From positions 62,001 to 126,000 of the forward strand of contig NZ_JAMCCX010000061.1 of the NCBI RefSeq assembly GCF_024706985.1: a DNA stretch of 64,000 bases. The letters are read 5' to 3'. A program made the translations under genes and the position numbers. Under the pieces are notes generated by a model. The model had not been told where the DNA came from, made no database searches, and saw nothing but the letters and a program-made list of their open reading frames with translations. Below are positions 1 to 64,000 of this stretch, one piece after another. This DNA comes from Alicyclobacillus sp. SP_1. GTDB taxonomy: Bacteria; Bacillota; Bacilli; Alicyclobacillales; Alicyclobacillaceae. The stretch's first letter is position 1, and each line of letters starts with the position of its first letter.

Positions 1-77
1 TCGAAGGAGCGGGTTTCGGCAGGAAACAAACGGGCCGTCGAGAATCCTGATTAAGAGAGCATAAAGGAGGACCTTCG
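1..77 (+). other. Tail of an upstream gene plus the rmlC ribosome binding site
   Basis: Two plus-strand frames stay open from the window edge, one stopping with TAA at 52-54 and one with TAA at 62-64. Either could be the C-terminus of an upstream gene, probably another dTDP-rhamnose gene by context, but too few residues are visible to choose the frame or name it. The run AAAGGAGG at 63-70 is the ribosome binding site of the next gene. Confidence 0.35.
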
Positions 78-617
78 TTGAAAGTCGTCAATCAGAAATT
101 CGACGGTGTTATGTTGCTGGAGCCGGAGGTACACGGGGACCATCGTGGGTTCTTTTTGGAGAGTTACCATGCCGACGAATGGCGAAAAATTGGCATTTCC
201 AATGAGTTTGTTCAAGACAACCACTCGTTTTCCGCGCAACCTGGAACGCTTCGCGGACTGCACTATCAATTGTCTCCGTACGCTCAGGGAAAATTGGTGC
301 GCGTGACGGCTGGAGCGGTCTATGACGTGGTCGTGGACATTCGAAAGCAGTCGCCGACGTTTGGGCAGTGGGCCGGATTTTTGCTGACGGCTGCAAATTA
401 TCGGCAGTTGTGGGTTCCGCGCGGGTTTGCCCATGGATTTTGCACGGTGGTTCCAGATACAGAAGTTCAGTACAAAGTAGACCAGTACTATTCGCCCATT
501 CACGACCGCGGCATTCTTTGGAATGATGAAGCGCTCGGCATTATTTGGCCATTTTCAGACCCTGTTTTGTCGGAGAAAGACCAACGTCACCCTGTGTTAG
601 CTAAGGCTGAATTATGA
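78..617 (+). CDS. rmlC: dTDP-4-dehydrorhamnose 3,5-epimerase
   Basis: This 179-residue cytoplasmic enzyme should carry out the 3,5-double epimerisation of dTDP-4-dehydro-6-deoxyglucose, the third step of dTDP-L-rhamnose synthesis. It has the family's usual length and cupin fold markers: the RGLHYQ motif with the likely catalytic His62, the VVVDIRKQSPTFG strand, the VPRGFAHGF turn and the YKVDQYYS segment that carries the active-site tyrosine. The TTG start is chosen because AAAGGAGG lies 7 bases upstream. The gene sits at the window edge, so rmlA, rmlB and rmlD, if present, would be to the left. Rhamnose would serve cell-wall or S-layer glycans, which fits the many surface proteins in this window. 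Confidence 0.93.
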   Translation: MKVVNQKFDGVMLLEPEVHGDHRGFFLESYHADEWRKIGISNEFVQDNHSFSAQPGTLRGLHYQLSPYAQGKLVRVTAGAVYDVVVDIRKQSPTFGQWAGFLLTAANYRQLWVPRGFAHGFCTVVPDTEVQYKVDQYYSPIHDRGILWNDEALGIIWPFSDPVLSEKDQRHPVLAKAEL

Positions 618-825
618 TTCATCAGTCGTCCAGTTTTCAGGGGTGAAATCGGTGGATATGGTCTCATAGGGTGTCGCCGTTTGGCCCAAGTGCTGCGCTT
701 ATGCCCTCGCTTCCGCAGAAACAACTTCCTATAAATACCTTGCTTGAAAAACTTTACGAAGCGCATGTCGCGCTGCTTTGCTATCATCTCTATTAAGAAC
801 ACCCCAATCAGAGGAGGCAAATTAA

Positions 826-2175
826 ATGAAGAAGGCAGTGTTTGCAGCAGGTGCAGCCGTAGCCATGACGCTCGGCATGAGCGTTCCGACCGTCATGGCG
901 GCTACTCCGGCTAAATCGTCCGCCAGTGTTTCGCATGTGGCCATGGTCAATGGCTGGAAGGTGGTGTTTCCGCGCGACGTGATGGTCGATGGCAAGCCAG
1001 CCATGCCCGTTTGGTATGCGATTGAAGCCCTTCACGATGCTGGTTTTGTTTCTCAGTGGAACAAAGGCTCGTGGGATATCACTACCACTGGCAAGGTCAG
1101 CACAGATGCCGGACTTGCGAAATCAGGCGCAGTTGATGTGGTCGTCAACGGATCGTCCATCGGATACATGCCAGGTTCTGTCCATGTCGATCCGTTCTCG
1201 CACAAACCGACACTCTACGTATCGGTAGCGGACATCGGAAAAGTTGCGCAGGCGATTGGTTTGACTTCCAACTGGAAGTCTGGCGAGTGGAGCGCCGTAG
1301 GTCCGAAGGTTGCGGCGCTAGGACAGGCGATGACAAACACAGTGAAATCGCCTGCGTATCAGATGAGTGGCACATCCAATCTCACATTGTCCGTAGTTCG
1401 CGCCGCTGGGGGTTCGGCAAAGCTGTCGACGCACGCGGTTCAAGTGCCGTTGGTGATGCACATGGTCGAATCGCTGATGGGTGAGGTCGGCATAGTGGAC
1501 GGCATGCGTGCAGAGCGGATGACCGAAACGATGACGTCTTCTTCACTGATGGCGAGTGGTAAAGCGATGACCATCACCGCAGAGCAGTACGTGATTGGCT
1601 CTCATCTGTACATGAAACTGGTGGGGCCAGGACAGAGTGGTAAGTGGCAGACGGTTCCGCTCAATGCATCATTGAGTCAACTGCTGCAATCTCCTGCGTC
1701 GAGTGTGCCGCTTTCTTTGTCACTGCTTCGCGACATCACGGTATCGACGTCAGGAAAAGCGACTGTTTATCATGCTGCGCTCAATTCCAAAGGTTTGACG
1801 AACTACATTGAAGAGTTGGAGAGTTCGCTCCAGTCGTCCATGCCTTCGTCTTCCGTGTCCCCCAAAGAACTTGCTTCCGTACTTGGCGTGTTGCTTCATG
1901 AGATTCATGCAAGCACGACGATGACGGTGGAGAATATTGGAGGGGAGCCGCGCCTCCATGCCGAGACGGCTCATGTCGATTTGACCATCGATGCGAAAGA
2001 CTTTGGGAGCCTGGCCCCCGTCGTTGCGGAGAAGCTGCAGAGTTTGACGGAGAAAGACAATATTTCCTTGACCTATGCTTATGCGAACGTTCCCGTCACG
2101 GCACCTACGGGACTGCCGTCGACAGGGACAACTACCACGACGGGGACGACGTATGGCACAGGTAGCATGAATTAA
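826..2175 (+). CDS. Secreted protein with an MPVWY-type (copper-amine-oxidase-N-like) module
   Basis: This 449-residue protein has a clear signal peptide: a Lys-Lys start, a hydrophobic core and a likely cut after TVMA near residue 25. Residues 40-90 hold a module with the pattern MPVWYAIEALHDAG then W-x-x-x-x-W, a form of the copper-amine-oxidase N-domain found in secreted wall proteins of spore formers. The same module appears twice in the protein at 21147-22775. Residues 180-420 form a second region rich in Ser, Thr and Met with no name I can give, and the end is a Thr/Gly-rich low-complexity tail. GAGGAGG at about 807-815 supports the ATG start. It is probably a cell-surface protein; no enzyme motif is visible. 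Confidence 0.8.
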   Translation: MKKAVFAAGAAVAMTLGMSVPTVMAATPAKSSASVSHVAMVNGWKVVFPRDVMVDGKPAMPVWYAIEALHDAGFVSQWNKGSWDITTTGKVSTDAGLAKSGAVDVVVNGSSIGYMPGSVHVDPFSHKPTLYVSVADIGKVAQAIGLTSNWKSGEWSAVGPKVAALGQAMTNTVKSPAYQMSGTSNLTLSVVRAAGGSAKLSTHAVQVPLVMHMVESLMGEVGIVDGMRAERMTETMTSSSLMASGKAMTITAEQYVIGSHLYMKLVGPGQSGKWQTVPLNASLSQLLQSPASSVPLSLSLLRDITVSTSGKATVYHAALNSKGLTNYIEELESSLQSSMPSSSVSPKELASVLGVLLHEIHASTTMTVENIGGEPRLHAETAHVDLTIDAKDFGSLAPVVAEKLQSLTEKDNISLTYAYANVPVTAPTGLPSTGTTTTTGTTYGTGSMN

Positions 2176-2255
2176 TGGTATACTTTTACTGGACATTCAA
2201 GATGCCCGGTAGATTTTGTTTGACGGAACTTGTTTGACGGAATGGAGGTTAGAAC

Positions 2256-2729
2256 GTGAGCGTCTATTCATACGAAGTCGCCAAGACATCGGGTGAGACG
2301 GAATCTCTGCAAAAGTACGATGGACAGGTCCTTCTCATTGTCAACACTGCTAGTAAGTGAGGATTCACACCTCAGCTTGCAGGTCTGCAAGCCTTACACG
2401 ATAAGTATCAAGAGCGCGGGTTTTCAGTACTCGCGTTCCCGTGCAATCAGTTTGCTGGACAGGAGCCGCTCGGGAATGAAGAAGTAGCGTCTTTCTGCCA
2501 AGTGAACTATGGTGCAACATATCCGGTCTACGCGAAGATTGACGTCAAAGGACCCACGGCGCATCCACTGTTTCAATATCTGACCAATCAGAAGCGCGGC
2601 GTACTCGGCGGTTCTGTCAAATGGAATTTCACTAAATTTCTCGTCAACCGCAAAGGCGAAGTCGTTAAGCGCTATGCCCCAACGACAAAACCTGATGCAC
2701 TCCAACGCGATATCGAGAGCCTACTGTAA
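2256..2729 (+). CDS. Glutathione peroxidase-like selenoprotein (in-frame TGA as selenocysteine)
   Basis: Reading from GTG 2256 through a TGA at codon 35 gives an intact 157-residue thiol peroxidase. The TGA at 2358-2360 falls exactly at the catalytic position, in the context NTASK-[TGA]-GFTPQ, where the family has Cys or selenocysteine. The remaining signatures are present: FPCNQF with Gln65, a resolving-type Cys81 in FCQVNY, and WNFTKFLV with Trp123 and Asn124, giving the Sec/Gln/Trp/Asn tetrad. A SECIS-like hairpin follows the TGA. GGAGG at 2244-2248 supports the start. The protein should reduce hydrogen peroxide or lipid peroxides. Conventional gene callers would split it into two non-coding pieces. 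Alternatives are a nonsense-mutated pseudogene or a sequencing error at one base. Confidence 0.85.
2361..2400 (+). promoter_or_regulatory. Bacterial SECIS-like element
   Basis: Fourteen bases after the TGA codon lies a perfect 7-bp stem, GCTTGCA at 2375-2381 with TGCAAGC at 2386-2392, closing the loop GGTC. The core TTGCAGGTCTGCA closely resembles the apical hairpin of the Escherichia coli fdhF SECIS, whose loop is also GGUC. In bacteria SelB binds this hairpin and places selenocysteine at the preceding UGA. The loop is about one codon further from the UGA than in fdhF, within the range seen for bacterial SECIS elements. Confidence 0.8.
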
Positions 2730-2774
2730 CTGTTGATAGCGAGGTTGCCGTATGGGTTTGATGGAAGCTTCGAT

Positions 2775-2811
2775 GGAGGGTCTGCTGTGAATAATGAGCA
2801 GTAGACCCTCC
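2775..2811 (+). terminator. Hairpin terminator-like structure after the peroxidase gene
   Basis: A 13-bp stem, GGAGGGTCTGCTG with CAGTAGACCCTCC, has one G-T pair and an 11-base loop. The bases after it (AGACTTCTTGTT) are only moderately T-rich, so termination is likely but not certain. It separates the peroxidase from the next gene. Confidence 0.6.
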
Positions 2812-2970
2812 AGACTTCTTGTTCGCAGAACGGATTGTTCCGAGGTTATTCTCGAAGGCCTTCCCGAACAAAGCGGTCGCCACCGGCCATCAGGGGACAG
2901 GGTGCCACCTGTCCAGGCAAATTTGTGGCTATATGAGCGGCGATGAGAGACTGAGACTGGAGGGGAGCAT

Positions 2971-3444
2971 TTGATTCACTTTCTGCTCTATCCGACGGCA
3001 GGTGTTCACAGAATCGGCCTGTTTGTCGGCGGCATCGTGTGGCTACTCTTTGGAATGTACTATTTTCGGAACAGAATGCGGGAGCGGCGTCTCGGCCTCG
3101 CCAGCTATTTGCTCGGTGGGGCGATGATCGTTGTGTACGAAATCCACATGGATTGGTACTGGCTGGTCATTGGACTGTTTCTTATTCTCGCGGGTATCGT
3201 CGCTATGCCGCGTTCGAACAGCTCGGGCACAAGGGCTGCTTTGCACCGCTCCGGGCAAAGAAAAGTCGGCAACGCGTCTGCTCCCGGAAAGTCTCAGGGG
3301 AAACAAAGAGCTAGGTCGGGCCGAACGACTGCGTCGAAAGTGGGCGCCAAGCCTTCTGCAAGCAGCGGCAAAGTCGCAACCAGCTCGAAGAAGCGTGTCT
3401 CCACTTCGTCGTCGCAAAGCTCGCGGTCCACAAAAAAATCGTAG
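2971..3444 (+). CDS. Small membrane protein with a basic Ser/Lys-rich tail, unknown function
   Basis: I do not recognise this 157-residue protein. Residues 1-75 hold two to three hydrophobic segments (VGGIVWLLFGMYYF, LASYLLGGAMIVVYEI, YWLVIGLFLILAGIVAM). Residues 80-157 are a low-complexity tail full of Ser, Lys, Arg and Gly, which would be cytoplasmic or exposed and probably disordered. The TTG start has GGAGGGGAG about 5 bases upstream. It lies just ahead of an ABC exporter pair in the same direction, with 53 bases between, but nothing shows that it is part of that transporter. Confidence 0.65.
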   Translation: MIHFLLYPTAGVHRIGLFVGGIVWLLFGMYYFRNRMRERRLGLASYLLGGAMIVVYEIHMDWYWLVIGLFLILAGIVAMPRSNSSGTRAALHRSGQRKVGNASAPGKSQGKQRARSGRTTASKVGAKPSASSGKVATSSKKRVSTSSSQSSRSTKKS

Positions 3445-3497
3445 CGAGTTCGCCGCGTCCGTGCGAATCGCATCACGTTCAAGGAAGAGGCTGAGCA

Positions 3498-4502
3498 ATG
3501 TCCATCACCACAGCGGACCAAGAACAGCAGACACCTGTTTCAACATCCCCGATTGCCGTTCAAATTCGCCATTTGACGAAAGTCATGGGTCGCAAGACGA
3601 TTGTCGACCAACTCTCTTTAGACATTCCGCGCGGGGAAGTATTCGGATTTTTAGGTCCCAATGGAGCTGGCAAGACCACCACGATTCGCATGATGGTCGG
3701 TCTAACCTCACCGACGAAGGGGGAGGTGCTCATCGCAGGAATCGATGTATCGACTCACTTCGCGGAGGCTATGTTGCACGTAGGCGCCATCGTCGAAAAT
3801 CCGGAGATGTACAAGTATTTGACGGGATATCAAAATCTTCGGCACTTTGCGCGCATGTCACCCGGCGTGACGAACGAGCGGATCGACCAAGTGGTCCGCT
3901 TAGTCGGGCTCGAACAGCGAATCCAGGAAAAGGTGCGCACCTATTCTTTGGGAATGCGGCAGCGCCTTGGCCTAGCACAAGCGCTGTTGCGCAAGCCGGA
4001 TGTTTTAATCTTGGACGAACCCACGAATGGGCTCGATCCCGCCGGCATTCGCGAACTCCGTGACCATCTTCGTACTCTCGCCCGCGAAGAAGGTTTGGCG
4101 GTGGTGGTGTCGAGCCACTTGTTGTCGGAGATGGAGCTCATGTGTGACCGCGTAGCCATCATTCAGGCGGGGAAGTTGGTGGATGTGCGTGCGCTTGGCG
4201 ACCGAGCGGGGGTGGACGAGCAGTCCGAGACAAGTCCGTGGACGGTGTTCGAAGTGAACGACGTTCCGGCGGCTGTGCGTGTGCTGGTCGCGCATTTTCC
4301 GGATTGCAAAGCGAAGCCAGGCGGTGCTGCCGACGGATTCGTCGAAGCCACTTTAGCCCGCTCCGACATTCCCCAGGCGGTCGCTCATTTAACCGCTGAA
4401 CACGTGGCGATTTTCGGGATTCGGAGTGTTACTCGGTCACTGGAAGAGACATTCCTCGAATTGACGGGAGGTGGTCCGATTGTATCCTCTCCTCGCCAAT
4501 GA
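3498..4502 (+). CDS. ABC-2 type exporter, ATP-binding subunit
   Basis: This 334-residue ATPase powers the membrane subunit encoded next. The nucleotide-binding domain occupies residues 20-240, with Walker A GPNGAGKTTT at 53-62, the signature YSLGMRQRLGLAQ, Walker B LILDEPTNGLD and the switch histidine in VVSSHLLSEMEL. The remaining C-terminal 95 residues are the usual variable extension of the BcrA/YxlF-type group. In this family the pair exports peptides, antibiotics or other hydrophobic compounds, but the substrate cannot be read from the sequence. The gene overlaps the start of the permease by about 23 bases, so the two are translationally coupled. Confidence 0.93.
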   Translation: MSITTADQEQQTPVSTSPIAVQIRHLTKVMGRKTIVDQLSLDIPRGEVFGFLGPNGAGKTTTIRMMVGLTSPTKGEVLIAGIDVSTHFAEAMLHVGAIVENPEMYKYLTGYQNLRHFARMSPGVTNERIDQVVRLVGLEQRIQEKVRTYSLGMRQRLGLAQALLRKPDVLILDEPTNGLDPAGIRELRDHLRTLAREEGLAVVVSSHLLSEMELMCDRVAIIQAGKLVDVRALGDRAGVDEQSETSPWTVFEVNDVPAAVRVLVAHFPDCKAKPGGAADGFVEATLARSDIPQAVAHLTAEHVAIFGIRSVTRSLEETFLELTGGGPIVSSPRQ

Positions 4503-5424
4503 GAATCTAAAAATCTACTCGCGCGTGCGTACGTGGGTGCTCGCTGCTCTAGTCTTAGTCGCTATTGGACTGACGGGTTGGGTCTTGGCGGCGCATCCTA
4601 GTCCTGTTTCGGCCAATTGGAAAGCGTCTCTTCAGACCACCGATGCTTCTTTGAAGAAAGAGATAGCAGAGGATGGGGCGCACATGCCGCGCGATGTGCT
4701 GGAACAGCTCAAGTCGCAAATCGCCGTCAACCAGTACTATATTGCCCACAATTTGGAGCCTGGCCGGGAGACTGGGTGGGCGTTTGCCCGCACCGCAGAA
4801 AACATTGTCTCGGTGTCGACCGTATTCATTCTCGTCATCGCTGGTGATATTGTCGCGAGTGAATTTGCTGGCGGAACGATTAAGATGCTGCTGACGCAAC
4901 CTGTTTCTCGAACTCGGATTTTGTTTGCGAAATATGGGGCAGCTCTCTTGTTCGGACTGTTTCTGCTGGCGTTTACGCTGGCCATTTCCCTTCTCATCGG
5001 AGGGGTACTCTTTGGCTTTCACGGGGCGAATGCGCCCGTCATTTATGTGAACGATCACGCTACGCTCGAACGCATACCTTCGTTTCTGTACCTGCTTGTG
5101 CAGTATGGTTTTGACTTGGTCACGATGGTCATGACGGTGACCATTGCGTTCATGATTTCGACGATTTTTCGCAGCAGTGCGATTGCCATCACCATTTCGG
5201 TTTTGGTGGTGTTTGTGGGGAACACACTGGTGGCGGCTCTCAGTCGCTATCATTTTGTGAAGTACATTCTCTTCACCAACATGAACTTGAGCCAATACAT
5301 GCAGAATGGACCGATTGTCAAAGGAATGACCCTGGAGTTTTCGGTTTTCATGCTGGTTGCGTACTTTGTGGTATTGAACTTTCTGTCGTGGCTGTTTTTT
5401 GTCAAGCGGGATGTGGCGGTCTAA
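4480..5424 (+). CDS. ABC-2 type exporter, permease subunit
   Basis: This is a 314-residue integral membrane partner of the preceding ATPase. Six hydrophobic segments can be seen: one at residues 15-35, then, after a long extracytoplasmic loop rich in charged residues, FILVIAGDIVASEFAGGTIK, LLFGLFLLAFTLAISLLIGG, MVMTVTIAFMISTIF, AIAITISVLVVFVGNT and a last pair before KRDVAV. SEFAGGTIKMLLTQPVSR is the typical ABC-2 coupling region. I place the start at TTG 4480 because GGGAGG lies 8 bases upstream inside the ATPase gene; GTG 4471 is the alternative and adds three residues. Confidence 0.9.
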   Translation: MYPLLANENLKIYSRVRTWVLAALVLVAIGLTGWVLAAHPSPVSANWKASLQTTDASLKKEIAEDGAHMPRDVLEQLKSQIAVNQYYIAHNLEPGRETGWAFARTAENIVSVSTVFILVIAGDIVASEFAGGTIKMLLTQPVSRTRILFAKYGAALLFGLFLLAFTLAISLLIGGVLFGFHGANAPVIYVNDHATLERIPSFLYLLVQYGFDLVTMVMTVTIAFMISTIFRSSAIAITISVLVVFVGNTLVAALSRYHFVKYILFTNMNLSQYMQNGPIVKGMTLEFSVFMLVAYFVVLNFLSWLFFVKRDVAV

Positions 5425-5479
5425 TGGTGCGTTGCATCGGACCGCAGAGAGGTGTACGGTGAAGCGGGAGGGATAAACG

Positions 5480-6577
5480 ATGAATGCGCTGGAACAACTA
5501 CATACGCTGGGCCAAAGTATCTGGTATGACAACGTCGAACGTGGTCTGCTGGAGTCTGGGGAAATGGCGCGCCTTATTGCCAATGGAGTGCGCGGTGTCA
5601 CGTCCAACCCGACGATTTTTGAAAAAGCGATTTTAGGGTCATCGAGCTATGACCAAGCCATTGCAGAAGCGGTATCACAACGCATGACGGTGGACGAGCT
5701 TTATGATCACTTGGTGTTTCACGACATTCGGGCTGTCGCAGATCTACTTGCTCCAGTCTATCAATCGTCTCGTGGGATAGATGGCTATGTGAGCATCGAG
5801 GTGTCCCCTGCGTTGGCGGAAGACGCAGATGGAACAGTTCGTGAAGCCCATCGTTTGCGACAAGCGGTCGGTCGGGACAATGTCATGATTAAAGTGCCAG
5901 CAACCCATGCGGGTATTGAAGCAGTGGAGCGGCTTATTGCCGAGGGCGTACCTGTCAACGTCACACTGATCTTTGGCCTAACGCAGTATGGCCGCGTGCT
6001 CGAAGCCTACATTGCCGGGCTTGAGTCACGCCAAAAGCAAGGACTGTCGCTCGACGTAGCGTCTGTCGCGAGTTTCTTTGTCAGCCGCGTGGACACGCTG
6101 GTGGACAAAGAAGTGAGCAACAAAAAATTACCTACTGAGTTGGCTGGTAAGGCTGCGGTGGCCAACGCCAAACTCGCCTACGCTCATTTTAAAACAGTGT
6201 CAGAATCTGACCGCTGGCAATCTCTCGCTACCTCGGGAGCACGGGTCCAGCGACCGCTCTGGGCATCTACGAGTACGAAAAATCCGGCTTACCCAGTGCT
6301 CTTGTACGTACAGACGTTGGTCGGACCGCACACGGTCAATACAGTCCCTCCTGCGACGCTCACGCACATCGAACAGGCCTCTGAGTTCGAACGTAGCGTC
6401 GATGTCGATGTGCCTTCGTGTCGGGCCGCTATCGCGGAATTGGAGTCTGCGGGAATTTCTATGGAACAAGTTTCTGAACAGTTGCTGGACGAAGGTTTAC
6501 AAGGATTTCGGAAGTCATTTGACCAATTAATGGGTGCTTTGACGGAACGCCTGGCAGGGAGACCGGCATCGAATTAA
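5480..6577 (+). CDS. tal: Transaldolase
   Basis: This 365-residue enzyme of the non-oxidative pentose phosphate pathway moves a dihydroxyacetone unit from sedoheptulose 7-phosphate to glyceraldehyde 3-phosphate. It is the long, single-domain form found in actinobacteria and some Bacillota. Diagnostic segments are SIWYDNVERGLL near the start, GVTSNPTIFEKAI, and NVMIKVPAT with the Schiff-base Lys138; TSTKNPAY and NTVPPATL follow in the expected order. The ATG start has GGGAGGG about 8 bases upstream. It stands alone between the ABC exporter and a histidine kinase and is closed by a strong hairpin. Confidence 0.95.
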   Translation: MNALEQLHTLGQSIWYDNVERGLLESGEMARLIANGVRGVTSNPTIFEKAILGSSSYDQAIAEAVSQRMTVDELYDHLVFHDIRAVADLLAPVYQSSRGIDGYVSIEVSPALAEDADGTVREAHRLRQAVGRDNVMIKVPATHAGIEAVERLIAEGVPVNVTLIFGLTQYGRVLEAYIAGLESRQKQGLSLDVASVASFFVSRVDTLVDKEVSNKKLPTELAGKAAVANAKLAYAHFKTVSESDRWQSLATSGARVQRPLWASTSTKNPAYPVLLYVQTLVGPHTVNTVPPATLTHIEQASEFERSVDVDVPSCRAAIAELESAGISMEQVSEQLLDEGLQGFRKSFDQLMGALTERLAGRPASN

Positions 6578-6615
6578 GACGTACGGCAGGTGCACAGTCA
6601 ATGTCTGGAATCTAT

Positions 6616-6645
6616 GAGATCAGTCTGAATTATCAGACTGATCTC
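6616..6645 (+). terminator. Perfect hairpin after tal
   Basis: A perfect 13-bp stem, GAGATCAGTCTGA with TCAGACTGATCTC, encloses the loop ATTA, 39 bases after the stop of tal. No T-run follows, so it may act as an RNA 3'-end stabiliser or a weak terminator. Confidence 0.6.
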
Positions 6646-6752
6646 TGCTGCAATTCAAACAGAAGAAATTGTCGAATTTGAAAACAGCCGCGCATTTCTT
6701 GTAAAAAAATCATGATGGAAGCCATATTTTACTAAACATTAAAGCTCATACA

Positions 6753-6761
6753 TGTTATGAT
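6753..6761 (+). promoter_or_regulatory. Extended -10 promoter element of the kinase gene
   Basis: TG-T-TATGAT matches the extended -10 form of a housekeeping sigma factor; no good -35 box is present. Transcription from it would begin near 6768, downstream of ATG 6757, and so supports ATG 6853 as the real start of the kinase. Confidence 0.5.
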
Positions 6762-6852
6762 GAAACTATCGGTTGACGCGATTCTCAAGTTTTTCTCACA
6801 TCCAAGACCCCTCTTCGCCTCACCTACATCCAAAGAAAGAGAAGGACTCATC

Positions 6853-8691
6853 ATGCGCATCACTTCCCTTCGCATTCGCATTGCGTTGGCTGTTCTTGGC
6901 GGGCTTGCCTTGCTCGGACTCAGTTACGGGCTACCCGAGTCGGTTGTGTCGGTCGATGCCATTTTGCTCTTGACGGCGTTATTACTGTGCATGTTTCCGC
7001 TTCGGTTCCGGCAAGGATATATTTATCCAGGTCCGCTTGTCTGCTACATCCTACTTATGGCCAACTCTTCCCTGTGGTTGCTTGCGCTCCTCCTCATTCC
7101 GGGCATTTACGTAGGCTCACAGATTGAGAGTATCGAGTCAGCCATGCCGCTTACTCTTCGGCGTCTATTCACCAAGTACATCCGCTTTCTCGTCGGGTTT
7201 GCGGCGGCGTTCTTCGTCTTCCATCGGCTCCTTGCGCATGCGCCAAATCCTCTGCGCTACGCTGCTGCACTCGTGGTCGTTGAGGCTGTTCAGTGGCTGC
7301 TTCAGACTCGCTATGTGTCTCGGCGTCAGCAATTTTCGGGAAAACTGCATTGGTCGAAACTCCCTTCCTTGCTCGGTTCCAATCAAGTTTGGCCGAATCT
7401 GCTCAACTTCTTCATACTCTGGCGCGTAGACAACATATATAAAGATTCGCAGACGCTGTCCGATCTCGTTTGGTTGGCCATCCCTTTTCTTCTTCTTTCT
7501 GCGATTGTCTACCGTCTTGAAAGTCTCTACGAATCGCGTGTTCGCGCAGAAGAGATTTATCAAATGATTGCCGCGAATACGCAGGACTTAATCGTCTTGC
7601 TGACCCGGGAACGACGTATTCGCTACCTCTCGCCTTCGGTCGAGCGCGTGTTTGGAGCGGAGAATGCGAAGAGCATGGGCCGCTACTGGTTGGAATTTGT
7701 GGACGAAGAGCGCCGGCGGCGGTTCCAACACGCCCTCGATGTCTGTGGAGCTACATTGGAGCCGCAGAGGATTGACGTTTATCGAATTGGCCCAGAGCAC
7801 AACTTGGACTTCGAATGTGAGGTTAGTCCCGTATTGGATGGGTCGCGTCAGTTTACGGGCTTTGTTTTGGTGGCGAGAGATGTGACAGACCGAAATCGGA
7901 GCTTTGAACAGTTTCGAAAGTCGGAGAAATTGGCGGTCATTGGTCACATGGCGGCCGGGGTTGCCCACGAGATTCGCAATCCCGTCACTACGATTAAAGG
8001 CTTTCTGCAGCTGTCTAAGGAGCGCTTTGCCGATACCCCGCAGTACTGGGAGATTATGCAGGCGGAAATCCTTCACATTGAGCATATCATTGGCACGTAT
8101 CTCAGCGTGACACAGTCACCGCGAGCCGAAGATGTTTCCGACGTAGATGTGAATGACTTGATAAGCCAAATCATCGATGAATTGGACGAGTCATGCCAAC
8201 GCCAAGAAGTGTTGGTGACCGTCGTGTTGCCGAGTTCGTCTCCAATTTTATTCGGCCATCGCCTGCATCTCAAGCGAGCTCTTGAAAGTATTCTCCAAAA
8301 CGCACTGGATGCCATGCCATTTGGCGGTCAGTTGAACATTCGTCTGGAGTGGCTTGTCCCCGAGAGAGTCATACAGTTGACTATTGAGGACACGGGCAAA
8401 GGAATGGACGAGGAGCGACTTCGGTATCTCGGTGAACCCCATTATGTCAACGCGGAGCGAGGGATTGGGTTTGGTCTATTGCTCTCAACAAAGCTGATTG
8501 AGGAACATAACGGCAGCTTGGATATTGAGAGCCAGCTGGGACAAGGAACAAAAGTTACCATTCGATTGCCAACGAGCGGGCTTTCCGAGTACCTGAATCA
8601 GTCCAAAAGTGAGGGGTCCGTGAATCAAGGCGAACCACTACACGCTGCGAATGTCAGCGAGGCTGTCTACGTCCACGAGCAACATGGATGA
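6853..8691 (+). CDS. Membrane-bound PAS-domain sensor histidine kinase
   Basis: This 612-residue sensor should autophosphorylate and pass the phosphate to a response regulator. Six or so membrane segments fill residues 5-220, ending in the LVWLAIPFLLLSAIVYRLES helix. A PAS domain follows (about 235-340, from MIAANTQDLIVLL to FVLVARDVTDRN). The HisKA box GHMAAGVAHEIRNPVTTIKG carries His372, and the HATPase domain shows N-box NALDAMPFGG, G1 DTGKGMD and G2 GIGFGLLL. The arrangement resembles the sporulation kinases (KinB/KinC type), so a role in feeding Spo0F/Spo0A is possible but unproven. No response regulator is adjacent. The last 54 bases overlap the convergent ROK gene. ATG 6853 is chosen for its purine-rich leader AGAGAAGGA. 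Confidence 0.9.
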   Translation: MRITSLRIRIALAVLGGLALLGLSYGLPESVVSVDAILLLTALLLCMFPLRFRQGYIYPGPLVCYILLMANSSLWLLALLLIPGIYVGSQIESIESAMPLTLRRLFTKYIRFLVGFAAAFFVFHRLLAHAPNPLRYAAALVVVEAVQWLLQTRYVSRRQQFSGKLHWSKLPSLLGSNQVWPNLLNFFILWRVDNIYKDSQTLSDLVWLAIPFLLLSAIVYRLESLYESRVRAEEIYQMIAANTQDLIVLLTRERRIRYLSPSVERVFGAENAKSMGRYWLEFVDEERRRRFQHALDVCGATLEPQRIDVYRIGPEHNLDFECEVSPVLDGSRQFTGFVLVARDVTDRNRSFEQFRKSEKLAVIGHMAAGVAHEIRNPVTTIKGFLQLSKERFADTPQYWEIMQAEILHIEHIIGTYLSVTQSPRAEDVSDVDVNDLISQIIDELDESCQRQEVLVTVVLPSSSPILFGHRLHLKRALESILQNALDAMPFGGQLNIRLEWLVPERVIQLTIEDTGKGMDEERLRYLGEPHYVNAERGIGFGLLLSTKLIEEHNGSLDIESQLGQGTKVTIRLPTSGLSEYLNQSKSEGSVNQGEPLHAANVSEAVYVHEQHG

Positions 8692-9840
8692 AATGACGAG
8701 ACTCGCTGCTCCCGAGACCACGGTACTTGGGTCTGCAATGACAATCTGGACGTTTCGATTGACAGAGACGGCGCGATAGCTTACGACATTCTCGACTTCG
8801 TTCATGATGTGCCGGGCGGCCGACGCCAAGTTTCCGCCGACAATGACGTACCCTGGATTGAGTCCGTTGATCACATTGGACAATCCGTAACCGATGTGCT
8901 GGCCGACGGTCTGAAACGCGCGAATGTAGTGAGGGTCTCCTGCATCCGCACGAAGGACGCACTCTTCTAAAAAGTTGGCGCTTGGGAAGGGAGGAATGTG
9001 ACATGTTCCGCCTTCTTCTAAATAACGCAGTAACGCTCGTTCGGAAGCGTATTGTTCCCAACATCCGTAAGAGCCGCACGAACAGCGCAAGCCCATGGCG
9101 GCAATCGTGGTGTGGCCAAATTCTCCAGAGATGCCATCCTGACCTCGATACAATTCTCCGTTAGCGATAATTCCCACTCCAATGCCGATGCCAGCATTGA
9201 TAAAAGCTAACTGCTTTAGACCGCGCTGTTGTCGCTCCGCCAATGCGCCGCAATTCGCGTCGTTGTCGACAAAAATGGGTATTTGCAAGCGGGCCACTAA
9301 ATCTCGATGGACACTCCAATCATGCACTTCCAAATTCGGCAAATAATGAATTTGTCCAGTGCTGGAGTTGACCATTCCCGGAAAGGCAATGCCCACTCCG
9401 ATAATCCCATGTGCGCTAGGCGGCGCTAAGGCCATCGTCCGGCGGATGACGGATTCTAGCTGTTGCACAAGCATCTCTTTTGCAGATGCGTCTGGGCGGA
9501 CGTAGAGAGCGTCTCGATGGAGATGAAGAATCGTGCCGCTTAAATCGTACAGCGCAGCAGTAATATGAGTAATTTGAACGTCGATGCCAATGCTATAGCC
9601 AGAGGTCTTGTTCAAGTCCAGCATCATCGGTTTGCGCCCGCCTCGCGACTCGCCATAACCCAGCTCCATGACAAAGTGTTCGGCAATGAGTTCATCGACC
9701 AAGGAGGATGCGGTTGCCTTGTTCATCCCGAGAGACGACGCTATCTCCGCACGCGAAATAGGAGAACCCTCATATATGGTGCGAAAGACGGCGGTCTTAT
9801 TCAATCGTCTCATCATCGATCCGTCGATAGAAGTGGCCAC
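8638..9840 (-). CDS. ROK-family transcriptional repressor (NagC/XylR type)
   Basis: This 400-residue regulator combines an N-terminal winged helix (about residues 10-75, EIASSLGMNKATASSLVDEL) with a ROK sugar-kinase-like domain. The ROK part shows the glycine-rich GIGVGIIANGELYRGQDG, the GEFGH segment, and the zinc ligands CSCGSYGCWEQY. It lies divergent from a sugar ABC importer and is expected to repress that operon until a sugar binds. The intergenic region has a cre-like site. I take the start as GTG 9840 because GAGGTG lies 6 bases upstream; an ATG at 9861 would put that site inside the gene. Its end overlaps the convergent kinase gene. Confidence 0.9.
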   Translation of the reverse strand: MATSIDGSMMRRLNKTAVFRTIYEGSPISRAEIASSLGMNKATASSLVDELIAEHFVMELGYGESRGGRKPMMLDLNKTSGYSIGIDVQITHITAALYDLSGTILHLHRDALYVRPDASAKEMLVQQLESVIRRTMALAPPSAHGIIGVGIAFPGMVNSSTGQIHYLPNLEVHDWSVHRDLVARLQIPIFVDNDANCGALAERQQRGLKQLAFINAGIGIGVGIIANGELYRGQDGISGEFGHTTIAAMGLRCSCGSYGCWEQYASERALLRYLEEGGTCHIPPFPSANFLEECVLRADAGDPHYIRAFQTVGQHIGYGLSNVINGLNPGYVIVGGNLASAARHIMNEVENVVSYRAVSVNRNVQIVIADPSTVVSGAASLVISSMLLVDVDSLADIRSV

Positions 9841-10035
9841 TATGTTCACCTCACAAGGCATCGAAAATTTTTCGTCACAAGATTGAAATGTAATTGAAAA
9901 GTTGCCGTAGATAGTTTATCATACAAACCAAGTTCAGTGAAATGCGGGGTATCGTTGAATGTGAAAGCCCTTGCAAACGATGGATAGAGGATATTTCGTT
10001 GTCTTTCCAAACCATCGAGTCATTTTACTTGCAAG

Positions 10036-10049
10036 TGGGAACGCTTTCA
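10036..10049 (-). promoter_or_regulatory. cre-like catabolite control site
   Basis: On the minus strand the site reads TGAAAGCGTTCCCA, matching the Bacillota cre consensus TGWAARCGYTWNCW at all but one position. It lies about 90 bases before the start of the sugar-binding protein, where CcpA could repress the operon when a preferred sugar is present. The rest of the 296-base divergent region holds no clear sigma-A promoter that I can defend. Confidence 0.55.
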
Positions 10050-10136
10050 AAAAACCTCTGGAGCATTTCGTGAATAGTCTTTGTGGATTTACCGCACAAT
10101 GCACTTGATTAGGGGAAACCTGTAGGAGGGGTCAGT

Positions 10137-11483
10137 GTGAAACGTATCAAAAAAGTCGGCGTTACTGCGTTTGGTGTGCTTACGTTGGCAGCGTTGGTCA
10201 CCGGTTGCGGAACTTCGAATACAACCACCAACAGCAGCAGCACCAGCAATACCAGCAGCACTGGAAACACCACGTCGACCGCAGCGAGCGGAACGAGCGG
10301 CAAACTGGAAATTTTCTCTTGGTGGACGGGTGTGTCGTCTTCAAAAGCCTTGAAGGCACTGGTTGACGTGTACAAAAAACAGTATCCGAACGTTACGGTC
10401 ATCAACGAGGCGGTCGCCGGTGGAGCGGGCTCGAACGCGCATGCTGTATTGGCAACGCGCATGACCAACAACAAGCCACCGGGCACTTTCCAAGTACATG
10501 CGGGACACGGCTCGCTACTGTCCTGGATACAGGCAGGAGATATGTCGCCACTCAACAGTCTTTACAAGTCGCAGGGTTGGTACAACGATTATCCGAAGTC
10601 TCTGTTGAACCTCTTGACCGTCAACGGTAAAATTTATGCCGTTCCTGTCGATATGCAGCGCGCCAATGTGCTTTGGTACAACCCAGCCATTTTCAAGAAG
10701 TACAATTTAACAGCTCCCACCACATTCAGTCAGTTCTTCAGCGATGCAAAAGTGCTGAAGGCACACGGCATTACGCCGCTGGCCGTGGCCAACCATGGGA
10801 ATTGGGAAACAACGCTCATGTTTAGTGACGTCCTGCTGGGAACCGTTGGACCGACCGAATATGACAAGTTGCTGAATGGACAAGAGTCTTGGACCAGCCC
10901 GGGCGTTGTCAAAGCCGCAAATACATTTACCAAGATGATGAAGTACGCCAACAGCGACTATTCAGCTTTGCATTGGGCTGAAGCGGACCAGATGGTGGCA
11001 CAAGGCAAGGCAGCCATGAACATCATGGGAGACTGGGCTCAAGGTTATTTCACCACGGACTTGCACTTGACACCAGGTAAAGATTTTGGTTGGGCGCCGA
11101 CTCCTGGCACCGCTGGAAGCTTTGGCGTCGTGTCGGACGTGTTCGGATTGCCGTCGAAGCTCAGCGCATCACAAAAAGCTGTTGCGACAAACTTCCTGAA
11201 GGTGCTTGGTTCCAACGCTGGCCAGAAAGTATTTAATCCTCTGAAGGGCACATTCTCGCCACGGTTGGATGCGAATCCTAAGGACTACGATGCTTACTCG
11301 CAGGCAGCTATGAAATCGTTCCAGAAAGACAAGCTGGTGTTGGTACTCGGTCAGGGTGCTGTCAATCCAGGATTTACTACTTCCTTTGAAAACGCGATGG
11401 AAGTGTTCTTAACGAGTCACAATACAACTCAGTTCCTACAATCTGTGCAGAGCGCGGCTCAGGCCAATCCGCTCAGCAGTTGA
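10137..11483 (+). CDS. Sugar ABC transporter, substrate-binding lipoprotein
   Basis: This 448-residue lipoprotein captures a sugar outside the membrane for the two permeases encoded next. A signal peptide ends in the lipobox LVTGC with Cys24 as the lipid anchor, followed by a Thr/Asn/Ser linker. The mature part is a cluster B/MalE-like binding protein: LEIFSWWTGVSSSKALKAL opens the first lobe, and WAEADQMVAQGKAAMNIMGDW and GVVSDVFGLPSK are typical of glucose, mannose and oligosaccharide binders (TTHA0379/GtsA-like). AGGAGGGG upstream supports GTG 10137. The nearby ROK repressor and mannose-6-phosphate isomerase suggest glucose, mannose or a mannoside as substrate. Confidence 0.92.
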   Translation: MKRIKKVGVTAFGVLTLAALVTGCGTSNTTTNSSSTSNTSSTGNTTSTAASGTSGKLEIFSWWTGVSSSKALKALVDVYKKQYPNVTVINEAVAGGAGSNAHAVLATRMTNNKPPGTFQVHAGHGSLLSWIQAGDMSPLNSLYKSQGWYNDYPKSLLNLLTVNGKIYAVPVDMQRANVLWYNPAIFKKYNLTAPTTFSQFFSDAKVLKAHGITPLAVANHGNWETTLMFSDVLLGTVGPTEYDKLLNGQESWTSPGVVKAANTFTKMMKYANSDYSALHWAEADQMVAQGKAAMNIMGDWAQGYFTTDLHLTPGKDFGWAPTPGTAGSFGVVSDVFGLPSKLSASQKAVATNFLKVLGSNAGQKVFNPLKGTFSPRLDANPKDYDAYSQAAMKSFQKDKLVLVLGQGAVNPGFTTSFENAMEVFLTSHNTTQFLQSVQSAAQANPLSS

Positions 11484-11509
11484 TTTAGCTCTGGGTGAGA
11501 ATTTTGTCT

Positions 11510-11548
11510 CCCCGTCTGTGCTGTTTGCAGACGGGGTGCGTTTATTCT
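11510..11548 (+). terminator. Intra-operon terminator after the binding-protein gene
   Basis: The stem CCCCGTCTG with CAGACGGGG (11510-11518 and 11528-11536) is followed by the T-rich TGCGTTTATTCTTT. Placed between the binding protein and the permeases, it should reduce read-through so that binding protein is made in excess, a common arrangement in sugar ABC operons. Confidence 0.7.
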
Positions 11549-11620
11549 TTACAAGCTACGCCTCTTGTCACCTTGGGCGTGCTGCGTGGTCAGTCGCACC
11601 TCTGCGCCTTTTTCCAGGCG

Positions 11621-11665
11621 TATCGTGTTACGTCATATCGTGTTACGTCATATCGTGTTACGTCA
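11621..11665 (+). repeat. Three perfect tandem copies of a 15-bp unit
   Basis: The unit TATCGTGTTACGTCA occurs three times in direct, gap-free order at 11621-11635, 11636-11650 and 11651-11665, between the terminator and the first permease gene. It could be a cluster of binding sites or a product of replication slippage. I know of no named family with this unit. Confidence 0.95.
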
Positions 11666-11765
11666 GACAGAGACAGAGCGATGAAGAGACAAGGCATTTC
11701 ATTGCCAAATATGCATATGTAGTCGAATAGAGTGGATAGATTTTAGAATAGGCTGGTGAATTCGG

Positions 11766-12740
11766 GTGAGCCAAACGCTGGATATGCCAGGACGTGACCC
11801 AGTTCTGCGCAGAAAACGAAAAAAGTTTTCCTGGGACAAGACTTCTGCAATATTGACTTTGGTGCCGTCCCTCATCCTCCTGGGTGTCTTTGTCTACGGA
11901 TTTATTGGCTGGACAGGGTGGGTCTCCACGACTGCTTGGAACAGTATCATTCCAGACTTTGCTTCAGTTGGACTGCGTAATTTTAAAATTATTTTCAGCA
12001 CTTTTCGATTTCAGTCAGACCTTCGCAACATGGTCGTGTTTACTGCTCTCTTCATTGCTCTTTGCCTTGTTATCGGAATTGCTCTCGCGCTGTTAATCGA
12101 CCAGAAAATCCGAGCGGAGTCGCTCTTTCGCAGTCTCTATTTGTTTCCCATGGCTATTTCGTCTGTGGCGACCGGTGTTGTCTGGTCTTGGTTGCTCAAT
12201 CCCACGACGGGTGTCAATTTAATTCTGAAATCACTCGGACTGAATCATCTTCCTGAATGGTTCCTGAGCACGCGCATTTTGCCTGGTACCCCTCTCGGCC
12301 AAATTGAGATTGCACTGCCCCTCGCATTGCTGGCCGTCTTGATTGCTGCCGTGTGGCAGATGTCTGGCTTCGCCATGGCGGTCTATCTAGCCGGATTGCG
12401 CGGCATACCTGAGGAGTTGAAAGAAGCAGCAAGAATTGATGGAGCTGGTCCGTGGCGGACCTTTTGGTCTGTCGTGTTACCGCAGTTGAAAGGAACCACG
12501 ACGACCATCATCATCATTTTGACCGCCGCCTCTCTCAAAGTGTTTGGTCTCATCTACGCAATGACGGGTCCCGGTCAAGACTTTGTCACGGATATGCCGA
12601 GTATGAACATGTTCGATACCACCTATCAAGGGAATCAGTTTGCAGAGGGCGCCGCGATTGCCATAGTTATGCTCATTCTGATTGCTATTTTTATCATTCC
12701 ATATCTCATTTCCACATTGAAACAGGGGGAGGAAGCGTAA
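11766..12740 (+). CDS. Sugar ABC transporter, permease 1 (MalF/UgpA type)
   Basis: This 324-residue integral membrane protein forms half of the translocation channel. Six hydrophobic segments can be placed, beginning at SAILTLVPSLILLGVFVYGF, with a large loop before FRSLYLFPMAISSVATGVVW. The cytoplasmic EAA coupling motif is present as EAARIDGAGPWRTFWSVVLP. The GTG start at 11766 is weakly supported because no strong Shine-Dalgarno site is visible, and ATG 11787 is possible. The stop overlaps the start of the second permease by one base (TAATG), indicating coupled translation. No ATPase gene is in this operon, so the pair probably uses a shared MsmX/MsmK-type ATPase from elsewhere. Confidence 0.92.
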   Translation: MSQTLDMPGRDPVLRRKRKKFSWDKTSAILTLVPSLILLGVFVYGFIGWTGWVSTTAWNSIIPDFASVGLRNFKIIFSTFRFQSDLRNMVVFTALFIALCLVIGIALALLIDQKIRAESLFRSLYLFPMAISSVATGVVWSWLLNPTTGVNLILKSLGLNHLPEWFLSTRILPGTPLGQIEIALPLALLAVLIAAVWQMSGFAMAVYLAGLRGIPEELKEAARIDGAGPWRTFWSVVLPQLKGTTTTIIIILTAASLKVFGLIYAMTGPGQDFVTDMPSMNMFDTTYQGNQFAEGAAIAIVMLILIAIFIIPYLISTLKQGEEA

Positions 12741-13561
12741 TGGCAATGCGCCGTTTTAATAAATACCTCCTGTATGTCGTTCTCACTGTTATTGCCTTGT
12801 TTTACCTTATGCCAGTCTATGTGGTGTTGGTCACCAGCTTCAAAAATGATGCAGAAGTCAGTCTGTCCCAGATGTGGTGGCTGCCACATTTGTGGAGCAT
12901 CTCGGCAATCGGTGCTGCTTGGCATCAGTTAGCTCCCAATTTCGGCAACAGCTTCTATCTCGCCATTTCTGCGACCATTTTGGCTTCTGCGTTTGGTTCG
13001 GTCAATGGCTATGCCCTTTCAAAGTGGAAGTTCAAGGGCGCCAACGTGGTATTCTTTCTGATTTTGTTTGGGATGTTCATTCCCTATCAGAGCGTGTTGA
13101 TTCCACTGCTTCGGGTTTTGAACACGATTGGTTTGTACAACACCATCCCAGGTCTGATTTTAATCCACACCGTCTATGGGATTCCGATATGTACGCTCAT
13201 ATTCCGCAACTTTTATGCCTCCATTCCGCACGACATCATTGAATCGGCGCAAATCGACGGAACAGGTTACTGGGGTATTTTCCGATTCATCATTTTGCCG
13301 CTGTCGATTTCTGGATTTGTTGTGGCTGGAATTTGGGAATTCACGCAAGTATGGAACAATTTTTTGTTCGCGGTCGCGGTGACCAATCCACCGAATCAAC
13401 CGGTGACGGTGGCTTTGGTCAACATTGCTGGCAGTCAGACGGTTCCGTTCAATGAGTTGATGGCGAGCGCTCTCATAGCTTCGATTCCCACGCTCGTCGT
13501 ATACATCCTATTGGGAAAATACTTTGTTCGCGGCTTGCTTGCAGGTTCTGTCAAAGGTTAA
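12740..13561 (+). CDS. Sugar ABC transporter, permease 2 (MalG/UgpE type)
   Basis: This 273-residue protein is the second half of the channel. Six transmembrane segments are apparent, from YLLYVVLTVIALFYLMPVYV to ALIASIPTLVVYILLGKYFV. The EAA motif appears as ESAQIDGTGYWGIFRFIILP, and FVRGLLAGSVKG is the usual MalG-type C-terminus. The same frame stays open upstream to 12452, but ATG 12740, preceded by GGGGGAGGAAG and overlapping the previous stop, is the real start. Confidence 0.93.
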   Translation: MAMRRFNKYLLYVVLTVIALFYLMPVYVVLVTSFKNDAEVSLSQMWWLPHLWSISAIGAAWHQLAPNFGNSFYLAISATILASAFGSVNGYALSKWKFKGANVVFFLILFGMFIPYQSVLIPLLRVLNTIGLYNTIPGLILIHTVYGIPICTLIFRNFYASIPHDIIESAQIDGTGYWGIFRFIILPLSISGFVVAGIWEFTQVWNNFLFAVAVTNPPNQPVTVALVNIAGSQTVPFNELMASALIASIPTLVVYILLGKYFVRGLLAGSVKG

Positions 13562-13642
13562 AGTAAAAACAAGGTAGTCCTTGTTGACATCGTGATCGGC
13601 CCAGGACAGCTCTGGGCTTTTTCCTTTGAAAGGGTGGCGAAA

Positions 13643-14686
13643 ATGTATCCAGTCGTGTTTCAGCCCGTGGTTAAAGAGCGGATTTGGGGCGGACATCAAC
13701 TGAAAACCATGTTTGGTGTGGAGACTGACCGACCGATAGGAGAGTATTGGACGTTGGCGGATCATCCTGCAGGAAGTTCCACGGTGCGCAACGGTCGCCT
13801 GCTCGGGCGAACTTTGACAGAAATTGTGCAAGACCATCCGGAAGACTACTTGGGTCGAACTAGAGCTAAACACTTTCCTTTGATGGTGAAATTCCTCGAA
13901 GCCGAGTCCAATCTTTCCGTACAGGTTCACCCAGGCGATGATTATGCCTCAATGCACGGAGGAGATAACGGAAAGACGGAAGCCTGGTATGTTCTTCGAG
14001 CGTTGCCAGGGGCTAAGGTCAATGTTGGGCATCGGTTTGCGAATCCGGATGTGTTTCGCCAAGCCATTCGAGAGGGACGCCTAGAAGATGGGCTGGAGTT
14101 TTTGAATATCCATTCGGGAGATGTCATTTATGTGCCATCTGGCACATTGCACGCTTTGCTGGAAGGAACTCAAGTGATTGAAGTTCAACAGAGTTCTGAT
14201 GTCACTTATCGAGTGTATGACTGGAATCGCGTGGACGAACATGGGAATTCTAGAGATTTGCATGTGGACGATGCGTTGGCGGTACTCCGTTTCCCTGAAA
14301 ACGATGGGAATGATGTGAATTCGGACCATGCCGCCGCTTGGCAACGGGATGGAGCGCGCGTTATCTATAGCGGGCCGGGCGTGGTCCATGAGCGAAAAGT
14401 TGATGGAGAGCATTTTTGTTTGGATACGCTGTCTCTGCGCGAGGCTGGGTGGAAACGGCTGCGGGAGGGCGGGACATCTCCGGAAATTCTGATACTCGCA
14501 GAGGGGGCCTGTCGCTTGACGGCTAACAGTCTGGACGCAGAGGACTTCTCGGCAGAGGAGCGCGTACTCGATTTAGTGCCTGGAGACACGGTGTTGGTCC
14601 CGGCGACGATGTCCAGCTACCATTTGCAGACACCGTCGCACGCTCAATTCGTGTTGGCTACCTACCCGACGACCCAGCACGGATGA
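13643..14686 (+). CDS. manA: Mannose-6-phosphate isomerase, class I
   Basis: This 347-residue cupin-type zinc enzyme interconverts mannose 6-phosphate and fructose 6-phosphate. Metal-ligand regions are visible: VQVHPGDDYA (His96), KTEAWYVL with its glutamate, and VPSGTLHALLEG. The starting VVFQPVVKERIWGGHQL is typical of Bacillota ManA. AAAGGGTGG just before ATG 13643 sets the start; the frame is open further upstream without a binding site. It follows the sugar permeases by 81 bases, so imported mannose-type sugars could be routed to glycolysis. It could also supply mannose 6-phosphate towards GDP-mannose with the ManC enzyme encoded at 38827. Confidence 0.93.
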   Translation: MYPVVFQPVVKERIWGGHQLKTMFGVETDRPIGEYWTLADHPAGSSTVRNGRLLGRTLTEIVQDHPEDYLGRTRAKHFPLMVKFLEAESNLSVQVHPGDDYASMHGGDNGKTEAWYVLRALPGAKVNVGHRFANPDVFRQAIREGRLEDGLEFLNIHSGDVIYVPSGTLHALLEGTQVIEVQQSSDVTYRVYDWNRVDEHGNSRDLHVDDALAVLRFPENDGNDVNSDHAAAWQRDGARVIYSGPGVVHERKVDGEHFCLDTLSLREAGWKRLREGGTSPEILILAEGACRLTANSLDAEDFSAEERVLDLVPGDTVLVPATMSSYHLQTPSHAQFVLATYPTTQHG

Positions 14687-14740
14687 ACCGCATGTCCGGG
14701 GTGGTGCTGGCATGGCGTCATGGATTCTCAGGGATTTTCC

Positions 14741-15601
14741 TTAATCACCCACCGGAGGTAACCTCCGAGCAGTTGGTGGCCGCAGCAAGGCAAAGGTACT
14801 CACCAGTGCTGAGCCCCAGACGAATGCAGAGGCTAACGCGGCGGAGAAGGTAAAGTAGTCCGATAGCGGATTCCCATGGACTAAAACATTCGATAAAAAC
14901 GGTGTAGCAACGGGTACATGCAAGCCGTGCCCACTCATCGGTTGCTGATGAAACATAGACAGTGCAAATTGTTTTATTTCTCCCAAGCCGTAGGCAAGCC
15001 AACTGAGGACGACATACCACACATAAAGTGGACCAACAAACACTGGACCAATCGTGTCTAAACTTACGACGGCGGCGTCGAGCAAGAGGAGAACCGCGGG
15101 CCAATACCAACGTATGACGATGCGTTTCGAGAGCGTACGATAGAGTTTCGACAGGAGCCAAACGGCTAAGACAATAAGAGGGAAACAAATGAATAAATGC
15201 CACTTAATTCTTCGGGTTTTTCGTTGAAATTGCTGTTGCCGTCTGTGGCGATTTTGATTTGAACGATTCGACGAGGGATTGTGGTCGCTACTTGCCGCGA
15301 TTTCTTCTTGGCGCTGCTCTAGCGCTCCGTCCGAAGAGCGAAAGCGAGGTTCGGTTCTCCTTTTTGCTGAGAAACTGGATGTGTCAGTTCCGGCCAGAGT
15401 GAGCGGCGATTTTCGAATGACCGTACACTCGGCTAAGCCGTGTTCAAACTCTGCGCGAGTCCAGGTGCGATGGTACAATTCAGAATCGGATGTATCAAAT
15501 CCGTCCATGTCGAGGATGTACAGACCATACGCTTGCTCCCATTCACGAAGGGTTCTACGGTCATCGCTTGACTTCCTCACGTCCTGCACCTCTTTGTTCA
15601 T
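14741..15601 (-). CDS. Unknown protein: soluble N-terminus, four-helix membrane C-terminus
   Basis: I do not recognise this 286-residue protein. Residues 1-135 are soluble and charged, starting with a YGLYILDMDGFDTSD segment and ending in a Gln/Arg/Asn-rich basic stretch. Residues 136-280 carry about four hydrophobic helices (LFICFPLIVLAVWLL, YWPAVLLLLDAAVVSL, PLYVWYVVLSWLAYGL, AALASAFVWGSALVSTFALL). The open frame has normal codon use and no overlapping plus-strand gene. It is convergent with manA. A membrane-bound regulator is one guess; nothing more can be supported. Confidence 0.6.
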   Translation of the reverse strand: MNKEVQDVRKSSDDRRTLREWEQAYGLYILDMDGFDTSDSELYHRTWTRAEFEHGLAECTVIRKSPLTLAGTDTSSFSAKRRTEPRFRSSDGALEQRQEEIAASSDHNPSSNRSNQNRHRRQQQFQRKTRRIKWHLFICFPLIVLAVWLLSKLYRTLSKRIVIRWYWPAVLLLLDAAVVSLDTIGPVFVGPLYVWYVVLSWLAYGLGEIKQFALSMFHQQPMSGHGLHVPVATPFLSNVLVHGNPLSDYFTFSAALASAFVWGSALVSTFALLRPPTARRLPPVGD

Positions 15602-15689
15602 TTCGTGAAATGGCTCGATTCTCTCAAAAATCCTACCACATATGCGCGATTTCGACCATTACCAAGACAGCATCTCGCGGGATTTCGGG

Positions 15690-15716
15690 AAAAAAAGAGC
15701 GGCCACACGTGGCCGC
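15690..15716 (-). terminator. Terminator-like hairpin read on the minus strand
   Basis: GCGGCCAC at 15699-15706 pairs with GTGGCCGC at 15709-15716, and on the minus strand the stem is followed by seven T (15690-15696). No minus-strand gene ends here. It could stop antisense transcription coming out of the riboswitch and transglutaminase region. Confidence 0.5.
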
Positions 15717-15808
15717 AATTGGGGGTTAGGGCTGTTCCATGCCTTGACTCTACACTACAAACCTTGAAGACAGATTGAAAAACATTTTTCGACAAGTGGT
15801 TTCAAGTA

Positions 15809-15837
15809 TTTACATCAGAATGTGGACTAGCTATGAT
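15809..15837 (+). promoter_or_regulatory. Sigma-A promoter of the riboswitch leader
   Basis: TTTACA (15809-15814), a 17-base spacer and TATGAT (15832-15837) form a near-consensus housekeeping promoter. Transcription would begin near 15844, about 27 bases before the riboswitch aptamer. Confidence 0.75.
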
Positions 15838-15870
15838 ATAGGCAACAACCGCATACCACCAACGATGCTC

Positions 15871-15946
15871 AGGGCAAACCAGTAGAAATGCTGGGACGCA
15901 AAGCCACGGGTCTAAGGACGAAAGTCGATGACAGCCGGGTTGCCAT
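15871..15946 (+). ncRNA. Cyclic-di-GMP-I (GEMM-I) riboswitch aptamer
   Basis: The conserved class I core is present in order: GGCAAACC, a hairpin CCAGTA with a GAAA loop, the invariant segment GGGACGCAAAGCCACGGG followed by TCTAAGG, a second hairpin GGACGAAAGTC, and GACAGCCGGGTTGCC. P1 pairs GGCAA (15873-15877) with TTGCC (15940-15944). This RNA senses the second messenger cyclic di-GMP. It sits between a promoter and a terminator and ahead of the transglutaminase-like gene at 16140, which it should control. Confidence 0.95.
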
Positions 15947-15994
15947 GGTTGCTTTGGAGAAGCAATCTTCCTGAGGGGGATTGTTTCTTTTATT
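15947..15994 (+). terminator. Expression platform: antiterminator and terminator hairpins
   Basis: Two mutually exclusive hairpins follow the aptamer. GGTTGCTT (15947-15954) pairs with AAGCAATC (15960-15967). Alternatively CAATCTTCC (15963-15971) pairs with GGGGGATTG (15975-15983) and is followed by TTTCTTTTATT, a standard intrinsic terminator. The two share bases 15963-15967. Whether ligand turns the gene on or off cannot be told, since P1 does not overlap the antiterminator directly. Confidence 0.8.
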
Positions 15995-16009
15995 CTCAGC
16001 ACACCCCTT

Positions 16010-16110
16010 CTCTGGTTGCCAGAGCTCGGCACCGCAGTAAGACCACCCTACCGGGCGGCGGCGCACCCCCCTGCGTAACAGCGCGCAGTCGTCCGGGCCC
16101 TCGCGGTGTA
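16010..16110 (+). other. GC-rich, potentially structured leader downstream of the riboswitch
   Basis: Between the riboswitch terminator and the gene are about 140 GC-rich bases with several possible helices: CTCTGG-TTG-CCAGAG (16010-16024), a long-range pair GCACCGC (16029-16035) with GCGGTGT (16103-16109), and CTGCG (16071-16075) with CGCAG (16084-16088). It matches no RNA family I know. No open frame in it has a ribosome binding site. It may be a second regulatory RNA or a stabilising leader. Confidence 0.35.
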
Positions 16111-16139
16111 AGTGGCTTTGCATCTGGAGGAAGAGGAAT

Positions 16140-17528
16140 ATGGGGAAATGGCATCGTTCGGTGTTTTGCCTTGTGTCCGCTTTTGTGGCGATGGGATATC
16201 TGAGTCCCACTGTATTTGCAGATACGTCGCCTGGAAATAGTCCGTCCTTAACTTCCGCTACGCTTCCGAATCAAGCGACAAACGATAGTGCGTGGTGGAG
16301 CCGCGAAACGAATTCCTTCTATTTAGAAGCTAGTAGTTCGCCCTTTGGAACGACTGCATCGACGCCTCTTTTAAACATCCAGCCAGGGAGCGCAGTTTCT
16401 CTGATGGCTTATCAATTTGCATCTGCCGTTGGGGATGTCCATTGGCTCGTCAATAGCCCGGACGCATCCGTCGAGCCGGGGGCCGCGGATGAAATTTGGT
16501 CCTACAACCATCATCGCGTGCAAATGGGCACGTTTGTCGCAACGAAACCCGGTGTTTATACCGTGCAAGCGGAAAGTGATGGTCATTACAGTGTACCCCT
16601 TGTATTAATTGTTGGTTTGAGTAGTCTTCGAGATAATGCAAAGTCTCCTCCTGTGTCTGACGGAGCATCAGGTATTCGGCCATTCCCAGTTGCGAATGTT
16701 CCTGTGTCCACTGGGTCGTCCTCAACGAGTGGTATTCAATTTCAACAATTTAATCCGCTACCCACCTCAGACTGGATACCCGTTCAGGGTACGGCCGCGA
16801 ATGGTGAAACAAGTGTCGTCGTACAACTTAGTTCGGAGCAGTCTGGTTTGCTCTGGAATTATCGTCTACCAGTCACCAGCGGCAGTTTTTCGGCGCTGAT
16901 TCGGTCGCCATTTACTGGACCTGTCGATGTTTCGTATATACCGGATTTCTTCACTCAATTGAATCGGGATGGTAGCTATCGCTGGGATGACTCTTACACG
17001 GTCACCGTCAACGGGGAACCAACAGATTTGGTGAGGAGGGCTCTGTTGGACTCCGCGTTCATGGACGGCAATGAATCTCCCACTGCTCTTGAAATGGCTA
17101 AAATACTGTATGAGAATTCTCCTTCATTGCCAACGGCAGCGGCGGCCATCGCCAATTATGCGAGTGAAAAAGTGGATTATAACTGGAGTATGTATAAGTC
17201 CGGTAAGTATGTCTTTGCGGATGTCTCCACGGCATTTGCGAGTGGTACCGGTGTTTGTGAGGAAATTGCAGAGTTGGCCGCCACGATGATGAAGTCCGTT
17301 GGTATTCCTGCTGAGACGGTGCTCGGCCGCGCACCACTCTCGAATCCCACGGTCGACCATGAGTGGCTTCAAGCGTACGTAAACGGGGTATGGACACCCA
17401 TGGACCCAACATGGGATAGCCCAAACCAAGGAGTCAATGCTCTGTTGACGAATGAGTATCTCGGGAACACAGTGGGATTGCAGACTTCTCATGCCGCAGA
17501 CACTACGTTGGTTGGGACGGACCAATAA
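16140..17528 (+). CDS. Secreted transglutaminase-like protein under c-di-GMP control
   Basis: This 462-residue exported protein has a signal peptide (Lys/His/Arg start, hydrophobic core, likely cut after VFA near residue 28). Residues 35-330 contain beta-rich regions without a family I can name. Residues 330-450 form a transglutaminase-like cysteine peptidase domain: the catalytic Cys in GTGVCEEIAELAATMMKS, His in VDHEWLQAYV and Asp in PMDPTWDS give the triad. Such domains cross-link or cleave proteins or peptidoglycan peptides at the cell surface. GGAGGAAGAG lies just before ATG 16140. The upstream c-di-GMP riboswitch implies regulation with motility, adhesion or biofilm state. The gene appears monocistronic. 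Confidence 0.88.
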   Translation: MGKWHRSVFCLVSAFVAMGYLSPTVFADTSPGNSPSLTSATLPNQATNDSAWWSRETNSFYLEASSSPFGTTASTPLLNIQPGSAVSLMAYQFASAVGDVHWLVNSPDASVEPGAADEIWSYNHHRVQMGTFVATKPGVYTVQAESDGHYSVPLVLIVGLSSLRDNAKSPPVSDGASGIRPFPVANVPVSTGSSSTSGIQFQQFNPLPTSDWIPVQGTAANGETSVVVQLSSEQSGLLWNYRLPVTSGSFSALIRSPFTGPVDVSYIPDFFTQLNRDGSYRWDDSYTVTVNGEPTDLVRRALLDSAFMDGNESPTALEMAKILYENSPSLPTAAAAIANYASEKVDYNWSMYKSGKYVFADVSTAFASGTGVCEEIAELAATMMKSVGIPAETVLGRAPLSNPTVDHEWLQAYVNGVWTPMDPTWDSPNQGVNALLTNEYLGNTVGLQTSHAADTTLVGTDQ

Positions 17529-17670
17529 GCCGTCTATCGAGGGGGAGGAGCAGTATGCGGTATGCGGTATATGGACCGACAGCATCAACAATAGAGATTT
17601 TTTCTTGGTTTAGTTGATGTTCTGTGCAGGTAGGTCGAAGACTATCGGTTGCACACAGGTCGGACGGAAT

Positions 17671-18096
17671 CTATTTTTTTCCGTTCGACCAGTGGCTGAA
17701 TTTATCCCACCATTCCGGATTCTCGGCAATAAATGACATCAGGTTCTCAATTCGTTCGAGAGCGTCTGCGGAAAAGTAGTGCTCAATGCCTTCCACGGTC
17801 TTGTTGATTTCGTGAGAGTTGGTCATCCCCATCGACCGTAAAAATTCCTCTAAGGTCCTATGCCGTTCCGAAAGTTGGAGTCCTAGAGAGTACCCTTCTT
17901 CTGTCAAATTCAGACCTCGGTAGCGTTCGTAGACCAGCAAGCCGTCTTCGTCCAGTTTTTGTATCATTTTTGACACAGATGCATTGTTGATTCCAAGCCG
18001 GTCAGCAATGTCTGTCACGCGCGCATATCCTTTGTCTTGAATTAAAATCCATATGGTTTCAATGTAGTCTTCTTGGCTGGGCGTGGTGCTCAACAA
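17671..18096 (-). CDS. mntR: Manganese-responsive repressor MntR
   Basis: This 141-residue DtxR-family regulator binds Mn(II) and represses manganese uptake genes. The helix-turn-helix lies at residues 25-55 (VTDIADRLGINNASVSKMIQ). All six ligands of the Bacillus subtilis protein can be matched: Asp10, Glu13, His79, Glu102, Glu105 and His106. The aspartate at the first position is the manganese-type choice, in contrast to the methionine of iron-type DtxR. It lacks an SH3 domain, as MntR does. A TATAAT box lies on the minus strand at about 18199-18204. No manganese transporter is adjacent, so its targets lie elsewhere. Confidence 0.93.
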   Translation of the reverse strand: MLSTTPSQEDYIETIWILIQDKGYARVTDIADRLGINNASVSKMIQKLDEDGLLVYERYRGLNLTEEGYSLGLQLSERHRTLEEFLRSMGMTNSHEINKTVEGIEHYFSADALERIENLMSFIAENPEWWDKFSHWSNGKK

Positions 18097-18238
18097 ACTT
18101 CCCCCTCCGCAAGCAAGTCAATCCCATCCGTCGCCTACGTCCGTGCAGTAGTTCTGCGCATTGACAGAACGAGGGGGCTGGCGAATGTGGTTTCTCCTAT
18201 TATAGCGAAAGCTCGACTCAAGCGTGTGGGGATTGCCG

Positions 18239-19075
18239 TCATTGAGAGAAGATTTGGTTGCCAATTTGAGTGATTTCTGGCTTGCTCCATATCCAGGAGG
18301 AAGTCGAGGTAGCGGGATTGAAGTAATACAAAGCATTACCCACAGGGTCCCATCCGTGAATGGCATCGAGCACCGCTTCCATGGCTTCGGTGTTGGGTTG
18401 CTCATTAATGGTTCCGTTTGAAACCGATTGAAATGCTCCTGGCTGATAGATGATGCCGGGTATGGAGTTTGGAAATTTGTTTGGCTCCTTCAAGCGATTC
18501 AATATCACGTCGGCTACTCCAACTTGGCCACTCAGGGGTTCCCCCCGAGCTTCGGCATAAACGACGTGAGCCATCAAGCTGATGTCGGCCGGAGAGATGC
18601 CATTCACAGGTGCATAGGGAATGACACTGGTTGAGGACGGTGCGGCCGTCGCGGCGGCACTTGCATGGATGGCTGTGCCTGTCGTCGAGTCAGGTACAAT
18701 CTGACCGTTTGCCGTCTCTTCTAATCCGTTCGGCAACGGCCCCACGTAGTGCCACGCTTGCGTCGCACGGACTAGTTGCTGTTTGGTCGGTAAATTGACA
18801 TATCCAGTGGGGGTCATGCCAAATGCATATTGAAAGTCTCGAACTGCCCAGTAGACAGTCCATGTGAATATTCCATTAATGGGACCATGATAGTAACCCA
18901 AAAACTTAAGTCGATTCTCCAGTTCATACACGCTGTATCCTACACAGCCGTAGGACAAGTTTCGCGATGAAAAGGCAGATGCAGAGGGAGTAGAGAAGAC
19001 GGCGTATAGAAAGGCGGTCAAAACCGCCAGGGTGGACATCGTCCGTTTCTTAAAGTGCGAATGCTTTGAGCCCAC
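18239..19075 (-). CDS. sleB: Spore cortex-lytic enzyme SleB-like cell wall hydrolase
   Basis: This 278-residue exported protein should be a spore cortex lytic transglycosylase acting in germination. A KKR-plus-hydrophobic signal peptide (cut after ASA) is followed by a peptidoglycan-binding domain (SYGCVGYSVYELENRLKFLG to TPTGYVNLPTKQQL), a variable linker, and a hydrolase_2/SleB catalytic domain starting MAHVVYAEARGEP with the presumed catalytic glutamate. ALYYFNPATSTSSWIWS closes it. GTG 19075 is chosen because GGGAGGGG lies about 10 bases upstream; an ATG 48 bases earlier lacks a site and would spoil the signal peptide. No ypeB follows it, unlike many SleB loci, so a SleB paralogue is possible. 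Confidence 0.88.
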   Translation of the reverse strand: MGSKHSHFKKRTMSTLAVLTAFLYAVFSTPSASAFSSRNLSYGCVGYSVYELENRLKFLGYYHGPINGIFTWTVYWAVRDFQYAFGMTPTGYVNLPTKQQLVRATQAWHYVGPLPNGLEETANGQIVPDSTTGTAIHASAAATAAPSSTSVIPYAPVNGISPADISLMAHVVYAEARGEPLSGQVGVADVILNRLKEPNKFPNSIPGIIYQPGAFQSVSNGTINEQPNTEAMEAVLDAIHGWDPVGNALYYFNPATSTSSWIWSKPEITQIGNQIFSQ

Positions 19076-19341
19076 TTCGGTAATTCCCCTCCCATTCGAA
19101 TGTGAGATGCACGATTGTCCCACTCGTGGTCTCTCTTACTGTCTGCAGCGCTTGCCAACCTTATTCAACGAGGACGGTGCTGACATCTCGGGGAATTGTG
19201 TCTAAGTTATGTCGGTGTTTTTCCGAGGCCCACAGAATAGATCCTTTTCTGGCGAACTTTCTATAACATGGAGTCATGACACAGACTCGTTGTCGAGATT
19301 GGTTCATGAGGTAGAGCCCAGGTACACTTCAGGAGGTACAT

Positions 19342-21150
19342 ATGAAGAAACGGAAATTGTTCAATGCCAAGCACATGTCGCTTTTTGTCGGAAGTGTCGC
19401 GTCTGCCGTGGCCTTCGCCGCCGGACCAGCTTATGCAGCTACCGGATCGAGCAGCAGTCTACAAGCCAGTACACAAAACGGCACCTCGGCGGCGGTCAGT
19501 GAGACGAGTGGCGGAACACATTCAGGTACCAATGCCACCGAAGGTACAACGAGTACGCTAACGTCTGGTGTGGCGAATACTTCTGCGAATGCCGCCTCGT
19601 CTGCATCGGCCTCTACTTCCACCTCTGCGGCGACGGCGCCGGTGCAGAATCTGGCGACGAACGCGAGCCTTGAGGTGCATGTCACCGGAATTCGAGATGA
19701 AAAATTCGAAAGCCAGGAATTCGATTATCAAGGGAATTTGGTTTCTGGAAACGCTTGGCGTGGATTCAGCCATCAAGGTGGTCGTGACATTGACGTGACT
19801 CTGCCGCAACCGTCTACGGTCACTTCTCTCTCTATCGATTTGCGCCAGAATCTACAACTCGGTATCAGTTATCCAGCAACCGTCCAATTTCAAGTGCGGC
19901 AAAACGGAGAATGGCACCTGCTTGGCGCTGTCGAGAACAATTTTTCACGGATGGACCTAGGGGATACCACGCAGAGATTTACTCTCCATATCGCTCCAAC
20001 CGTCGGGCAACACTTTCGTATTTATTTCCCCGTTGGCGTGTGGGTCTTTGCTCGGGATGTTGAGGTCAATGGAAAACCCGTGGTTGAATCGTCCGCCAAT
20101 ACGGGTCAACAGTATCCAACAGTCGCACCACATGTGGCAAAGTTTACACACGCCTTGACTCCACTCAACACACGCTCTTTAGGAATAGCCAACATGCTTT
20201 TGGTCAATGCGTCACCCGATACGCGCGAGTACACGGAGCACGACTTTAAACCGCTCGTCGCATACGAAAACTCGAGCGGACAAATGGTCGGCCGATTCTT
20301 CGATACCATCCTGTTCTTGGCCGATTCATCCACTCCGGATACGAAGGCTGGATGGGAACAGTATTGCCAAACGCTATTTTCCCCAACAGGAGAATTGGCA
20401 AATCTGAATGCAGCCGTAGCGGCAGACAATAAAGCACTAGGAACGCCCGGCGTCAAGGAGAAGGTGGTTTTGACCATCCCCATGCCTCAGTATGGAGATG
20501 GCACATTCGGAACCGTGTCTGGCCAGAATCTCTCGTTTGTGCCCAGTCCACAGCATCCCTTTGCAGTTCAGTCGCGCGAAGCCGCGATTCAATGGCTGTT
20601 CAACAAGCTGTGGAGTGGGTACGAGTCTGGAAACTACTCTAACTTGCAACTCTCAGGATTTTATTGGGAGAGAGAAGACGCACCGCCCAAAGCTGTTGGA
20701 GAACAGCGGCTCATTGCCTATACGAAAAGTCTCGCAACCACAAAGCAGATGCCGCTTTTTTGGATCCCGTTTTATTCTGCAGATGGATGGGAGCGTTGGA
20801 ATAAGCTTGGTTTTACAGCAGCTTGGCTCCAGCCGAACTATGAGGAGCTGGGTAGTGCCGCTTTCTCGAGCCGATTGACCTCGGCCGAGCAGGTGGCCAC
20901 CAACTGTGGCATGGGCCTCGAATTGGAATGGACCACCTTGGATGCCAATGGGGAGACTCTCTATGTTCATCAGTTGGAGCAGTTTGCACAAAGTGGCTAT
21001 GCCGTCGGGGTGTCACACGCGTTTTACGATGGCACCGACTTTCTCGTTCATGCAGCCTATTCGCAAAATCCGTTCACGCGAGCGCTGTATGACTACACTT
21101 ATGATTTTGTCTCTGGGAATTATGCAAAGATTGGCGGTGTGATTGATTGA
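19342..21150 (+). CDS. Secreted DUF4855-like surface protein
   Basis: This 602-residue protein has a KKRK signal peptide with a likely cut after AYA near residue 33, then an 80-residue Ser/Thr/Ala linker. Residues 115-250 look like a beta-sandwich of the discoidin/carbohydrate-binding kind (TVTSLSIDLRQNLQLGIS, VQFQVRQNGEWHLLG). Residues 280-600 resemble DUF4855, a TIM-barrel-like domain of secreted Bacillota proteins: LVAYENSSGQ, LSGFYWEREDAPP, PLFWIPFYSADGW, AWLQPNY and GLELEWTT. Glycan hydrolysis is plausible given the acidic residues in FYWERED and LELEWT, but it is untested. AGGAGGT precedes ATG 19342. The stop overlaps the next start by four bases (TTGA), so the two form an operon. Confidence 0.8.
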   Translation: MKKRKLFNAKHMSLFVGSVASAVAFAAGPAYAATGSSSSLQASTQNGTSAAVSETSGGTHSGTNATEGTTSTLTSGVANTSANAASSASASTSTSAATAPVQNLATNASLEVHVTGIRDEKFESQEFDYQGNLVSGNAWRGFSHQGGRDIDVTLPQPSTVTSLSIDLRQNLQLGISYPATVQFQVRQNGEWHLLGAVENNFSRMDLGDTTQRFTLHIAPTVGQHFRIYFPVGVWVFARDVEVNGKPVVESSANTGQQYPTVAPHVAKFTHALTPLNTRSLGIANMLLVNASPDTREYTEHDFKPLVAYENSSGQMVGRFFDTILFLADSSTPDTKAGWEQYCQTLFSPTGELANLNAAVAADNKALGTPGVKEKVVLTIPMPQYGDGTFGTVSGQNLSFVPSPQHPFAVQSREAAIQWLFNKLWSGYESGNYSNLQLSGFYWEREDAPPKAVGEQRLIAYTKSLATTKQMPLFWIPFYSADGWERWNKLGFTAAWLQPNYEELGSAAFSSRLTSAEQVATNCGMGLELEWTTLDANGETLYVHQLEQFAQSGYAVGVSHAFYDGTDFLVHAAYSQNPFTRALYDYTYDFVSGNYAKIGGVID

Positions 21151-22775
21151 ACAAGCGGAATACAGACGCAAAAACACAGACTCTTCATCGTCGCTTAGGT
21201 GCAACGCGGAAAGCCGCTGTGGCAGCCATCTTGTCATTCTTGTTGGTCCCCGCACCGGCCGCGCTGGCCGCGACGTCCTCCGGCCAGAGTCCCGCTTTGA
21301 CGAGTGGAAAAGCATCGTCTCTCCATGCGAAGAAGTCAAGCCAAAGAGACATTTCGATTCAGGTCAAGCAGTATGTTGCAGTCAAGAAATCGACGTACGG
21401 CACGCGTATTCGCATTGCCGGAAAAGTGGTGGAGAGTCCGCGAGCGTTTGCACAAGATGGGACGACGTACATGCCGATTTGGTACGTGATGCAGTCTCTA
21501 AAAACCATCGGGATTAAAAGCACATGGAACGGAAAAACGTGGATGCTCGTTCCGAGTTACAAGTTGCCAAAGGCGATTTCTAAGTCTTCCACAGCGAAAG
21601 GGAGCATGTCGATTGTCGTCGACAAGCATGTGGTGGAGCGACTCACGGGCATTGTGGGTATGGTTTCTCGTCACGAGGCCACAACCTACATGCCGATTTG
21701 GTACGTGATGCAAGCGTTAAAAGCACTCGGAATTGAATCGACTTGGTCGGGCGATACTTGGACCTTGAAACCTACGGCGAAAAATCCAGGTTCGCGCACC
21801 GGATCTTCCCAACATACAGGAGGCAAGCAGCCCTCGGGAAGCAGTTCGAGTGGAAGCAGCGCCCAGCCTGCTTTTGTGCCACCCACTCTGCCATCGAACG
21901 AGGTTTCCGTACAGACGTTTGTCTCAAGTCTACTTCAAGCAGACGGAGTCGCCGGAGATTCAACGGGAAAGAGTCCCTATATCGATTTGCCGACCACTTC
22001 TCCGTTCTATCCAGCCATGAATAAGGCGATTGAACTCGGCATTTGGACCCCGCCATCCAGTACCATGTCAGGAGCCTATACACCCGTGACGGTTTCGATG
22101 GCAGACCACATGTACTGGAGCTTCCTTGGGTTGTCTGATCCCGCTTTTCAACCGGGAGGAAATCCTGTTGCCTGGGCTAATATCATTGGATTCAATCCGC
22201 CAGGTCTAGAAGCCTCTTCCGATATCACACCGAGTAATCTCCAGATGATGATGGTCAACCTCGCGAACGAGCAAGCTGGATTTGCGCAGTCTGGCAGTAC
22301 CGACCTCTACCAGGTCGTCTATCCACCGGAGAATGAAGCTATCGCCACATTTGCGGGAGACTCGTTGAACGGAGAGCCATTTTTCACGTCGAATCAAGCG
22401 GTGCAGACGGCTATCGACGACACGTATCATTTCTATGATGGCATCCAAGTCACGGTCCCGGCGGGGGCGACCACATGGACGGTATCGATACCAGCTCCCC
22501 TGTCTGAGGGAGAGTTTGCCGTTCTCGCTGGCGAAGGTATGAAGTATAGCACGGACGGAGGCGAAACCTATCATGAAGCCAATCGGGTCGATACGCTCCG
22601 CGTGCTGCCTGCTGGGAGTGGGACAGGCCTCACACTCAGACTACCCATCAGCAGTGAATTAACCGTCAGTTATAACCAGTTGTTGCCGAGTCTAGCGGGA
22701 TCGACCACTTTAGGTGACGTTTCACTTCGCATAGACTCTGCCGGTCAATTGGTAGTCCATCGGCGGTCGCTTTAA
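21147..22775 (+). CDS. Secreted protein with duplicated MPIWYVMQ modules and a SLH-like region
   Basis: This 542-residue protein starts at TTG 21147, overlapping the previous stop. A long basic region precedes the hydrophobic core of the signal peptide (AAVAAILSFLLVPAPAALA). Residues 75-150 and 155-215 are two copies of one module, each with TTYMPIWYVMQ then L-K-x-x-G-I-x-S-T-W and a second Trp. This is a variant of the copper-amine-oxidase N-domain and is shared with the protein at 826-2175. After a Ser/Gly linker, residues 250-320 resemble an S-layer-homology repeat (SPFYPAMNKAIELGIWTPP). The C-terminal 150 residues are beta-rich. It is likely a wall-attached partner of the DUF4855-like protein. 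Confidence 0.78.
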   Translation: MNKRNTDAKTQTLHRRLGATRKAAVAAILSFLLVPAPAALAATSSGQSPALTSGKASSLHAKKSSQRDISIQVKQYVAVKKSTYGTRIRIAGKVVESPRAFAQDGTTYMPIWYVMQSLKTIGIKSTWNGKTWMLVPSYKLPKAISKSSTAKGSMSIVVDKHVVERLTGIVGMVSRHEATTYMPIWYVMQALKALGIESTWSGDTWTLKPTAKNPGSRTGSSQHTGGKQPSGSSSSGSSAQPAFVPPTLPSNEVSVQTFVSSLLQADGVAGDSTGKSPYIDLPTTSPFYPAMNKAIELGIWTPPSSTMSGAYTPVTVSMADHMYWSFLGLSDPAFQPGGNPVAWANIIGFNPPGLEASSDITPSNLQMMMVNLANEQAGFAQSGSTDLYQVVYPPENEAIATFAGDSLNGEPFFTSNQAVQTAIDDTYHFYDGIQVTVPAGATTWTVSIPAPLSEGEFAVLAGEGMKYSTDGGETYHEANRVDTLRVLPAGSGTGLTLRLPISSELTVSYNQLLPSLAGSTTLGDVSLRIDSAGQLVVHRRSL

Positions 22776-22831
22776 CCTGTTGTCTCCTCTTTTGTCGATC
22801 CCGCTGTTGTCTTTACCCAACTTCCAAGTGT

Positions 22832-22862
22832 GCACCTCCGTCGATGCATCGAGCGGAGGTGC
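22832..22862. terminator. Hairpin between convergent genes
   Basis: GCACCTCCG (22832-22840) pairs with CGGAGGTGC (22854-22862), and the 13-base loop contains the palindrome TCGATGCATCGA. It lies between the convergent stops at 22775 and 22901 and may end transcription from both sides, although no T-run follows on either strand. Confidence 0.5.
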
Positions 22863-22900
22863 GCGGCGCGTACCCTTTGCAGTTGCTTGCAGTGGTCCCG

Positions 22901-25900
22901 TTACGTTTGGGAGTGGATGGGTTTGCGCGGTGTTTCTGCGCCTGGGTCTCCGTCGCTGTCTGTCTCTCGCCGGGCAAATGGCCAGAAGTGGCCTGCTCCT
23001 ATCACGGAAGCTGCGGCAGGCACAAAGAAACCGAGCAGAACCGTGGCGTATATGAGCAATCCGATGACGATGGCAATGCCAATTTCCTCGAGTGACGTGA
23101 CGCCGGCCACAGTTAGGCTGCCGAACGTACCTGCCATGATAATGGCGGCGGAGAAGACCACGCCACCCATGCGAAGCATGGCTTCGCGCATGGCTTGGCG
23201 AGTGGTCAGACCGTGGTGAAGCTCTTCGTCGAATCGCGACATCAGGAACATGGAATAGTCCACTCCAAGAGCCACGAGAAGAAGGAAGACGAAAAACGGC
23301 ACTGGCCAAGATAAGCCGGGTTGGTGCAAAACGTGGATGGTCAGCACCTGAACTATGCCCATGGTCACTAAGTACGTTCCAATCAGAGAAGCCATGATGT
23401 AGATAGGCGCAATAATTGAACGCAACATCAAAATTAAGAGCAAAAAGACGCAACTGGAGATGAGCAGAACGGTCCGGTTAAAATCCGCCGTCGACACCTT
23501 GTTGAGCGCGTTTTGCACGGCCGTTGGACCTCCGGGATACACTTCTCCACCGTGCATCGGACTATCGGTCAACGCGGTTTCTGCAACCCGTTGAAGGGCC
23601 TCAACGCGGCTCATGGCCTGTAGCGAATACGGGTCATCATTCAAGGTGACAGTCAAAGTTGCTACGTGACCTCCGGGAGAAATGTAAGCATTCATTGCCT
23701 TCTTCAAACTGACATTGTGCTCTAATGTGGATGCTGGCAAGTAAAATCCAGGATTACCATCGATGGCGGCATGACTTGAATTGTGGAGCTCTGTAGAAAT
23801 TTGCGTGACGCCGCTGTCCAATTGAGCTAGGCCTGTATCGGCGCTGCGAAATCCGGACGACAGTGGAGTCAGACCACGGGTAAACTGGCGAATGCCCAGG
23901 GCCACCTGCTGTGTACCGGTGGTGAGGTGGTTCGCCCCGGAGTGCAGTTGACGAAGTCCGCCTGCGAGTGCAGAAGCATTCCCTGCGAGAGCCTCCGTTC
24001 CGTCTGCAAGTTGGTTCGTACCGTTGGATAGGCTGGCCAATCCGCTGGCTACTTCGGTACTTCCCTGCTTAGCAACGGCAGCGAGCTTCTCGATTTGTTG
24101 CCACGTTGGGTTCCCGACATCTCCAGGATGAGTGGCTGACCATTCTGCAATCGCGTTGGCCAGCGCTTGAGTCGCCGTGGCGACCTGCGAACTGCCAGCG
24201 GCCGTGGACTTTGCTCCACTGGCAAGGCGCCTTGTGCTTGCCGCCAGATGTTGTCCGCCATTCGCCAGTTGGCTTGCGCCGGCTGCTGCTTTTTCAAGAC
24301 CGCCGCTGAGGGCAGTGGCTCCCGTGGCGACCTGTTGACTGCCAGCCGAGAGTTGGTGCAAGCCGCTGTCTCCTCGGGCTATGTTACGGTCCGCTGAGCT
24401 GAGGCCTGACGACAGCTTGTGCAGGCCCTTTGCGACCTTATCCAACCCGTTGGCGGCTAGCTGGTTTTGATGCGCTAATGTAAACTCGCGGATTGGCTTG
24501 CCGGTGGGCTGAGTCGCACTGCTGACGGAGGTCACACCAGGCTGAGCAGACAAGGCGCTGCTGACCGCTTGAATAGAAGCCAGTCCTTTCGGCGTTCGAA
24601 AATCTTGGTTGGTCCTGAGGACAAATGTTGTGGGCAACACATGTCCTGGTCCGAATGCCTTTGCCACTACGTGAAATCCTTTGACAGAGGGGGCATTGGG
24701 GATGTCGTTCATCGGATTGAAGGTCCGATGATCCGTAAACAAGGACGCAATGGGTGCGAGAACGACGATGAGAACTAAGATGACCCACCATGGCCTGCGC
24801 GTGGATAGTCTGCCTGTGGCACCCCAAATACGAGAGGGTGGGTGGGTGGAGCCAGGCATCGGCCGACGCGGCCAAAAGAGACTGCGCCCAAAGACGCTCA
24901 TCAGGGCCGGTGTGAAGGACAAGATGGCGAGCAATGCAATAAACACGCCGACGGAGACACCGACCGCAGACCGGTACAGTCCAAATTTCGCGAGACCAAG
25001 TACGGAAAAAGAGACCAGAACTGTGAGTGCGCTAAAGAGGACGGTTCGAAAAACAGATTGTAGTGTGACAGCGAGTGCATCGGCCGCCGTCTCGTGATCG
25101 TTGGTCAATTCTTCGCGGAATCGATTGAGCAAAATGATGGAGTAATCTGTGCCAGCGCCAAAGAGGATGGCAATGAGAAAAGTCTGTGTAAACGAAGAAA
25201 CCGGGAAACTGTGATATTGTACTAGCCAAGCGACGATTGATGAACTGAGCAAAAAGGATACTCCAATCGTGAGGAGCGTGACGAGCGGTGCCAGTAACGA
25301 GCGAAACACAATGAGCAGGATAATGAGGACGAGTGCTACCGTGACTCCGGCAGTTTTCTCCACACCTTGTTGAGAAATGGTGGCGTCGTCGTACTGAATG
25401 GGGACGTCCCCTGTAAAGTAAATCTGTGCGCCACTGGGAACTTCTGCTTTAGGGAAGGCTTCTTTAATATTGGCGAGCGCGGTGTCCGTCTGCGTGGATA
25501 CATCGCCATGGGGAAAGTCCACGACCGCAATTTCGGTGGTCTCATCTTTGCTGATGAATGAACTTCGGTCGTACGGTGTGTTTGCGGCGTCTACCACGCG
25601 GACGATACCATAGTTGCCGAGACTGTTGGAAAGTCGGTTCATGCGTGCGGTGAAGTAGGCTTTGTCGGCAGGGGTCAGGCCACCACTGTGATGAATGGCA
25701 ATAACGGCCGAACTGTGACCACTTTTTCCTGGGTTCACTCTGTCTGCTAACTGACTGGCTTCCATGACTGGAGAAGAACTTGGCAAATAGTTTGTCTGCT
25801 TTTGCAAGACGACGCTGCTGAGACTGGGGAGAAATAACAGACCTGCGGCCGTCACAGCGAGCCAAAAGGCTAAAATGAGCCAGCGGAAGCGTACAATGAA

Positions 25901-25921
25901 GCGGGCGTAATGGGAACCCAT
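22901..25921 (-). CDS. MMPL/RND-family membrane exporter
   Basis: This 1006-residue protein is a member of the MmpL/YdfJ group that exports lipids or drugs. Two repeats of about six membrane helices are present (residues 15-370 and 740-980) with the typical segments FGAGTDYSIILLNRFREEL and LLVALGVDYSMFLMSRFDEEL. Between them, residues 430-640 form a long extracytoplasmic region of repeated Ala/Gly/Ser/Leu heptad-like units (ALSGGLEKAAAGASQLANG), probably a coiled coil. This insert is typical of Bacillota and actinobacterial members. ATG 25921, with AAGGAGG just upstream, is preferred to an open-frame start at 26038. A promoter and an operator-like inverted repeat lie upstream. Confidence 0.92.
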   Translation of the reverse strand: MGSHYARFIVRFRWLILAFWLAVTAAGLLFLPSLSSVVLQKQTNYLPSSSPVMEASQLADRVNPGKSGHSSAVIAIHHSGGLTPADKAYFTARMNRLSNSLGNYGIVRVVDAANTPYDRSSFISKDETTEIAVVDFPHGDVSTQTDTALANIKEAFPKAEVPSGAQIYFTGDVPIQYDDATISQQGVEKTAGVTVALVLIILLIVFRSLLAPLVTLLTIGVSFLLSSSIVAWLVQYHSFPVSSFTQTFLIAILFGAGTDYSIILLNRFREELTNDHETAADALAVTLQSVFRTVLFSALTVLVSFSVLGLAKFGLYRSAVGVSVGVFIALLAILSFTPALMSVFGRSLFWPRRPMPGSTHPPSRIWGATGRLSTRRPWWVILVLIVVLAPIASLFTDHRTFNPMNDIPNAPSVKGFHVVAKAFGPGHVLPTTFVLRTNQDFRTPKGLASIQAVSSALSAQPGVTSVSSATQPTGKPIREFTLAHQNQLAANGLDKVAKGLHKLSSGLSSADRNIARGDSGLHQLSAGSQQVATGATALSGGLEKAAAGASQLANGGQHLAASTRRLASGAKSTAAGSSQVATATQALANAIAEWSATHPGDVGNPTWQQIEKLAAVAKQGSTEVASGLASLSNGTNQLADGTEALAGNASALAGGLRQLHSGANHLTTGTQQVALGIRQFTRGLTPLSSGFRSADTGLAQLDSGVTQISTELHNSSHAAIDGNPGFYLPASTLEHNVSLKKAMNAYISPGGHVATLTVTLNDDPYSLQAMSRVEALQRVAETALTDSPMHGGEVYPGGPTAVQNALNKVSTADFNRTVLLISSCVFLLLILMLRSIIAPIYIMASLIGTYLVTMGIVQVLTIHVLHQPGLSWPVPFFVFLLLVALGVDYSMFLMSRFDEELHHGLTTRQAMREAMLRMGGVVFSAAIIMAGTFGSLTVAGVTSLEEIGIAIVIGLLIYATVLLGFFVPAAASVIGAGHFWPFARRETDSDGDPGAETPRKPIHSQT

Positions 25922-26074
25922 GCAGAAACCTCCTTTTCGCGTTGCGCCATACTGTCGCTGTGTCCATAGCCTTCGTGCTCTGGAGAATTCGCGGTTCATC
26001 GGCGTAAGAGAGATACCAATTCTGTGTTTCTTGGCCAAGAAATCGTACCAAGATGAAATTAGACTAACAAGTAG

Positions 26075-26123
26075 ATTAAAGCGCTCAAATGACGAGTCGT
26101 CAATCTTGTCGACTAATCGTCAT
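26075..26123 (-). promoter_or_regulatory. Promoter and overlapping operator-like repeat of the MMPL gene
   Basis: On the minus strand TTGACG (26098-26103), a 17-base spacer and TTTAAT (26075-26080) form a good sigma-A promoter for the MMPL gene. An imperfect inverted repeat at 26089-26123, with ATGACGA-GTCG arms that differ by a three-base insertion, covers the -35 box. This placement suggests a TetR- or MarR-type repressor, but no such gene is adjacent. Confidence 0.6.
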
Positions 26124-26133
26124 AAATTTGGTT

Positions 26134-26162
26134 CTGGCACGTTGGGCTATCTCCAGTATAAT
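26134..26162 (+). promoter_or_regulatory. Possible sigma-A promoter for the carboxypeptidase gene
   Basis: CTGGCA (26134-26139), a 17-base spacer and a perfect TATAAT (26157-26162) form a candidate plus-strand promoter, 215 bases before the carboxypeptidase start. The remaining bases to 26377 hold no gene and no structure that I can identify beyond the AGGAGGT ribosome binding site. Confidence 0.5.
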
Positions 26163-26377
26163 GAGGAACAGTGGTGGACATGGAAGACTGACTGGGACCT
26201 GTGCAGTCGACGATTGAAGTAAAAGATTGAAAGGCAAGTTGCTACAGGCATGAGCGTATTTTGTCAAACTCTGTCGGTACCTACCTTTCCAGAAGTGCTG
26301 TGGTTTTGGGCTGCCGCCGTCCGAAACCATTGGCAAAGCAAGGCCATTCTTGATATTCATATTTTAGGAGGTACACT

Positions 26378-27577
26378 GTGCGTACTCGTTGGATTGTGTT
26401 GCTCATCGTTATTATCGTAATTGCCATCCCAGTTATACAATTTGTCCGCCCCATACCGAAATTGAAGGCAGAGTCTGTCCTTGCGCCAACCGCAACGGTC
26501 CCTGGACCAAAGCCAGTCATTCATTGGCCCGCACAAGGAGAAGCAGCCTTGGCTGCAGTGGGAATTGGCAATATTGGCCATTATGGTTCCAATACACCGT
26601 TGCCGATTGCCAGTGTCACCAAGTTGATGACGGCTTACTTGACGCTGAAAAAGCATCCTTTGGGAGTGGGCGAGCCGGGTCCGACGTTTACGATTACTCC
26701 GCACGATGTGGCGGTGTATGAGAAAGATGTCTCGCTCGGGGAGTCGGTTGTGAAGGTTGCCGTCGGTGAAAAAATTACAGAACGACAGGTGCTTGAAGGA
26801 CTCTTGTTGCCATCGGGGAACAATCTCGCCAATCTTCTCGCACATTGGGATGCAGGCAGTCAAGCAGCATTTGTTCGCGAAATGAACGCTGAAGCGGTCA
26901 AGCTTGGCATGAAGCATACGCACTACGTGGACGCTAGTGGTTATAACCCTGGCAGTGCCAGCACAGCAGTGGACCTGTTGAAGCTGTTCGCGAAAGTGGT
27001 CAAAATTCGGACATTCCGCGACATCACCAGTAAGGCTCAAGCCACTGTGCCGGTGGCTGGTACGATTTACAACGTCAATTGGAAGATTGGTCAAGGCGGC
27101 ATTATCGCCGGTAAGACGGGCAGCACCACGCAGGCAGGCGGTTGCTTTGTGTTTGCTTCGGAGAAGCACATTGACGGCAAGAAAATTTATTTGATTGGAG
27201 CTGTCTTAGGTCAAGAAGGGATTTCACCCATAACCACGGCTTTGGATGAAGGTATTTCTCTTTCTGAGCAGGCTCAGGGAATTTTGCGGAATGTTAAAGT
27301 CTTGTCTTCCGGTGTACCAGCGGTGAAAGTCTCAGCTCCGTGGCAGTCGACTCCTTTGACAGTCGATACGCCGAAGTCGGTCCACATGATTGGTTGGCCT
27401 GGATTACAAGTGCAGAGAACCGTCAAACTTGAAAAAATTTCAGGAAGTCGTTTGGCGAATGGCACGGAGGTAGGAACGTTGACCGTACAGTTGGGAGACC
27501 AAAAAAAGACGCTACCACTCGTTTCTTCGGCGAAGATTCCTGGTCCGACGTACTTGTGGAGATTGAAGCGGGTCTAA
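26378..27577 (+). CDS. D-alanyl-D-alanine carboxypeptidase (penicillin-binding protein 5 family)
   Basis: This 399-residue enzyme trims the terminal D-alanine from peptidoglycan stem peptides. An uncleaved or cleaved N-terminal hydrophobic segment (IVLLIVIIVIAIPVIQF) sends it across the membrane. The three active-site motifs are complete: Ser79-Val-Thr-Lys82, Ser146-Gly-Asn148 and Lys246-Thr-Gly248. The last 110 residues are the beta-rich domain of the DacA/DacF family. GTG 26378 has AGGAGGT 5 bases upstream. It is followed by a strong terminator and then a class A penicillin-binding protein, so wall synthesis genes are grouped here. Whether it is the vegetative DacA or a sporulation form cannot be decided. 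Confidence 0.93.
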   Translation: MRTRWIVLLIVIIVIAIPVIQFVRPIPKLKAESVLAPTATVPGPKPVIHWPAQGEAALAAVGIGNIGHYGSNTPLPIASVTKLMTAYLTLKKHPLGVGEPGPTFTITPHDVAVYEKDVSLGESVVKVAVGEKITERQVLEGLLLPSGNNLANLLAHWDAGSQAAFVREMNAEAVKLGMKHTHYVDASGYNPGSASTAVDLLKLFAKVVKIRTFRDITSKAQATVPVAGTIYNVNWKIGQGGIIAGKTGSTTQAGGCFVFASEKHIDGKKIYLIGAVLGQEGISPITTALDEGISLSEQAQGILRNVKVLSSGVPAVKVSAPWQSTPLTVDTPKSVHMIGWPGLQVQRTVKLEKISGSRLANGTEVGTLTVQLGDQKKTLPLVSSAKIPGPTYLWRLKRV

Positions 27578-27601
27578 AGCGTGTCGGTTCGTCAGAGAAT
27601 G

Positions 27602-27633
27602 GTCCGCGCATGGATGTTGCGCGGACTTTTTTT
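27602..27633 (+). terminator. Intrinsic terminator after the carboxypeptidase gene
   Basis: GTCCGCGC (27602-27609) pairs perfectly with GCGCGGAC (27619-27626) and is followed by seven T. This is a textbook Rho-independent terminator. Confidence 0.92.
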
Positions 27634-27824
27634 CATTGTCGCGTTTATTTCGAGTGCACGGTCGCAACAGGGTCCCGCATTCCGTACTATTTGTTTGACA
27701 AGTGTTGTGTTTTCGCTCCTTTTGTGTATGTTGCATTGTCTCAACTTCTGATAGACTGTGCTTCAGCGGACCACGACCATAGGTAGACTCGACTCGTTGG
27801 CCGCAAGAAAGAGGAGGGTGCCGT

Positions 27825-30533
27825 TTGCGTTCTAAGACCCCTGCTTCGTCATCTGGGAAAAGTTCGGTTAAGGCGAAGAAGCGCGGATTTTCAGTGGGGA
27901 AATCTGTGGTTGGATTGCTCATTTTACTGTTGGTCGTCGTCATTCTCTTTACCGTTGGTTTCTTTCTACTGGTGCAATTCACCCCGTTCAATCAGACGAA
28001 AATCAACGATTTCAATAGCCCTACCGTCGTGTATGACGGCGACAATCAGAAGTACCTCACTCTTGGAGGGGGCTCTTCTTCCATTCCATACTCGGACATT
28101 CCGGTTCAACTGTCGGATGCGCTCGTCGCGACGGAAGACCACACGTTTTGGACTTCTCCGTCAAGCATTGATTTTCGTTCCATCTTGCGGGCGGCGTTTA
28201 TCGACTTGTGGACCGGCAATGCGACGCAAGGCGCGAGTACCATTCAGGAACAGGTCGCGAAAATGGTCTATTTGACGGACAACAAAACCGTCACTTATAA
28301 AGTAAAACAAGTTGTGCTCGGAGTGCAGTTGTCCCGTCACTATACGAAGCAAGAAATTCTCGACATGTATTTTAACCGAGTGTATCTCGGGTCCAACGCC
28401 ACTGGGGTTGAGCAGGCTGCAAAGCTATACTTTGGCATCGACCTGCGCAAGCACCCACATTTGTCTTGGGACCAGGCGGCGCTTTTGGCGGGACTGCCAC
28501 AAGCTCCTTCGGCTTACGACCCACTGCTGCATCCGCATGCTGCGCTCTTACGCCGAAATGTCGTCCTGCAGAACTTGGCCACCTACGGATATATCCCGCA
28601 ATCTGAGGCGCTGCAGTTGATGAAGAAGCCGCTCGGAGTATCCGCTCATTCTATGGGCGAGAATGCCTTTGGTGCTCACCCACTGTTCACGAATTTTTTG
28701 CTGGATTGGGCTACACGTCATGGGATTTCTCCCGCCGAATTAATGCAAGGTGGGCTCAAGGTCTATACGACGGTAGATCCGAGCGTGCAGTCGGCGTTGC
28801 ACAAAGTTTTTTTCACAAGCCAATACGACAGCGACTGGCCTGGACCGACCAAAGGGACTGTGGTTGAGGGGGGAGCTCTCTTTCTCGACCCAAAAACGGG
28901 TGGGATTCTCGGTGCGGCTGGAAGCCGTAAGCAAGACTATACGAAGCTCGGAATTGACCGGGTCTATTCGACATCATCACCGGGTTCTTCTATAAAACCC
29001 ATCATGGAGTATGCACCTGCCTTGCAGAGCGGCAAGTGGACTTACACGTCCATCCTCGACAATACGCCCCATAACTTCGGGGGTGGATATGAACCTGAAG
29101 GATGGGACCCCACGGCGCCTGGAAAGATTACTTTGCAATACGGGTTGCAGTGGTCACAAAACGTCGCATCGGTGTGGTTGTTGCAACAACTGGGGATTCA
29201 AAATGGAGTCCAGTTTGCGGAATCGGACGGCATCCCCATTTCACCTACGGCACAACACCAGTTGGGCATCGCCATTGGCGGAAATCTCGATGTCAGCCCG
29301 ATGATTATGGCGCAAGCGTACGAGCCGTTTGACGATAACGGAGTGCAGATGCAGGCACATCTCATCAACGAGATCGTCAATGCAAAAGGGCAAGTCATCT
29401 ACCGGGACCCGGTTGCGGCGAAGCAGATTATGACGCAGAAGACAGCACGAGACATGACGCGCCTGATGGAGGATGTGGTCGAGTTTGGCACAGGTCAGCT
29501 GGCGCGCATCGACGGGTGGGGTGTGGCGGGTAAGACCGGTACGGTCCAGTATTCGCCGGGATTGGTTGGCAATCATCCAAACTGGGTGCGTACAGGGTGG
29601 TTTGACGCCTATACGCCGACGATGGTGGGTTCCATTTACATCGGCTACGATGTCACCACGCCAGAGCACCACATGTCTTGGGTGACGCTCGACCCATCGG
29701 GTAACGCGGCAGAATTGTGGCGTGACGTGGTCGCAAATGCTGTGGCCAACCAGACGCCTGAGCAGTTTAGTGTGGGCCCTTATCCATACGCCAATGGCTT
29801 AGGGTCGGCAGCGCAAGTGTTGACGCAGCCCATTTCTAATTTGCAGGCATCGTGGAATATGGCAACGCATCAAGTGGAATTGAATTGGAAGTCGAAAGCT
29901 GCGGGCACGGTGGACTATCAGATTTCTCGCGAGCTGGTCTCGCTTCCTGCGGCGAGTCCTGGTGGTAGCTCCGATGGCGCCACTGGAACTGCTGGTGCAG
30001 CGAACGGCGGCAGCGGAAGCAATACGGCTGGCAATGGAGGGAGCAATCAAACCACATCCTCTTCTGCTGGTGCAACGAATGGCGGCACTGGGAACGTCAC
30101 GGCCGGAGCCAATGCTTCAAGTGGATTTCAGTTTATCGGAAAAACGTCGAGTACCACTTTTGCCGATCCGGTCACGCAACCAGGCGCAACGTACACTTAT
30201 GAGGTCCAGGCAGTGGATACGAGTTCTCAACTGGCAGTCGGTCAACCGCTGACAGTCACCATTACGATTCCTCTCAGTACTCTGCCAAACTCTGGTGCCG
30301 GCGGAACGACTGGTTCTGGTGCGTCCGGTAACCCTGCAGGGGCAACAGGGGGCAGCAGTGGTACTAGTGCGGCATCCGGTGGGTCTGGCAATTCTGCAGG
30401 TACGGCGCCTTCGGGCGCGGCAAATCCGACAGGCGGTGGTCAGAGCAGTGGTTCCGGGAATCCGGCTCCGCCGGCGGGAGATCCACAAAATCCTCCAGCA
30501 GGAGCTCCGCAAAGTCCTTCCGCCAATCCGTAG
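27825..30533 (+). CDS. Class A penicillin-binding protein (glycosyltransferase/transpeptidase)
   Basis: This 902-residue bifunctional enzyme polymerises glycan strands and cross-links peptides. A basic cytoplasmic tail and one membrane helix (VGLLILLLVVVILFTVGFFL) lead to the GT51 domain (about 65-240) with the catalytic glutamate in ALVATEDHTFW and the GASTIQEQVAKM motif. The transpeptidase domain has SxxK in SPGSSIKPI, SxN in WSQNVAS and KTGT in GVAGKTGTVQ. Residues 690-830 form a fibronectin-III-like domain split by a Gly/Ser/Asn-rich insertion of about 50 residues, and the tail is Gly/Ser/Pro-rich. TTG 27825 is set by GAGGAGGG upstream. The low-complexity insertion inside the FnIII domain is unusual. 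Confidence 0.94.
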   Translation: MRSKTPASSSGKSSVKAKKRGFSVGKSVVGLLILLLVVVILFTVGFFLLVQFTPFNQTKINDFNSPTVVYDGDNQKYLTLGGGSSSIPYSDIPVQLSDALVATEDHTFWTSPSSIDFRSILRAAFIDLWTGNATQGASTIQEQVAKMVYLTDNKTVTYKVKQVVLGVQLSRHYTKQEILDMYFNRVYLGSNATGVEQAAKLYFGIDLRKHPHLSWDQAALLAGLPQAPSAYDPLLHPHAALLRRNVVLQNLATYGYIPQSEALQLMKKPLGVSAHSMGENAFGAHPLFTNFLLDWATRHGISPAELMQGGLKVYTTVDPSVQSALHKVFFTSQYDSDWPGPTKGTVVEGGALFLDPKTGGILGAAGSRKQDYTKLGIDRVYSTSSPGSSIKPIMEYAPALQSGKWTYTSILDNTPHNFGGGYEPEGWDPTAPGKITLQYGLQWSQNVASVWLLQQLGIQNGVQFAESDGIPISPTAQHQLGIAIGGNLDVSPMIMAQAYEPFDDNGVQMQAHLINEIVNAKGQVIYRDPVAAKQIMTQKTARDMTRLMEDVVEFGTGQLARIDGWGVAGKTGTVQYSPGLVGNHPNWVRTGWFDAYTPTMVGSIYIGYDVTTPEHHMSWVTLDPSGNAAELWRDVVANAVANQTPEQFSVGPYPYANGLGSAAQVLTQPISNLQASWNMATHQVELNWKSKAAGTVDYQISRELVSLPAASPGGSSDGATGTAGAANGGSGSNTAGNGGSNQTTSSSAGATNGGTGNVTAGANASSGFQFIGKTSSTTFADPVTQPGATYTYEVQAVDTSSQLAVGQPLTVTITIPLSTLPNSGAGGTTGSGASGNPAGATGGSSGTSAASGGSGNSAGTAPSGAANPTGGGQSSGSGNPAPPAGDPQNPPAGAPQSPSANP

Positions 30534-30574
30534 TTCGTGACGGCATACCGTTCCACGGCGGATTTAAAACAAAA

Positions 30575-30611
30575 AGAGGGGTTCATCCGCACTCGGCGGG
30601 TGAACCCCTCT
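30575..30611. terminator. Strong hairpin terminator after the penicillin-binding protein gene
   Basis: AGAGGGGTTCATCCGC and GCGGGTGAACCCCTCT form a 16-bp stem with one G-T pair and the loop ACTCG. The 5' side is preceded by A-rich sequence, so on the minus strand it would also be followed by T. Confidence 0.8.
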
Positions 30612-30641
30612 TCTCGTGCTATCAGCCGCCAGTCGGAGCTG

Positions 30642-30672
30642 ATTTATGTCTGAAGTCGCAGTCCGACATAAA
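30642..30672. promoter_or_regulatory. Inverted repeat upstream of the MerR operon
   Basis: ATTTATGTC (30642-30650) and GACATAAAT (30664-30672) are perfect inverted arms 13 bases apart. They could form a hairpin or an operator. The site lies 37 bases before the promoter of the MerR/MFS operon. Confidence 0.45.
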
Positions 30673-30707
30673 TTTGTCGATTTTCAACATCGCAAACGCT
30701 TCCTTAC

Positions 30708-30750
30708 GTTGACGTTAGGTTTATGAGTGGTTATTATATAGTACGTCAAC
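30708..30750 (+). promoter_or_regulatory. Promoter bracketed by an inverted repeat (MerR/MFS operon)
   Basis: TTGACG (30709-30714), a 17-base spacer and TATTAT (30732-30737) make a good sigma-A promoter. GTTGACGT (30708-30715) and ACGTCAAC (30743-30750) are perfect inverted copies that enclose it, one over the -35 box and one just after the -10. A repressor or the MerR-type protein itself could bind here. The 338-base interval from 30534 to 30871 holds only these regulatory elements and the terminator. Confidence 0.65.
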
Positions 30751-30871
30751 CGAAATATTCGGCGCTTGAATCTGCCGAAAGGAGGGCATTGTCTGTTGAA
30801 GATTGATGGACCTCAAGTGATTAGGACACGCTTATGGTGAGACTGTGGATGACGGCGAGGGAGATGAAGTG

Positions 30872-31336
30872 ATGATTCCAAACGAGGAGTTAACCGTGGA
30901 AGCGGTCGCTCAGCACCTGGGCATCACGGCTCGAACCCTCCATTACTACGAGGAGATGGGCCTCATTGAGCCCACGTGCCGAACTGCGGGCGGCCATCGA
31001 CTGTACGATGAGAAAGTCGTACGCAAATTGGAACACATCATGCGCCTCAAGGAAAACTTGGGCTATTCGCTCAGTGAAATCCGCCATTTGCTCGATGTCG
31101 AGACGTCACTAGACGGGATTCGTGCTTCGCTGAATAATCGCGACGTATCGGTCGACGTGCGTCTGCGTCAGTTAGAGGACGCAAAACGGTCGCTGCAAGG
31201 ATTGCTGAGTCAGATTGACGGCAAGCTGGAGAACTTGAAGTCGATGCAGCAGCGCTATCAAGAGAGATTGAACCGAACTGAGACTCTGCTCGAACGACTG
31301 GAGTCACAGGCTGTTACGACAAACGAAGGGAAGTGA
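30872..31336 (+). CDS. MerR-family transcriptional regulator
   Basis: This 154-residue regulator has the typical N-terminal winged helix (residues 5-75: TVEAVAQHLGITARTLHYYE, GLIEPTCRTAGGHRLYDE) followed by a long dimerising coiled coil (SVDVRLRQLEDAKRSLQGLL and onwards). There is no cysteine cluster, so it is not a metal sensor; the length suits the multidrug or stress-type members. It precedes the MFS exporter gene by only 6 bases and very likely controls it. The start is taken as ATG 30872, with GAGGGAG 8 bases upstream; GTG 30845 in the same frame is the alternative. Confidence 0.9.
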   Translation: MIPNEELTVEAVAQHLGITARTLHYYEEMGLIEPTCRTAGGHRLYDEKVVRKLEHIMRLKENLGYSLSEIRHLLDVETSLDGIRASLNNRDVSVDVRLRQLEDAKRSLQGLLSQIDGKLENLKSMQQRYQERLNRTETLLERLESQAVTTNEGK

Positions 31337-31342
31337 CAATGT

Positions 31343-33232
31343 ATGGCATCGAACGCCGTACAGCCAGCATCGAAGTCTGGACGCAGCGATGCATATAAGT
31401 GGATCGCGCTGTCCAACACGACGCTAGGCATTTTGATGGCTGCCATCAACGGCACCATTTTGATCATCGCATTACCCGTCATTTTCAAAGGCATTCACGT
31501 CAATCCACTGGTTGGGAATCAAACGTCACTCTTACTCTGGGTACTTCTCGGCTTTAACGTAGCGACAACCGTGTTTCTTGTGACCTTCGGACGATTATCA
31601 GACATGTTCGGGCGAGTGCGTCTGTACAATCTCGGCTTCCTCATTTTCACGGTTGGTTCTGTGCTTTGTGCCATCACGTGGAGCAAAGGTTTGGATGCGG
31701 AGATTGAATTGATTATATTTCGATTGGTGCAAGGTATCGGTGGTGCTTTCTTGTTCGCCAACAGTGCGGCCATTTTGACAGATGCCTTTCCGCACAATCA
31801 ACGTGGTTTGGCGCTAGGATTGAACCAAATTGCCGCTATTGGCGGAGGCGTTATTGGTCTGGTGGTCGGCGGTCTGATTGCCAGTACGGGTGAATGGCGC
31901 TGGATTTTCTTGGTCAACGTTCCTGTGGGTCTGTTTGGAACCATTTGGGCTTACATTGCGCTAAAAGAGGTAGGAGTAAAAGTCAAGGCCAAACTCGATG
32001 TTTGGGGCAACATCTTCCTGGGAGCGGGCATTCTAGGCATTATGTTGGGCTTGACGTACGGTATTATGCCTTATCAGACTCACTCCATGGGCTGGGAAAA
32101 TCCGTGGGTTATCACGGCGCTTGGACTCGGCGTGGTTTGCCTCGTGGTCTTTGTCTTCGTGGAAATGAACGTAGAGCAGCCGCTCTTTCATTTGCAGTTG
32201 TTTAAAAGTCGACCGTTTACACTTGGAAACATCGCGTCTCTTTTCGGCGCTCTAGCACGCGGTGGACTGTCCTTCATGATTATCATTTGGTTGCAGGGCA
32301 TTTGGCTACCTCTACACAATGTGTCGTTTGCAAACACACCATTGCGAGCAGGCATCGACACGTTGCCCCAAATGGTTGGATTTTTAGTCGCCGGGCCATT
32401 GAGCGGATTTTTATCCGACAAAGGTGGAGCGAGATGGTACACATTTGGAGGCATGGGCATCACGGCAGTTGGCTTTGCGCTCATGAACACGCTCAGTTTT
32501 GATTTTCACTATTGGTCGTTTGCCACATACCTGTTCATCATCGGTGTTGGTATGGGTATCTTCTCGTCGCCGAACAGTGCAGCCATTATGAACTCGGTAG
32601 CGCCAAAGTATCGTGGTGTAGCTTCCGGTATGCGAGCGACGTTTATGAATGCCGGACAGTTGATGAGCATGGGGCTGTTTTTCAGTATCGTTATTGCAGG
32701 TTTGGCAAGCCGTCTCCCGAATGCGTATCTCAAAGGCTTGACCAGCCACGGCGTACCTCTTGCGTTCGCGCAACAAATTTCTAAGCTACCGCCGACATCG
32801 TCTCTGTTCGCCGCTTTGCTAGGGTATAATCCGCTGCAGAGCTTGTTGCCAGCGTCCGTCTTGCAACATTTGTCGGTCGCCAATCGGACCACTATCGTCA
32901 GCGAGCATTTCTTCCCGAATTTGATTGGCGGTCCGTTCCATCACGGTTTGGCGCTCGCATTTTGGATTTCTGCTGGCTTAGCAGTCTTGGCTGCGATTGC
33001 ATCACTCTTCCGCGGTAAAAACTATGTCTATGAAGACATGAAGGAAGCTGCGAGCACGGGTAGCTCGATTGACTTGAAACGGATTGAAAAACTCGGCGTG
33101 GCTGCTCTATACAAGGCGCGCAACGGACTTCGTGCCAATGCAACGCCAGAAGAACAAGAGAAAGCAAGGAGAGCTTTGCAATTGCTGGAGGCAGTTGCGG
33201 AAACGAGACGTTCCGCCACACTGGACACTTAA
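31343..33232 (+). CDS. MFS multidrug exporter, DHA2 (14-helix, EmrB/QacA-like)
   Basis: This 629-residue proton-driven exporter begins at SNTTLGILMAAINGTILIIAL with the acidic/polar helix 1 of the DHA2 group. Motif A appears as GRLSDMFGRVRLYN, and motif C as the glycine-rich helix 5 (GGGVIGLVVGGLIASTGEW). Fourteen hydrophobic segments are expected at this length. A cytoplasmic, charged C-terminal tail of about 60 residues follows the last helix. It is encoded 6 bases after the MerR gene and shares its promoter, so it is probably induced by its substrates through that regulator. The substrates are not evident. Confidence 0.92.
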   Translation: MASNAVQPASKSGRSDAYKWIALSNTTLGILMAAINGTILIIALPVIFKGIHVNPLVGNQTSLLLWVLLGFNVATTVFLVTFGRLSDMFGRVRLYNLGFLIFTVGSVLCAITWSKGLDAEIELIIFRLVQGIGGAFLFANSAAILTDAFPHNQRGLALGLNQIAAIGGGVIGLVVGGLIASTGEWRWIFLVNVPVGLFGTIWAYIALKEVGVKVKAKLDVWGNIFLGAGILGIMLGLTYGIMPYQTHSMGWENPWVITALGLGVVCLVVFVFVEMNVEQPLFHLQLFKSRPFTLGNIASLFGALARGGLSFMIIIWLQGIWLPLHNVSFANTPLRAGIDTLPQMVGFLVAGPLSGFLSDKGGARWYTFGGMGITAVGFALMNTLSFDFHYWSFATYLFIIGVGMGIFSSPNSAAIMNSVAPKYRGVASGMRATFMNAGQLMSMGLFFSIVIAGLASRLPNAYLKGLTSHGVPLAFAQQISKLPPTSSLFAALLGYNPLQSLLPASVLQHLSVANRTTIVSEHFFPNLIGGPFHHGLALAFWISAGLAVLAAIASLFRGKNYVYEDMKEAASTGSSIDLKRIEKLGVAALYKARNGLRANATPEEQEKARRALQLLEAVAETRRSATLDT

Positions 33233-33261
33233 ACGACGCGCTGCGGAGAGGGGACATCAGA

Positions 33262-34251
33262 ATGGAACTAGAAGAACTTCTGAAAGACGTGTTAAAAGAC
33301 TTGGGGGACGCAACAGAAGAAACAACGAATGGGCAGAAGCAGGTTGGTCAAAAAAGCGAGGGGCCCGTGCGTGCGAGTGCCAGTGCCGTTTCTGTTGATG
33401 AGAAAAATGCGCAGAAATCGCAGTCCCCTTCTGCCAAAGCAGCGGCTTCTGCACCTATATCGACCACAAAGAAACCTGCTCCGGAGACCTTAGACGTTGC
33501 GATGGAGCGAGTTCTGCGGCAGATGCTCGGTCAATCCGTTGCGGAAGTCGAAACTGCGCCAAGTCCAGTGGAGACTCAGCACCGTGAGCCCACGTTGCGG
33601 GAGAAGACGGAAGCCGTGTTATCCGACTTATTGACCTATCGACCACCGGCAAAAACGGCGGAGGGAGCGGTGGACTCAGAAGAGGAGGAGTTTCGCGGAC
33701 TTCTTCAACTCTTGCTTGCGGACGTCCAGTCGGAGTCTGACAGTAGTGACGTGGCCGTGGAAAAGGAAACCGAAACGGCATCGGCCCAAACCACCACTTC
33801 TTCCAGCGAGCCTAAGTCGTTTTCGGGGAATCCATCGATGAAACGTGTCAGTACCAGCCGCTATCCGTTTCGAGTCGTCTCGCCGTCGTCAGGCGTTGCC
33901 CTGTCAGATTTGTGGATTCGCCGCTTTCATCAACTCACAGAGGACTCGCGCGTCTTAGGGTGGATAGCGTTTCAAGGAGACGCAGATATTGCGTCGGACC
34001 GCGATTACGACACTCAACTACTGGCTTCTCTGCGGGCTTATCAACAAGTTCTTGAGGAACTGCGCACGCAAATTGGTGGAATGCATATTCACAAGTCGTT
34101 TGTCTACAGCGAGCAGGGGCAAATTCGCTTTTATCCGATGGAAGACGGAGTTACCTTGGCCGTGTTTGCGGATTTGGAAGAGGAGTCGGCCGACTGGTTA
34201 CGCGAGTCGCTTTCCGTCTCGCGTATGGAGGCTGCCGTGCATAGCCGCTAA
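33262..34251 (+). CDS. Unknown protein with a disordered acidic N-terminus and a compact C-terminal domain
   Basis: I do not recognise this 329-residue cytoplasmic protein. Residues 1-185 are low-complexity, rich in Ala, Ser, Glu, Lys and Thr, with short repeated acidic helices such as LEELLKDVLKDLG, VLRQMLGQ and FRGLLQLLLADV. Residues 200-329 look folded: LSDLWIRRFHQLTEDSRVLG, a helix DTQLLASLRAYQQVLEEL, and strands IRFYPMEDGVTLAVFADLEE, a layout somewhat like a Roadblock/LC7 fold, but this is only a guess. GGAGAGGGG lies about 9 bases before ATG 33262. It follows the MFS gene by 29 bases in the same direction and may belong to that operon. Confidence 0.65.
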   Translation: MELEELLKDVLKDLGDATEETTNGQKQVGQKSEGPVRASASAVSVDEKNAQKSQSPSAKAAASAPISTTKKPAPETLDVAMERVLRQMLGQSVAEVETAPSPVETQHREPTLREKTEAVLSDLLTYRPPAKTAEGAVDSEEEEFRGLLQLLLADVQSESDSSDVAVEKETETASAQTTTSSSEPKSFSGNPSMKRVSTSRYPFRVVSPSSGVALSDLWIRRFHQLTEDSRVLGWIAFQGDADIASDRDYDTQLLASLRAYQQVLEELRTQIGGMHIHKSFVYSEQGQIRFYPMEDGVTLAVFADLEEESADWLRESLSVSRMEAAVHSR

Positions 34252-34502
34252 CCTAGTTGCCGTGGATCGTTGCGTCGTCAACGTGGAAGCAAGCGAAGCT
34301 ATGGCTCTTGTCTGACGGGTGCCGTCGACCATCGTATCGGCGGCGCCTTTCTGCGTAAATGTTTCTATCGCCGTGACTTCTACCTTCCCTCCTGATTCTG
34401 TTTTGGTATATGATGAGACTCAGAACTTGGTAATCCGTGTATCGTGAATACTCAGGACAATGTGTAATCGCACTCGCGGATTTGAGGGGAAGGGACGATG
34501 GT

Positions 34503-35861
34503 ATGGGCGGATTGAAAAAGAAGATAGGCGGTTTGGTGGGTGCTGCATGTGCCACTGGGATGCTTGCCGTGGCAGCAGCGCCGCCAGCACGTGCAGCTAC
34601 AATGCCGGTTTCGGCTGTGAAAACGAACGGTCAGTTGGTTGCTTTGGGTGACTCGATTACATTTGGGTTTAATTTGAGCGACACGCATCAGAACACGATT
34701 CCATCGGCTGATGCATTCCCAGCCTTGATGGGCAAGAAATATCACCTGTCTGTCACGAATTTTGGGAGTCCGGGTTGGACCTCGACGGACTTGGTGGCAA
34801 ACGTCACAACTCCGAACTTCGAACGGGCGGTCTCCGGTGCCAGCCTCATCACGCTGGACATTGGAAGCAATGACTTGCTGCATTTCGCGAGCCACTTAGG
34901 CCTATTGAATCCAACCACCATCGAAAGTACTTATGGAGTCACTTTGACGTCCGCCGATGAGCAGGCATTGGCAGCTGTCATTGCTAGGTTTAAAGACAAT
35001 TTAGTCGTGACCTTGGAAACGTTGCGCAAAGAGACCTCTGCGCCAATTGTTCTGTATACGCTCTACAATCCATTCCCGAGCGGCATTGGTGTACACGATG
35101 TCACCAATCAAATTCAGACGGTAGTGGACGGGGTTATTGAATCGGTTGGCAAGGCCTTCCCCAATGTCTATATCGCTCATGCGCACTCAGCGTTCGCCTC
35201 TCACCAAGAGACCTACGTAGACCTCTATCGTGACGATATTCATCCAACGGTTCTCGGTCAGCAAGTATTGGCGAGTGTTGGCGAGGCGGCACTTGCGGCG
35301 GACAAGCAGCCGTTGCCAAAGTCTCACGATGTAGCACAGGCGACGGAAGTGGGATATGTAGGACAGGCTGGCGGTACGATGAGTGGGATTCTCGGTGCGG
35401 CTCGCACATCGGTCGGCTATTCGATGTCTTTCCCCAGTCATGACCTCACAAAATCGAGCACTTTCCTGTTTTCGAGTGAAATTCCGTCTGCTTTAGCGAG
35501 TGTGGCCCCTAAGCAGACGAAGATAGTCAGCGACTTCGCTGTCAACTTTGAGGCGAGTGTCAAACTGACAAAACCTTATCAGTTGACCTTAGAAAACTCG
35601 TCCATACAACCAGGCGACGAAGTGTATGTTCTGAGTGCTTCTGGGGCAACTAAGGTGAATGCGTCGGTGACGACTGGCAAGGCAACGATTGTTTCCAGTA
35701 TGCCTGGCGATTACGTCGTGGTTGGCCCGACGGTTGCTGCAGTTCCTGGTGCCACCAAGCCTGTGACCGGAAAACCTATCTTCATGGAAGGCGGTCTTGC
35801 GTTACTGCTGCTGGCTCTTGGCGCAACGTTCCTCGGTCTCGCTCGTAAACGGCGAGTGTAA
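34503..35861 (+). CDS. Secreted SGNH/GDSL-type esterase with a sorting-like C-terminus
   Basis: This 452-residue exported protein has a GLKKK signal peptide, probably cut after ARA near residue 31. Residues 40-260 form an SGNH hydrolase domain: block I LVALGDSITFG with Ser51, the LDIGSNDLL block, and the Asp/His pair in RDDIHPTVLG. It would deacylate lipids or acetylated glycans. Residues 270-415 are a beta-rich region. The end reads KPVTGKP, then a hydrophobic helix (LALLLLALGATFLGLA) and RKRRV, which resembles a sortase sorting signal with PVTG in place of LPxTG. A sortase gene follows 2 bases after the stop, so it is the likely substrate. ATG 34503 has GAGGGGAAGGG upstream. Confidence 0.87.
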   Translation: MGGLKKKIGGLVGAACATGMLAVAAAPPARAATMPVSAVKTNGQLVALGDSITFGFNLSDTHQNTIPSADAFPALMGKKYHLSVTNFGSPGWTSTDLVANVTTPNFERAVSGASLITLDIGSNDLLHFASHLGLLNPTTIESTYGVTLTSADEQALAAVIARFKDNLVVTLETLRKETSAPIVLYTLYNPFPSGIGVHDVTNQIQTVVDGVIESVGKAFPNVYIAHAHSAFASHQETYVDLYRDDIHPTVLGQQVLASVGEAALAADKQPLPKSHDVAQATEVGYVGQAGGTMSGILGAARTSVGYSMSFPSHDLTKSSTFLFSSEIPSALASVAPKQTKIVSDFAVNFEASVKLTKPYQLTLENSSIQPGDEVYVLSASGATKVNASVTTGKATIVSSMPGDYVVVGPTVAAVPGATKPVTGKPIFMEGGLALLLLALGATFLGLARKRRV

Positions 35862-35863
35862 CC

Positions 35864-36994
35864 ATGAAGTCTCGTTTTTGGCTGGTCGGCACAGGAGTCG
35901 TCTTGCTGGCAGCAGGCATTGCCGTTGGTGTGCGTATCCCGCTTTTTTACATGCGGTCTCATGTCGTAGGAGAAACGTTGCTCAAGCGCGCAGAGCGAGA
36001 GGTGAACGGCGGAGGACCTGGTCGGCAAGCGTTGGCACCGATTCAATCGGTGGCCACCGCGCTGACAGAGGCCCTCGGCGGTACGCCGGACGCACCTCTA
36101 CTCGGAATGATTGATATCCCCAGTCTGCACGTCAAAGCGCCGATTTTGCAGGGGACGTCGTCCACAGTGTTGAATGTGGGCGCTGGACATTTAAAGACCA
36201 GCGCCATGCCAGGGCAGCCAGGGGCGACCGTCATTGCAGCGCACAATGCGACTTGGTTTCGGCACATTAATGAGTTGACGAAAGGGCAGACGGTCATCGT
36301 CGAAACTCCGAAGGCGTCTTATACCTATCATGTCGAGCGAAGTGAAGTCGTACACGTGGGTCAGACGGTGCCAAACACGCTTCGGCCCAGTTTGATTTTA
36401 GAGGCGTGCTATCCACTCAATGCTCTTTATTTGACGCCAACTCGGTATCTTGTCTTTGCGAAGTTAGTCGATACCGTCGACCACACCGAGCCATTGGTAG
36501 CCAGCGGAGGCGCAACTTATCAGGCCGAACTTCCTAAGTCTCTGCTCCACGGGCCAGTTTTGTTGCAAAACAATCCGTTACCCATGGGAACGTTGACGTA
36601 TAGCGGACATCCCAACGAGTCGTTTCAAGAGAGCAATGCGCCGCTGTCGGCTGTCAATGCCATGACGGAGCTGTTTTTGGCGGTCGTTCACACATCGGCG
36701 CGGACCAACCTCTCCGATTTGTACGCCATTTTGAAAGGGACTGTCCACTCCAGCAAATGGACATGGGAGCAGTTTGAGATAGCTCACAATCCACTCTATG
36801 GAAAATCGCTGTCCAGCGTATCTTATGCTTCCAGTTACGACATCGTCTTACACGTCGATGGAAATACTCTAAAATCGGCAGAAGGAGTGGCCGTTGTTCA
36901 ATCGGGATCGTCCAAAACAGAAATTCGCATCGTCGCCCATGTGCTGGATGGGCGCTACTTAGACATCACGAAGTGCACATTTCTTCCAGAATGA
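35864..36994 (+). CDS. Sortase-family transpeptidase with a C-terminal extension
   Basis: This 376-residue membrane-anchored enzyme starts with one N-terminal helix (LVGTGVVLLAAGIAVGV). The sortase domain spans about residues 78-205, with all three catalytic residues: His127 in IAAHNATWF, Cys182 in LILEACYPLN and Arg194 in TPTRYLVFA. The context is closest to the class D or class E type. Sortases cut a C-terminal signal and join the protein to the wall. About 170 residues follow the domain, with no second catalytic site and no clear family; usual sortases stop near residue 210-240. The gene is tightly coupled to the SGNH esterase ahead of it. Confidence 0.92.
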   Translation: MKSRFWLVGTGVVLLAAGIAVGVRIPLFYMRSHVVGETLLKRAEREVNGGGPGRQALAPIQSVATALTEALGGTPDAPLLGMIDIPSLHVKAPILQGTSSTVLNVGAGHLKTSAMPGQPGATVIAAHNATWFRHINELTKGQTVIVETPKASYTYHVERSEVVHVGQTVPNTLRPSLILEACYPLNALYLTPTRYLVFAKLVDTVDHTEPLVASGGATYQAELPKSLLHGPVLLQNNPLPMGTLTYSGHPNESFQESNAPLSAVNAMTELFLAVVHTSARTNLSDLYAILKGTVHSSKWTWEQFEIAHNPLYGKSLSSVSYASSYDIVLHVDGNTLKSAEGVAVVQSGSSKTEIRIVAHVLDGRYLDITKCTFLPE

Positions 36995-37102
36995 ACAGCA
37001 ACGTGTCCGGGGACACTTCCACTAGCCATGAAACCGCCACGCCCACTGCAAAAGGTTGTTGCCGTGGCCGCGTGGCGGTGCCATTCTGTGGAGGTGAGAG
37101 CG

Positions 37103-38647
37103 ATGTTTTCGCGACGAGGGAGAGCAGGGAGTCCAGGACGGCGCGGACAACGAAGGCGCCTGCCCCCGCAGGCCATGCGGGTCTTGCTTGTATCTAGCGG
37201 TGCCATGTCTGTGTGGCTTTGCTCGATGCCAACGACGGATTATCCTTCTTCGTGGATCTCCAGACCTGTCACGTGTGCTCTCGGTTCTATCGGTTCCTCC
37301 ACGGGCCAGCCGAACGGTGAGCGCGACGCTGTGGAACGCGAGTCTTTCCCGGCGCAGAAACCCGCTGTGGCGCATAAGTCCGCTGTGACATACGGTCTTC
37401 GCCTGTCGCCCGCAGTGCCCGTTCAACTTCGGCCCTTCCCTTATCCGTATCGTGCGATGTTGGCTATCTGTTCGGATGCAGACCATCAAACCCTTCGCAA
37501 ATTCAACGAAATACACCGCTTTCTCAATACGACGGCCAATACGCCGTATGGACACGGACTTGGCCTGGATGTGGCGGATTCCTTTTTTTTCTACAACGGA
37601 TCCAACGACCGATCCGTCATTGATGTCGGCAACATCCCGCTGACTCAGCAACTTGCCTATTTTCGTGGTACCACAGGAACGCCGTATGCCGCCGACGCGA
37701 TTGACCATTTTTTACGAGTAGGTTGGATGGACAGTATGCATTCCTATGGAGACTTTTCTACGCAGTCCGGTCACGATACGCGCTTTCACCGCCGTTTTGC
37801 AAAGGTGGCGCACAACGTCTGGCAGTCGCGGCATGCGCCGTTCGTTTCAGTGTGGATTGACCATGGGAACACGGCGAATGTGGATAATTTCGGTTCCCGT
37901 CACTTGCGGCCTTTTTTTCATTATCAACAGGGAGCAGTGACGAATTCCCCGTATTATCACACGGACATTACCCGCGAATTCGGAGTCCGTTACATGTGGT
38001 CCGATTTTCACAGCCAGCAGTTTGGAGCAAAAAGTGTCCTCTCGGTCGTGACCCTTCCAGACGGGCAAAAAATGTACGGATTTTCGCGGTACACGAATGA
38101 TGGTGTGACCAAAGATGGCGCAGTTCATTGGCTCTGGTCTGTCAAAGATTTGGATGCTCAGTTGTCGATACCCCATTTGCGCCACCTCGTTCAAATGAAC
38201 GGGTACGTGGTTGTCGCGCAGCATCTCGCCTCAGACTCCGCAAAGCCGTGTCTTCCTCCGGATGCTGTCCAGAGCTTGCGCACGCTCGCCAATTGGCAGG
38301 CGCAGGGAAAAATTCTCGTTGCCCGTACCAGTCGGTTGCTCGCCTACAACAGAGCGCACCAGTCCATACGATACACGGTCACAGAGCAGGCCGGACAGAC
38401 GACCATCAACATCGATAGCCTGGACGATCCGGTCTTCGGCAAACACGTTCCCTGTCTCACGGATCTGCGTGGACTCACATTTTACACTGCCCATCCCGAC
38501 CGAACTTCAATTCTCTGTAACGGGCGCACGATTTTGCCGCAGATGATTGTTCGAAATCCATCCGACGGAATATCTCCTAGTATAGGTGTGCGCTGGTATC
38601 GTCCATATGTCAAAGATGCTTCAAGGACTTTGCCGAGAGTTCCATGA
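37103..38647 (+). CDS. Exported polysaccharide-deacetylase-like protein, unknown specificity
   Basis: This 514-residue protein begins with an Arg-rich stretch and a short hydrophobic segment (AMRVLLVSSGAMSVWLCSM), giving a membrane anchor or signal peptide. Residues 110-420 suggest a NodB-like barrel: YRAMLAICSDADHQTLRKF with an Asp-Ala-Asp start, GLDVADSFFFYNGSN, WMDSMHSYGDF and FVSVWIDHGNT. The acidic and His residues (SDADH, DHGN) are those expected for metal binding, but the canonical NodB His-x-x-x-His pair is not obvious, so activity is uncertain. ATG 37103 is fixed by GGAGGTGAGAG. It is in line with the esterase and sortase and probably acts on surface glycans. Confidence 0.7.
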   Translation: MFSRRGRAGSPGRRGQRRRLPPQAMRVLLVSSGAMSVWLCSMPTTDYPSSWISRPVTCALGSIGSSTGQPNGERDAVERESFPAQKPAVAHKSAVTYGLRLSPAVPVQLRPFPYPYRAMLAICSDADHQTLRKFNEIHRFLNTTANTPYGHGLGLDVADSFFFYNGSNDRSVIDVGNIPLTQQLAYFRGTTGTPYAADAIDHFLRVGWMDSMHSYGDFSTQSGHDTRFHRRFAKVAHNVWQSRHAPFVSVWIDHGNTANVDNFGSRHLRPFFHYQQGAVTNSPYYHTDITREFGVRYMWSDFHSQQFGAKSVLSVVTLPDGQKMYGFSRYTNDGVTKDGAVHWLWSVKDLDAQLSIPHLRHLVQMNGYVVVAQHLASDSAKPCLPPDAVQSLRTLANWQAQGKILVARTSRLLAYNRAHQSIRYTVTEQAGQTTINIDSLDDPVFGKHVPCLTDLRGLTFYTAHPDRTSILCNGRTILPQMIVRNPSDGISPSIGVRWYRPYVKDASRTLPRVP

Positions 38648-38826
38648 CCCTTCACTTCCTGCGGGGCTCGGCAGGATATTCATTTCTCACTGGCGAATTC
38701 GCATAGGTGCGTGAACTTTGATGAGAACTCAGATCAAATGGTGAGCAAAGTAAGGTGGCATCCGCTGCAGGTCTTGACGGAAGGTATAGCCTATGCAAGT
38801 GTCGAGGAGAAGGGTGGTTCCAGTCG

Positions 38827-40215
38827 GTGAAATTGATTTTGCTGTCGGGCGGCTCAGGTAAGCGGTTGTGGCCCATGTCGAATGATGCACGTTCCAAGCA
38901 ATTTTTAAAGGTTCTGCGCGGACCGCAGGATACGAATATATCGATGTTGCAAAGAGTGTGGGGGCAATTGCAAGACGTGGGACTCGACGGTTCGGCCTAT
39001 GTCTGTGCGTCTAAACCACAATGGGAGACCGTGTTGCATCAAATTGGCGAAGTTCCATTCATTGAGGAGCCGATGCGCAGGGACACGTTCCCCGCCATCG
39101 CTCTCGCAACACTGTATCTGTTGGACGTAGAGACTGTATCGACGAGTGAGGTGGTTGCGGTTGTGCCAGTTGACCACTTCGTCGATGACCACTATTTTGA
39201 GACCATCGCCAAGCTCGAAGGTGTACTCTCTGAATCGGGAGCAAATTTGGCTTTGATGGGCGTGACGCCATCGGAACCGACCAGCAAGTTTGGGTATATT
39301 TCAGTGCACCCGAGTTCAGACGGTGTGCGGTGGCACCAAGTCCATCGATTCGTAGAAAAGCCGCCAGAATCGCTCGCAGCGGAGTTGATTCGGGAGGGTG
39401 CGCTTTGGAACTGTGGTGTCTTCGCTTTTCGCGCCGGTTATTTGCGGTCGCTTTTAGAACTGCGCGGTCTGCCGTCCACTTTTGCGGAATTTCGCGATGG
39501 CTTCGAGACATTGCCCATGCGCTCGTTTGACTATGAAGTGGTCGAGAGTGCGGCTTCAGTCGTCGTCATCCCCTATACTGGCACATGGAAAGACCTCGGC
39601 ACATGGTCGACGCTGACGGAAGAGATGGGCCATACCGTTGCGGGGCTCGGGAACGCCACCGCCTGCGACGGAACGCATGTCATCAATGAACTCGGCATCC
39701 CGGTGGTGGCGATTGGCTTGCAGCGAGCTGTCGTCGTAGCCACACCAGACGGGATTTTGGTTACGGATAAAGAGATGTCCGCACATCTCAAAGATGCCAT
39801 CAAACCGTTCGCCAATCGCCCCATGTACGAAGAAAGAAGATGGGGCTCGTATCGTGTGCTGGACTATCAAAAGTTGGAAGATGCAGAAGTGTTGACAAAG
39901 TGGATTGAAATCAAGCCCGGAAGCAACATCTCCTATCAAAAGCACTTTAAGCGCACGGAGACTTGGACGATTTTGGCGGGTGTTGGAGAAGTTGCGCTGG
40001 ACACGCGTATCTTTCCCATTGCGGCTGGAGATGTCGTGCGCATTTATGCGGAACAGTGGCATGCGATTCGTGCGTTTCAAGAGCTGAAGCTGGTTGAAGT
40101 GCAGCGTGGTAGCGAGTTAATAGAAGAAGACATTTTGAGGCGATACTCTACCTGGGAAGAAGTCGAAAACGCATGCTCTTTGGGTCGACAGCGAAGCGCA
40201 GTGTGGCAACACTAA
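38827..40215 (+). CDS. manC: Mannose-1-phosphate guanylyltransferase (ManC/CpsB type)
   Basis: This 462-residue enzyme makes GDP-mannose from mannose 1-phosphate and GTP. The nucleotidyltransferase signature LSGGSGKRLWPMSNDARSKQ is at the N-terminus, followed by VVPVDHFVDDHYF and RFVEKPPES. The C-terminal 120 residues are a cupin (ISYQKHFKRTETWTILAG, GDVVRIYAEQWHAIRA), as in bifunctional ManC/AlgA proteins that may also isomerise mannose 6-phosphate. The start is GTG 38827, the only initiator giving a normal N-terminus, although the frame is open from 38755. Together with ManA at 13643 and RmlC at 78, it points to mannose- and rhamnose-containing surface glycans. Confidence 0.93.
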   Translation: MKLILLSGGSGKRLWPMSNDARSKQFLKVLRGPQDTNISMLQRVWGQLQDVGLDGSAYVCASKPQWETVLHQIGEVPFIEEPMRRDTFPAIALATLYLLDVETVSTSEVVAVVPVDHFVDDHYFETIAKLEGVLSESGANLALMGVTPSEPTSKFGYISVHPSSDGVRWHQVHRFVEKPPESLAAELIREGALWNCGVFAFRAGYLRSLLELRGLPSTFAEFRDGFETLPMRSFDYEVVESAASVVVIPYTGTWKDLGTWSTLTEEMGHTVAGLGNATACDGTHVINELGIPVVAIGLQRAVVVATPDGILVTDKEMSAHLKDAIKPFANRPMYEERRWGSYRVLDYQKLEDAEVLTKWIEIKPGSNISYQKHFKRTETWTILAGVGEVALDTRIFPIAAGDVVRIYAEQWHAIRAFQELKLVEVQRGSELIEEDILRRYSTWEEVENACSLGRQRSAVWQH

Positions 40216-40266
40216 TTCCATCGATTTAGTGAAATATAAGATTTTTTCATGTTTCTTATTGAAATG

Positions 40267-40304
40267 TTTACGGATTTTACACCGTATGTTTACAGTTGCT
40301 TTAC
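40267..40304 (+). repeat. Four TTTAC boxes upstream of the ferric importer
   Basis: TTTAC occurs at 40267, 40276, 40289 and 40300, spaced 9, 13 and 11 bases apart. It lies in the AT-rich leader of the iron-type ABC operon, where a regulator would be expected. No Fur-box consensus is seen. The third copy extends to TTTACA and could serve as a -35 box, but the matching -10 is poor. Confidence 0.4.
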
Positions 40305-40391
40305 ACTTCCGTGCTAGTCTTCTTTTGACGCAAATGTGCCGTAACGCTTTGGCAAACATGCTCAGTTGACCATCGCAGGGGAGTGTTTATT

Positions 40392-41489
40392 TTGAAGAAG
40401 ATGTGGAGAAAATCGGCATTGGCTGGGAGCTTGGCGTGCCTGTGTATTGGTGCCGTTGCGGGCTGTGGCACTGGGAACAACGCGTCCTCCGCGAACGCGG
40501 CGGGTACCGGTTCCAAACCGGCAAGCACTGCGACCGGCGGCAATAAGGGTCAACTCGTGCTTTACTCCGCTCAAGGATATGATGCCGCTGTCGCAAAAGC
40601 GTTCCAGGCGGCGACCGGAATTCAAGTCAAGTTAGTCAACAACTCGACTGGTACCATCGTGGCCAAGATGGAGGCAGAAAAGTCGAATCCTCATTGGGAT
40701 GTGGCGTGGTTTGATGGTGCATCGACGATGCAAGCATTGGATAATCAAGGCATGCTGTTGCAAAATTGGACGCCTGACGACGTGAGCAATTACGATACAC
40801 TCGGACAGTCGCTTATTCCGGCCGATAAATCGTACTACCCAGGTGGTGTAACGGCCGCCGCTGCTATCGGCGTCAACACAAAATTAGTTCCAGCGGCGGA
40901 CTATCCGACCCATTGGAGCGATTTGTTGAAGCCCTATTGGAAAAACGCCATTGCGATGAACGACCCCGCTATTTCAGGCCCAACTTTTCCTTTTGTCGCA
41001 GGAATGATGCAGCTCAAGGGCACCAACGGTGCTGAACAGTACTTTACAAATTTAAAGAAGAATGGCTTGCACGTGTTTCCGACAAATGGAGTCACTTTAA
41101 AGGCCCTGCTCAAAGGACAGGTCAAAGCCATCATGATTCAAGACTCGGCGATGATTTCGGCCAAAGCGAAGGGTGAACCGATTCAGATTGTTTATCCGTC
41201 GGGTGGCGTATTTACCCTTCCTGACGTTCTGTCGATTGACAAAAACGCGCCGGACATGGCAAATGCCAAAAAATTTATTGAATTTGTGCTCTCTCCGGCG
41301 GGACAAAAGGTTATGCTAAATCCGAAAAATGGCGGTGGGGATAGCTACTTTAATCCTGTCATCCAAGGCGAAACCCCAAATCCTGCGCGTCAGCAGTCTG
41401 GGATTAACTGGGTCCGCGTGAATGACATAAAGGCCGCAAACAACGAAGCGTCTATTCAACAGTGGTTCCATGACAATATCACACAGTAA
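40392..41489 (+). CDS. Ferric-type ABC transporter, substrate-binding lipoprotein
   Basis: This 365-residue protein is lipid-anchored at the Cys of AVAGC near residue 24. The mature part is a type II binding protein of the FbpA/FutA/AfuA group: LVLYSAQGYDAAVAKAFQAA, STGTIVAKMEAEKSNPHWDV and PAGQKVMLNPKNGG. Members bind ferric iron, ferric-citrate-like chelates, phosphonates or thiamine, so ferric iron is inferred from the permease and context. TTG 40392, about 8 bases after GGGGAG, gives the best signal peptide; GTG 40383 is too close to the site. It overlaps the permease start by 20 bases. Confidence 0.88.
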   Translation: MKKMWRKSALAGSLACLCIGAVAGCGTGNNASSANAAGTGSKPASTATGGNKGQLVLYSAQGYDAAVAKAFQAATGIQVKLVNNSTGTIVAKMEAEKSNPHWDVAWFDGASTMQALDNQGMLLQNWTPDDVSNYDTLGQSLIPADKSYYPGGVTAAAAIGVNTKLVPAADYPTHWSDLLKPYWKNAIAMNDPAISGPTFPFVAGMMQLKGTNGAEQYFTNLKKNGLHVFPTNGVTLKALLKGQVKAIMIQDSAMISAKAKGEPIQIVYPSGGVFTLPDVLSIDKNAPDMANAKKFIEFVLSPAGQKVMLNPKNGGGDSYFNPVIQGETPNPARQQSGINWVRVNDIKAANNEASIQQWFHDNITQ

Positions 41490-43254
41490 ACATTCGGTAC
41501 GACACATTCGAGATTGGCTGGGTGCGGCCCCCAGCCTTCTCCTTTTCTTTATTCTGATTCTTTACCCACTCTTGACCCTATTGGCTCAGACAGTTCTTCC
41601 AAATTTGTTTGGGGTCCATATGAGCTTGATTCCATCTCTTAGTCCGCTGAGGCAAGTTTTCGCCAATCCGCTTAATCTCGAAGCGGTCTTGAATTCGCTT
41701 GTGTTAGGTCTCGTCTCGGCAATTTTTGCAACCGCGCTCGGCACAGTTTGTGCCTTCGGTGCCGTGCGCGCGCATCGAGGGTGGCGCCTGACCATTGACA
41801 CTGGAGTCTGGATTGTCTTCTTTGCTCCATCTTATGTCATTGCCCAAGGTTGGGTCAGTCTCATGCAAGACGGTGGCATTGCCGCCGAGCTGTTTCATCT
41901 CCCAAATGGTTGGTCTCATTGGTTCTTCTCAAGAGTTGGTTTGGTTATCGTGATGTCGCTTCGATACATTCCGTTTGTCTATTTCGCGATGTCGCAGTCG
42001 ATTCGCAACATTGGCAAAGAGTTTGAGCAAGCAGGACGACTGCTCGGGGCCAAGCGAACTTATTTGTTTCGTAAAATTACCTTGCCGTTGATGACGCCCG
42101 CTCTTTTGGCGGGAGCTTCCATCGCATTTGCTGAAGGGTTTGGAGACTTTGGATTTGCTGCGGCTATCACTCCGCAGACGCATATTCCGCTCATCACCTA
42201 TCAAATTTATGCGTCTTTAAATGAAGCTCCTGTAGATTATCCTTCTGCAGCGGGACTGTCACTCATCCTCATTGTGGTCATGGCCATTGCGTTTTGGTTA
42301 CAAATGAGGTGGATGAGAGGTCGGTCCTATTCGACCATTTCGACTCACTCCAGAGCTGCGGCTACGCATGGGTCTCATCGATTCACGAGTGCTACTGCTG
42401 TGTCTTTGGTCATTCTCTTTTTTGCACTGATACTGCCTCTCGGGTCTACGGTCCTCGAGTCTCTACTGAAGGATTCCGCATCCAGTCTAGCGTTCCACAA
42501 CTTTACGTTGCATCACTATCATCAAGCCTTGGAACTGAGCAGCGGCGGACTCGGGTCTCTGCGCAGAACCATGATTTACGCCGCTATTTCCGCTTCGTTG
42601 ACCATGGTTTTTGGCTTGTACCTGGCGTTTACTATGATTTTCAAAAAAACCGTGGCCACGCGTCTGGTCAACAATATCATGATTGCGACCATCGCTGTGC
42701 CGGGCATTGTGCTGGCTGCGGGATTCATCTTTGCTTACAATGCGGTTTGGCTCATTCCGCTGCACTTAGTCATCTACGGCACGCCCATCTGTCTCGGAAT
42801 GGCCTATTTGGCAGGGTCGCTACCGTACGCAATTCGACTCCAACTTGGGGCAATGAATCAAATGTCACCAAACTTGCTTACGGCGGCTGCCAGTCTGGGA
42901 GCGAAGCAATGGACAGTTTTGCGGCGAGTCGTGTTGCCGCTCGTGCGCGCTACAGCGGTCGCGACGTTTTTCATGACGCTCACAGGTACGATGTTTGAGT
43001 TACCGGCATCCTCGTTGCTCTATCCGGCTGGATATCCGCCATTTCCGGAGACGATTCAAAAGACTTTCAATGCATTTGAGTACGCGCGAGGTTCAGCATT
43101 GACAGTCATCGGCATGGTCATTGTGTTTGTGCTTTATGGTCTCGGTCGTCTGTTGGAATCGCGATTAGTCGGCGGAGAACTTCAGACGGCTTCTCGGCGA
43201 CGAAGACAAAAGGCACCGAGCGAAGTGAAGGCGGTCACTTCTCCAACTCCGTGA
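41470..43254 (+). CDS. Ferric-type ABC transporter, fused double permease
   Basis: This 594-residue protein contains two permease domains in one chain, as in FbpB/SfuB. About twelve membrane helices are visible. Two EAA coupling motifs are present: EQAGRLLGAKRTYLFRKITL in the first half and AAASLGAKQWTVLRRVVLPL in the second. The C-terminal tail is Arg/Lys-rich and cytoplasmic. ATG 41470 lies within the end of the binding-protein gene, so translation is coupled. The fused architecture is the main sign that the system takes up ferric iron rather than sugar. Confidence 0.92.
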   Translation: MTISHSKHSVRHIRDWLGAAPSLLLFFILILYPLLTLLAQTVLPNLFGVHMSLIPSLSPLRQVFANPLNLEAVLNSLVLGLVSAIFATALGTVCAFGAVRAHRGWRLTIDTGVWIVFFAPSYVIAQGWVSLMQDGGIAAELFHLPNGWSHWFFSRVGLVIVMSLRYIPFVYFAMSQSIRNIGKEFEQAGRLLGAKRTYLFRKITLPLMTPALLAGASIAFAEGFGDFGFAAAITPQTHIPLITYQIYASLNEAPVDYPSAAGLSLILIVVMAIAFWLQMRWMRGRSYSTISTHSRAAATHGSHRFTSATAVSLVILFFALILPLGSTVLESLLKDSASSLAFHNFTLHHYHQALELSSGGLGSLRRTMIYAAISASLTMVFGLYLAFTMIFKKTVATRLVNNIMIATIAVPGIVLAAGFIFAYNAVWLIPLHLVIYGTPICLGMAYLAGSLPYAIRLQLGAMNQMSPNLLTAAASLGAKQWTVLRRVVLPLVRATAVATFFMTLTGTMFELPASSLLYPAGYPPFPETIQKTFNAFEYARGSALTVIGMVIVFVLYGLGRLLESRLVGGELQTASRRRRQKAPSEVKAVTSPTP

Positions 43255-43300
43255 AGTTGACGTCATGCTTACGCCTTAGTGCGGTTTCGGAGGTGTTATC

Positions 43301-44413
43301 GTGGAGATTGAATTGAAAGATGTTTGCAAAGAGTTTAACGGGAAAAAAGTCTTACAGGGCATTGACTTGTCCATTCCAAAAGGTCAATTCACCGCCCTTC
43401 TGGGACCCTCAGGATGTGGAAAAACGACTCTGCTGAACGCTTTAGCGGGCTTCCTCGATATTGATGGAGGGGAAATTGTCGTGGGTGGCCAGACGTGGTC
43501 GGACGAAGGCGTGACGTTGGCTCCGGAAAAACGAAATGTCGGAATGGTGTTCCAAGATTTCGCGTTATGGCCTCATTTGACAGTCTATGAGAATGTGGCA
43601 TTTGGGCTAAAAGTCAAGCGCCGACGAGCGCCAGAGATTGCTGTTCGAGTTCAGGAAGTGCTTGCAACGGTGCAGATGGAAGGCTATGTGAATGCATATC
43701 CACATCAGTTGTCGGGTGGGCAAAAACAGCGCATTGCGATTGCCCGCGCTTTGGCGCCGAATCCAAGCGTGTTGCTGATGGATGAACCCTTATCGTCTCT
43801 GGACGCGAAACTGCGAGAGCAAATGCGTTGGGACTTGCTCAGCATTATTAAATCAGCCAAGATTACGACGGTTTACGTCACGCATGATCAGATGGAAGCT
43901 CTGAGTATGGCGGACCAAATCGTTCTCCTTCACGATGGAATCGTCGAACAAGTGGGAACTCCACAAGAGCTGTTTGACAATCCACAAACGGTGTTTGCTG
44001 CGCATTTTATGGGAGCAGCCAACGTCATTGAGGCGGAATTTCGCGAAAGTGCGGAGAATTTCAGTATGATACAATGGAGCGGTGCCACTCTTCGCGTTCA
44101 CGGGAGTCCTGCTCACATGCAACAACCCATGGTTCTGTTTCGCCCGTCATCATTGCGTTTGTCCTACGAAGCGACACCTTCCTCTTTGCACTCATCCTTG
44201 CCGTGCATCATACAAGCGAGGGCGTATCATGGGTTCACTTGGCAATATCGGGTTCAGGTGAAAGACGCGACGAGGCAGCTTCCGCAGACCGTGGAGGTGT
44301 GGAGCGCCGATGAATTTGCCATTGGAACTCAGTTATTTTTACACGTTCCGGCTGAAAGCGGAAGACTCGTAGAAGGAGGCGAAACCGCGAAACTTACGCA
44401 CTTAGGTGGGTGA
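43301..44413 (+). CDS. Ferric-type ABC transporter, ATP-binding subunit (FbpC-like)
   Basis: This 370-residue ATPase drives the double permease. Residues 1-235 form the nucleotide-binding domain, with Walker A GPSGCGKTTLL, signature LSGGQKQRIAIARAL, Walker B LLMDEPLSSLD and the H-loop in VYVTHDQMEAL. The remaining 135 residues are a TOBE/regulatory domain with beta strands. GGAGGTG just before GTG 43301 supports the start. It is the third gene of the operon, and its stop lies 13 bases before the start of the FTR1-like gene. Confidence 0.93.
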   Translation: MEIELKDVCKEFNGKKVLQGIDLSIPKGQFTALLGPSGCGKTTLLNALAGFLDIDGGEIVVGGQTWSDEGVTLAPEKRNVGMVFQDFALWPHLTVYENVAFGLKVKRRRAPEIAVRVQEVLATVQMEGYVNAYPHQLSGGQKQRIAIARALAPNPSVLLMDEPLSSLDAKLREQMRWDLLSIIKSAKITTVYVTHDQMEALSMADQIVLLHDGIVEQVGTPQELFDNPQTVFAAHFMGAANVIEAEFRESAENFSMIQWSGATLRVHGSPAHMQQPMVLFRPSSLRLSYEATPSSLHSSLPCIIQARAYHGFTWQYRVQVKDATRQLPQTVEVWSADEFAIGTQLFLHVPAESGRLVEGGETAKLTHLGG

Positions 44414-44426
44414 GTCAGGGAAAAAT

Positions 44427-45197
44427 ATGAATGGATTTGCATTGGGATCGACGTTACTTGGGACAGGAGTCGAGTTTATTGAGGCGCTGACGATTGTTTT
44501 AGCAGTCGGTGCGGTTCGAGGCTTTAAGAGCGCTCTCTTGGGAGCGTTGGCAGCAGTTGTTCTGCTGGCTGTGTTGGTTGGTATCATAGGTGCACCCCTG
44601 GTATCCGTTATGCACATTCTTTGGCTGCAAATGATCATCGGCCTATTCATGCTTCTGTTTGGAATTCGATGGTTGCGCAAAGCGATTCTCCGCTACGCAG
44701 GTTTGAAAGCATTGCACAACGAAGCAGAGAGCTATCAGAAGGAGTTAGAACGGCAGAAAGCTGCGGGGAAATCCGGCGGATCGTTCGACCGATTTGCGTT
44801 TGCAACCACGTTTGGCGGAACGTTCTTGGAAGGCCTGGAGGCTATTTTCATTGTTTTGACGTTTGGACTCTCGTCACACTCGATGTCTTCTGCCATTCTC
44901 GGTGCCTTGATTGCCACGGTGGTGGTCGTTTTGTTGGGGGTGGCAGCTCGTCGCCCACTTTCCACGATTCCAGAAAACACGATGAAATTTGTTGTGGGTG
45001 TAATGCTCACTGCGTTTGGGTCTTTCTGGTTAGGGGAGAGTTTTCGCGTTACCTGGCCACAAGGAGAATTGTCTGTTGTCTATCTCGTGGCCACTTTGGT
45101 CCTTGTTTCCTTGCTGTTGGTTGCGCGTGCGAAGCGCGTGGTGGCGTCTTCTCAGGCTAACATTGACGATCACTCCGTGGAGGTGCATGGACGATGA
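44427..45197 (+). CDS. FTR1/COG4280-like multi-helix membrane protein
   Basis: This 256-residue membrane protein has about seven hydrophobic segments and two related acidic segments: GTGVEFIEALTIVLAVG near the start and GTFLEGLEAIFIVLTFG in the middle. The second resembles the REGLE motif with which FTR1-type iron permeases bind iron. Its closest description is the COG4280 predicted membrane protein group. Sitting directly behind a ferric ABC importer and ahead of a small membrane protein, it is plausibly an iron or other metal permease, but this is inference. ATG 44427 after AGGGA is chosen; GTG 44406, seven codons upstream, overlaps the previous stop and is also possible. Confidence 0.75.
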   Translation: MNGFALGSTLLGTGVEFIEALTIVLAVGAVRGFKSALLGALAAVVLLAVLVGIIGAPLVSVMHILWLQMIIGLFMLLFGIRWLRKAILRYAGLKALHNEAESYQKELERQKAAGKSGGSFDRFAFATTFGGTFLEGLEAIFIVLTFGLSSHSMSSAILGALIATVVVVLLGVAARRPLSTIPENTMKFVVGVMLTAFGSFWLGESFRVTWPQGELSVVYLVATLVLVSLLLVARAKRVVASSQANIDDHSVEVHGR

Positions 45198-45400
45198 AAG
45201 TGCTTCGTACCCTATGGGGGCTCCTCGTTGATGATGGCCGCTTGGCGTCCATTCTGCTGGTGGCTCTGATTGTCGCGGCCATCGTTAGTTCTGCCCATCT
45301 CCACCTGTTGGGGGCGGGCGTCATTTGGCTCGGATTGATTGTTGCACTGTGGGTATCTGTCGCCCACCAGTGGAGACTGAAGCGGAACAAGACTAAATGA
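45194..45400 (+). CDS. Small two-helix membrane protein, unknown
   Basis: This 68-residue protein overlaps the stop of the FTR1-like gene by four bases (ATGA) and has GGAGGTG upstream, which argues that it is real. Two hydrophobic stretches (ASILLVALIVAAIVSSA, LGAGVIWLGLIVALWVSVA) end in a basic KRNKTK tail. It is probably an accessory subunit of the preceding membrane protein. It belongs to no family I recognise. Confidence 0.8.
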   Translation: MKVLRTLWGLLVDDGRLASILLVALIVAAIVSSAHLHLLGAGVIWLGLIVALWVSVAHQWRLKRNKTK

Positions 45401-45440
45401 CAAACAACGCAGACATCGGTCGGCGGTATAGGCATCTTGG

Positions 45441-46466
45441 TCAGCGACTCATGTCGGCAATCAGGTGATCCATCTGTAACCTCGCGGCGAGTGGACAGAT
45501 GGAACTGATGTGCAGATCGATTCCGTGATTCTTAAGTGTGTAAACGGTGGTCGTGTGGCGAAATTCGTTGGCATCGACAGCTTTTACGGTATTGTAGACG
45601 GCGACTCCCGTTGCTGGCATAGCACTACCAAGGACCTGTTTTGGGTCTAATTTAAGGGAATCTCGACTCCCGGTCATGAGATAAACTTGGTGCCCTTTGG
45701 CGGCGTCTATCATGGGCATGGTCTCGCTGCTACTCGGACCGTAGAGTATGTCGGCTCCAGTCTGAATCGCGCCGAGACTGGCTTTTTCAATCGTTGCCGT
45801 CCCGAACATGGGCGGCAACGAAATCACGCGCGCCTTCAGTGCTGCATCAGAGGCATGTAGTCCGGTTGCAAATGCCCGAACTTCGCGCATTTCGTTGGGG
45901 CTATGGATGTCTTCCAAGAGAACCACCGAACGACCAGACTTGTCTCTAAGTCCAGGAAGCGCCTTCTCGCGCTCGAGCAGTCCCGCCAAATATCCCAGCG
46001 CATAAGCCCCTTCTTCGGTTTTGAAGACAGCACCTGCAACGTTTTTGCTCGCCGTTGCTTCCGCTCCAAGAATTAAGAAATTGGTTCGCGGATGCTTGCG
46101 ACTGATGGTTGCCACAGCTGGCTGCAGGGATTTGCCGTCTGCCACAATTAACTGATATCCTTGTTTAGCATAGGCGTTGACATTAGGCACATAATCGGCC
46201 GTTGTATGCGATTGAATCACTCCGCCGGTGCAGTCAAAGGCGAGCTCTGACCGCTGCAATCCAGCGACTGAGTCGTCGTGCGTGCCGATGTCGTTTAAGC
46301 CGCGTGTATCCGTGACAACCCCTACTTGAAACGGAATGGCGTAGCTCGCCTCGGTGTTCGACCACATGGCGGTTCCATCGCGCTGATCTTGGCGTGGAAC
46401 GGTACAGCCAGTCACACTTGCACAGACGATGGCCACCGTCCCGGTGACAGACCAGACGTTCCTCAT
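45441..46466 (-). CDS. BMP-family (Med/PnrA-like) lipoprotein
   Basis: This 341-residue protein has a lipoprotein signal peptide with Cys21 in ASVTGC. The mature part is a two-lobed BMP/PBP1-like domain: FQVGVVTDTRGLNDIGTHDD opens the fold, and YALGYLAGLLEREK and ATGVAVYNTVKAV are characteristic later segments. Members bind nucleosides for ABC uptake or, as in Bacillus Med, influence competence. No ABC transporter genes flank it, so a Med-like regulatory or orphan role is as likely as nucleoside uptake. The start is ATG 46466, where GGGGG precedes and the signal peptide is well formed; the frame is open to 46583. Confidence 0.82.
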   Translation of the reverse strand: MRNVWSVTGTVAIVCASVTGCTVPRQDQRDGTAMWSNTEASYAIPFQVGVVTDTRGLNDIGTHDDSVAGLQRSELAFDCTGGVIQSHTTADYVPNVNAYAKQGYQLIVADGKSLQPAVATISRKHPRTNFLILGAEATASKNVAGAVFKTEEGAYALGYLAGLLEREKALPGLRDKSGRSVVLLEDIHSPNEMREVRAFATGLHASDAALKARVISLPPMFGTATIEKASLGAIQTGADILYGPSSSETMPMIDAAKGHQVYLMTGSRDSLKLDPKQVLGSAMPATGVAVYNTVKAVDANEFRHTTTVYTLKNHGIDLHISSICPLAARLQMDHLIADMSR

Positions 46467-46703
46467 ATCGCATTCCCCCGACTTGGCGAATTTCCTCAGT
46501 CCACTTTTTATTGCGTGCCACTTTTTATTGCGTGGAGAACTCCCCGCGTTTTTGCTAAGATGCCACGAAGACCGCTGTCTCATGCGTGGTCGTCTCAGTC
46601 ACATGAATGGTATGGGAGAGAAAATCGCGAGTATTTGGTGTAGGTCGATGCCTATTGGGCAACACTATCTATCAGACAAACCAACAGGTTGAGGAGAATT
46701 CGT

Positions 46704-47450
46704 ATGGCGGAAGTGGTCACTGGGGAAAAGAATCATCTGGAAGTCCATCTCGAGCGGTGGCGGCGACGGAAGCGGTCTGCCCGTTGGTGGATGGTTGGAG
46801 GGATTTTACTGTTTCTCGCTGGACCAGCGTTCACGAAGCCGATGTATTCGCTGTTCGGCTTATTGATCGTCAGTGTCTCGGCAATGGTCATGAGGCGCAC
46901 GAGTCGTGAGCTGGAAGTACTCGGCGTGGGGCTGGCGGGAGAGAAAGAAGCGGAGGAGGCTTTCTCCAATCTCCCCGGAGAGTATGTTATATACTCTGAT
47001 TTGGAAATTGAGTCGGATGGAAAGATAAGCCAAGTCGATCACGTTGTCGTCGGTCCAACCGGTGTTTTCGTCGTTGAAACGAAAAATGTCTACGGGCGAG
47101 TTGTGGGAAACGCAGATGATGCGGATTGGACGCAGTTTAAGACGACCGAAAGTGGTCATGTGTATGAAAAGCAGATGTATTCTCCAGTGAAGCAGGTAGG
47201 GACGCACGTGTATCGTCTCGCCGAGCGCTTGAAAGAAGAGCAGATTCACGTTTGGGTTCAAGGCATTGTTTACTTTGTCCATCCCGATACGGACGTTGAA
47301 ATGACCGGCTTCTCAAAAATCCCGGTTTTTTCTGCCGGAGACGAGGGAACAGAAAAATTGATGGACTTCATCCTAGCATCGAATCGCAGACCGCTCTCCA
47401 AGGAGATACGTGAAAGAATTGGGGAGGTGCTGTCTGACTGTCTGATGTAG
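46704..47450 (+). CDS. NERD-domain membrane protein
   Basis: This 248-residue protein has a basic N-terminus and two adjacent membrane helices (WWMVGGILLFLAGPAF, YSLFGLLIVSVSAMVM) followed by a NERD domain at about 85-200. The signature strands are present: EYVIYSDLEI, ISQVDHVVVGPTGVFVVETK and the following NVYGRVVG. The Asp and Glu-x-Lys residues are those of the restriction-endonuclease-like core, so nuclease activity is possible but has rarely been shown for this family. GAGGAG before ATG 46704 supports the start. It stands alone, convergent with nothing and not linked to a defence locus. Confidence 0.87.
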   Translation: MAEVVTGEKNHLEVHLERWRRRKRSARWWMVGGILLFLAGPAFTKPMYSLFGLLIVSVSAMVMRRTSRELEVLGVGLAGEKEAEEAFSNLPGEYVIYSDLEIESDGKISQVDHVVVGPTGVFVVETKNVYGRVVGNADDADWTQFKTTESGHVYEKQMYSPVKQVGTHVYRLAERLKEEQIHVWVQGIVYFVHPDTDVEMTGFSKIPVFSAGDEGTEKLMDFILASNRRPLSKEIRERIGEVLSDCLM

Positions 47451-47533
47451 CTCACCCGAAGCGCTGTGCATAAACGGCCGACAGGTGGGGCATCCTTGCG
47501 AAAATGCTCGACGTTGAAAGGATGCGGTGAACA

Positions 47534-48082
47534 GTGGTTTTTCAGCGAACGACTCGGTCCTGTGCGGTCGGTGGCCGTTCTGTAAGTCGCATGCCAAGGC
47601 GAGATGGGTGGGTGCGGGTAGCCATCGGGCCATTCATGCTCGTTGCCTTAGCCGTCGCAGTGGCGCCAACGGTGCGCGCCACGACTGGAACGGCGGTTCA
47701 GAGTGCTTTGACTCGCGCGGGACTGACAGAAGCGTATGTGCCAAATGGCTTGCCTGGGCTGACCGAGTTGGAGTCGGTGCGTGCGGACAAGGGCGGCGTG
47801 TTAATTCTCGAGTACGAAAAGCAGGTGCTGTACGAGTCGCGACACGCCTTGGTGCTGGAGGACCCCAATAGTGAGGAGTCTTTGCCACTCGCAGGACTTC
47901 AGGCCGTGGCGTCAGATGTGCGGTGGGATACATTTCAGCAGAAAAATGCGCCTGCTCGTCACGCGTTGACCATCCTTCTGCAAAATGGCATGTACTTAAT
48001 GGTCATACCGCGCGAAACATCGTCTCCTTGGTCGCTGTCCGATATTCGTTCGTTTGTCCAGAGCTTGAAGCCAATCTCCTGA
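47534..48082 (+). CDS. Small exported protein, unknown
   Basis: I do not recognise this 182-residue protein. A basic N-terminus and a hydrophobic segment (IGPFMLVALAVAVAPTVRA) form a signal peptide that would be cut near residue 49. The mature part of about 130 residues is mixed alpha/beta, with strands GGVLILEYEKQVLYES and HALTILLQNGMYLMVIP and no cysteines or catalytic motif, and resembles DUF4367-like anchored domains only loosely. The start is uncertain: GTG 47534 follows AAAGGATG, while ATG 47591 would give a shorter, more typical signal peptide. It is convergent with panC. Confidence 0.65.
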   Translation: MVFQRTTRSCAVGGRSVSRMPRRDGWVRVAIGPFMLVALAVAVAPTVRATTGTAVQSALTRAGLTEAYVPNGLPGLTELESVRADKGGVLILEYEKQVLYESRHALVLEDPNSEESLPLAGLQAVASDVRWDTFQQKNAPARHALTILLQNGMYLMVIPRETSSPWSLSDIRSFVQSLKPIS

Positions 48083-48210
48083 AGTTTAAACTCGGTACTC
48101 CTTTGCACACGTTCTCGATGGGTTGGCCACGTTTTGGGCCATGGCATCCGAACTCGACATGCCTGTGGTGCACTTCGATGAAACGACAAGGCATCGATGT
48201 CAATGGCAGA

Positions 48211-49062
48211 TTATCCAGACACATGAAATTGAAAGTTGTCAATCAATCTTGCCTTACCTACGTAGACCGCGACGGCCATCATCACATCGCCACGAATCGT
48301 TTCGAGGGGTTCCAAAGTTGACGCGTCAACCACTTCTGCGTAATCTACGCAGAAGTCCGGCTCGGACGACAGCGTGGCGAGCAGATGTTGGCGCACGCGT
48401 TGCCCATCTCGCTCACCAGCATCTACGACTTGCTTTGCGGCGGTCAAGGCGCGATAGAGAATGGAGGCGCGTTGGCGCTCATCCGGGGTTAAGTAAATAT
48501 TTCGGGAGCTTTTCGCAAGTCCATCGGCTTCACGAAACGTTGGAACGCTCGTGACTTGGACAGGGAAATTCAAATCGTCTACCATCCGCCGAATAACGAG
48601 TAGCTGTTGTCCATCCTTTTGACCAAAAAAGACCTCATCGGGCTGCACGATGTGAAGCAGTTTTGCGACGACGGTCGCAACCCCCCGGAAGTGCGTGGGT
48701 CGACTCTTGCCACAGAGCCGCGTGGACAGTGTGTCTAGCGTTACATAAGTCACCGTGGGTCGGGGGTACATCTCTTCCACTGTAGGCCGAAACAGTAGGT
48801 CACAGCCAGCGGATTCGAGCAGTTCCTGGTCGCGCGCTGCATCTCTCGGATAGCTGTCAAAGTCTTCGCCGGGAGCAAACTGCGTAGGGTTGACAAAAAT
48901 GCTGCAGACCGCAAACGTATTCGCACGTTTCGCTGCCTTGACCAGACTCTGGTGGCCTTCATGTAAGTAACCCATCGTGGGAATGAACCCAATTCGCTGA
49001 CCTAGTGCTCGTTGTTGAGTTACTTCGGCCCGCACCTCTGCAATGGTCGATACAATGTTCAT
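48211..49062 (-). CDS. panC: Pantoate-beta-alanine ligase (pantothenate synthetase)
   Basis: This 283-residue enzyme joins pantoate and beta-alanine with ATP to form pantothenate. The nucleotidyl-transferase HIGH-type motif appears in FIPTMGYLHEGHQSLV, with the family segments SIFVNPTQFAPGEDFDSYPR, FGQKDGQQLLVIRRMV and the KSS phosphate-binding loop in GLAKSSRNIYL. The ATG at 49062 overlaps the stop of panB (ATGA), so the two are coupled. panD, which makes beta-alanine, is not adjacent. Confidence 0.97.
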   Translation of the reverse strand: MNIVSTIAEVRAEVTQQRALGQRIGFIPTMGYLHEGHQSLVKAAKRANTFAVCSIFVNPTQFAPGEDFDSYPRDAARDQELLESAGCDLLFRPTVEEMYPRPTVTYVTLDTLSTRLCGKSRPTHFRGVATVVAKLLHIVQPDEVFFGQKDGQQLLVIRRMVDDLNFPVQVTSVPTFREADGLAKSSRNIYLTPDERQRASILYRALTAAKQVVDAGERDGQRVRQHLLATLSSEPDFCVDYAEVVDASTLEPLETIRGDVMMAVAVYVGKARLIDNFQFHVSG

Positions 49063-49958
49063 TTCTTCGGTTCCTCCACGGTGTCTGGTTCATTCTGACG
49101 GATTCGCCCGAGCCGTGCTGCCTCTAAACTGAGGAGTATCTCGCGCTCGTCCTCCCGGAGATGAATCGTCTGCTCCGTGCCCGGAAACAGCCCAGACTGC
49201 ACTTCTTCGATATATGTTTTGGCCGCTTCTTCGATAGTACGACCGACCTGTGCGTAGCGCTTGTTGTGTTTTGGAATGTAGCCAGCCGTGTATCCCACCA
49301 TATCGTGAAAGACGAGCACCTGACCGTCACAGTCGGCGCCAGCGCCAATGCCGATGGTAGGTATGCTCAAGCTGTCGCTGACGACTTTCGCGACTTCACC
49401 CGGAACTACTTCTAGGACGACCGAGAATGCTCCTGCAGCTTCCAGCGCCAAAGCGTCGTCCAGCAAGCGCAGCGCTTCTTGTTTCGTCCTTCCCTGAACG
49501 TGAAATCCTCCAAAGGCATGCACAGACTGTGGAGTGAGACCGATGTGACCCATCACAGGAATGCCCGCGGAGACCAAGCGGGCCACAGTCTTCGCGACCT
49601 CTCGGCCGCCTTCGAGTTTGACCGCCTGTGCGCCACCCTCCTGAAGAATGCGACCAGCATGACGGAGAGCATCTTCCGGACTGATGCTCTGTGTCAAAAA
49701 TGGCATATCCGTAACGACCATACTCTGTTTGGCTGCGCGAGCAACCATTTTTGTGTGGTAAATCATGTCGTCGACCGTGACTGGAATGGTCGTGCTATGA
49801 CCTTGTACGACCATTCCGAGGGAGTCCCCGATGAGCAATACATGCATACCAGCCGCATCCATTCTCTCTGCGGTTGGGTAATCGTAGGCGGTGACCATGG
49901 CGATTTTTTGACCGCGCGCCTTCATCTGCAGCAACGTCTTCGTGGTGATTTGGCTCAT
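49059..49958 (-). CDS. panB: 3-methyl-2-oxobutanoate hydroxymethyltransferase
   Basis: This 299-residue TIM-barrel enzyme adds a hydroxymethyl group from methylene-tetrahydrofolate to 2-oxoisovalerate, giving ketopantoate, the first committed step of pantothenate synthesis. Recognisable segments are MVTAYDYPTAERMDAAG, LIGDSLGMVVQGHSTTIPVT, AVKLEGGREVAKTV, VMGHIGLTPQSVHAFGG and IGIGAGADCDGQVLVFHDM. The start ATG 49958 has AAAGGGGG upstream. It is the middle gene of a three-gene operon with the DUF2520 reductase and panC. Confidence 0.97.
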   Translation of the reverse strand: MSQITTKTLLQMKARGQKIAMVTAYDYPTAERMDAAGMHVLLIGDSLGMVVQGHSTTIPVTVDDMIYHTKMVARAAKQSMVVTDMPFLTQSISPEDALRHAGRILQEGGAQAVKLEGGREVAKTVARLVSAGIPVMGHIGLTPQSVHAFGGFHVQGRTKQEALRLLDDALALEAAGAFSVVLEVVPGEVAKVVSDSLSIPTIGIGAGADCDGQVLVFHDMVGYTAGYIPKHNKRYAQVGRTIEEAAKTYIEEVQSGLFPGTEQTIHLREDEREILLSLEAARLGRIRQNEPDTVEEPKK

Positions 49959-49994
49959 CTCTGGAGCCCCCTTTCTGTGCCGTAAATAGCCTTA

Positions 49995-50867
49995 TTATGA
50001 GGTTGTCCACCCTCGAGTTGCAAACAGTTCCGCAATTTGCTGCCGTCGCGCCGGATGCTCGCCATCGACCGAGTCTGCTACTTGTGCCATGACGGTTGTC
50101 AAATCCCGGTATAGTTGCAGCAAAACGGGATCAAAAGCAAGAGCATCTAAGTGTCTCGAAATCGTGGCTGTGTCACCCCGACTCACGGGTCCGGTCAACG
50201 CTTTGTTAATGCCGAGTCGCGCTATGTTGTCGAGAGAGGTTTGCATCAGGGGCAACAGGGGGTGGATGCCGGCGTCGCCAGGCATGAGTCGGGCCGCTAC
50301 GTCCGCCAGAGCAACCAGCGCGTTCGAGGCGAGCACTGCGGCAGCGTGGTACTTCGCCTTGTCACTCGCGTTCAGAAGTAATACCTCTCCATTCCATCGC
50401 CGCACGAATTCGCAGCAGGTTGCTACGGCCCTCTCGTCGCCTTCCAAGCCAAAATAAATTCCTTTGGCCCAGTCGTCCGGCAAAGACTCGGTGAGGGCCG
50501 CGAGCGGGTGCATACTAGCTGTCGACACACCCACGTCTCTCAAGGCATCGAGTGCATGATGGTCGAGACTTCCCGACAGATGAATAGCCATCGTGGCCGA
50601 AGATTGGCATTGACTGAGCAGATGCGCTGTCTGTGCAATTCTATCGTCTGGTGTGCAGACGGCGATGATGTCGATGTGCCCCCAGAGGGAGCTCTGACGA
50701 GCTTCGTCCAAATCCATCACCGGAGTCTGAAACCGCTGGCGATATCTCTGTCCAGCGTTCGCGTGGGGCCGAGGCGTCACCGCCCCTACAATGTCTTCAT
50801 TGACCGCGAGGAGAAGTTGTGACAGCGCAGTGGACGCCTTTCCGCAACCCATCATCAGCCATCGCAC
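49995..50867 (-). CDS. Rossmann/DUF2520 oxidoreductase, likely ketopantoate reductase
   Basis: This 290-residue protein has an N-terminal Rossmann domain (MMGCGKASTALSQLL, IDIIAVCTPDDRIAQTA, IHLSGSLDHHAL, STASMHPLAALTES) and a C-terminal all-helical DUF2520 domain (SDKAKYHAAAVLASNALVAL). Being first in an operon with panB and panC, it most likely reduces ketopantoate to pantoate in place of PanE, as proposed for the COG5495-type PanG enzymes. That role is inference from context. GTG 50867 has GGGGGA 7 bases upstream. Confidence 0.85.
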   Translation of the reverse strand: MRWLMMGCGKASTALSQLLLAVNEDIVGAVTPRPHANAGQRYRQRFQTPVMDLDEARQSSLWGHIDIIAVCTPDDRIAQTAHLLSQCQSSATMAIHLSGSLDHHALDALRDVGVSTASMHPLAALTESLPDDWAKGIYFGLEGDERAVATCCEFVRRWNGEVLLLNASDKAKYHAAAVLASNALVALADVAARLMPGDAGIHPLLPLMQTSLDNIARLGINKALTGPVSRGDTATISRHLDALAFDPVLLQLYRDLTTVMAQVADSVDGEHPARRQQIAELFATRGWTTS

Positions 50868-51019
50868 AGCAATGTCCCCCTCTCTGTTGGCATGTCAGCA
50901 TGCTTGAAATCAGTGTACCAAATTGGGCAAATCTAGACGCCTATCCTTGCCAATCGCAGGCTCCATTGCATTTATTACAACGTGCCCCGCACCAATATCT
51001 CATCTAGGAGGGATTGCAT

Positions 51020-51139
51020 ATGTACGGAGTATTCGGCGGATATACTCGCTGGGCAGTGGTGTTTCTCATCATCTTCGTGCTCTTCTTCCTGCTCGTCCCG
51101 GGTTATACCACCACCTGCACGACCACGCCAGTTGCCTGA
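51020..51139 (+). CDS. Short YjcZ-like hydrophobic peptide
   Basis: This is a 39-residue gene below usual length cut-offs. AGGAGGG lies 7 bases before ATG 51020, and a perfect intrinsic terminator follows 20 bases after the stop, so it looks like a complete transcription unit. It begins MYGVFGGYTR, then carries one helix (AVVFLIIFVLFFLLVPGY) and ends in a Thr/Cys-rich tail. The Gly/Tyr/Phe start followed by a single helix resembles the YjcZ-type sporulation peptides of Bacillus. The assignment to that family is tentative. Confidence 0.72.
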   Translation: MYGVFGGYTRWAVVFLIIFVLFFLLVPGYTTTCTTTPVA

Positions 51140-51155
51140 GTCCAGACAGCAGAAG

Positions 51156-51188
51156 AAAAGAGAGCGACGAATGCGTCGCTCTCTTTTT
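51156..51188. terminator. Perfect bidirectional intrinsic terminator
   Basis: AAAAGAGAGCGACG and CGTCGCTCTCTTTT enclose the loop AATG, with T on the plus strand and A (T on the minus strand) on the other side. It serves the small YjcZ-like gene and the convergent glycine-rich gene. Confidence 0.93.
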
Positions 51189-51230
51189 CGTGGGGAGGAG
51201 TGACCGAGCGAGACGGACCATGGAATGCTC

Positions 51231-51728
51231 TCAAAACCAAAAAGGGAAGCCCCCCATTCCACCGCCAGTCCATGCTTTGGGTGACCAAAATCCGCCAAAA
51301 CCTCTGTTCGATCCGCCTCTTGCCTGTTGCTGCTGCCCCATGTTCCCAAACGGGAATCCACCGCCGAAAGGAGAGCCGCCTCCAAACGGAAATCCGCCTC
51401 CAAAAGGGAATGAGTTAGCATTTCCAGTCCCGGATGGCTGTCGATTCCCTCCGCCAAATCCTCCGAAGCCGCCCAATCCTCCAAATCCACGTCCCGTGTT
51501 TCCGCCCATCATGCGCTTTGCCCCGCGAGTCCCGCCCCATGCGCCGAGCATGGGCAGCAAAAAGAGGGGCAGAAAGCAAAGCTCTGCATCGACGGGCTGA
51601 GTCGATGCTCCAGCGTTTACTCGCGATTTCCCACGAACGGGCCCGCTCCGTGTGGACTTTGGAGCGACGCGCTTGGTAGACCGAGCGTGTGTACCTGTTG
51701 GTTGCCGATGACTTTTCGAAGAAGCCAC
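51231..51728 (-). CDS. Glycine-rich protein with FPFGGG repeats and one membrane segment
   Basis: I do not recognise this 165-residue protein. Residues 1-45 are basic and Ser/Thr/Arg-rich, residues 50-66 are hydrophobic (ELCFLPLFLLPMLGAWGG), and residues 75-165 are almost only Gly, Phe, Pro and Asn, with the repeated unit FPFGGG or SPFGGG and flanking FGGLGGFGGFGGG. It ends in GGFPFWF. AAAGGAGG 8 bases before GTG 51728 makes it a real gene. Such Gly/Phe-rich tails occur in spore-coat and other structural proteins, and a membrane- or coat-associated scaffold is a guess. The opposite strand is open because of its Pro codons. Confidence 0.75.
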   Translation of the reverse strand: MASSKSHRQPTGTHARSTKRVAPKSTRSGPVRGKSRVNAGASTQPVDAELCFLPLFLLPMLGAWGGTRGAKRMMGGNTGRGFGGLGGFGGFGGGNRQPSGTGNANSFPFGGGFPFGGGSPFGGGFPFGNMGQQQQARGGSNRGFGGFWSPKAWTGGGMGGFPFWF

Positions 51729-51975
51729 TGAGTTCGCCTCCTTTCTCCATACTCTATGTTGTCGGTGTCACGGCTTCTTCAGCGCAGATGAAGAGGTGAT
51801 GGCCCATGCGATGAGGAGAAACGGTAGTTTTTGACCATTGGGTGGCCAGAGACGCGTACAAGCGACTCTACAGATACAAAACATCGTGGCATACTATATA
51901 TGGACGGACACGCGCTGTGGTCCGGAGCAAAGTGGGCTTTAAGCACGTCCCGATGTAGGAAAGGTGGATGCTGGA

Positions 51976-52353
51976 ATGACTCGACCAAGCGCACCTGTCG
52001 GAGAAAAGGTCATTATCGTCGAAGGAAAGACGGACTGCCAACGCATTCAACAGCTTCTCCGGGAGCGCGTGCGGATTCTCTGTACACGAGGAACCCTGTC
52101 CTACGAAAAATTAGAGGAGGAGATTGTCCCGCTACAACAGGAGGATGTCTATATCTTAGTCGATGCCGATGCCCCCGGCGACAAGTTGCGTCAGCAACTG
52201 CGGCGGGAATTGCCGAATGCCCGCCATCTGTATACGCGCAGAATGTATCGAGAAGTCGCGCGCACGCCGCTCGAATATTTGCTAAAAATTCTCGCTGAAG
52301 CTCACTTTGCAGTGGCAGAACCCGATGGTGTATGCTTTCGTCGGGACATTTGA
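51976..52353 (+). CDS. Small Toprim-domain protein
   Basis: This 125-residue protein is little more than a Toprim fold. The conserved acidic motifs are visible: EKVIIVEGKTDCQRIQQLL with its catalytic-type glutamate, and VYILVDADAPGDKLRQQL with the Asp-x-Asp pair. Toprim domains bind magnesium in primases, topoisomerases and RNase M5. A small protein of this size resembles the N-terminal half of RNase M5 (RnmV/YabF), but it lacks the C-terminal rRNA-binding domain, so the substrate is unknown. ATG 51976 is preferred to GTG 51964 by spacing from AAAGGTGG. Confidence 0.83.
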   Translation: MTRPSAPVGEKVIIVEGKTDCQRIQQLLRERVRILCTRGTLSYEKLEEEIVPLQQEDVYILVDADAPGDKLRQQLRRELPNARHLYTRRMYREVARTPLEYLLKILAEAHFAVAEPDGVCFRRDI

Positions 52354-52434
52354 CGGAGTTTCCTACTCGCGTCGAATGAACCGGGTGCAACATGTCGAGT
52401 GCATAGGTTCCTAGTTGAAGTGAGGAGGTTTGTC

Positions 52435-52635
52435 ATGTCAGAGCCAACTATCATCAAAGTCAATGATAACGGGTCGCTCCGTGTCAAGGGTCCTGTCATT
52501 CTCGAGGATGCTGAAGGCAATCATTTCGAGGTGAAGGAATCCTTTTCACTGTGCCGCTGCGGCCATTCGAAGAACAAGCCATTTTGTGACGGCACGCATC
52601 GCGAAATTGGCTTTCAAGATGTCTCTCGAGCTTAA
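52435..52635 (+). CDS. CDGSH iron-sulfur protein
   Basis: This 66-residue protein carries the CDGSH-type [2Fe-2S] site, here LCRCGHSKNKPFCDGTH, with three Cys and one His ligand. The N-terminal half is a strand-rich DUF-like region (VNDNGSLRVKGPVILEDAEG). Bacterial members of this size are simple electron or iron-sulfur carriers. GAGGAGG precedes ATG 52435. It stands between the Toprim gene and a ferritin-VIT1 iron exporter, matching the iron theme of the region. Confidence 0.93.
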   Translation: MSEPTIIKVNDNGSLRVKGPVILEDAEGNHFEVKESFSLCRCGHSKNKPFCDGTHREIGFQDVSRA

Positions 52636-52709
52636 ATTTTGCAGATAGACGTTCACAGCGGCGCGTGCCTTGTGAACAGCGTCGTATCGACTCCTCTGAG
52701 CACGACATC

Positions 52710-52736
52710 GGCACTCCTCGGTGGAGTGCCTTTTTT
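52710..52736 (+). terminator. Intrinsic terminator after the CDGSH gene
   Basis: GGCACTCC (52710-52717) pairs with GGAGTGCC (52723-52730) around TCGGT, followed by six T. Confidence 0.92.
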
Positions 52737-52825
52737 GTCTGTATTTGCGGCACAAAAGTCGAGAAATCGATGTTTGGACTGCCTCCCATGTGGTACACTG
52801 TTGCTCGAATTAGGGAGGTGTCTTC

Positions 52826-53956
52826 TTGGACAAGTATCTGCAGAAGACCCTGATGGAGAACTGGCGTCGGGAAATGAAGGCTGCGCATCTCTATCAAGTG
52901 TCTGCGGAAAAAGAGAAGGACGCACGACGGAAAGAGATATTAAAGCGTCTTGCCGAAGTGGAATACAAGCATGCACAATTGTGGGTGGACAAGCTGGCGG
53001 AGTATGGTGTTGAGGTACAGCCGGAGAGCGTCCCCATGCCTGCGGCTCCGACCGGAGACGTGGTCGAGTTGATGCAACAAATTGAAGCAGTGGAACAAGG
53101 AAATGATGCGTGGTACCAGTCGCAGAGAAATGTATTGGACCAACCGGATATTCTCAGTATCCTCGACATCATTGACGAGGATGAGAAACAACACCACTCA
53201 CTCGACGACTTATTTCAGGCGCCTGCGTCACCAGGGAAAAAACTGAAACGCATCTGGGGCGACGAGCGCTGGCACAAAAGGGAGAGCGGGGGCTGGGTCG
53301 GGGACGCCATTTATGGGGTCAATGACGGTCTCGGAGCCATTTTCGGAATCATCGCAGGTGTGGCTGGATACACAAATCAAAATACGGAAATTCTCATTTC
53401 TGGCATGTTTGGTGCTCTGGCGTCCACTTTGTCCATGGGAGCTGGCGCATATTTGGCCGCAAAGTCAGAAAATGAACTGATGGAGTCTGAACTGGCTTCC
53501 GAGCGTCGCGAGATTCTCGAAAATCCAGACCATGAGCGAGAAGAACTGGCGTTGTTGTACGAGTTAAAAGGCTTTGAGGCAGCGGAAGCCGAACGCATTG
53601 CCAGTCAAATTTCGAGCGATCCGGACGTGTTCATGAAGACCATGGCCCAAGAGGAACTGGGCATCCATGAGACGAGCGCATCGAATCCCTGGCAGTCGGC
53701 TATCTTTGGCGCGGCATCGACGCTCGTTGGCGCGGTCATTCCGCTCATTCCGTTTTTCTTCATGCAAGGCGCCATCGCCTTGATTGTGGCGGCCGCCATC
53801 TCCATCTTGGCACATTTCGTGGTAGGCGCCTTAAAGAGTCGCATCACGGTGCGTTCCTGGTGGGTGAGTGGCTTAGAAATGACCTTGGTCGGCGTTATCG
53901 TCGGTGGCGTGTCCTATGCTTTAGGTGAAATCGGAAGGATTCTTCTCGTGCATTGA
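52826..53956 (+). CDS. Ferritin-like/VIT1 fusion protein (MbfA-like iron exporter)
   Basis: This 376-residue protein combines a ferritin-like four-helix domain at residues 1-145 (NWRREMKAAHLYQVSAEKEK, EVEYKHAQLWVDKL, LDIIDEDEKQHHSLDDL) with a VIT1/CCC1 membrane domain at 155-376 (VGDAIYGVNDGLGAIFGIIA, MGAGAYLAAKSENEL and three further helices). This is the layout of MbfA, a membrane-bound ferritin that exports iron and protects against peroxide. The glutamates of the ferritin part provide the metal site. TTG 52826 follows GGGAGGTG. It is monocistronic between two strong terminators. Confidence 0.92.
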   Translation: MDKYLQKTLMENWRREMKAAHLYQVSAEKEKDARRKEILKRLAEVEYKHAQLWVDKLAEYGVEVQPESVPMPAAPTGDVVELMQQIEAVEQGNDAWYQSQRNVLDQPDILSILDIIDEDEKQHHSLDDLFQAPASPGKKLKRIWGDERWHKRESGGWVGDAIYGVNDGLGAIFGIIAGVAGYTNQNTEILISGMFGALASTLSMGAGAYLAAKSENELMESELASERREILENPDHEREELALLYELKGFEAAEAERIASQISSDPDVFMKTMAQEELGIHETSASNPWQSAIFGAASTLVGAVIPLIPFFFMQGAIALIVAAAISILAHFVVGALKSRITVRSWWVSGLEMTLVGVIVGGVSYALGEIGRILLVH

Positions 53957-54025
53957 TGTGCTGTGTGACCCAACTTCGACGCATCCCTTGGCCCTGAAAG
54001 GGATGGTACCCACACGCGTTGGTGA

Positions 54026-54055
54026 CTTGCCTGCATTCCATGCAGGCAAGTTTTT
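54026..54055 (+). terminator. Intrinsic terminator after the ferritin-VIT1 gene
   Basis: CTTGCCTGCA (54026-54035) pairs perfectly with TGCAGGCAAG (54041-54050) around TTCCA, followed by five T. Confidence 0.92.
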
Positions 54056-54147
54056 ATGCATCTTGGGCAGAGGTGCCCTGCAGTCTGAGCCCAAGTGCGG
54101 CCTGTTCCTCCGCATTCGCCCGTAGTGCCCCAGCACGAGCGTGCGAC

Positions 54148-54897
54148 CTAGGCCAGCTTTGTCAGAATGTCCGGCCCATTCTCGGTGACCACGAGCGTGT
54201 GCTCGTATTGAATGGATAGTCCGCCATCCGCCGTTCTTGCGGTCCAGCCGTCGTCGTCCACGGTGCACTCGTACGATCCGGTATTGACCATCGGCTCAAT
54301 CGTAAACGCCATTCCTTTTTTGATTTTCGGTCCTTTGTGTGGCGGTCCAAAATGCAATACTTCGGGACTCTCATGCATTTGGCGGCCGATACCATGACCG
54401 ATAAAGTCGCGCACTACCGAAAAGCCTTGCCCTTCGACAAAAGTCTGGATGGCATGGCCGATGTCCGAAATGTGGTTGTCCAGGACGGCCTGTTCAATGC
54501 CGATGTAGAGCGACTGTTCGGTCACCTGCATGAGTCGCGAAGCGGTCTCGCTCAGTTCACCAATGCCATAACTCCAGGCAGAATCCGCATGAAGTCCTTT
54601 ATGGAGGGCGACCATGTCGACGGTGATGATGTCCCCTGAGCGCAGCCGGTAATCACTGGGGAAGCCATGACAGACCACATCGTTCACGGACGTGCACGCT
54701 GCATAGGGATAGCCTTTGTATCCCTTCTGTGCCGGAATCATGCCATGCTTCGTCAAGAAGTCTTCCACAAATCGGTCGATTTGCATGGTCGTAACGCCTT
54801 CGCGGATAAAGCTACGCAGTGCCTCATGACAGCTGGCAACAACCTGCCCCGCTTCTCGCATCAATTGAATTTCATGACGACTTTTCGCGATAATCAA
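54148..54897 (-). CDS. map: Methionine aminopeptidase, type I
   Basis: This 249-residue enzyme removes the initiator methionine from new proteins. The dinuclear metal site is complete: Asp in ITVDMVALHKGLHADSAW (two aspartates), His in GHGIGRQMHES, Glu in FTIEPMV and a final Glu in the IQYEHTLVV strand. TTG 54897 has GGGAGG 8 bases upstream. It is not next to the adk/infA ribosomal cluster where map commonly sits, so it may be a second copy such as B. subtilis YflG. Confidence 0.94.
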   Translation of the reverse strand: MIIAKSRHEIQLMREAGQVVASCHEALRSFIREGVTTMQIDRFVEDFLTKHGMIPAQKGYKGYPYAACTSVNDVVCHGFPSDYRLRSGDIITVDMVALHKGLHADSAWSYGIGELSETASRLMQVTEQSLYIGIEQAVLDNHISDIGHAIQTFVEGQGFSVVRDFIGHGIGRQMHESPEVLHFGPPHKGPKIKKGMAFTIEPMVNTGSYECTVDDDGWTARTADGGLSIQYEHTLVVTENGPDILTKLA

Positions 54898-55114
54898 TCA
54901 CAAATCCTCCCACAATCTCTGTCTTTCTTACTTTAGCATAAAGTCGCGTTGGTTCAACAACGGGATGGGCCAGAGATATTCTAGTAGTTCGGCGCAAACG
55001 ATGGCCGTTTTGCGAGGTGTACCATTTGTCAGGAATGCTTGTGGTCCGATAGACTGAGTGGGAGAGACCGAGGCCTGGGTGCCATGGACCGGTAGGATAC
55101 GAGGAGGAGATTGC

Positions 55115-55879
55115 ATGCGACGTTTCATCGATTTGAGTGTCCCGCTCGACAACGATGCCAAGGAACCCTTTCCGCCGCATATCGAGTATCAGAATCATCG
55201 CGACAGTTTGCCACTGGCTGCGCGGGCGTTTGGCATTCAGGAGTCGGATTGGCCTGATGGCAAAGCGTGGGCGGCAGAAGAAGTGACTCTTACGACCCAT
55301 ACCGGAACACATGTCGATGCACCCTACCATTACTGGGACACGACGGCGGGCAAACCCGCCAAAACGGTCGATGAATTGCCGCTGGAATGGTTTTATGGGC
55401 CGGGCGTGCTGCTTGATTTTACCCATAAGCGTGCTGGCGAGGAAATCTCCCGGGACGAAGTCGAGACTGCGCTCGCCCGGATTTCTCACACGTTACACCC
55501 GGGAGAAATCGTCCTCGTTCGCACGGGCTGTGACAAACTCTTGTTTGAGCCAGGGTTTATGGATGCGCACCCGGGGATGAGTGCGGACGCAACGCGCTAT
55601 TTGATTGAATGCGGAATTAAGGTGATGGGAACGGATGCGTATGGATGGGATGTCCCTTTTCATGTGCAGGGCGAACAGTTTCGCGCCACAGGCAATCCAG
55701 ATGTCATCTGGGCAGCCCACTATGTGGGTAAAGAACTTGAGTACTGTCAAATAGAGAAGCTGGCCAACTTGGACAAAATTCCGTCACCCACAGGCTTTAC
55801 TGTGGTTGCATTTCCAGTGAAGCTTGCCCGAGCCAGCGCCTCTTGGGTGAGACCAGTTGCCATTGTTGAAGAAGACTGA
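55115..55879 (+). CDS. Kynurenine-formamidase-like (cyclase family) metal hydrolase
   Basis: This 254-residue enzyme belongs to the KynB/cyclase family. The metal-binding signature TTHTGTHVDAPYHYW is intact. In tryptophan degradation KynB hydrolyses N-formylkynurenine; other family members act on different amides or lactones. A kynureninase gene lies 6 kb away, which makes the kynurenine role plausible, but the nearest neighbour is a convergent FAH-family gene. Relative to KynB (about 205-210 residues) it is longer, so other substrates remain possible. ATG 55115 follows GAGGAGGAG. Confidence 0.85.
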   Translation: MRRFIDLSVPLDNDAKEPFPPHIEYQNHRDSLPLAARAFGIQESDWPDGKAWAAEEVTLTTHTGTHVDAPYHYWDTTAGKPAKTVDELPLEWFYGPGVLLDFTHKRAGEEISRDEVETALARISHTLHPGEIVLVRTGCDKLLFEPGFMDAHPGMSADATRYLIECGIKVMGTDAYGWDVPFHVQGEQFRATGNPDVIWAAHYVGKELEYCQIEKLANLDKIPSPTGFTVVAFPVKLARASASWVRPVAIVEED

Positions 55880-55891
55880 GGATTGATGCGG

Positions 55892-56836
55892 TCACATCGC
55901 ACTGGATGCGACAATCGAATTGCGGAGTTTCCCAAGGCCGGTGATTTCCAGTTCCACCACATCGCCGGGTTCCAGCCAACGATGCACTTCGGGACCGAGT
56001 TCAAGTAGGCAGCCAGTGCCAACCGTTCCAGACCCAATCAAGTCGCCTGGATAGACCGTGACTTCGTCCGCCGCACGCTCCAGCATCTCGCCGAACGTGT
56101 AGTGCATGTCGTGCGCATTACCGTGGGAAAGTAGTCGCCCATTCACGGTGGCGGTCATCTCCAAGTGGTATCGGTCGCCATCGCGGTAGGCGTCTAATTC
56201 ATCTGGAGTGGCAATGTACGGTCCCATCGAAGTCGCGAAATCTTTGCCTTTGGCGGGTCCGAGTCCAATCGGGCTCTCGGCTAGTTGCAGGTCTCGAGCA
56301 CTCCAGTCATTTAATATCACGTAGCCGAAGATAGAGCCTTCTGCCTCACGGGCAGAGATGTTTTGCACCTTCCGACCGACGACGGCAGCCAGTTCCAACT
56401 CATAGTCCAGCCAGTTGGCATGTCGAGGTTTGGTGATGGTTGCATCGGGGCCCACGATGGATTGGTGATTGGAGAAATAAAATGCAGGTAGGTCGTACCA
56501 CTGTGGGACCATGTCTAGTCCGGCCCGCCGCCTAGCATCCAACACGTGTTTTTCAAAGGCAAAGAAGTCGCGGAAGCTCTTTGGACGCGGCAAGGGAGCA
56601 AGCAGTTGTACGTCTGACAAGGCATATATCCCCTTCGCACCAATCAAACTTTCAACGGTGAGCGATTCGTCCAACTGGCGCGCCAAGTCCAGATGTTTGT
56701 GGGAATCTTCGAGAAAATCCAACAGGTTGTTTGGCAACTTACCGCCCGAGATGGCCGCCATGTCCATCACCAACGAACCATTGATCCACCCCGACCGCTC
56801 GCCAGCAGTCGGGGTTTGAAATGTGACAAATTTCAT
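55892..56836 (-). CDS. Fumarylacetoacetate hydrolase (FAH) family protein
   Basis: This 314-residue metal enzyme has the FAH fold. The Mg-binding acidic residues appear in LDYELELAAVVGRK and GYVILNDWSARDLQ, and the later LGPAKGKDFATSMGPYIATP and GDLIGSGTVGTGCLLELG are characteristic. Members split C-C bonds in fumarylacetoacetate, acylpyruvates or other catechol-derived diketo acids. An aromatic amino acid role would fit the kynurenine genes nearby, but the substrate is unknown. The start ATG 56836 has AAAGGAG. It lies 16 bases after an MFS exporter gene on the same strand and is probably cotranscribed. Confidence 0.92.
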   Translation of the reverse strand: MKFVTFQTPTAGERSGWINGSLVMDMAAISGGKLPNNLLDFLEDSHKHLDLARQLDESLTVESLIGAKGIYALSDVQLLAPLPRPKSFRDFFAFEKHVLDARRRAGLDMVPQWYDLPAFYFSNHQSIVGPDATITKPRHANWLDYELELAAVVGRKVQNISAREAEGSIFGYVILNDWSARDLQLAESPIGLGPAKGKDFATSMGPYIATPDELDAYRDGDRYHLEMTATVNGRLLSHGNAHDMHYTFGEMLERAADEVTVYPGDLIGSGTVGTGCLLELGPEVHRWLEPGDVVELEITGLGKLRNSIVASSAM

Positions 56837-56852
56837 AGGAGTGCTCCTTTCG

Positions 56853-58460
56853 TCAGGCAGACCGAGGTCGGTCGTTGTTCACGAAGAAGAGGGTGCACAG
56901 AAATCCGATGGCTAGTAGGGCTCCGGCAACCCATATGGAAATTCCAAATGCGTGTAAAAACGAGGCACGCGCATACTGAGAAACGTCGGTGAGCAACGCA
57001 GAGTGACCGTACTTAGCCGCTTCTCCAGAGCCGCGAAATCCTTCACTACCAGCAATGATACCAGCTTTGCTGACGCCTCGCGAGACTTGATGCAGTACTG
57101 ACTGCGTGACGTGAGGGATGCGGATGGACAGGATTTTTGCCTGCAACTGATGCAGGTAACGGTTGTCGAGGACGGCCCCGAGAAACGCAATGCCGAAGGC
57201 TGTGCCAATTTGGCGGCAGACGTTGTTGACCCCAGAAGCCATGCCAGACCTCCGCGGCTCGACGGCTCCGAGAGCTACACTGGTGAGCGGGGGGTTGACC
57301 ATGCCGTTGCCAATGCCGGCCACGATGGCCGCCGGGAATAGAATCGCCCAGTACGGATTGACATGGACACCACTGACACGGGCCATCAAGAGTACGCCGA
57401 CGGTCACGAGCAGCATACCCACGGCAAGTATCCACTTTGGCCCAACGCGATCGCTAAAACGGCCGGCAATGGGAGCGCCCACGAGCACCATGGCACTGAG
57501 CGGCATAAAGCGAAGTCCAGCCGAGAGAGCACTATAACCCATGTAGTTCTGCAGATACAGTGATAGGTAGAAAAACAGCGAATAGAGACCTGCGCTGAGA
57601 CAGAAAGCCGCGACCGTCGCTCCAGTAAAACTTCGGATGGCGAAGAGTCGCAAGTCTACCATCGGGTCTTTAAGACGCAGTTCGCCGAAGATGAAAGCGA
57701 GGAGGCCCACCGCTGCGATGCCGAAGAGCACGAGAATGTACGTGGAGCCAAATCCCTTGCTGCTGCCTTGGATGAGTGCGAGCACCAAGCAAAACATCGT
57801 GACGGTCAGTGTGACCAGACCGTAAATGTCAATGCGCCGCGAGGAATGTTCGTCGCGCGATTCGGGCACAGCCCAGAGGGTGATGAGAATCGCAGCCACG
57901 CCAATGGGGACATTGAGGTAAAAAATCGATTGCCAACTTACCTTCTCTACGAGAACTCCGCCGACGAGGGGACCGATGGCCGTTGCCAGGCCAGCGACGG
58001 CTCCCCAGATGCCAAATGCGGTTCCCCGTTCCCGTCCGTGAAAAATGACTGCAATGATGGCCGCCGACAGAGGAGTCATGGCGGAAGCACCAAGTCCCTG
58101 AATGCCGCGCGCCAAGTTGAGCACGAGAATGGGGGCTAAGCCGATATGGGCAATTTGTGGGGACAGCGACGATAAGAGCGATCCGGTCGAAAACACGGCT
58201 AACCCGGCGATGAACACTTTCTTGCGTCCAAAAATGTCTCCAAGTCGTCCCGCAGTGACGAGAACAACGGCAAAGACGAGAGCGTATCCATTAATCACCC
58301 ACTCTAAGTCGGAAAAATTGGCGTGAGTGTCGAGGCGAATGGTGGGTAACGCCACATTGACAATGGTGACGTCGAGCAGAGACATGAACAGTCCAAAACT
58401 GACTGCAAGAAGTGCCCACCATTTGTGGGGTTGTCGACCTTGGGACAGTGCCGTGGCCAT
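56853..58460 (-). CDS. MFS exporter, DHA2 (EmrB/QacA) family
   Basis: This 535-residue transporter has 14 predicted helices. LFMSLLDVTIVNVALPTI carries the helix 1 motif D1, GRLGDIFGRKKVF is motif A and AVAGLATAIGPLVGGVLVEK is motif C. ATG 58460, with AAAGGAGG upstream, replaces an open-frame start at 58508. A PadR-type regulator is encoded 100 bases upstream on the same strand and probably controls it. Together with the FAH gene it forms an operon, so exported or catabolised aromatic compounds are possible substrates. Confidence 0.92.
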   Translation of the reverse strand: MATALSQGRQPHKWWALLAVSFGLFMSLLDVTIVNVALPTIRLDTHANFSDLEWVINGYALVFAVVLVTAGRLGDIFGRKKVFIAGLAVFSTGSLLSSLSPQIAHIGLAPILVLNLARGIQGLGASAMTPLSAAIIAVIFHGRERGTAFGIWGAVAGLATAIGPLVGGVLVEKVSWQSIFYLNVPIGVAAILITLWAVPESRDEHSSRRIDIYGLVTLTVTMFCLVLALIQGSSKGFGSTYILVLFGIAAVGLLAFIFGELRLKDPMVDLRLFAIRSFTGATVAAFCLSAGLYSLFFYLSLYLQNYMGYSALSAGLRFMPLSAMVLVGAPIAGRFSDRVGPKWILAVGMLLVTVGVLLMARVSGVHVNPYWAILFPAAIVAGIGNGMVNPPLTSVALGAVEPRRSGMASGVNNVCRQIGTAFGIAFLGAVLDNRYLHQLQAKILSIRIPHVTQSVLHQVSRGVSKAGIIAGSEGFRGSGEAAKYGHSALLTDVSQYARASFLHAFGISIWVAGALLAIGFLCTLFFVNNDRPRSA

Positions 58461-58560
58461 GAAAGAGCCTCCTTTACGTTGTGGACATCCAACCTGCGGA
58501 GCCTTCACACAGGGACTTCTCGTGTCGATGTTCTTGATGTGTGGGCGCTTCGCGCCTGTT

Positions 58561-59100
58561 TCATCCAGGAATATCTTTTAGTTGAATATTAACCCATACC
58601 AAGTCGGATTGAAGAAGATGCAGCGTGTGATCGATAGCGCGCAGAATGTCCTGTTGCTCGATGGTACTTAAATGCTCGTGTTGTTGAATGCGCTCGATGT
58701 TGTCTCCGTATTCGCGAATTTGTTCGAGCAAATGGCGCTGGTAATCGAGCCATATGGTTCGGATGTCTGTCTCTTTCAAGTGGTGCAAGTTGACGAGTTT
58801 GAAGTGAAAGAGGGCCAAGGCCTCGGAAGACGTGGGGAGCGGTTGGAGCATTCGGCGTAAAAAATCCGCCCGCCCTTTGGCCGTAATGGTGTATTGCTTT
58901 TTCTTTCGCAAGCTGTCGTCTTCGACATCTGACGTATACGGGGCAATCAGCCCATCCAATTCCATCCGGCGCATCATTGGGTAGAGCGTGCCATAGCTCA
59001 CCGAGCGCAGAGGTCCTAAGGAATGCGTGAGTATTTCGCTCAGCATGTATCCGTGCATAGGCCTATCCATCAATTCCCCTAAGACAAACAGTTCGTACAG
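58561..59100 (-). CDS. PadR-family transcriptional regulator, probable CTG start
   Basis: This is a winged-helix regulator of about 179 residues. LGELMDRPMHGYMLSEIL, SYGTLYPMMRRMELDGLI and KKKQYTITAKGRADF are diagnostic of PadR, and the C-terminal half is a helical dimerisation domain of the Vir-like group. The frame is open to 59190, but the upstream part carries no ribosome binding site and the palindromes described below. AAGGGAGG lies 7 bases before CTG 59100, which gives the normal PadR N-terminus (Tyr-Glu-Leu-Phe-Val-Leu-Gly). A CTG start is rare, so this is an inference. It should repress the MFS gene downstream. Confidence 0.82.
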   Translation of the reverse strand: MYELFVLGELMDRPMHGYMLSEILTHSLGPLRSVSYGTLYPMMRRMELDGLIAPYTSDVEDDSLRKKKQYTITAKGRADFLRRMLQPLPTSSEALALFHFKLVNLHHLKETDIRTIWLDYQRHLLEQIREYGDNIERIQQHEHLSTIEQQDILRAIDHTLHLLQSDLVWVNIQLKDIPG

Positions 59101-59131
59101 AGTGGTTCCTCCCTTGTCAAAAGCTATTGTG

Positions 59132-59169
59132 TATATCGATTCGATATAGCGATGCGATACAAATGTATC
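59132..59169. promoter_or_regulatory. Two operator-like palindromes upstream of padR
   Basis: TATATCGA-T-TCGATATA (59132-59148) is a perfect 8-bp-arm palindrome, and GATACA-AA-TGTATC (59156-59169) is a second one. Both lie just before the PadR gene, and the second resembles the ATAC/GTAT-type operators bound by PadR proteins. They suggest autoregulation. Confidence 0.6.
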
Positions 59170-59331
59170 AAAAGCGTGCGGTGGCATCAAGGGATGGACA
59201 ACTCGTGACTGCCGCTTTTTTGTGGGTGCGAGGTGTCATGACGTGACAACCGCCGACAGGGCAGACTCGGTCTCTTGAATACTCTGGTAGAGAATTGCAG
59301 GGCATTCCAAGCCAGCGAGGTGTGGACCAAG

Positions 59332-61479
59332 ATGGATTGGAACAACAACGTAGGGAGTGGTGGGGAGGCGTTCGAGAGCCTTGGTGGTGTCTTAGAGGAT
59401 GGCCTAGAACGGCTGGTTGCTAGTCAAGCACAGGATGGAAGTTGGCAACACGCATTCGATACGGGTGTCATGCCGGATGCGCAAACTGCGATTGGACTTT
59501 ATCTGCTCGGGGAACAGGCATGGGATTGGGTGCGACCTCTTTTGGTCCGCCTCCAAGCCATGCAAGAAGAACATGGGGGCTGGAGCGTCTATCCGGGCGA
59601 CGGTGGGGACTTGTCCACCACCGTGGAGTGCTACTACGCCTTGACTCTTTGGCGGGCATGGCCAGTCGGTTCGGAACTTGCCAAGTGCCGTGCCGAGAAG
59701 TTCATTCGAGAGCGGGGCGGACTTCGCAAGTGTCGCAATTTAACCAAGACCTGGCTCGCAGTCGGTGGCGAAATACTTTGGAGAGAACTACCTTCTGCTC
59801 GTTGGTACAGCATGTTGCTCCGGCGCGGGTCTCCCATTCGTCTGGAGCAGTTGACCATCTTTACGCAGTTGCACATCGTGCCGATGCTTCTTCTCGGTCA
59901 CCTACGCTACGTGTCTCCCTATGCGAAGGCACCCGTGTTGACTAACCTAGACATGCATTCACGAATCAGTCGACGTGGCTCATCATGGACCGGGGACAAG
60001 GATGCGAGAACCACGAATGCTCGACGCTTACTCGTTCGACGGCGAGCGAGCGAACGTTGCCGCCAGATGATTCAGCAACATCAGGAAGACGATGGAACGC
60101 TTGCCGGCTATCACTCGTCGACGTTTCTTTGGTTGTTGGCGAAACGGGCATGGGTCCATCCAGACACCTGTGATGTGTCGCAGGAACTATGCAGCATTCG
60201 CAAAAACTGCCTGTTCATTGCAGGTGAATTCGGAAAGCATCAGCAGACGTGCAATGCGCATGTCTGGAACACGTCACTCGCGCTGCAAGCACTTCAGGAA
60301 AAGAGTCTGTGGGCACACGAGAAGACCCATGCACGAGCCATTGACCGCGGAGTCGCTTATCTGCTGACGCATCAGCACCGAATGGAATACGGCGGCGGAT
60401 GGGCTTTTTCGAGCAACAACACGCGCCATCCGGACACGGATGACACGGTCGCCGCACTGACGGCCCTGATGCCCGTGCGCACATCACATGCTGCGGCCTG
60501 GAGCAGAGGCGTCCAGTTTTTGCTGGACCGGCAAAACAAGGACGGTGGGTGGTCTGCTTTTGTCAAGAACGCCGGAAAGAGTTATTTGGAGTGGATTCCT
60601 GCCAATGACATGAAACGGGCTATGGCCGATCCGTCGACTGCAGACGTCACGGGTCGAGTCTTAGAATTTCTCGCGCGGTCGCAGAGTTTGCCATCTGCAC
60701 ATCCGGTGGTGGCGCGCGGGTGCCGATGGTTGTTGCGGCATCAGGAGGCGGACGGCAGCTGGTATGGGCGCTGGGGGACCGCTTATGTGTACGGCACGTG
60801 GTGCGCCGTCCGGGCGTTGGTAAGTCAGACGCATCAGGCAGGCGTGCGAGCGTCTTTGCAGGTTGCTTTGGATTGGCTGATGTCTGTCCAGCGTGAGGAC
60901 GGTGGATTTGGCGAGTCTGCTGCCAGCGAATGTCTCGGTCATTACGTGCCGCTCGGCCACAGTTTGCCGACGCAGACCGCTTGGGCGCTCGACACGTTGG
61001 TGGCACTCGCCACAGGGGATTTGGATGAGGCACTGCGGCGGGCTGCGCAGCGCTCGGCCGAGCGCTGTGTGTTATGGCTGTTGAAGCATGAGCACCATGG
61101 GCAGTGGGAGGAAGATTATCCAACCGGATCGGCCTTCGCAGGCGCTCTTCACATTCGCTATCACATCTACCGCGAAGTATGGCCGCTAATCGCTCTGTCG
61201 AGATTCGCGGAAATGGTGGAGAGTGGTCATGCAGGTTCTGTGAAGGGAGGTGAACAACATGGTGCATCCGCGCTTATTTGCAGCCTTTCGCTCAAGGATT
61301 GCCAATCCCATGTACTGGCGCAGAACCCATCGGATTCTTCGCTGCTACTCGCAGGCCGACTTGGCCACGCCAGAGGGAGCTGCAGCACTTGTCGACCACA
61401 TGAGCTACGCATTGAACGTGCCGATCACGCCTGCGGAGCGGGACGGAGCCGTGCAGTGGCTTGTGGCGCAGCGGATTAA
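59332..61479 (+). CDS. Squalene-hopene-cyclase-like terpene cyclase
   Basis: This class II triterpene-cyclase homologue is 715 residues in the open frame, but its core ends near residue 640, the usual SHC length. QW-type repeats are seen at QAQDGSWQ, EEHGGWSVY, QNKDGGWSAF, HQEADGSWYG and QREDGGFGE. The protonating DxDD motif reads HPDTDDTVAALTA, with the catalytic Asp, so cyclisation of squalene or a related polyprenyl chain is plausible. The last 75 residues are read out of phase with family sequence and overlap the next gene by 221 bases, suggesting a lost stop or frameshift near 61241. ATG 59332 after GAGGTG is preferred; TTG 59275 is the alternative. It could be SHC or a sporulenol-type cyclase. 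Confidence 0.85.
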   Translation: MDWNNNVGSGGEAFESLGGVLEDGLERLVASQAQDGSWQHAFDTGVMPDAQTAIGLYLLGEQAWDWVRPLLVRLQAMQEEHGGWSVYPGDGGDLSTTVECYYALTLWRAWPVGSELAKCRAEKFIRERGGLRKCRNLTKTWLAVGGEILWRELPSARWYSMLLRRGSPIRLEQLTIFTQLHIVPMLLLGHLRYVSPYAKAPVLTNLDMHSRISRRGSSWTGDKDARTTNARRLLVRRRASERCRQMIQQHQEDDGTLAGYHSSTFLWLLAKRAWVHPDTCDVSQELCSIRKNCLFIAGEFGKHQQTCNAHVWNTSLALQALQEKSLWAHEKTHARAIDRGVAYLLTHQHRMEYGGGWAFSSNNTRHPDTDDTVAALTALMPVRTSHAAAWSRGVQFLLDRQNKDGGWSAFVKNAGKSYLEWIPANDMKRAMADPSTADVTGRVLEFLARSQSLPSAHPVVARGCRWLLRHQEADGSWYGRWGTAYVYGTWCAVRALVSQTHQAGVRASLQVALDWLMSVQREDGGFGESAASECLGHYVPLGHSLPTQTAWALDTLVALATGDLDEALRRAAQRSAERCVLWLLKHEHHGQWEEDYPTGSAFAGALHIRYHIYREVWPLIALSRFAEMVESGHAGSVKGGEQHGASALICSLSLKDCQSHVLAQNPSDSSLLLAGRLGHARGSCSTCRPHELRIERADHACGAGRSRAVACGAAD

Positions 61480-61534
61480 TCCGCACAGCCCGGCGCATCA
61501 AATGAGAATGTGGCAGTACGTCTACGGAGGTTGA
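61259..61534 (+). CDS. Small unknown protein encoded within the cyclase tail
   Basis: This 91-residue protein has GAAGGGAGGTG 5-6 bases before ATG 61259 and a composition unlike random sequence: FRSRIANPMYWRRTHRILR, a helical ATPEGAAALVDHMSYAL and ITPAERDGAVQWLVAQRIN. It has many Arg and Trp and no membrane segment. It overlaps the cyclase frame by 221 bases in another frame, so the cyclase tail is more likely the artefact. I cannot assign a family. It is followed by a hairpin and the convergent kynureninase gene. Confidence 0.78.
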   Translation: MVHPRLFAAFRSRIANPMYWRRTHRILRCYSQADLATPEGAAALVDHMSYALNVPITPAERDGAVQWLVAQRINPHSPAHQMRMWQYVYGG

Positions 61535-61556
61535 GAGCGGCTTAGTGGGGGGAATG

Positions 61557-61576
61557 GGGCGGAGTTGTCCGCCCCC
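61557..61576. terminator. Hairpin between the cyclase locus and kynU
   Basis: GGGGCGGA pairs with TCCGCCCC around the loop GTTG, between the convergent stops at 61534 and 61602. It lacks a T-run. Confidence 0.55.
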
Positions 61577-61601
61577 ACTGCCTCTGTTCCAAGGGAACGA
61601 G

Positions 61602-62888
61602 CTACGAGACGAGGTCGTTGCTGTCCCGAAAGGACTCATAAGCCCGGGTGGACAGGAGTCGATAGAGTGTGTCAACGGTTTTCCAGACATCGATAAAGCG
61701 GGTGTACATAGGGACTGGCGCAAAGCGGAGTGTGTTCGGTGGACGATAGTCTGGAATGACTTGGTTTGCCCGCAAAGCGCGGGACAGTGCGGCGGCTTCG
61801 GGGTGATAGAAGGCCACATGGCCCCCGCGGCGACTGGGTTGGCGGGGGGTACCCAACTGCCCTTCACCAGTCGTGCGAATGATTTTCTCGTCGAGCAGTG
61901 TCATCAGGTAGTCCGTGAGTTGCAGTGATTTGGCACGCAGTTGCGACAACCCCGCCTCCAAGGTCAACGAGAGCCCTGCCTGTACAGCGGCCGCTGCGAT
62001 GATGGATGGTGTGGAAATCTGCCACGCACTCGCAGAATGGGCTGGAACCATGGGGATGGACATCTCAAACTGACGCGCCTTGTCGCTGCCAAACCAACCT
62101 GAAAGCAAAGGGGCGGTTCCGTGATGCCGCTCGTGCACGAACAGCCCGCCGATGGTTCCTGGCCCTCCGTTGAGATATTTATAATTGCACCAAACAGCCA
62201 AATCCACGCCGTCCTCGTGCAGATGATGAGGCACCACGCCGATGGAGTGAGCTAAATCAAAACACACGAGAATGCCCTTGGCGTGAGCGGCCTCCGTGAG
62301 GCGCGGGATGCTTGCGAGTTGACCGGACTGATACCAGACGGAAGGCAACAACAGTAGGCTGACGTCTTCGCTCAGTCGCTCCATCACGTCTTCCTCATAG
62401 ATCCATCCGTCCGATCTCGGTGAAATCAGACTCAGACCATCGGGATTGGCAGAGTGTAAAGTGACGTGATTCGCCAATGCGTACAAGTCGGACGGGAAAT
62501 TTGCTGTATCTGCCAAAAGGCGGGGACGACCTTCGCGCGGATAGAAGGTGGCTAAGAGGGCGTGCAAGTTGACCGTGGTTTGGCCAGTGACGACGCATTC
62601 TTCGGGCTTTGCCCCGATGAGCTCAGCCGTCATGGCCCCGAGTCGCTCGGGCATGTGTAGCCAGTCCGTGTCCGGGTGCCCCCACCCATCGACGGCATAG
62701 TGCTTCCACTGCTCAAGCGCTTCAATCGTTGCGGCCTCCGCATCTTTGGACAGGAGTCCGAGCGAATTTCCGTCCATGTACTGTATGTTTTCGCGGCGAT
62801 AGAAGCGGTCGACAAAGTTTGCAAGCGGATCCGCTGCGTCTAACTGGTGCGCTTCTTCCGCTGTATAAGAAAAAGTTGTCACAGTCAT
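61602..62888 (-). CDS. kynU: Kynureninase
   Basis: This 428-residue pyridoxal-phosphate enzyme splits kynurenine to anthranilate and alanine. The family signature is intact: MDGNSLGLLSKDAE near the start, GWGHPDTDWLHMPERLG, DLAHSIGVVPHHLHEDGVD with the aspartate, and the lysine in WCNYKYLNGGPG. The C-terminal substrate-binding RPPNTLRFAPVPMYTRF is also present. GGAGAG lies immediately before ATG 62888. The formamidase-like gene at 55115 could supply its substrate, but no tryptophan 2,3-dioxygenase is in the window. Confidence 0.95.
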   Translation of the reverse strand: MTVTTFSYTAEEAHQLDAADPLANFVDRFYRRENIQYMDGNSLGLLSKDAEAATIEALEQWKHYAVDGWGHPDTDWLHMPERLGAMTAELIGAKPEECVVTGQTTVNLHALLATFYPREGRPRLLADTANFPSDLYALANHVTLHSANPDGLSLISPRSDGWIYEEDVMERLSEDVSLLLLPSVWYQSGQLASIPRLTEAAHAKGILVCFDLAHSIGVVPHHLHEDGVDLAVWCNYKYLNGGPGTIGGLFVHERHHGTAPLLSGWFGSDKARQFEMSIPMVPAHSASAWQISTPSIIAAAAVQAGLSLTLEAGLSQLRAKSLQLTDYLMTLLDEKIIRTTGEGQLGTPRQPSRRGGHVAFYHPEAAALSRALRANQVIPDYRPPNTLRFAPVPMYTRFIDVWKTVDTLYRLLSTRAYESFRDSNDLVS

Positions 62889-62967
62889 CTCTCCATTTGG
62901 CTCTCAACTATGCTACATTACGAGTAATGGTAATGTCACGATACAGCAGTGTGCAGGGGGCCAGTCC

Positions 62968-63186
62968 ATGTCCAAGGAAATTTGTCCAAAATGCAATTTT
63001 TCGGAACTGTCGGCGTTGCCGTATGACGCGTCTTGGACATGCCCGAGCTGTGGGTATGTATCCCCACCCAATGAGCGGAATAATCCCATCACGGACCCCA
63101 AGAATCGACAGAAGTACATTATGGAACACTATACGCAGTTTTGGTTCTATCAAGAAAGAGAGCGCGAGGACGATTGGGACGACTAG
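62968..63186 (+). CDS. Small zinc-ribbon protein
   Basis: This 72-residue protein carries two CxxC pairs, CPKC at residues 6-9 and CPSC at 25-28, forming a zinc ribbon. The acidic, aromatic C-terminus (YIMEHYTQFWFYQ then Glu/Asp) is probably a protein-binding tail. GGGGG precedes ATG 62968. The function is unknown; small ribbon proteins often act in transcription or translation complexes. Confidence 0.8.
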   Translation: MSKEICPKCNFSELSALPYDASWTCPSCGYVSPPNERNNPITDPKNRQKYIMEHYTQFWFYQEREREDDWDD

Positions 63187-63237
63187 TCGGCGATGTGCCA
63201 CGCCATGAACGGTTGACGATAGCCCGTCCAAGCTCTG

Positions 63238-63273
63238 GACGGCATTGTGTGCACATTGCGAGACAATGCCGTC
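63238..63273. terminator. Hairpin between convergent small genes
   Basis: GACGGCATTGT (63238-63248) pairs perfectly with ACAATGCCGTC (63263-63273) around a 14-base loop. It lies between the stop of the zinc-ribbon gene and the stop of the convergent gene at 63276 and may end both transcripts, although no T-run follows. Confidence 0.55.
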
Positions 63274-63275
63274 GA

Positions 63276-63476
63276 TTACAACGCCGTCGGTACCTCGTAG
63301 TATTTTTGGGTGGAAATAAACACTGCAGCGATGACTAGGCCCACGATGAAAAGCCCAATGCGTTTGCGGGTGGAGAGCTTGTGTCCACCTGGGCGAATTT
63401 CCACTGCGATGATGAACAGTACTGCAATGACGACTGAAAAGATGAGTTCGATTCCATCATGAAGAAGCGTGTGCAT
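63276..63476 (-). CDS. Small two-helix membrane protein
   Basis: This 66-residue protein has two hydrophobic segments (LIFSVVIAVLFIIAVEI, IGLFIVGLVIAAVFIS) joined by a basic turn (RPGGHKLSTRKR). The frame is open to 63698, but ATG 63476, about 10 bases after GAAAGGACG, is the only start giving a sensible protein. The function is unknown. It is divergent from acpS. Confidence 0.7.
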   Translation of the reverse strand: MHTLLHDGIELIFSVVIAVLFIIAVEIRPGGHKLSTRKRIGLFIVGLVIAAVFISTQKYYEVPTAL

Positions 63477-63598
63477 GAAGGTGCTTCGTCCTTTCGTTGT
63501 GCAGGTTCTTTTTTTATGCCGATGTCGCTTCGAACAGGCCTCCATCCATTGTAAACGGTCGCAGATAGAAAAGCCATGAAAACGGAGGTGGGCGAAGC

Positions 63599-64000
63599 AT
63601 GGTCGTTGGAGTTGGCGTAGACCTGGCCGGGGTGACGAGAATAGCAGGCGTTCTCGAGCGTCGTGGCGAGGCGATTTCGCGCCGTCTGTTGTCGCCAAAC
63701 GAGTTTCAGTTGTTCGTCACTATGTCCTCGGCTCGGCAAGCGGAATTTTTGGCCGGTCGATTCGCGGCTAAGGAGGCAGTGGCGAAAGCGATTGGCTGCG
63801 GCTTAGCCCGGCTTCAACCAGCGTCGGTCGATATTCAGGTGGGTGCTGCGGGTCTCTCGGTTCGGTTTCTAGGCAGACCTCCAGCGCATTTGGAGCCACA
63901 TGATACGGTTCATGTGACGATTTCGCACGCGGAAGGCATGGCTATTGCGTTTGCATTGGTCGAGCGTCCACGCCTGTCTGAGCCACCATCGAATAATGCA
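63599..64000 (+). CDS. acpS: Holo-[acyl-carrier-protein] synthase (3' end outside the window)
   Basis: This enzyme transfers the 4'-phosphopantetheine arm of coenzyme A to apo-ACP. The 134 visible residues run off the window without a stop. The family motifs are present: GVGVDLAGVTRIAG with the metal-binding Asp, FAAKEAVAKAIGCGL with its Glu and Lys, and the final THISHAEG-like strand as VTISHAEGMAIAFALVE. CGGAGGTGGG before ATG 63599 supports the start. The usual AcpS length is 115-130 residues, so only a few residues, or a short extension, are missing. Confidence 0.95.
   Translation, partial: MVVGVGVDLAGVTRIAGVLERRGEAISRRLLSPNEFQLFVTMSSARQAEFLAGRFAAKEAVAKAIGCGLARLQPASVDIQVGAAGLSVRFLGRPPAHLEPHDTVHVTISHAEGMAIAFALVERPRLSEPPSNNA

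Follow-up and report, generated by a model that had tools for sequence, protein, structure and literature searches.

The bacterial proteins closest to the one considered here are the GPX-like selenoproteins, members of family PF00255 with a UxxT motif, which the available text of PMC13188914 predicts with high confidence to be selenoproteins, giving WP_010957027.1 as an example. The available part of a 2006 survey tabulates one selenocysteine (Sec) glutathione peroxidase (GPx), that of Treponema denticola, and records three selenoproteins for the Firmicutes/Bacillales (PMC1794560). Furthermore, putative selenocysteine formate dehydrogenases are described for Sulfobacillus in the accessible portion of PMC4378227, where the words searched brought up no selenoprotein peroxidase. 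A search of the open-access literature by title found no Sec GPx for this bacterial group.

The locus described here belongs to a stretch of 64,000 nucleotides from Alicyclobacillus sp. SP_1, hereafter called the window. It almost certainly encodes a Sec glutathione peroxidase whose TGA codon is read as selenocysteine, since the genome carries the genes for inserting this amino acid and the gene itself carries the RNA signal that they need (table 1). This is a real gene of an already known family, and one that is easily overlooked: the initial annotation had predicted that gene callers would miss it, and a standard list of open reading frames indeed represents it solely by a 75-aa 3' fragment.

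Table 1. Coordinates, within the window, of the predicted Sec-GPx gene and its elements.
Feature	Position	Strand	Description
Predicted Sec-containing glutathione peroxidase gene	2256..2729	+	GTG start, TAA stop 2727-2729, 157 residues with U35; supported by homologues
Shine-Dalgarno-like GGAGG	2244..2248	+	7 nt upstream of GTG 2256; read directly
In-frame TGA, predicted Sec codon 35, catalytic position (NTASK-U-GFTPQ)	2358..2360	+	this site also TGA in L102, L104 and L171
Predicted bacterial SECIS hairpin GCUUGCA-GGUC-UGCAAGC	2375..2392	+	stem of 7 bp; the GGUC loop (2382-2385) starts 21 nt after UGA
Cys81 codon, presumed resolving Cys	2496..2498	+	aligned with Cys of yeast HYR1 (3cmi); role inferred

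The same annotation had described a frame intact from GTG 2256 to TAA 2729 apart from one TGA at the catalytic Cys/Sec codon of the family, with the Gln, Trp and Asn partners in place, and all of this holds. When the frame was re-read, TGA 2358-2360 (codon 35) was its sole interruption; homologues align a Cys codon (107/110) or TGA (3/110) at this site, and Q69, W123 and N124 (window numbering), the partners of U35, are all present. The product matches PF00255 with 124.3 bits in a Pfam profile search (gathering cut-off 27), and its UGFT motif corresponds to the UxxT pattern of the bacterial GPX-like selenoproteins. It falls below the curated cut-offs of two NCBIfam equivalogs, PRK10606.1 (159.5/270) and gpx7 (140.3/207.3). 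The closest PDB entries by sequence are 26jk, a glutathione peroxidase of 158 residues (3e-54), and yeast HYR1 (3cmi, 2.2e-49); the search also returned 2p5q (2.4e-42), which we take to be poplar GPX5. As the gene is located about 64 kb along a 171-kb contig of a 3.4-Mb genome that is 99.98% complete, it is unlikely to come from a contaminant sliver.

The surroundings of the gene are less informative. Between 2100 and 3000, a scan for sigma-70-like promoters found 0 (0.7 in shuffles), which says little either way, and a scan for terminators returned nothing, as it did in shuffles. An inverted repeat (2775-2787 / 2799-2811), which pairs at 12 of 13 positions by eye, lies about 45 bases past the stop codon and went unreported by the terminator scan. 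The neighbouring open reading frames, 826-2175 and 2971-3444, matched no Pfam family.

The available text of PMC13188914 defines bacterial SECIS elements by a loop of 3-9 nt with a G in its first two bases, a stem of 4-16 bp, a distance of 16-37 nt from the UGA to the loop and a minimum free energy of -7.5 or lower. The hairpin at 2375-2392 lies within every one of these limits (loop 4, stem 7, GG, 21 nt); on its own it forms seven perfect pairs at -8.9 kcal/mol. It had been singled out at the outset as a GGTC-loop hairpin at the expected distance and almost identical to the core of the fdhF element; the comparison with Escherichia coli K-12 bears this out, as the 13-mer TTGCAGGTCTGCA is common to both and matches exactly. 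The 45 nt that start at the UGA fold at -15.2 kcal/mol, with a z-score of -2.76 against shuffles, 2 of 200 of which do as well. The 51 nt of fdhF itself reach a z-score of 0.10 in the same folding test, so that this score alone is no test for a SECIS. The coding motif itself partly dictates the UGAGG-CCUCA pairing at the UGA, as two chance-matching viral contigs fold alike. These contigs had matched a degenerate K-U-GFTPQ pattern as candidates for a phage-borne Sec-GPx, and the matches are attributed to chance because tblastn gave no GPx match and the frame stays open for just 7 and 13 codons beyond the TGA.

In this genome the exact 14-mer TTGCAGGTCTGCAA is unique to the GPx gene, which speaks for more than a chance occurrence. 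Allowing up to two mismatches gives 36 matches genome-wide, close to the 34 of a reversed-pattern control, and the idea of another SECIS with this sequence elsewhere in the genome was rejected. Among the 30 of these 36 near-matches that were given loci and scanned, four besides GPx survived a loose screen for an open frame with an upstream TGA; their frames resemble noise by eye.

The genome contains the dedicated machinery. Profile searches detected selA (C50:153002, 544 bits, cut-off 268), selB (C9:16526, 375 bits, cut-off 242) and selD (C105:60558, 392 bits, cut-off 125, with one internal TGA), and a tRNA-Sec was found at C50:66404 (64 bits, cut-off 47), which ARAGORN also calls tRNA-Sec, with anticodon TCA. 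The initial annotation had implied a Sec pathway and named the absence of selB, selC or selD as grounds for giving up its reading; the search for these genes and selA found all four over their cut-offs in the same genome, at loci that are scattered and form no single operon. In 14 control genomes, selB and selD exceeded the cut-offs in 2 each and selA in 1, and the tRNA-Sec model did so in 5, which indicates that the tRNA cut-off alone is lax; for example, the match of one genome (G008) at 47.2 is a tRNA-Ser according to ARAGORN. The same program assigns the matches of G002, G065, G037 and G017 to tRNA-Sec, with anticodon TCA.

The in-frame TGA of selD (L174:1089; C105, ~60588) is followed by a GGGUCC-GGG-GGACCU hairpin, its GGG loop 17 nt downstream, which is unlike the hairpin of the GPx gene. 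Judging from this arrangement, SelD is probably a selenoprotein too.

Most relatives of the gene encode a Cys enzyme. In an initial set of 110 GPx loci, the catalytic codon is one for Cys in 107 and TGA in three, so the family can do without Sec; the initial annotation had called the Cys type the common form in Bacillota. The best 80 named loci of at least 586 all carry Cys at this codon. The order-wide search found GPx in 37 of 59 genomes, with TGA in three of the 38 matches: the window's own gene (L101) and those of G017 and G058, two genomes of another family of the order that between them hold the loci L102 and L104. These two keep both the TGA and the hairpin (18/18 bases in G017, 17/18 in G058), in proteins only about 65% identical, and the single change in the 17/18 case, A to G, keeps a U-G pair. 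A draw of 398 genomes from the class, 329 of them with a match, provided at least one further and more distant TGA case among the matches listed, in G065 (L171, C2:20212-20676), with the TGA at the same codon and a different hairpin. On plasmids, 184 records hold relatives, all below 60% identity.

The Sec machinery occurs with either form of the peroxidase. selA, selB and tRNA-Sec were all found in G017, and tRNA-Sec in G065; in G058, an assembly that is 88% complete, selA was found and the best tRNA-Sec score, 44.1, is below the cut-off of 47. G002 and G037 have selA and tRNA-Sec yet a Cys GPx, which shows that a genome with the machinery need not have the Sec form. A genome of the same genus as that of the window, G001, has a Cys GPx, no selA match and neither selB nor tRNA-Sec over the cut-off; what scores highest there with the tRNA-Sec model is a tRNA-Ser according to ARAGORN. 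As far as searched (selA, selB, tRNA-Sec), the selenocysteine trait differs between these two species of one genus.

Between the window gene and L104, the hairpin codons (40-46) are identical at 7/7, compared with 45 of the 95 amino-acid-identical codons elsewhere; the values are 5/7 and 45/99 for the window gene and L102, and 5/7 and 45/103 for L102 and L104. The best 21-base window between the window gene and L104 starts at codon 40 (21/21), and that with L102 starts at codons 38-39 (20/21); when L102 is compared with L104, this stretch (19/21) is tied with several windows of the gene and does not stand out. When 110 GPx genes were scored for a correctly spaced G-loop hairpin, leaving aside L086, whose site was not located, the four TGA genes ranked 1, 2, 3 and 6. 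Downstream of the TGA, the window protein is identical to that of L104 at 82/122 positions (19/34 upstream) and to that of L102 at 83/123, and the 115 downstream codons compared with L104 differ 27, 22 and 75 times at positions 1, 2 and 3.

These data bear directly on the idea that the gene is a Cys GPx turned pseudogene when its catalytic codon recently acquired a nonsense mutation. Such a mutation takes one base change, from TGT or TGC, and would start from the residue that 107 of the 110 homologues carry. However, the same codon is TGA in three other genomes, coding constraint persists downstream of it, and a strong SECIS-type hairpin coexists with a full set of sel genes; this explanation is already largely refuted and has become very improbable. 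Readthrough of the UGA by another route (a near-cognate tRNA, Trp or Cys), or a mainly regulated stop yielding a short peptide, has in its favour that bacterial readthrough at Sec codons is usually partial and that Sec insertion depends on the selenium supply. The presence of both a dedicated machinery and a SECIS-type hairpin nevertheless makes Sec the economical reading, and the 107 homologues devoid of TGA have Cys, not Trp, at this site, leaving the other routes only a slight chance. A sequencing or assembly error in a Cys codon is scarcely credible, as the TGA recurs in other assemblies and the hairpin sits where a Sec gene needs one, with a 10-base core, GCAGGTCTGC, that none of the searched Cys genes contains.

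In the tree, the three TGA genes of the order cluster together (95/93), apart from the Cys genes in the family to which the window belongs. This suggests that the window gene already had the Sec form when it was inherited or transferred. L171 is placed apart from the other three, with a minimum of two changes and a single origin in 0% of 200 bootstrap trees from a bootstrap that had not settled; by an AU test, one clade uniting the four TGA genes is not rejected (p 0.366). A better tree, with L102 and L104 joined, escaped the free search, and the fine branching is therefore unreliable. The gene of G065 may possibly represent an independent origin of Sec-GPx.

Selenocysteine insertion, together with the activity, resolving Cys and reductant of the enzyme, can be proposed from the sequence as follows. 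When the ribosome reaches UGA 2358, SelB carrying Sec-tRNA-Sec would bind the hairpin 2375-2392, and Sec would be inserted as residue 35 in place of termination. Sec35, placed among Gln69, Trp123 and Asn124, would then reduce hydrogen or organic hydroperoxides, and the resulting selenenic acid would most likely be resolved by Cys81, with recycling by thioredoxin. C81 is aligned with the Cys of FCQLNYG in 3cmi, presumably the resolving Cys of yeast HYR1/Gpx3, and both C63 and C81 are retained in all four TGA-bearing proteins (L102, L104, L171 and the window protein). Yeast HYR1/Gpx3 and poplar GPX5 depend on thioredoxin. The alignment and the retention of the two cysteines thus point to a thioredoxin-type Sec peroxidase with a Sec35-Cys81 intermediate as the most likely form of the window enzyme; plant GPx relatives with a second, resolving Cys are reported in the accessible text of PMC9404953. 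Taken as a whole, from recoding through SelB and the hairpin to the Cys81/thioredoxin cycle, this scheme is very probably the right explanation of the locus.

Directly behind the Sec-GPx gene of G058, on the same strand, lies a gene for a MarR-family regulator (L172:1863-2393), OhrR-like to the eye. Its position would fit a peroxide-responsive control.

Other clients of the Sec machinery were sought in the same genome. A Sec formate dehydrogenase was rejected as the reason for keeping it, as the sole Fdh-alpha match that exceeds the cut-off (L179, C28:150784-152790), a formate dehydrogenase alpha subunit, carries Cys where Sec usually stands; none of the nine matches of this search is reported to contain a TGA. 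No selU exceeds the cut-off in this genome (best 25.4 bits, cut-off 219.75), and selU does so in 3 of 7 genomes: G017, G058 and G065. Within the window, 238 read-through open reading frames were listed and the TGA positions of 16 were viewed; in the nine scanned against Pfam, no family's best stretch crosses an internal TGA. With the GPx, SelD and Fdh-alpha families and one hairpin pattern searched, the selenoproteins identified in this genome are SelD and GPx only.

According to the available part of the 2006 survey, the Sec-decoding organisms that lack FdhA all have a Sec SelD, mostly with the selenouridine trait (PMC1794560). The genome of the window agrees with this part of the survey in its probable SelD selenoprotein, but selenouridine, the usual second use of SelD, was not found. 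Because the formate dehydrogenase is of the Cys form, no selU exceeds the cut-off and SelD and GPx alone were identified, the Sec system of this lineage might have been kept for a peroxidase, a conjecture that we consider rather doubtful. If it is true, then apart from SelD supplying itself, the peroxidase is the client that makes the Sec system worth keeping.

The gene adds a well-supported selenoprotein peroxidase to the class Bacilli, for which few selenoproteins are recorded in the available part of the 2006 survey (PMC1794560). It also offers a close contrast, between a species of the same genus with a Cys GPx and no Sec machinery over the cut-offs and the Sec species of the window, which makes it testable what Sec buys a peroxidase.

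Sec-GPx is an already listed family of bacterial selenoproteins, of which the window gene is a new member. It shares with the GPX-like selenoproteins such as that of T. denticola, likened here by family description, PF00255, a Sec codon at the catalytic site and the UxxT motif, and differs from them in its host lineage. The Cys GPx of Bacillota, exemplified by Paenibacillus (L021-L024), belong to the same family over 157 residues and are 59-61% identical to the window protein, but they have Cys at the catalytic codon and lack the GCAGGTCTGC core. Yeast HYR1/Gpx3 (3cmi) and 2p5q are close in sequence, and a Cys of the former aligns with C81, but these are Cys enzymes, and thioredoxin dependence is a prediction for the window enzyme. 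Finally, the hairpin shares with the SECIS of E. coli fdhF the identical TTGCAGGTCTGCA core with its GGTC loop, whereas the host gene is unrelated, the flanking stem bases differ and the loop lies 18 nt after the UGA in fdhF, compared with 21 nt in the window gene.
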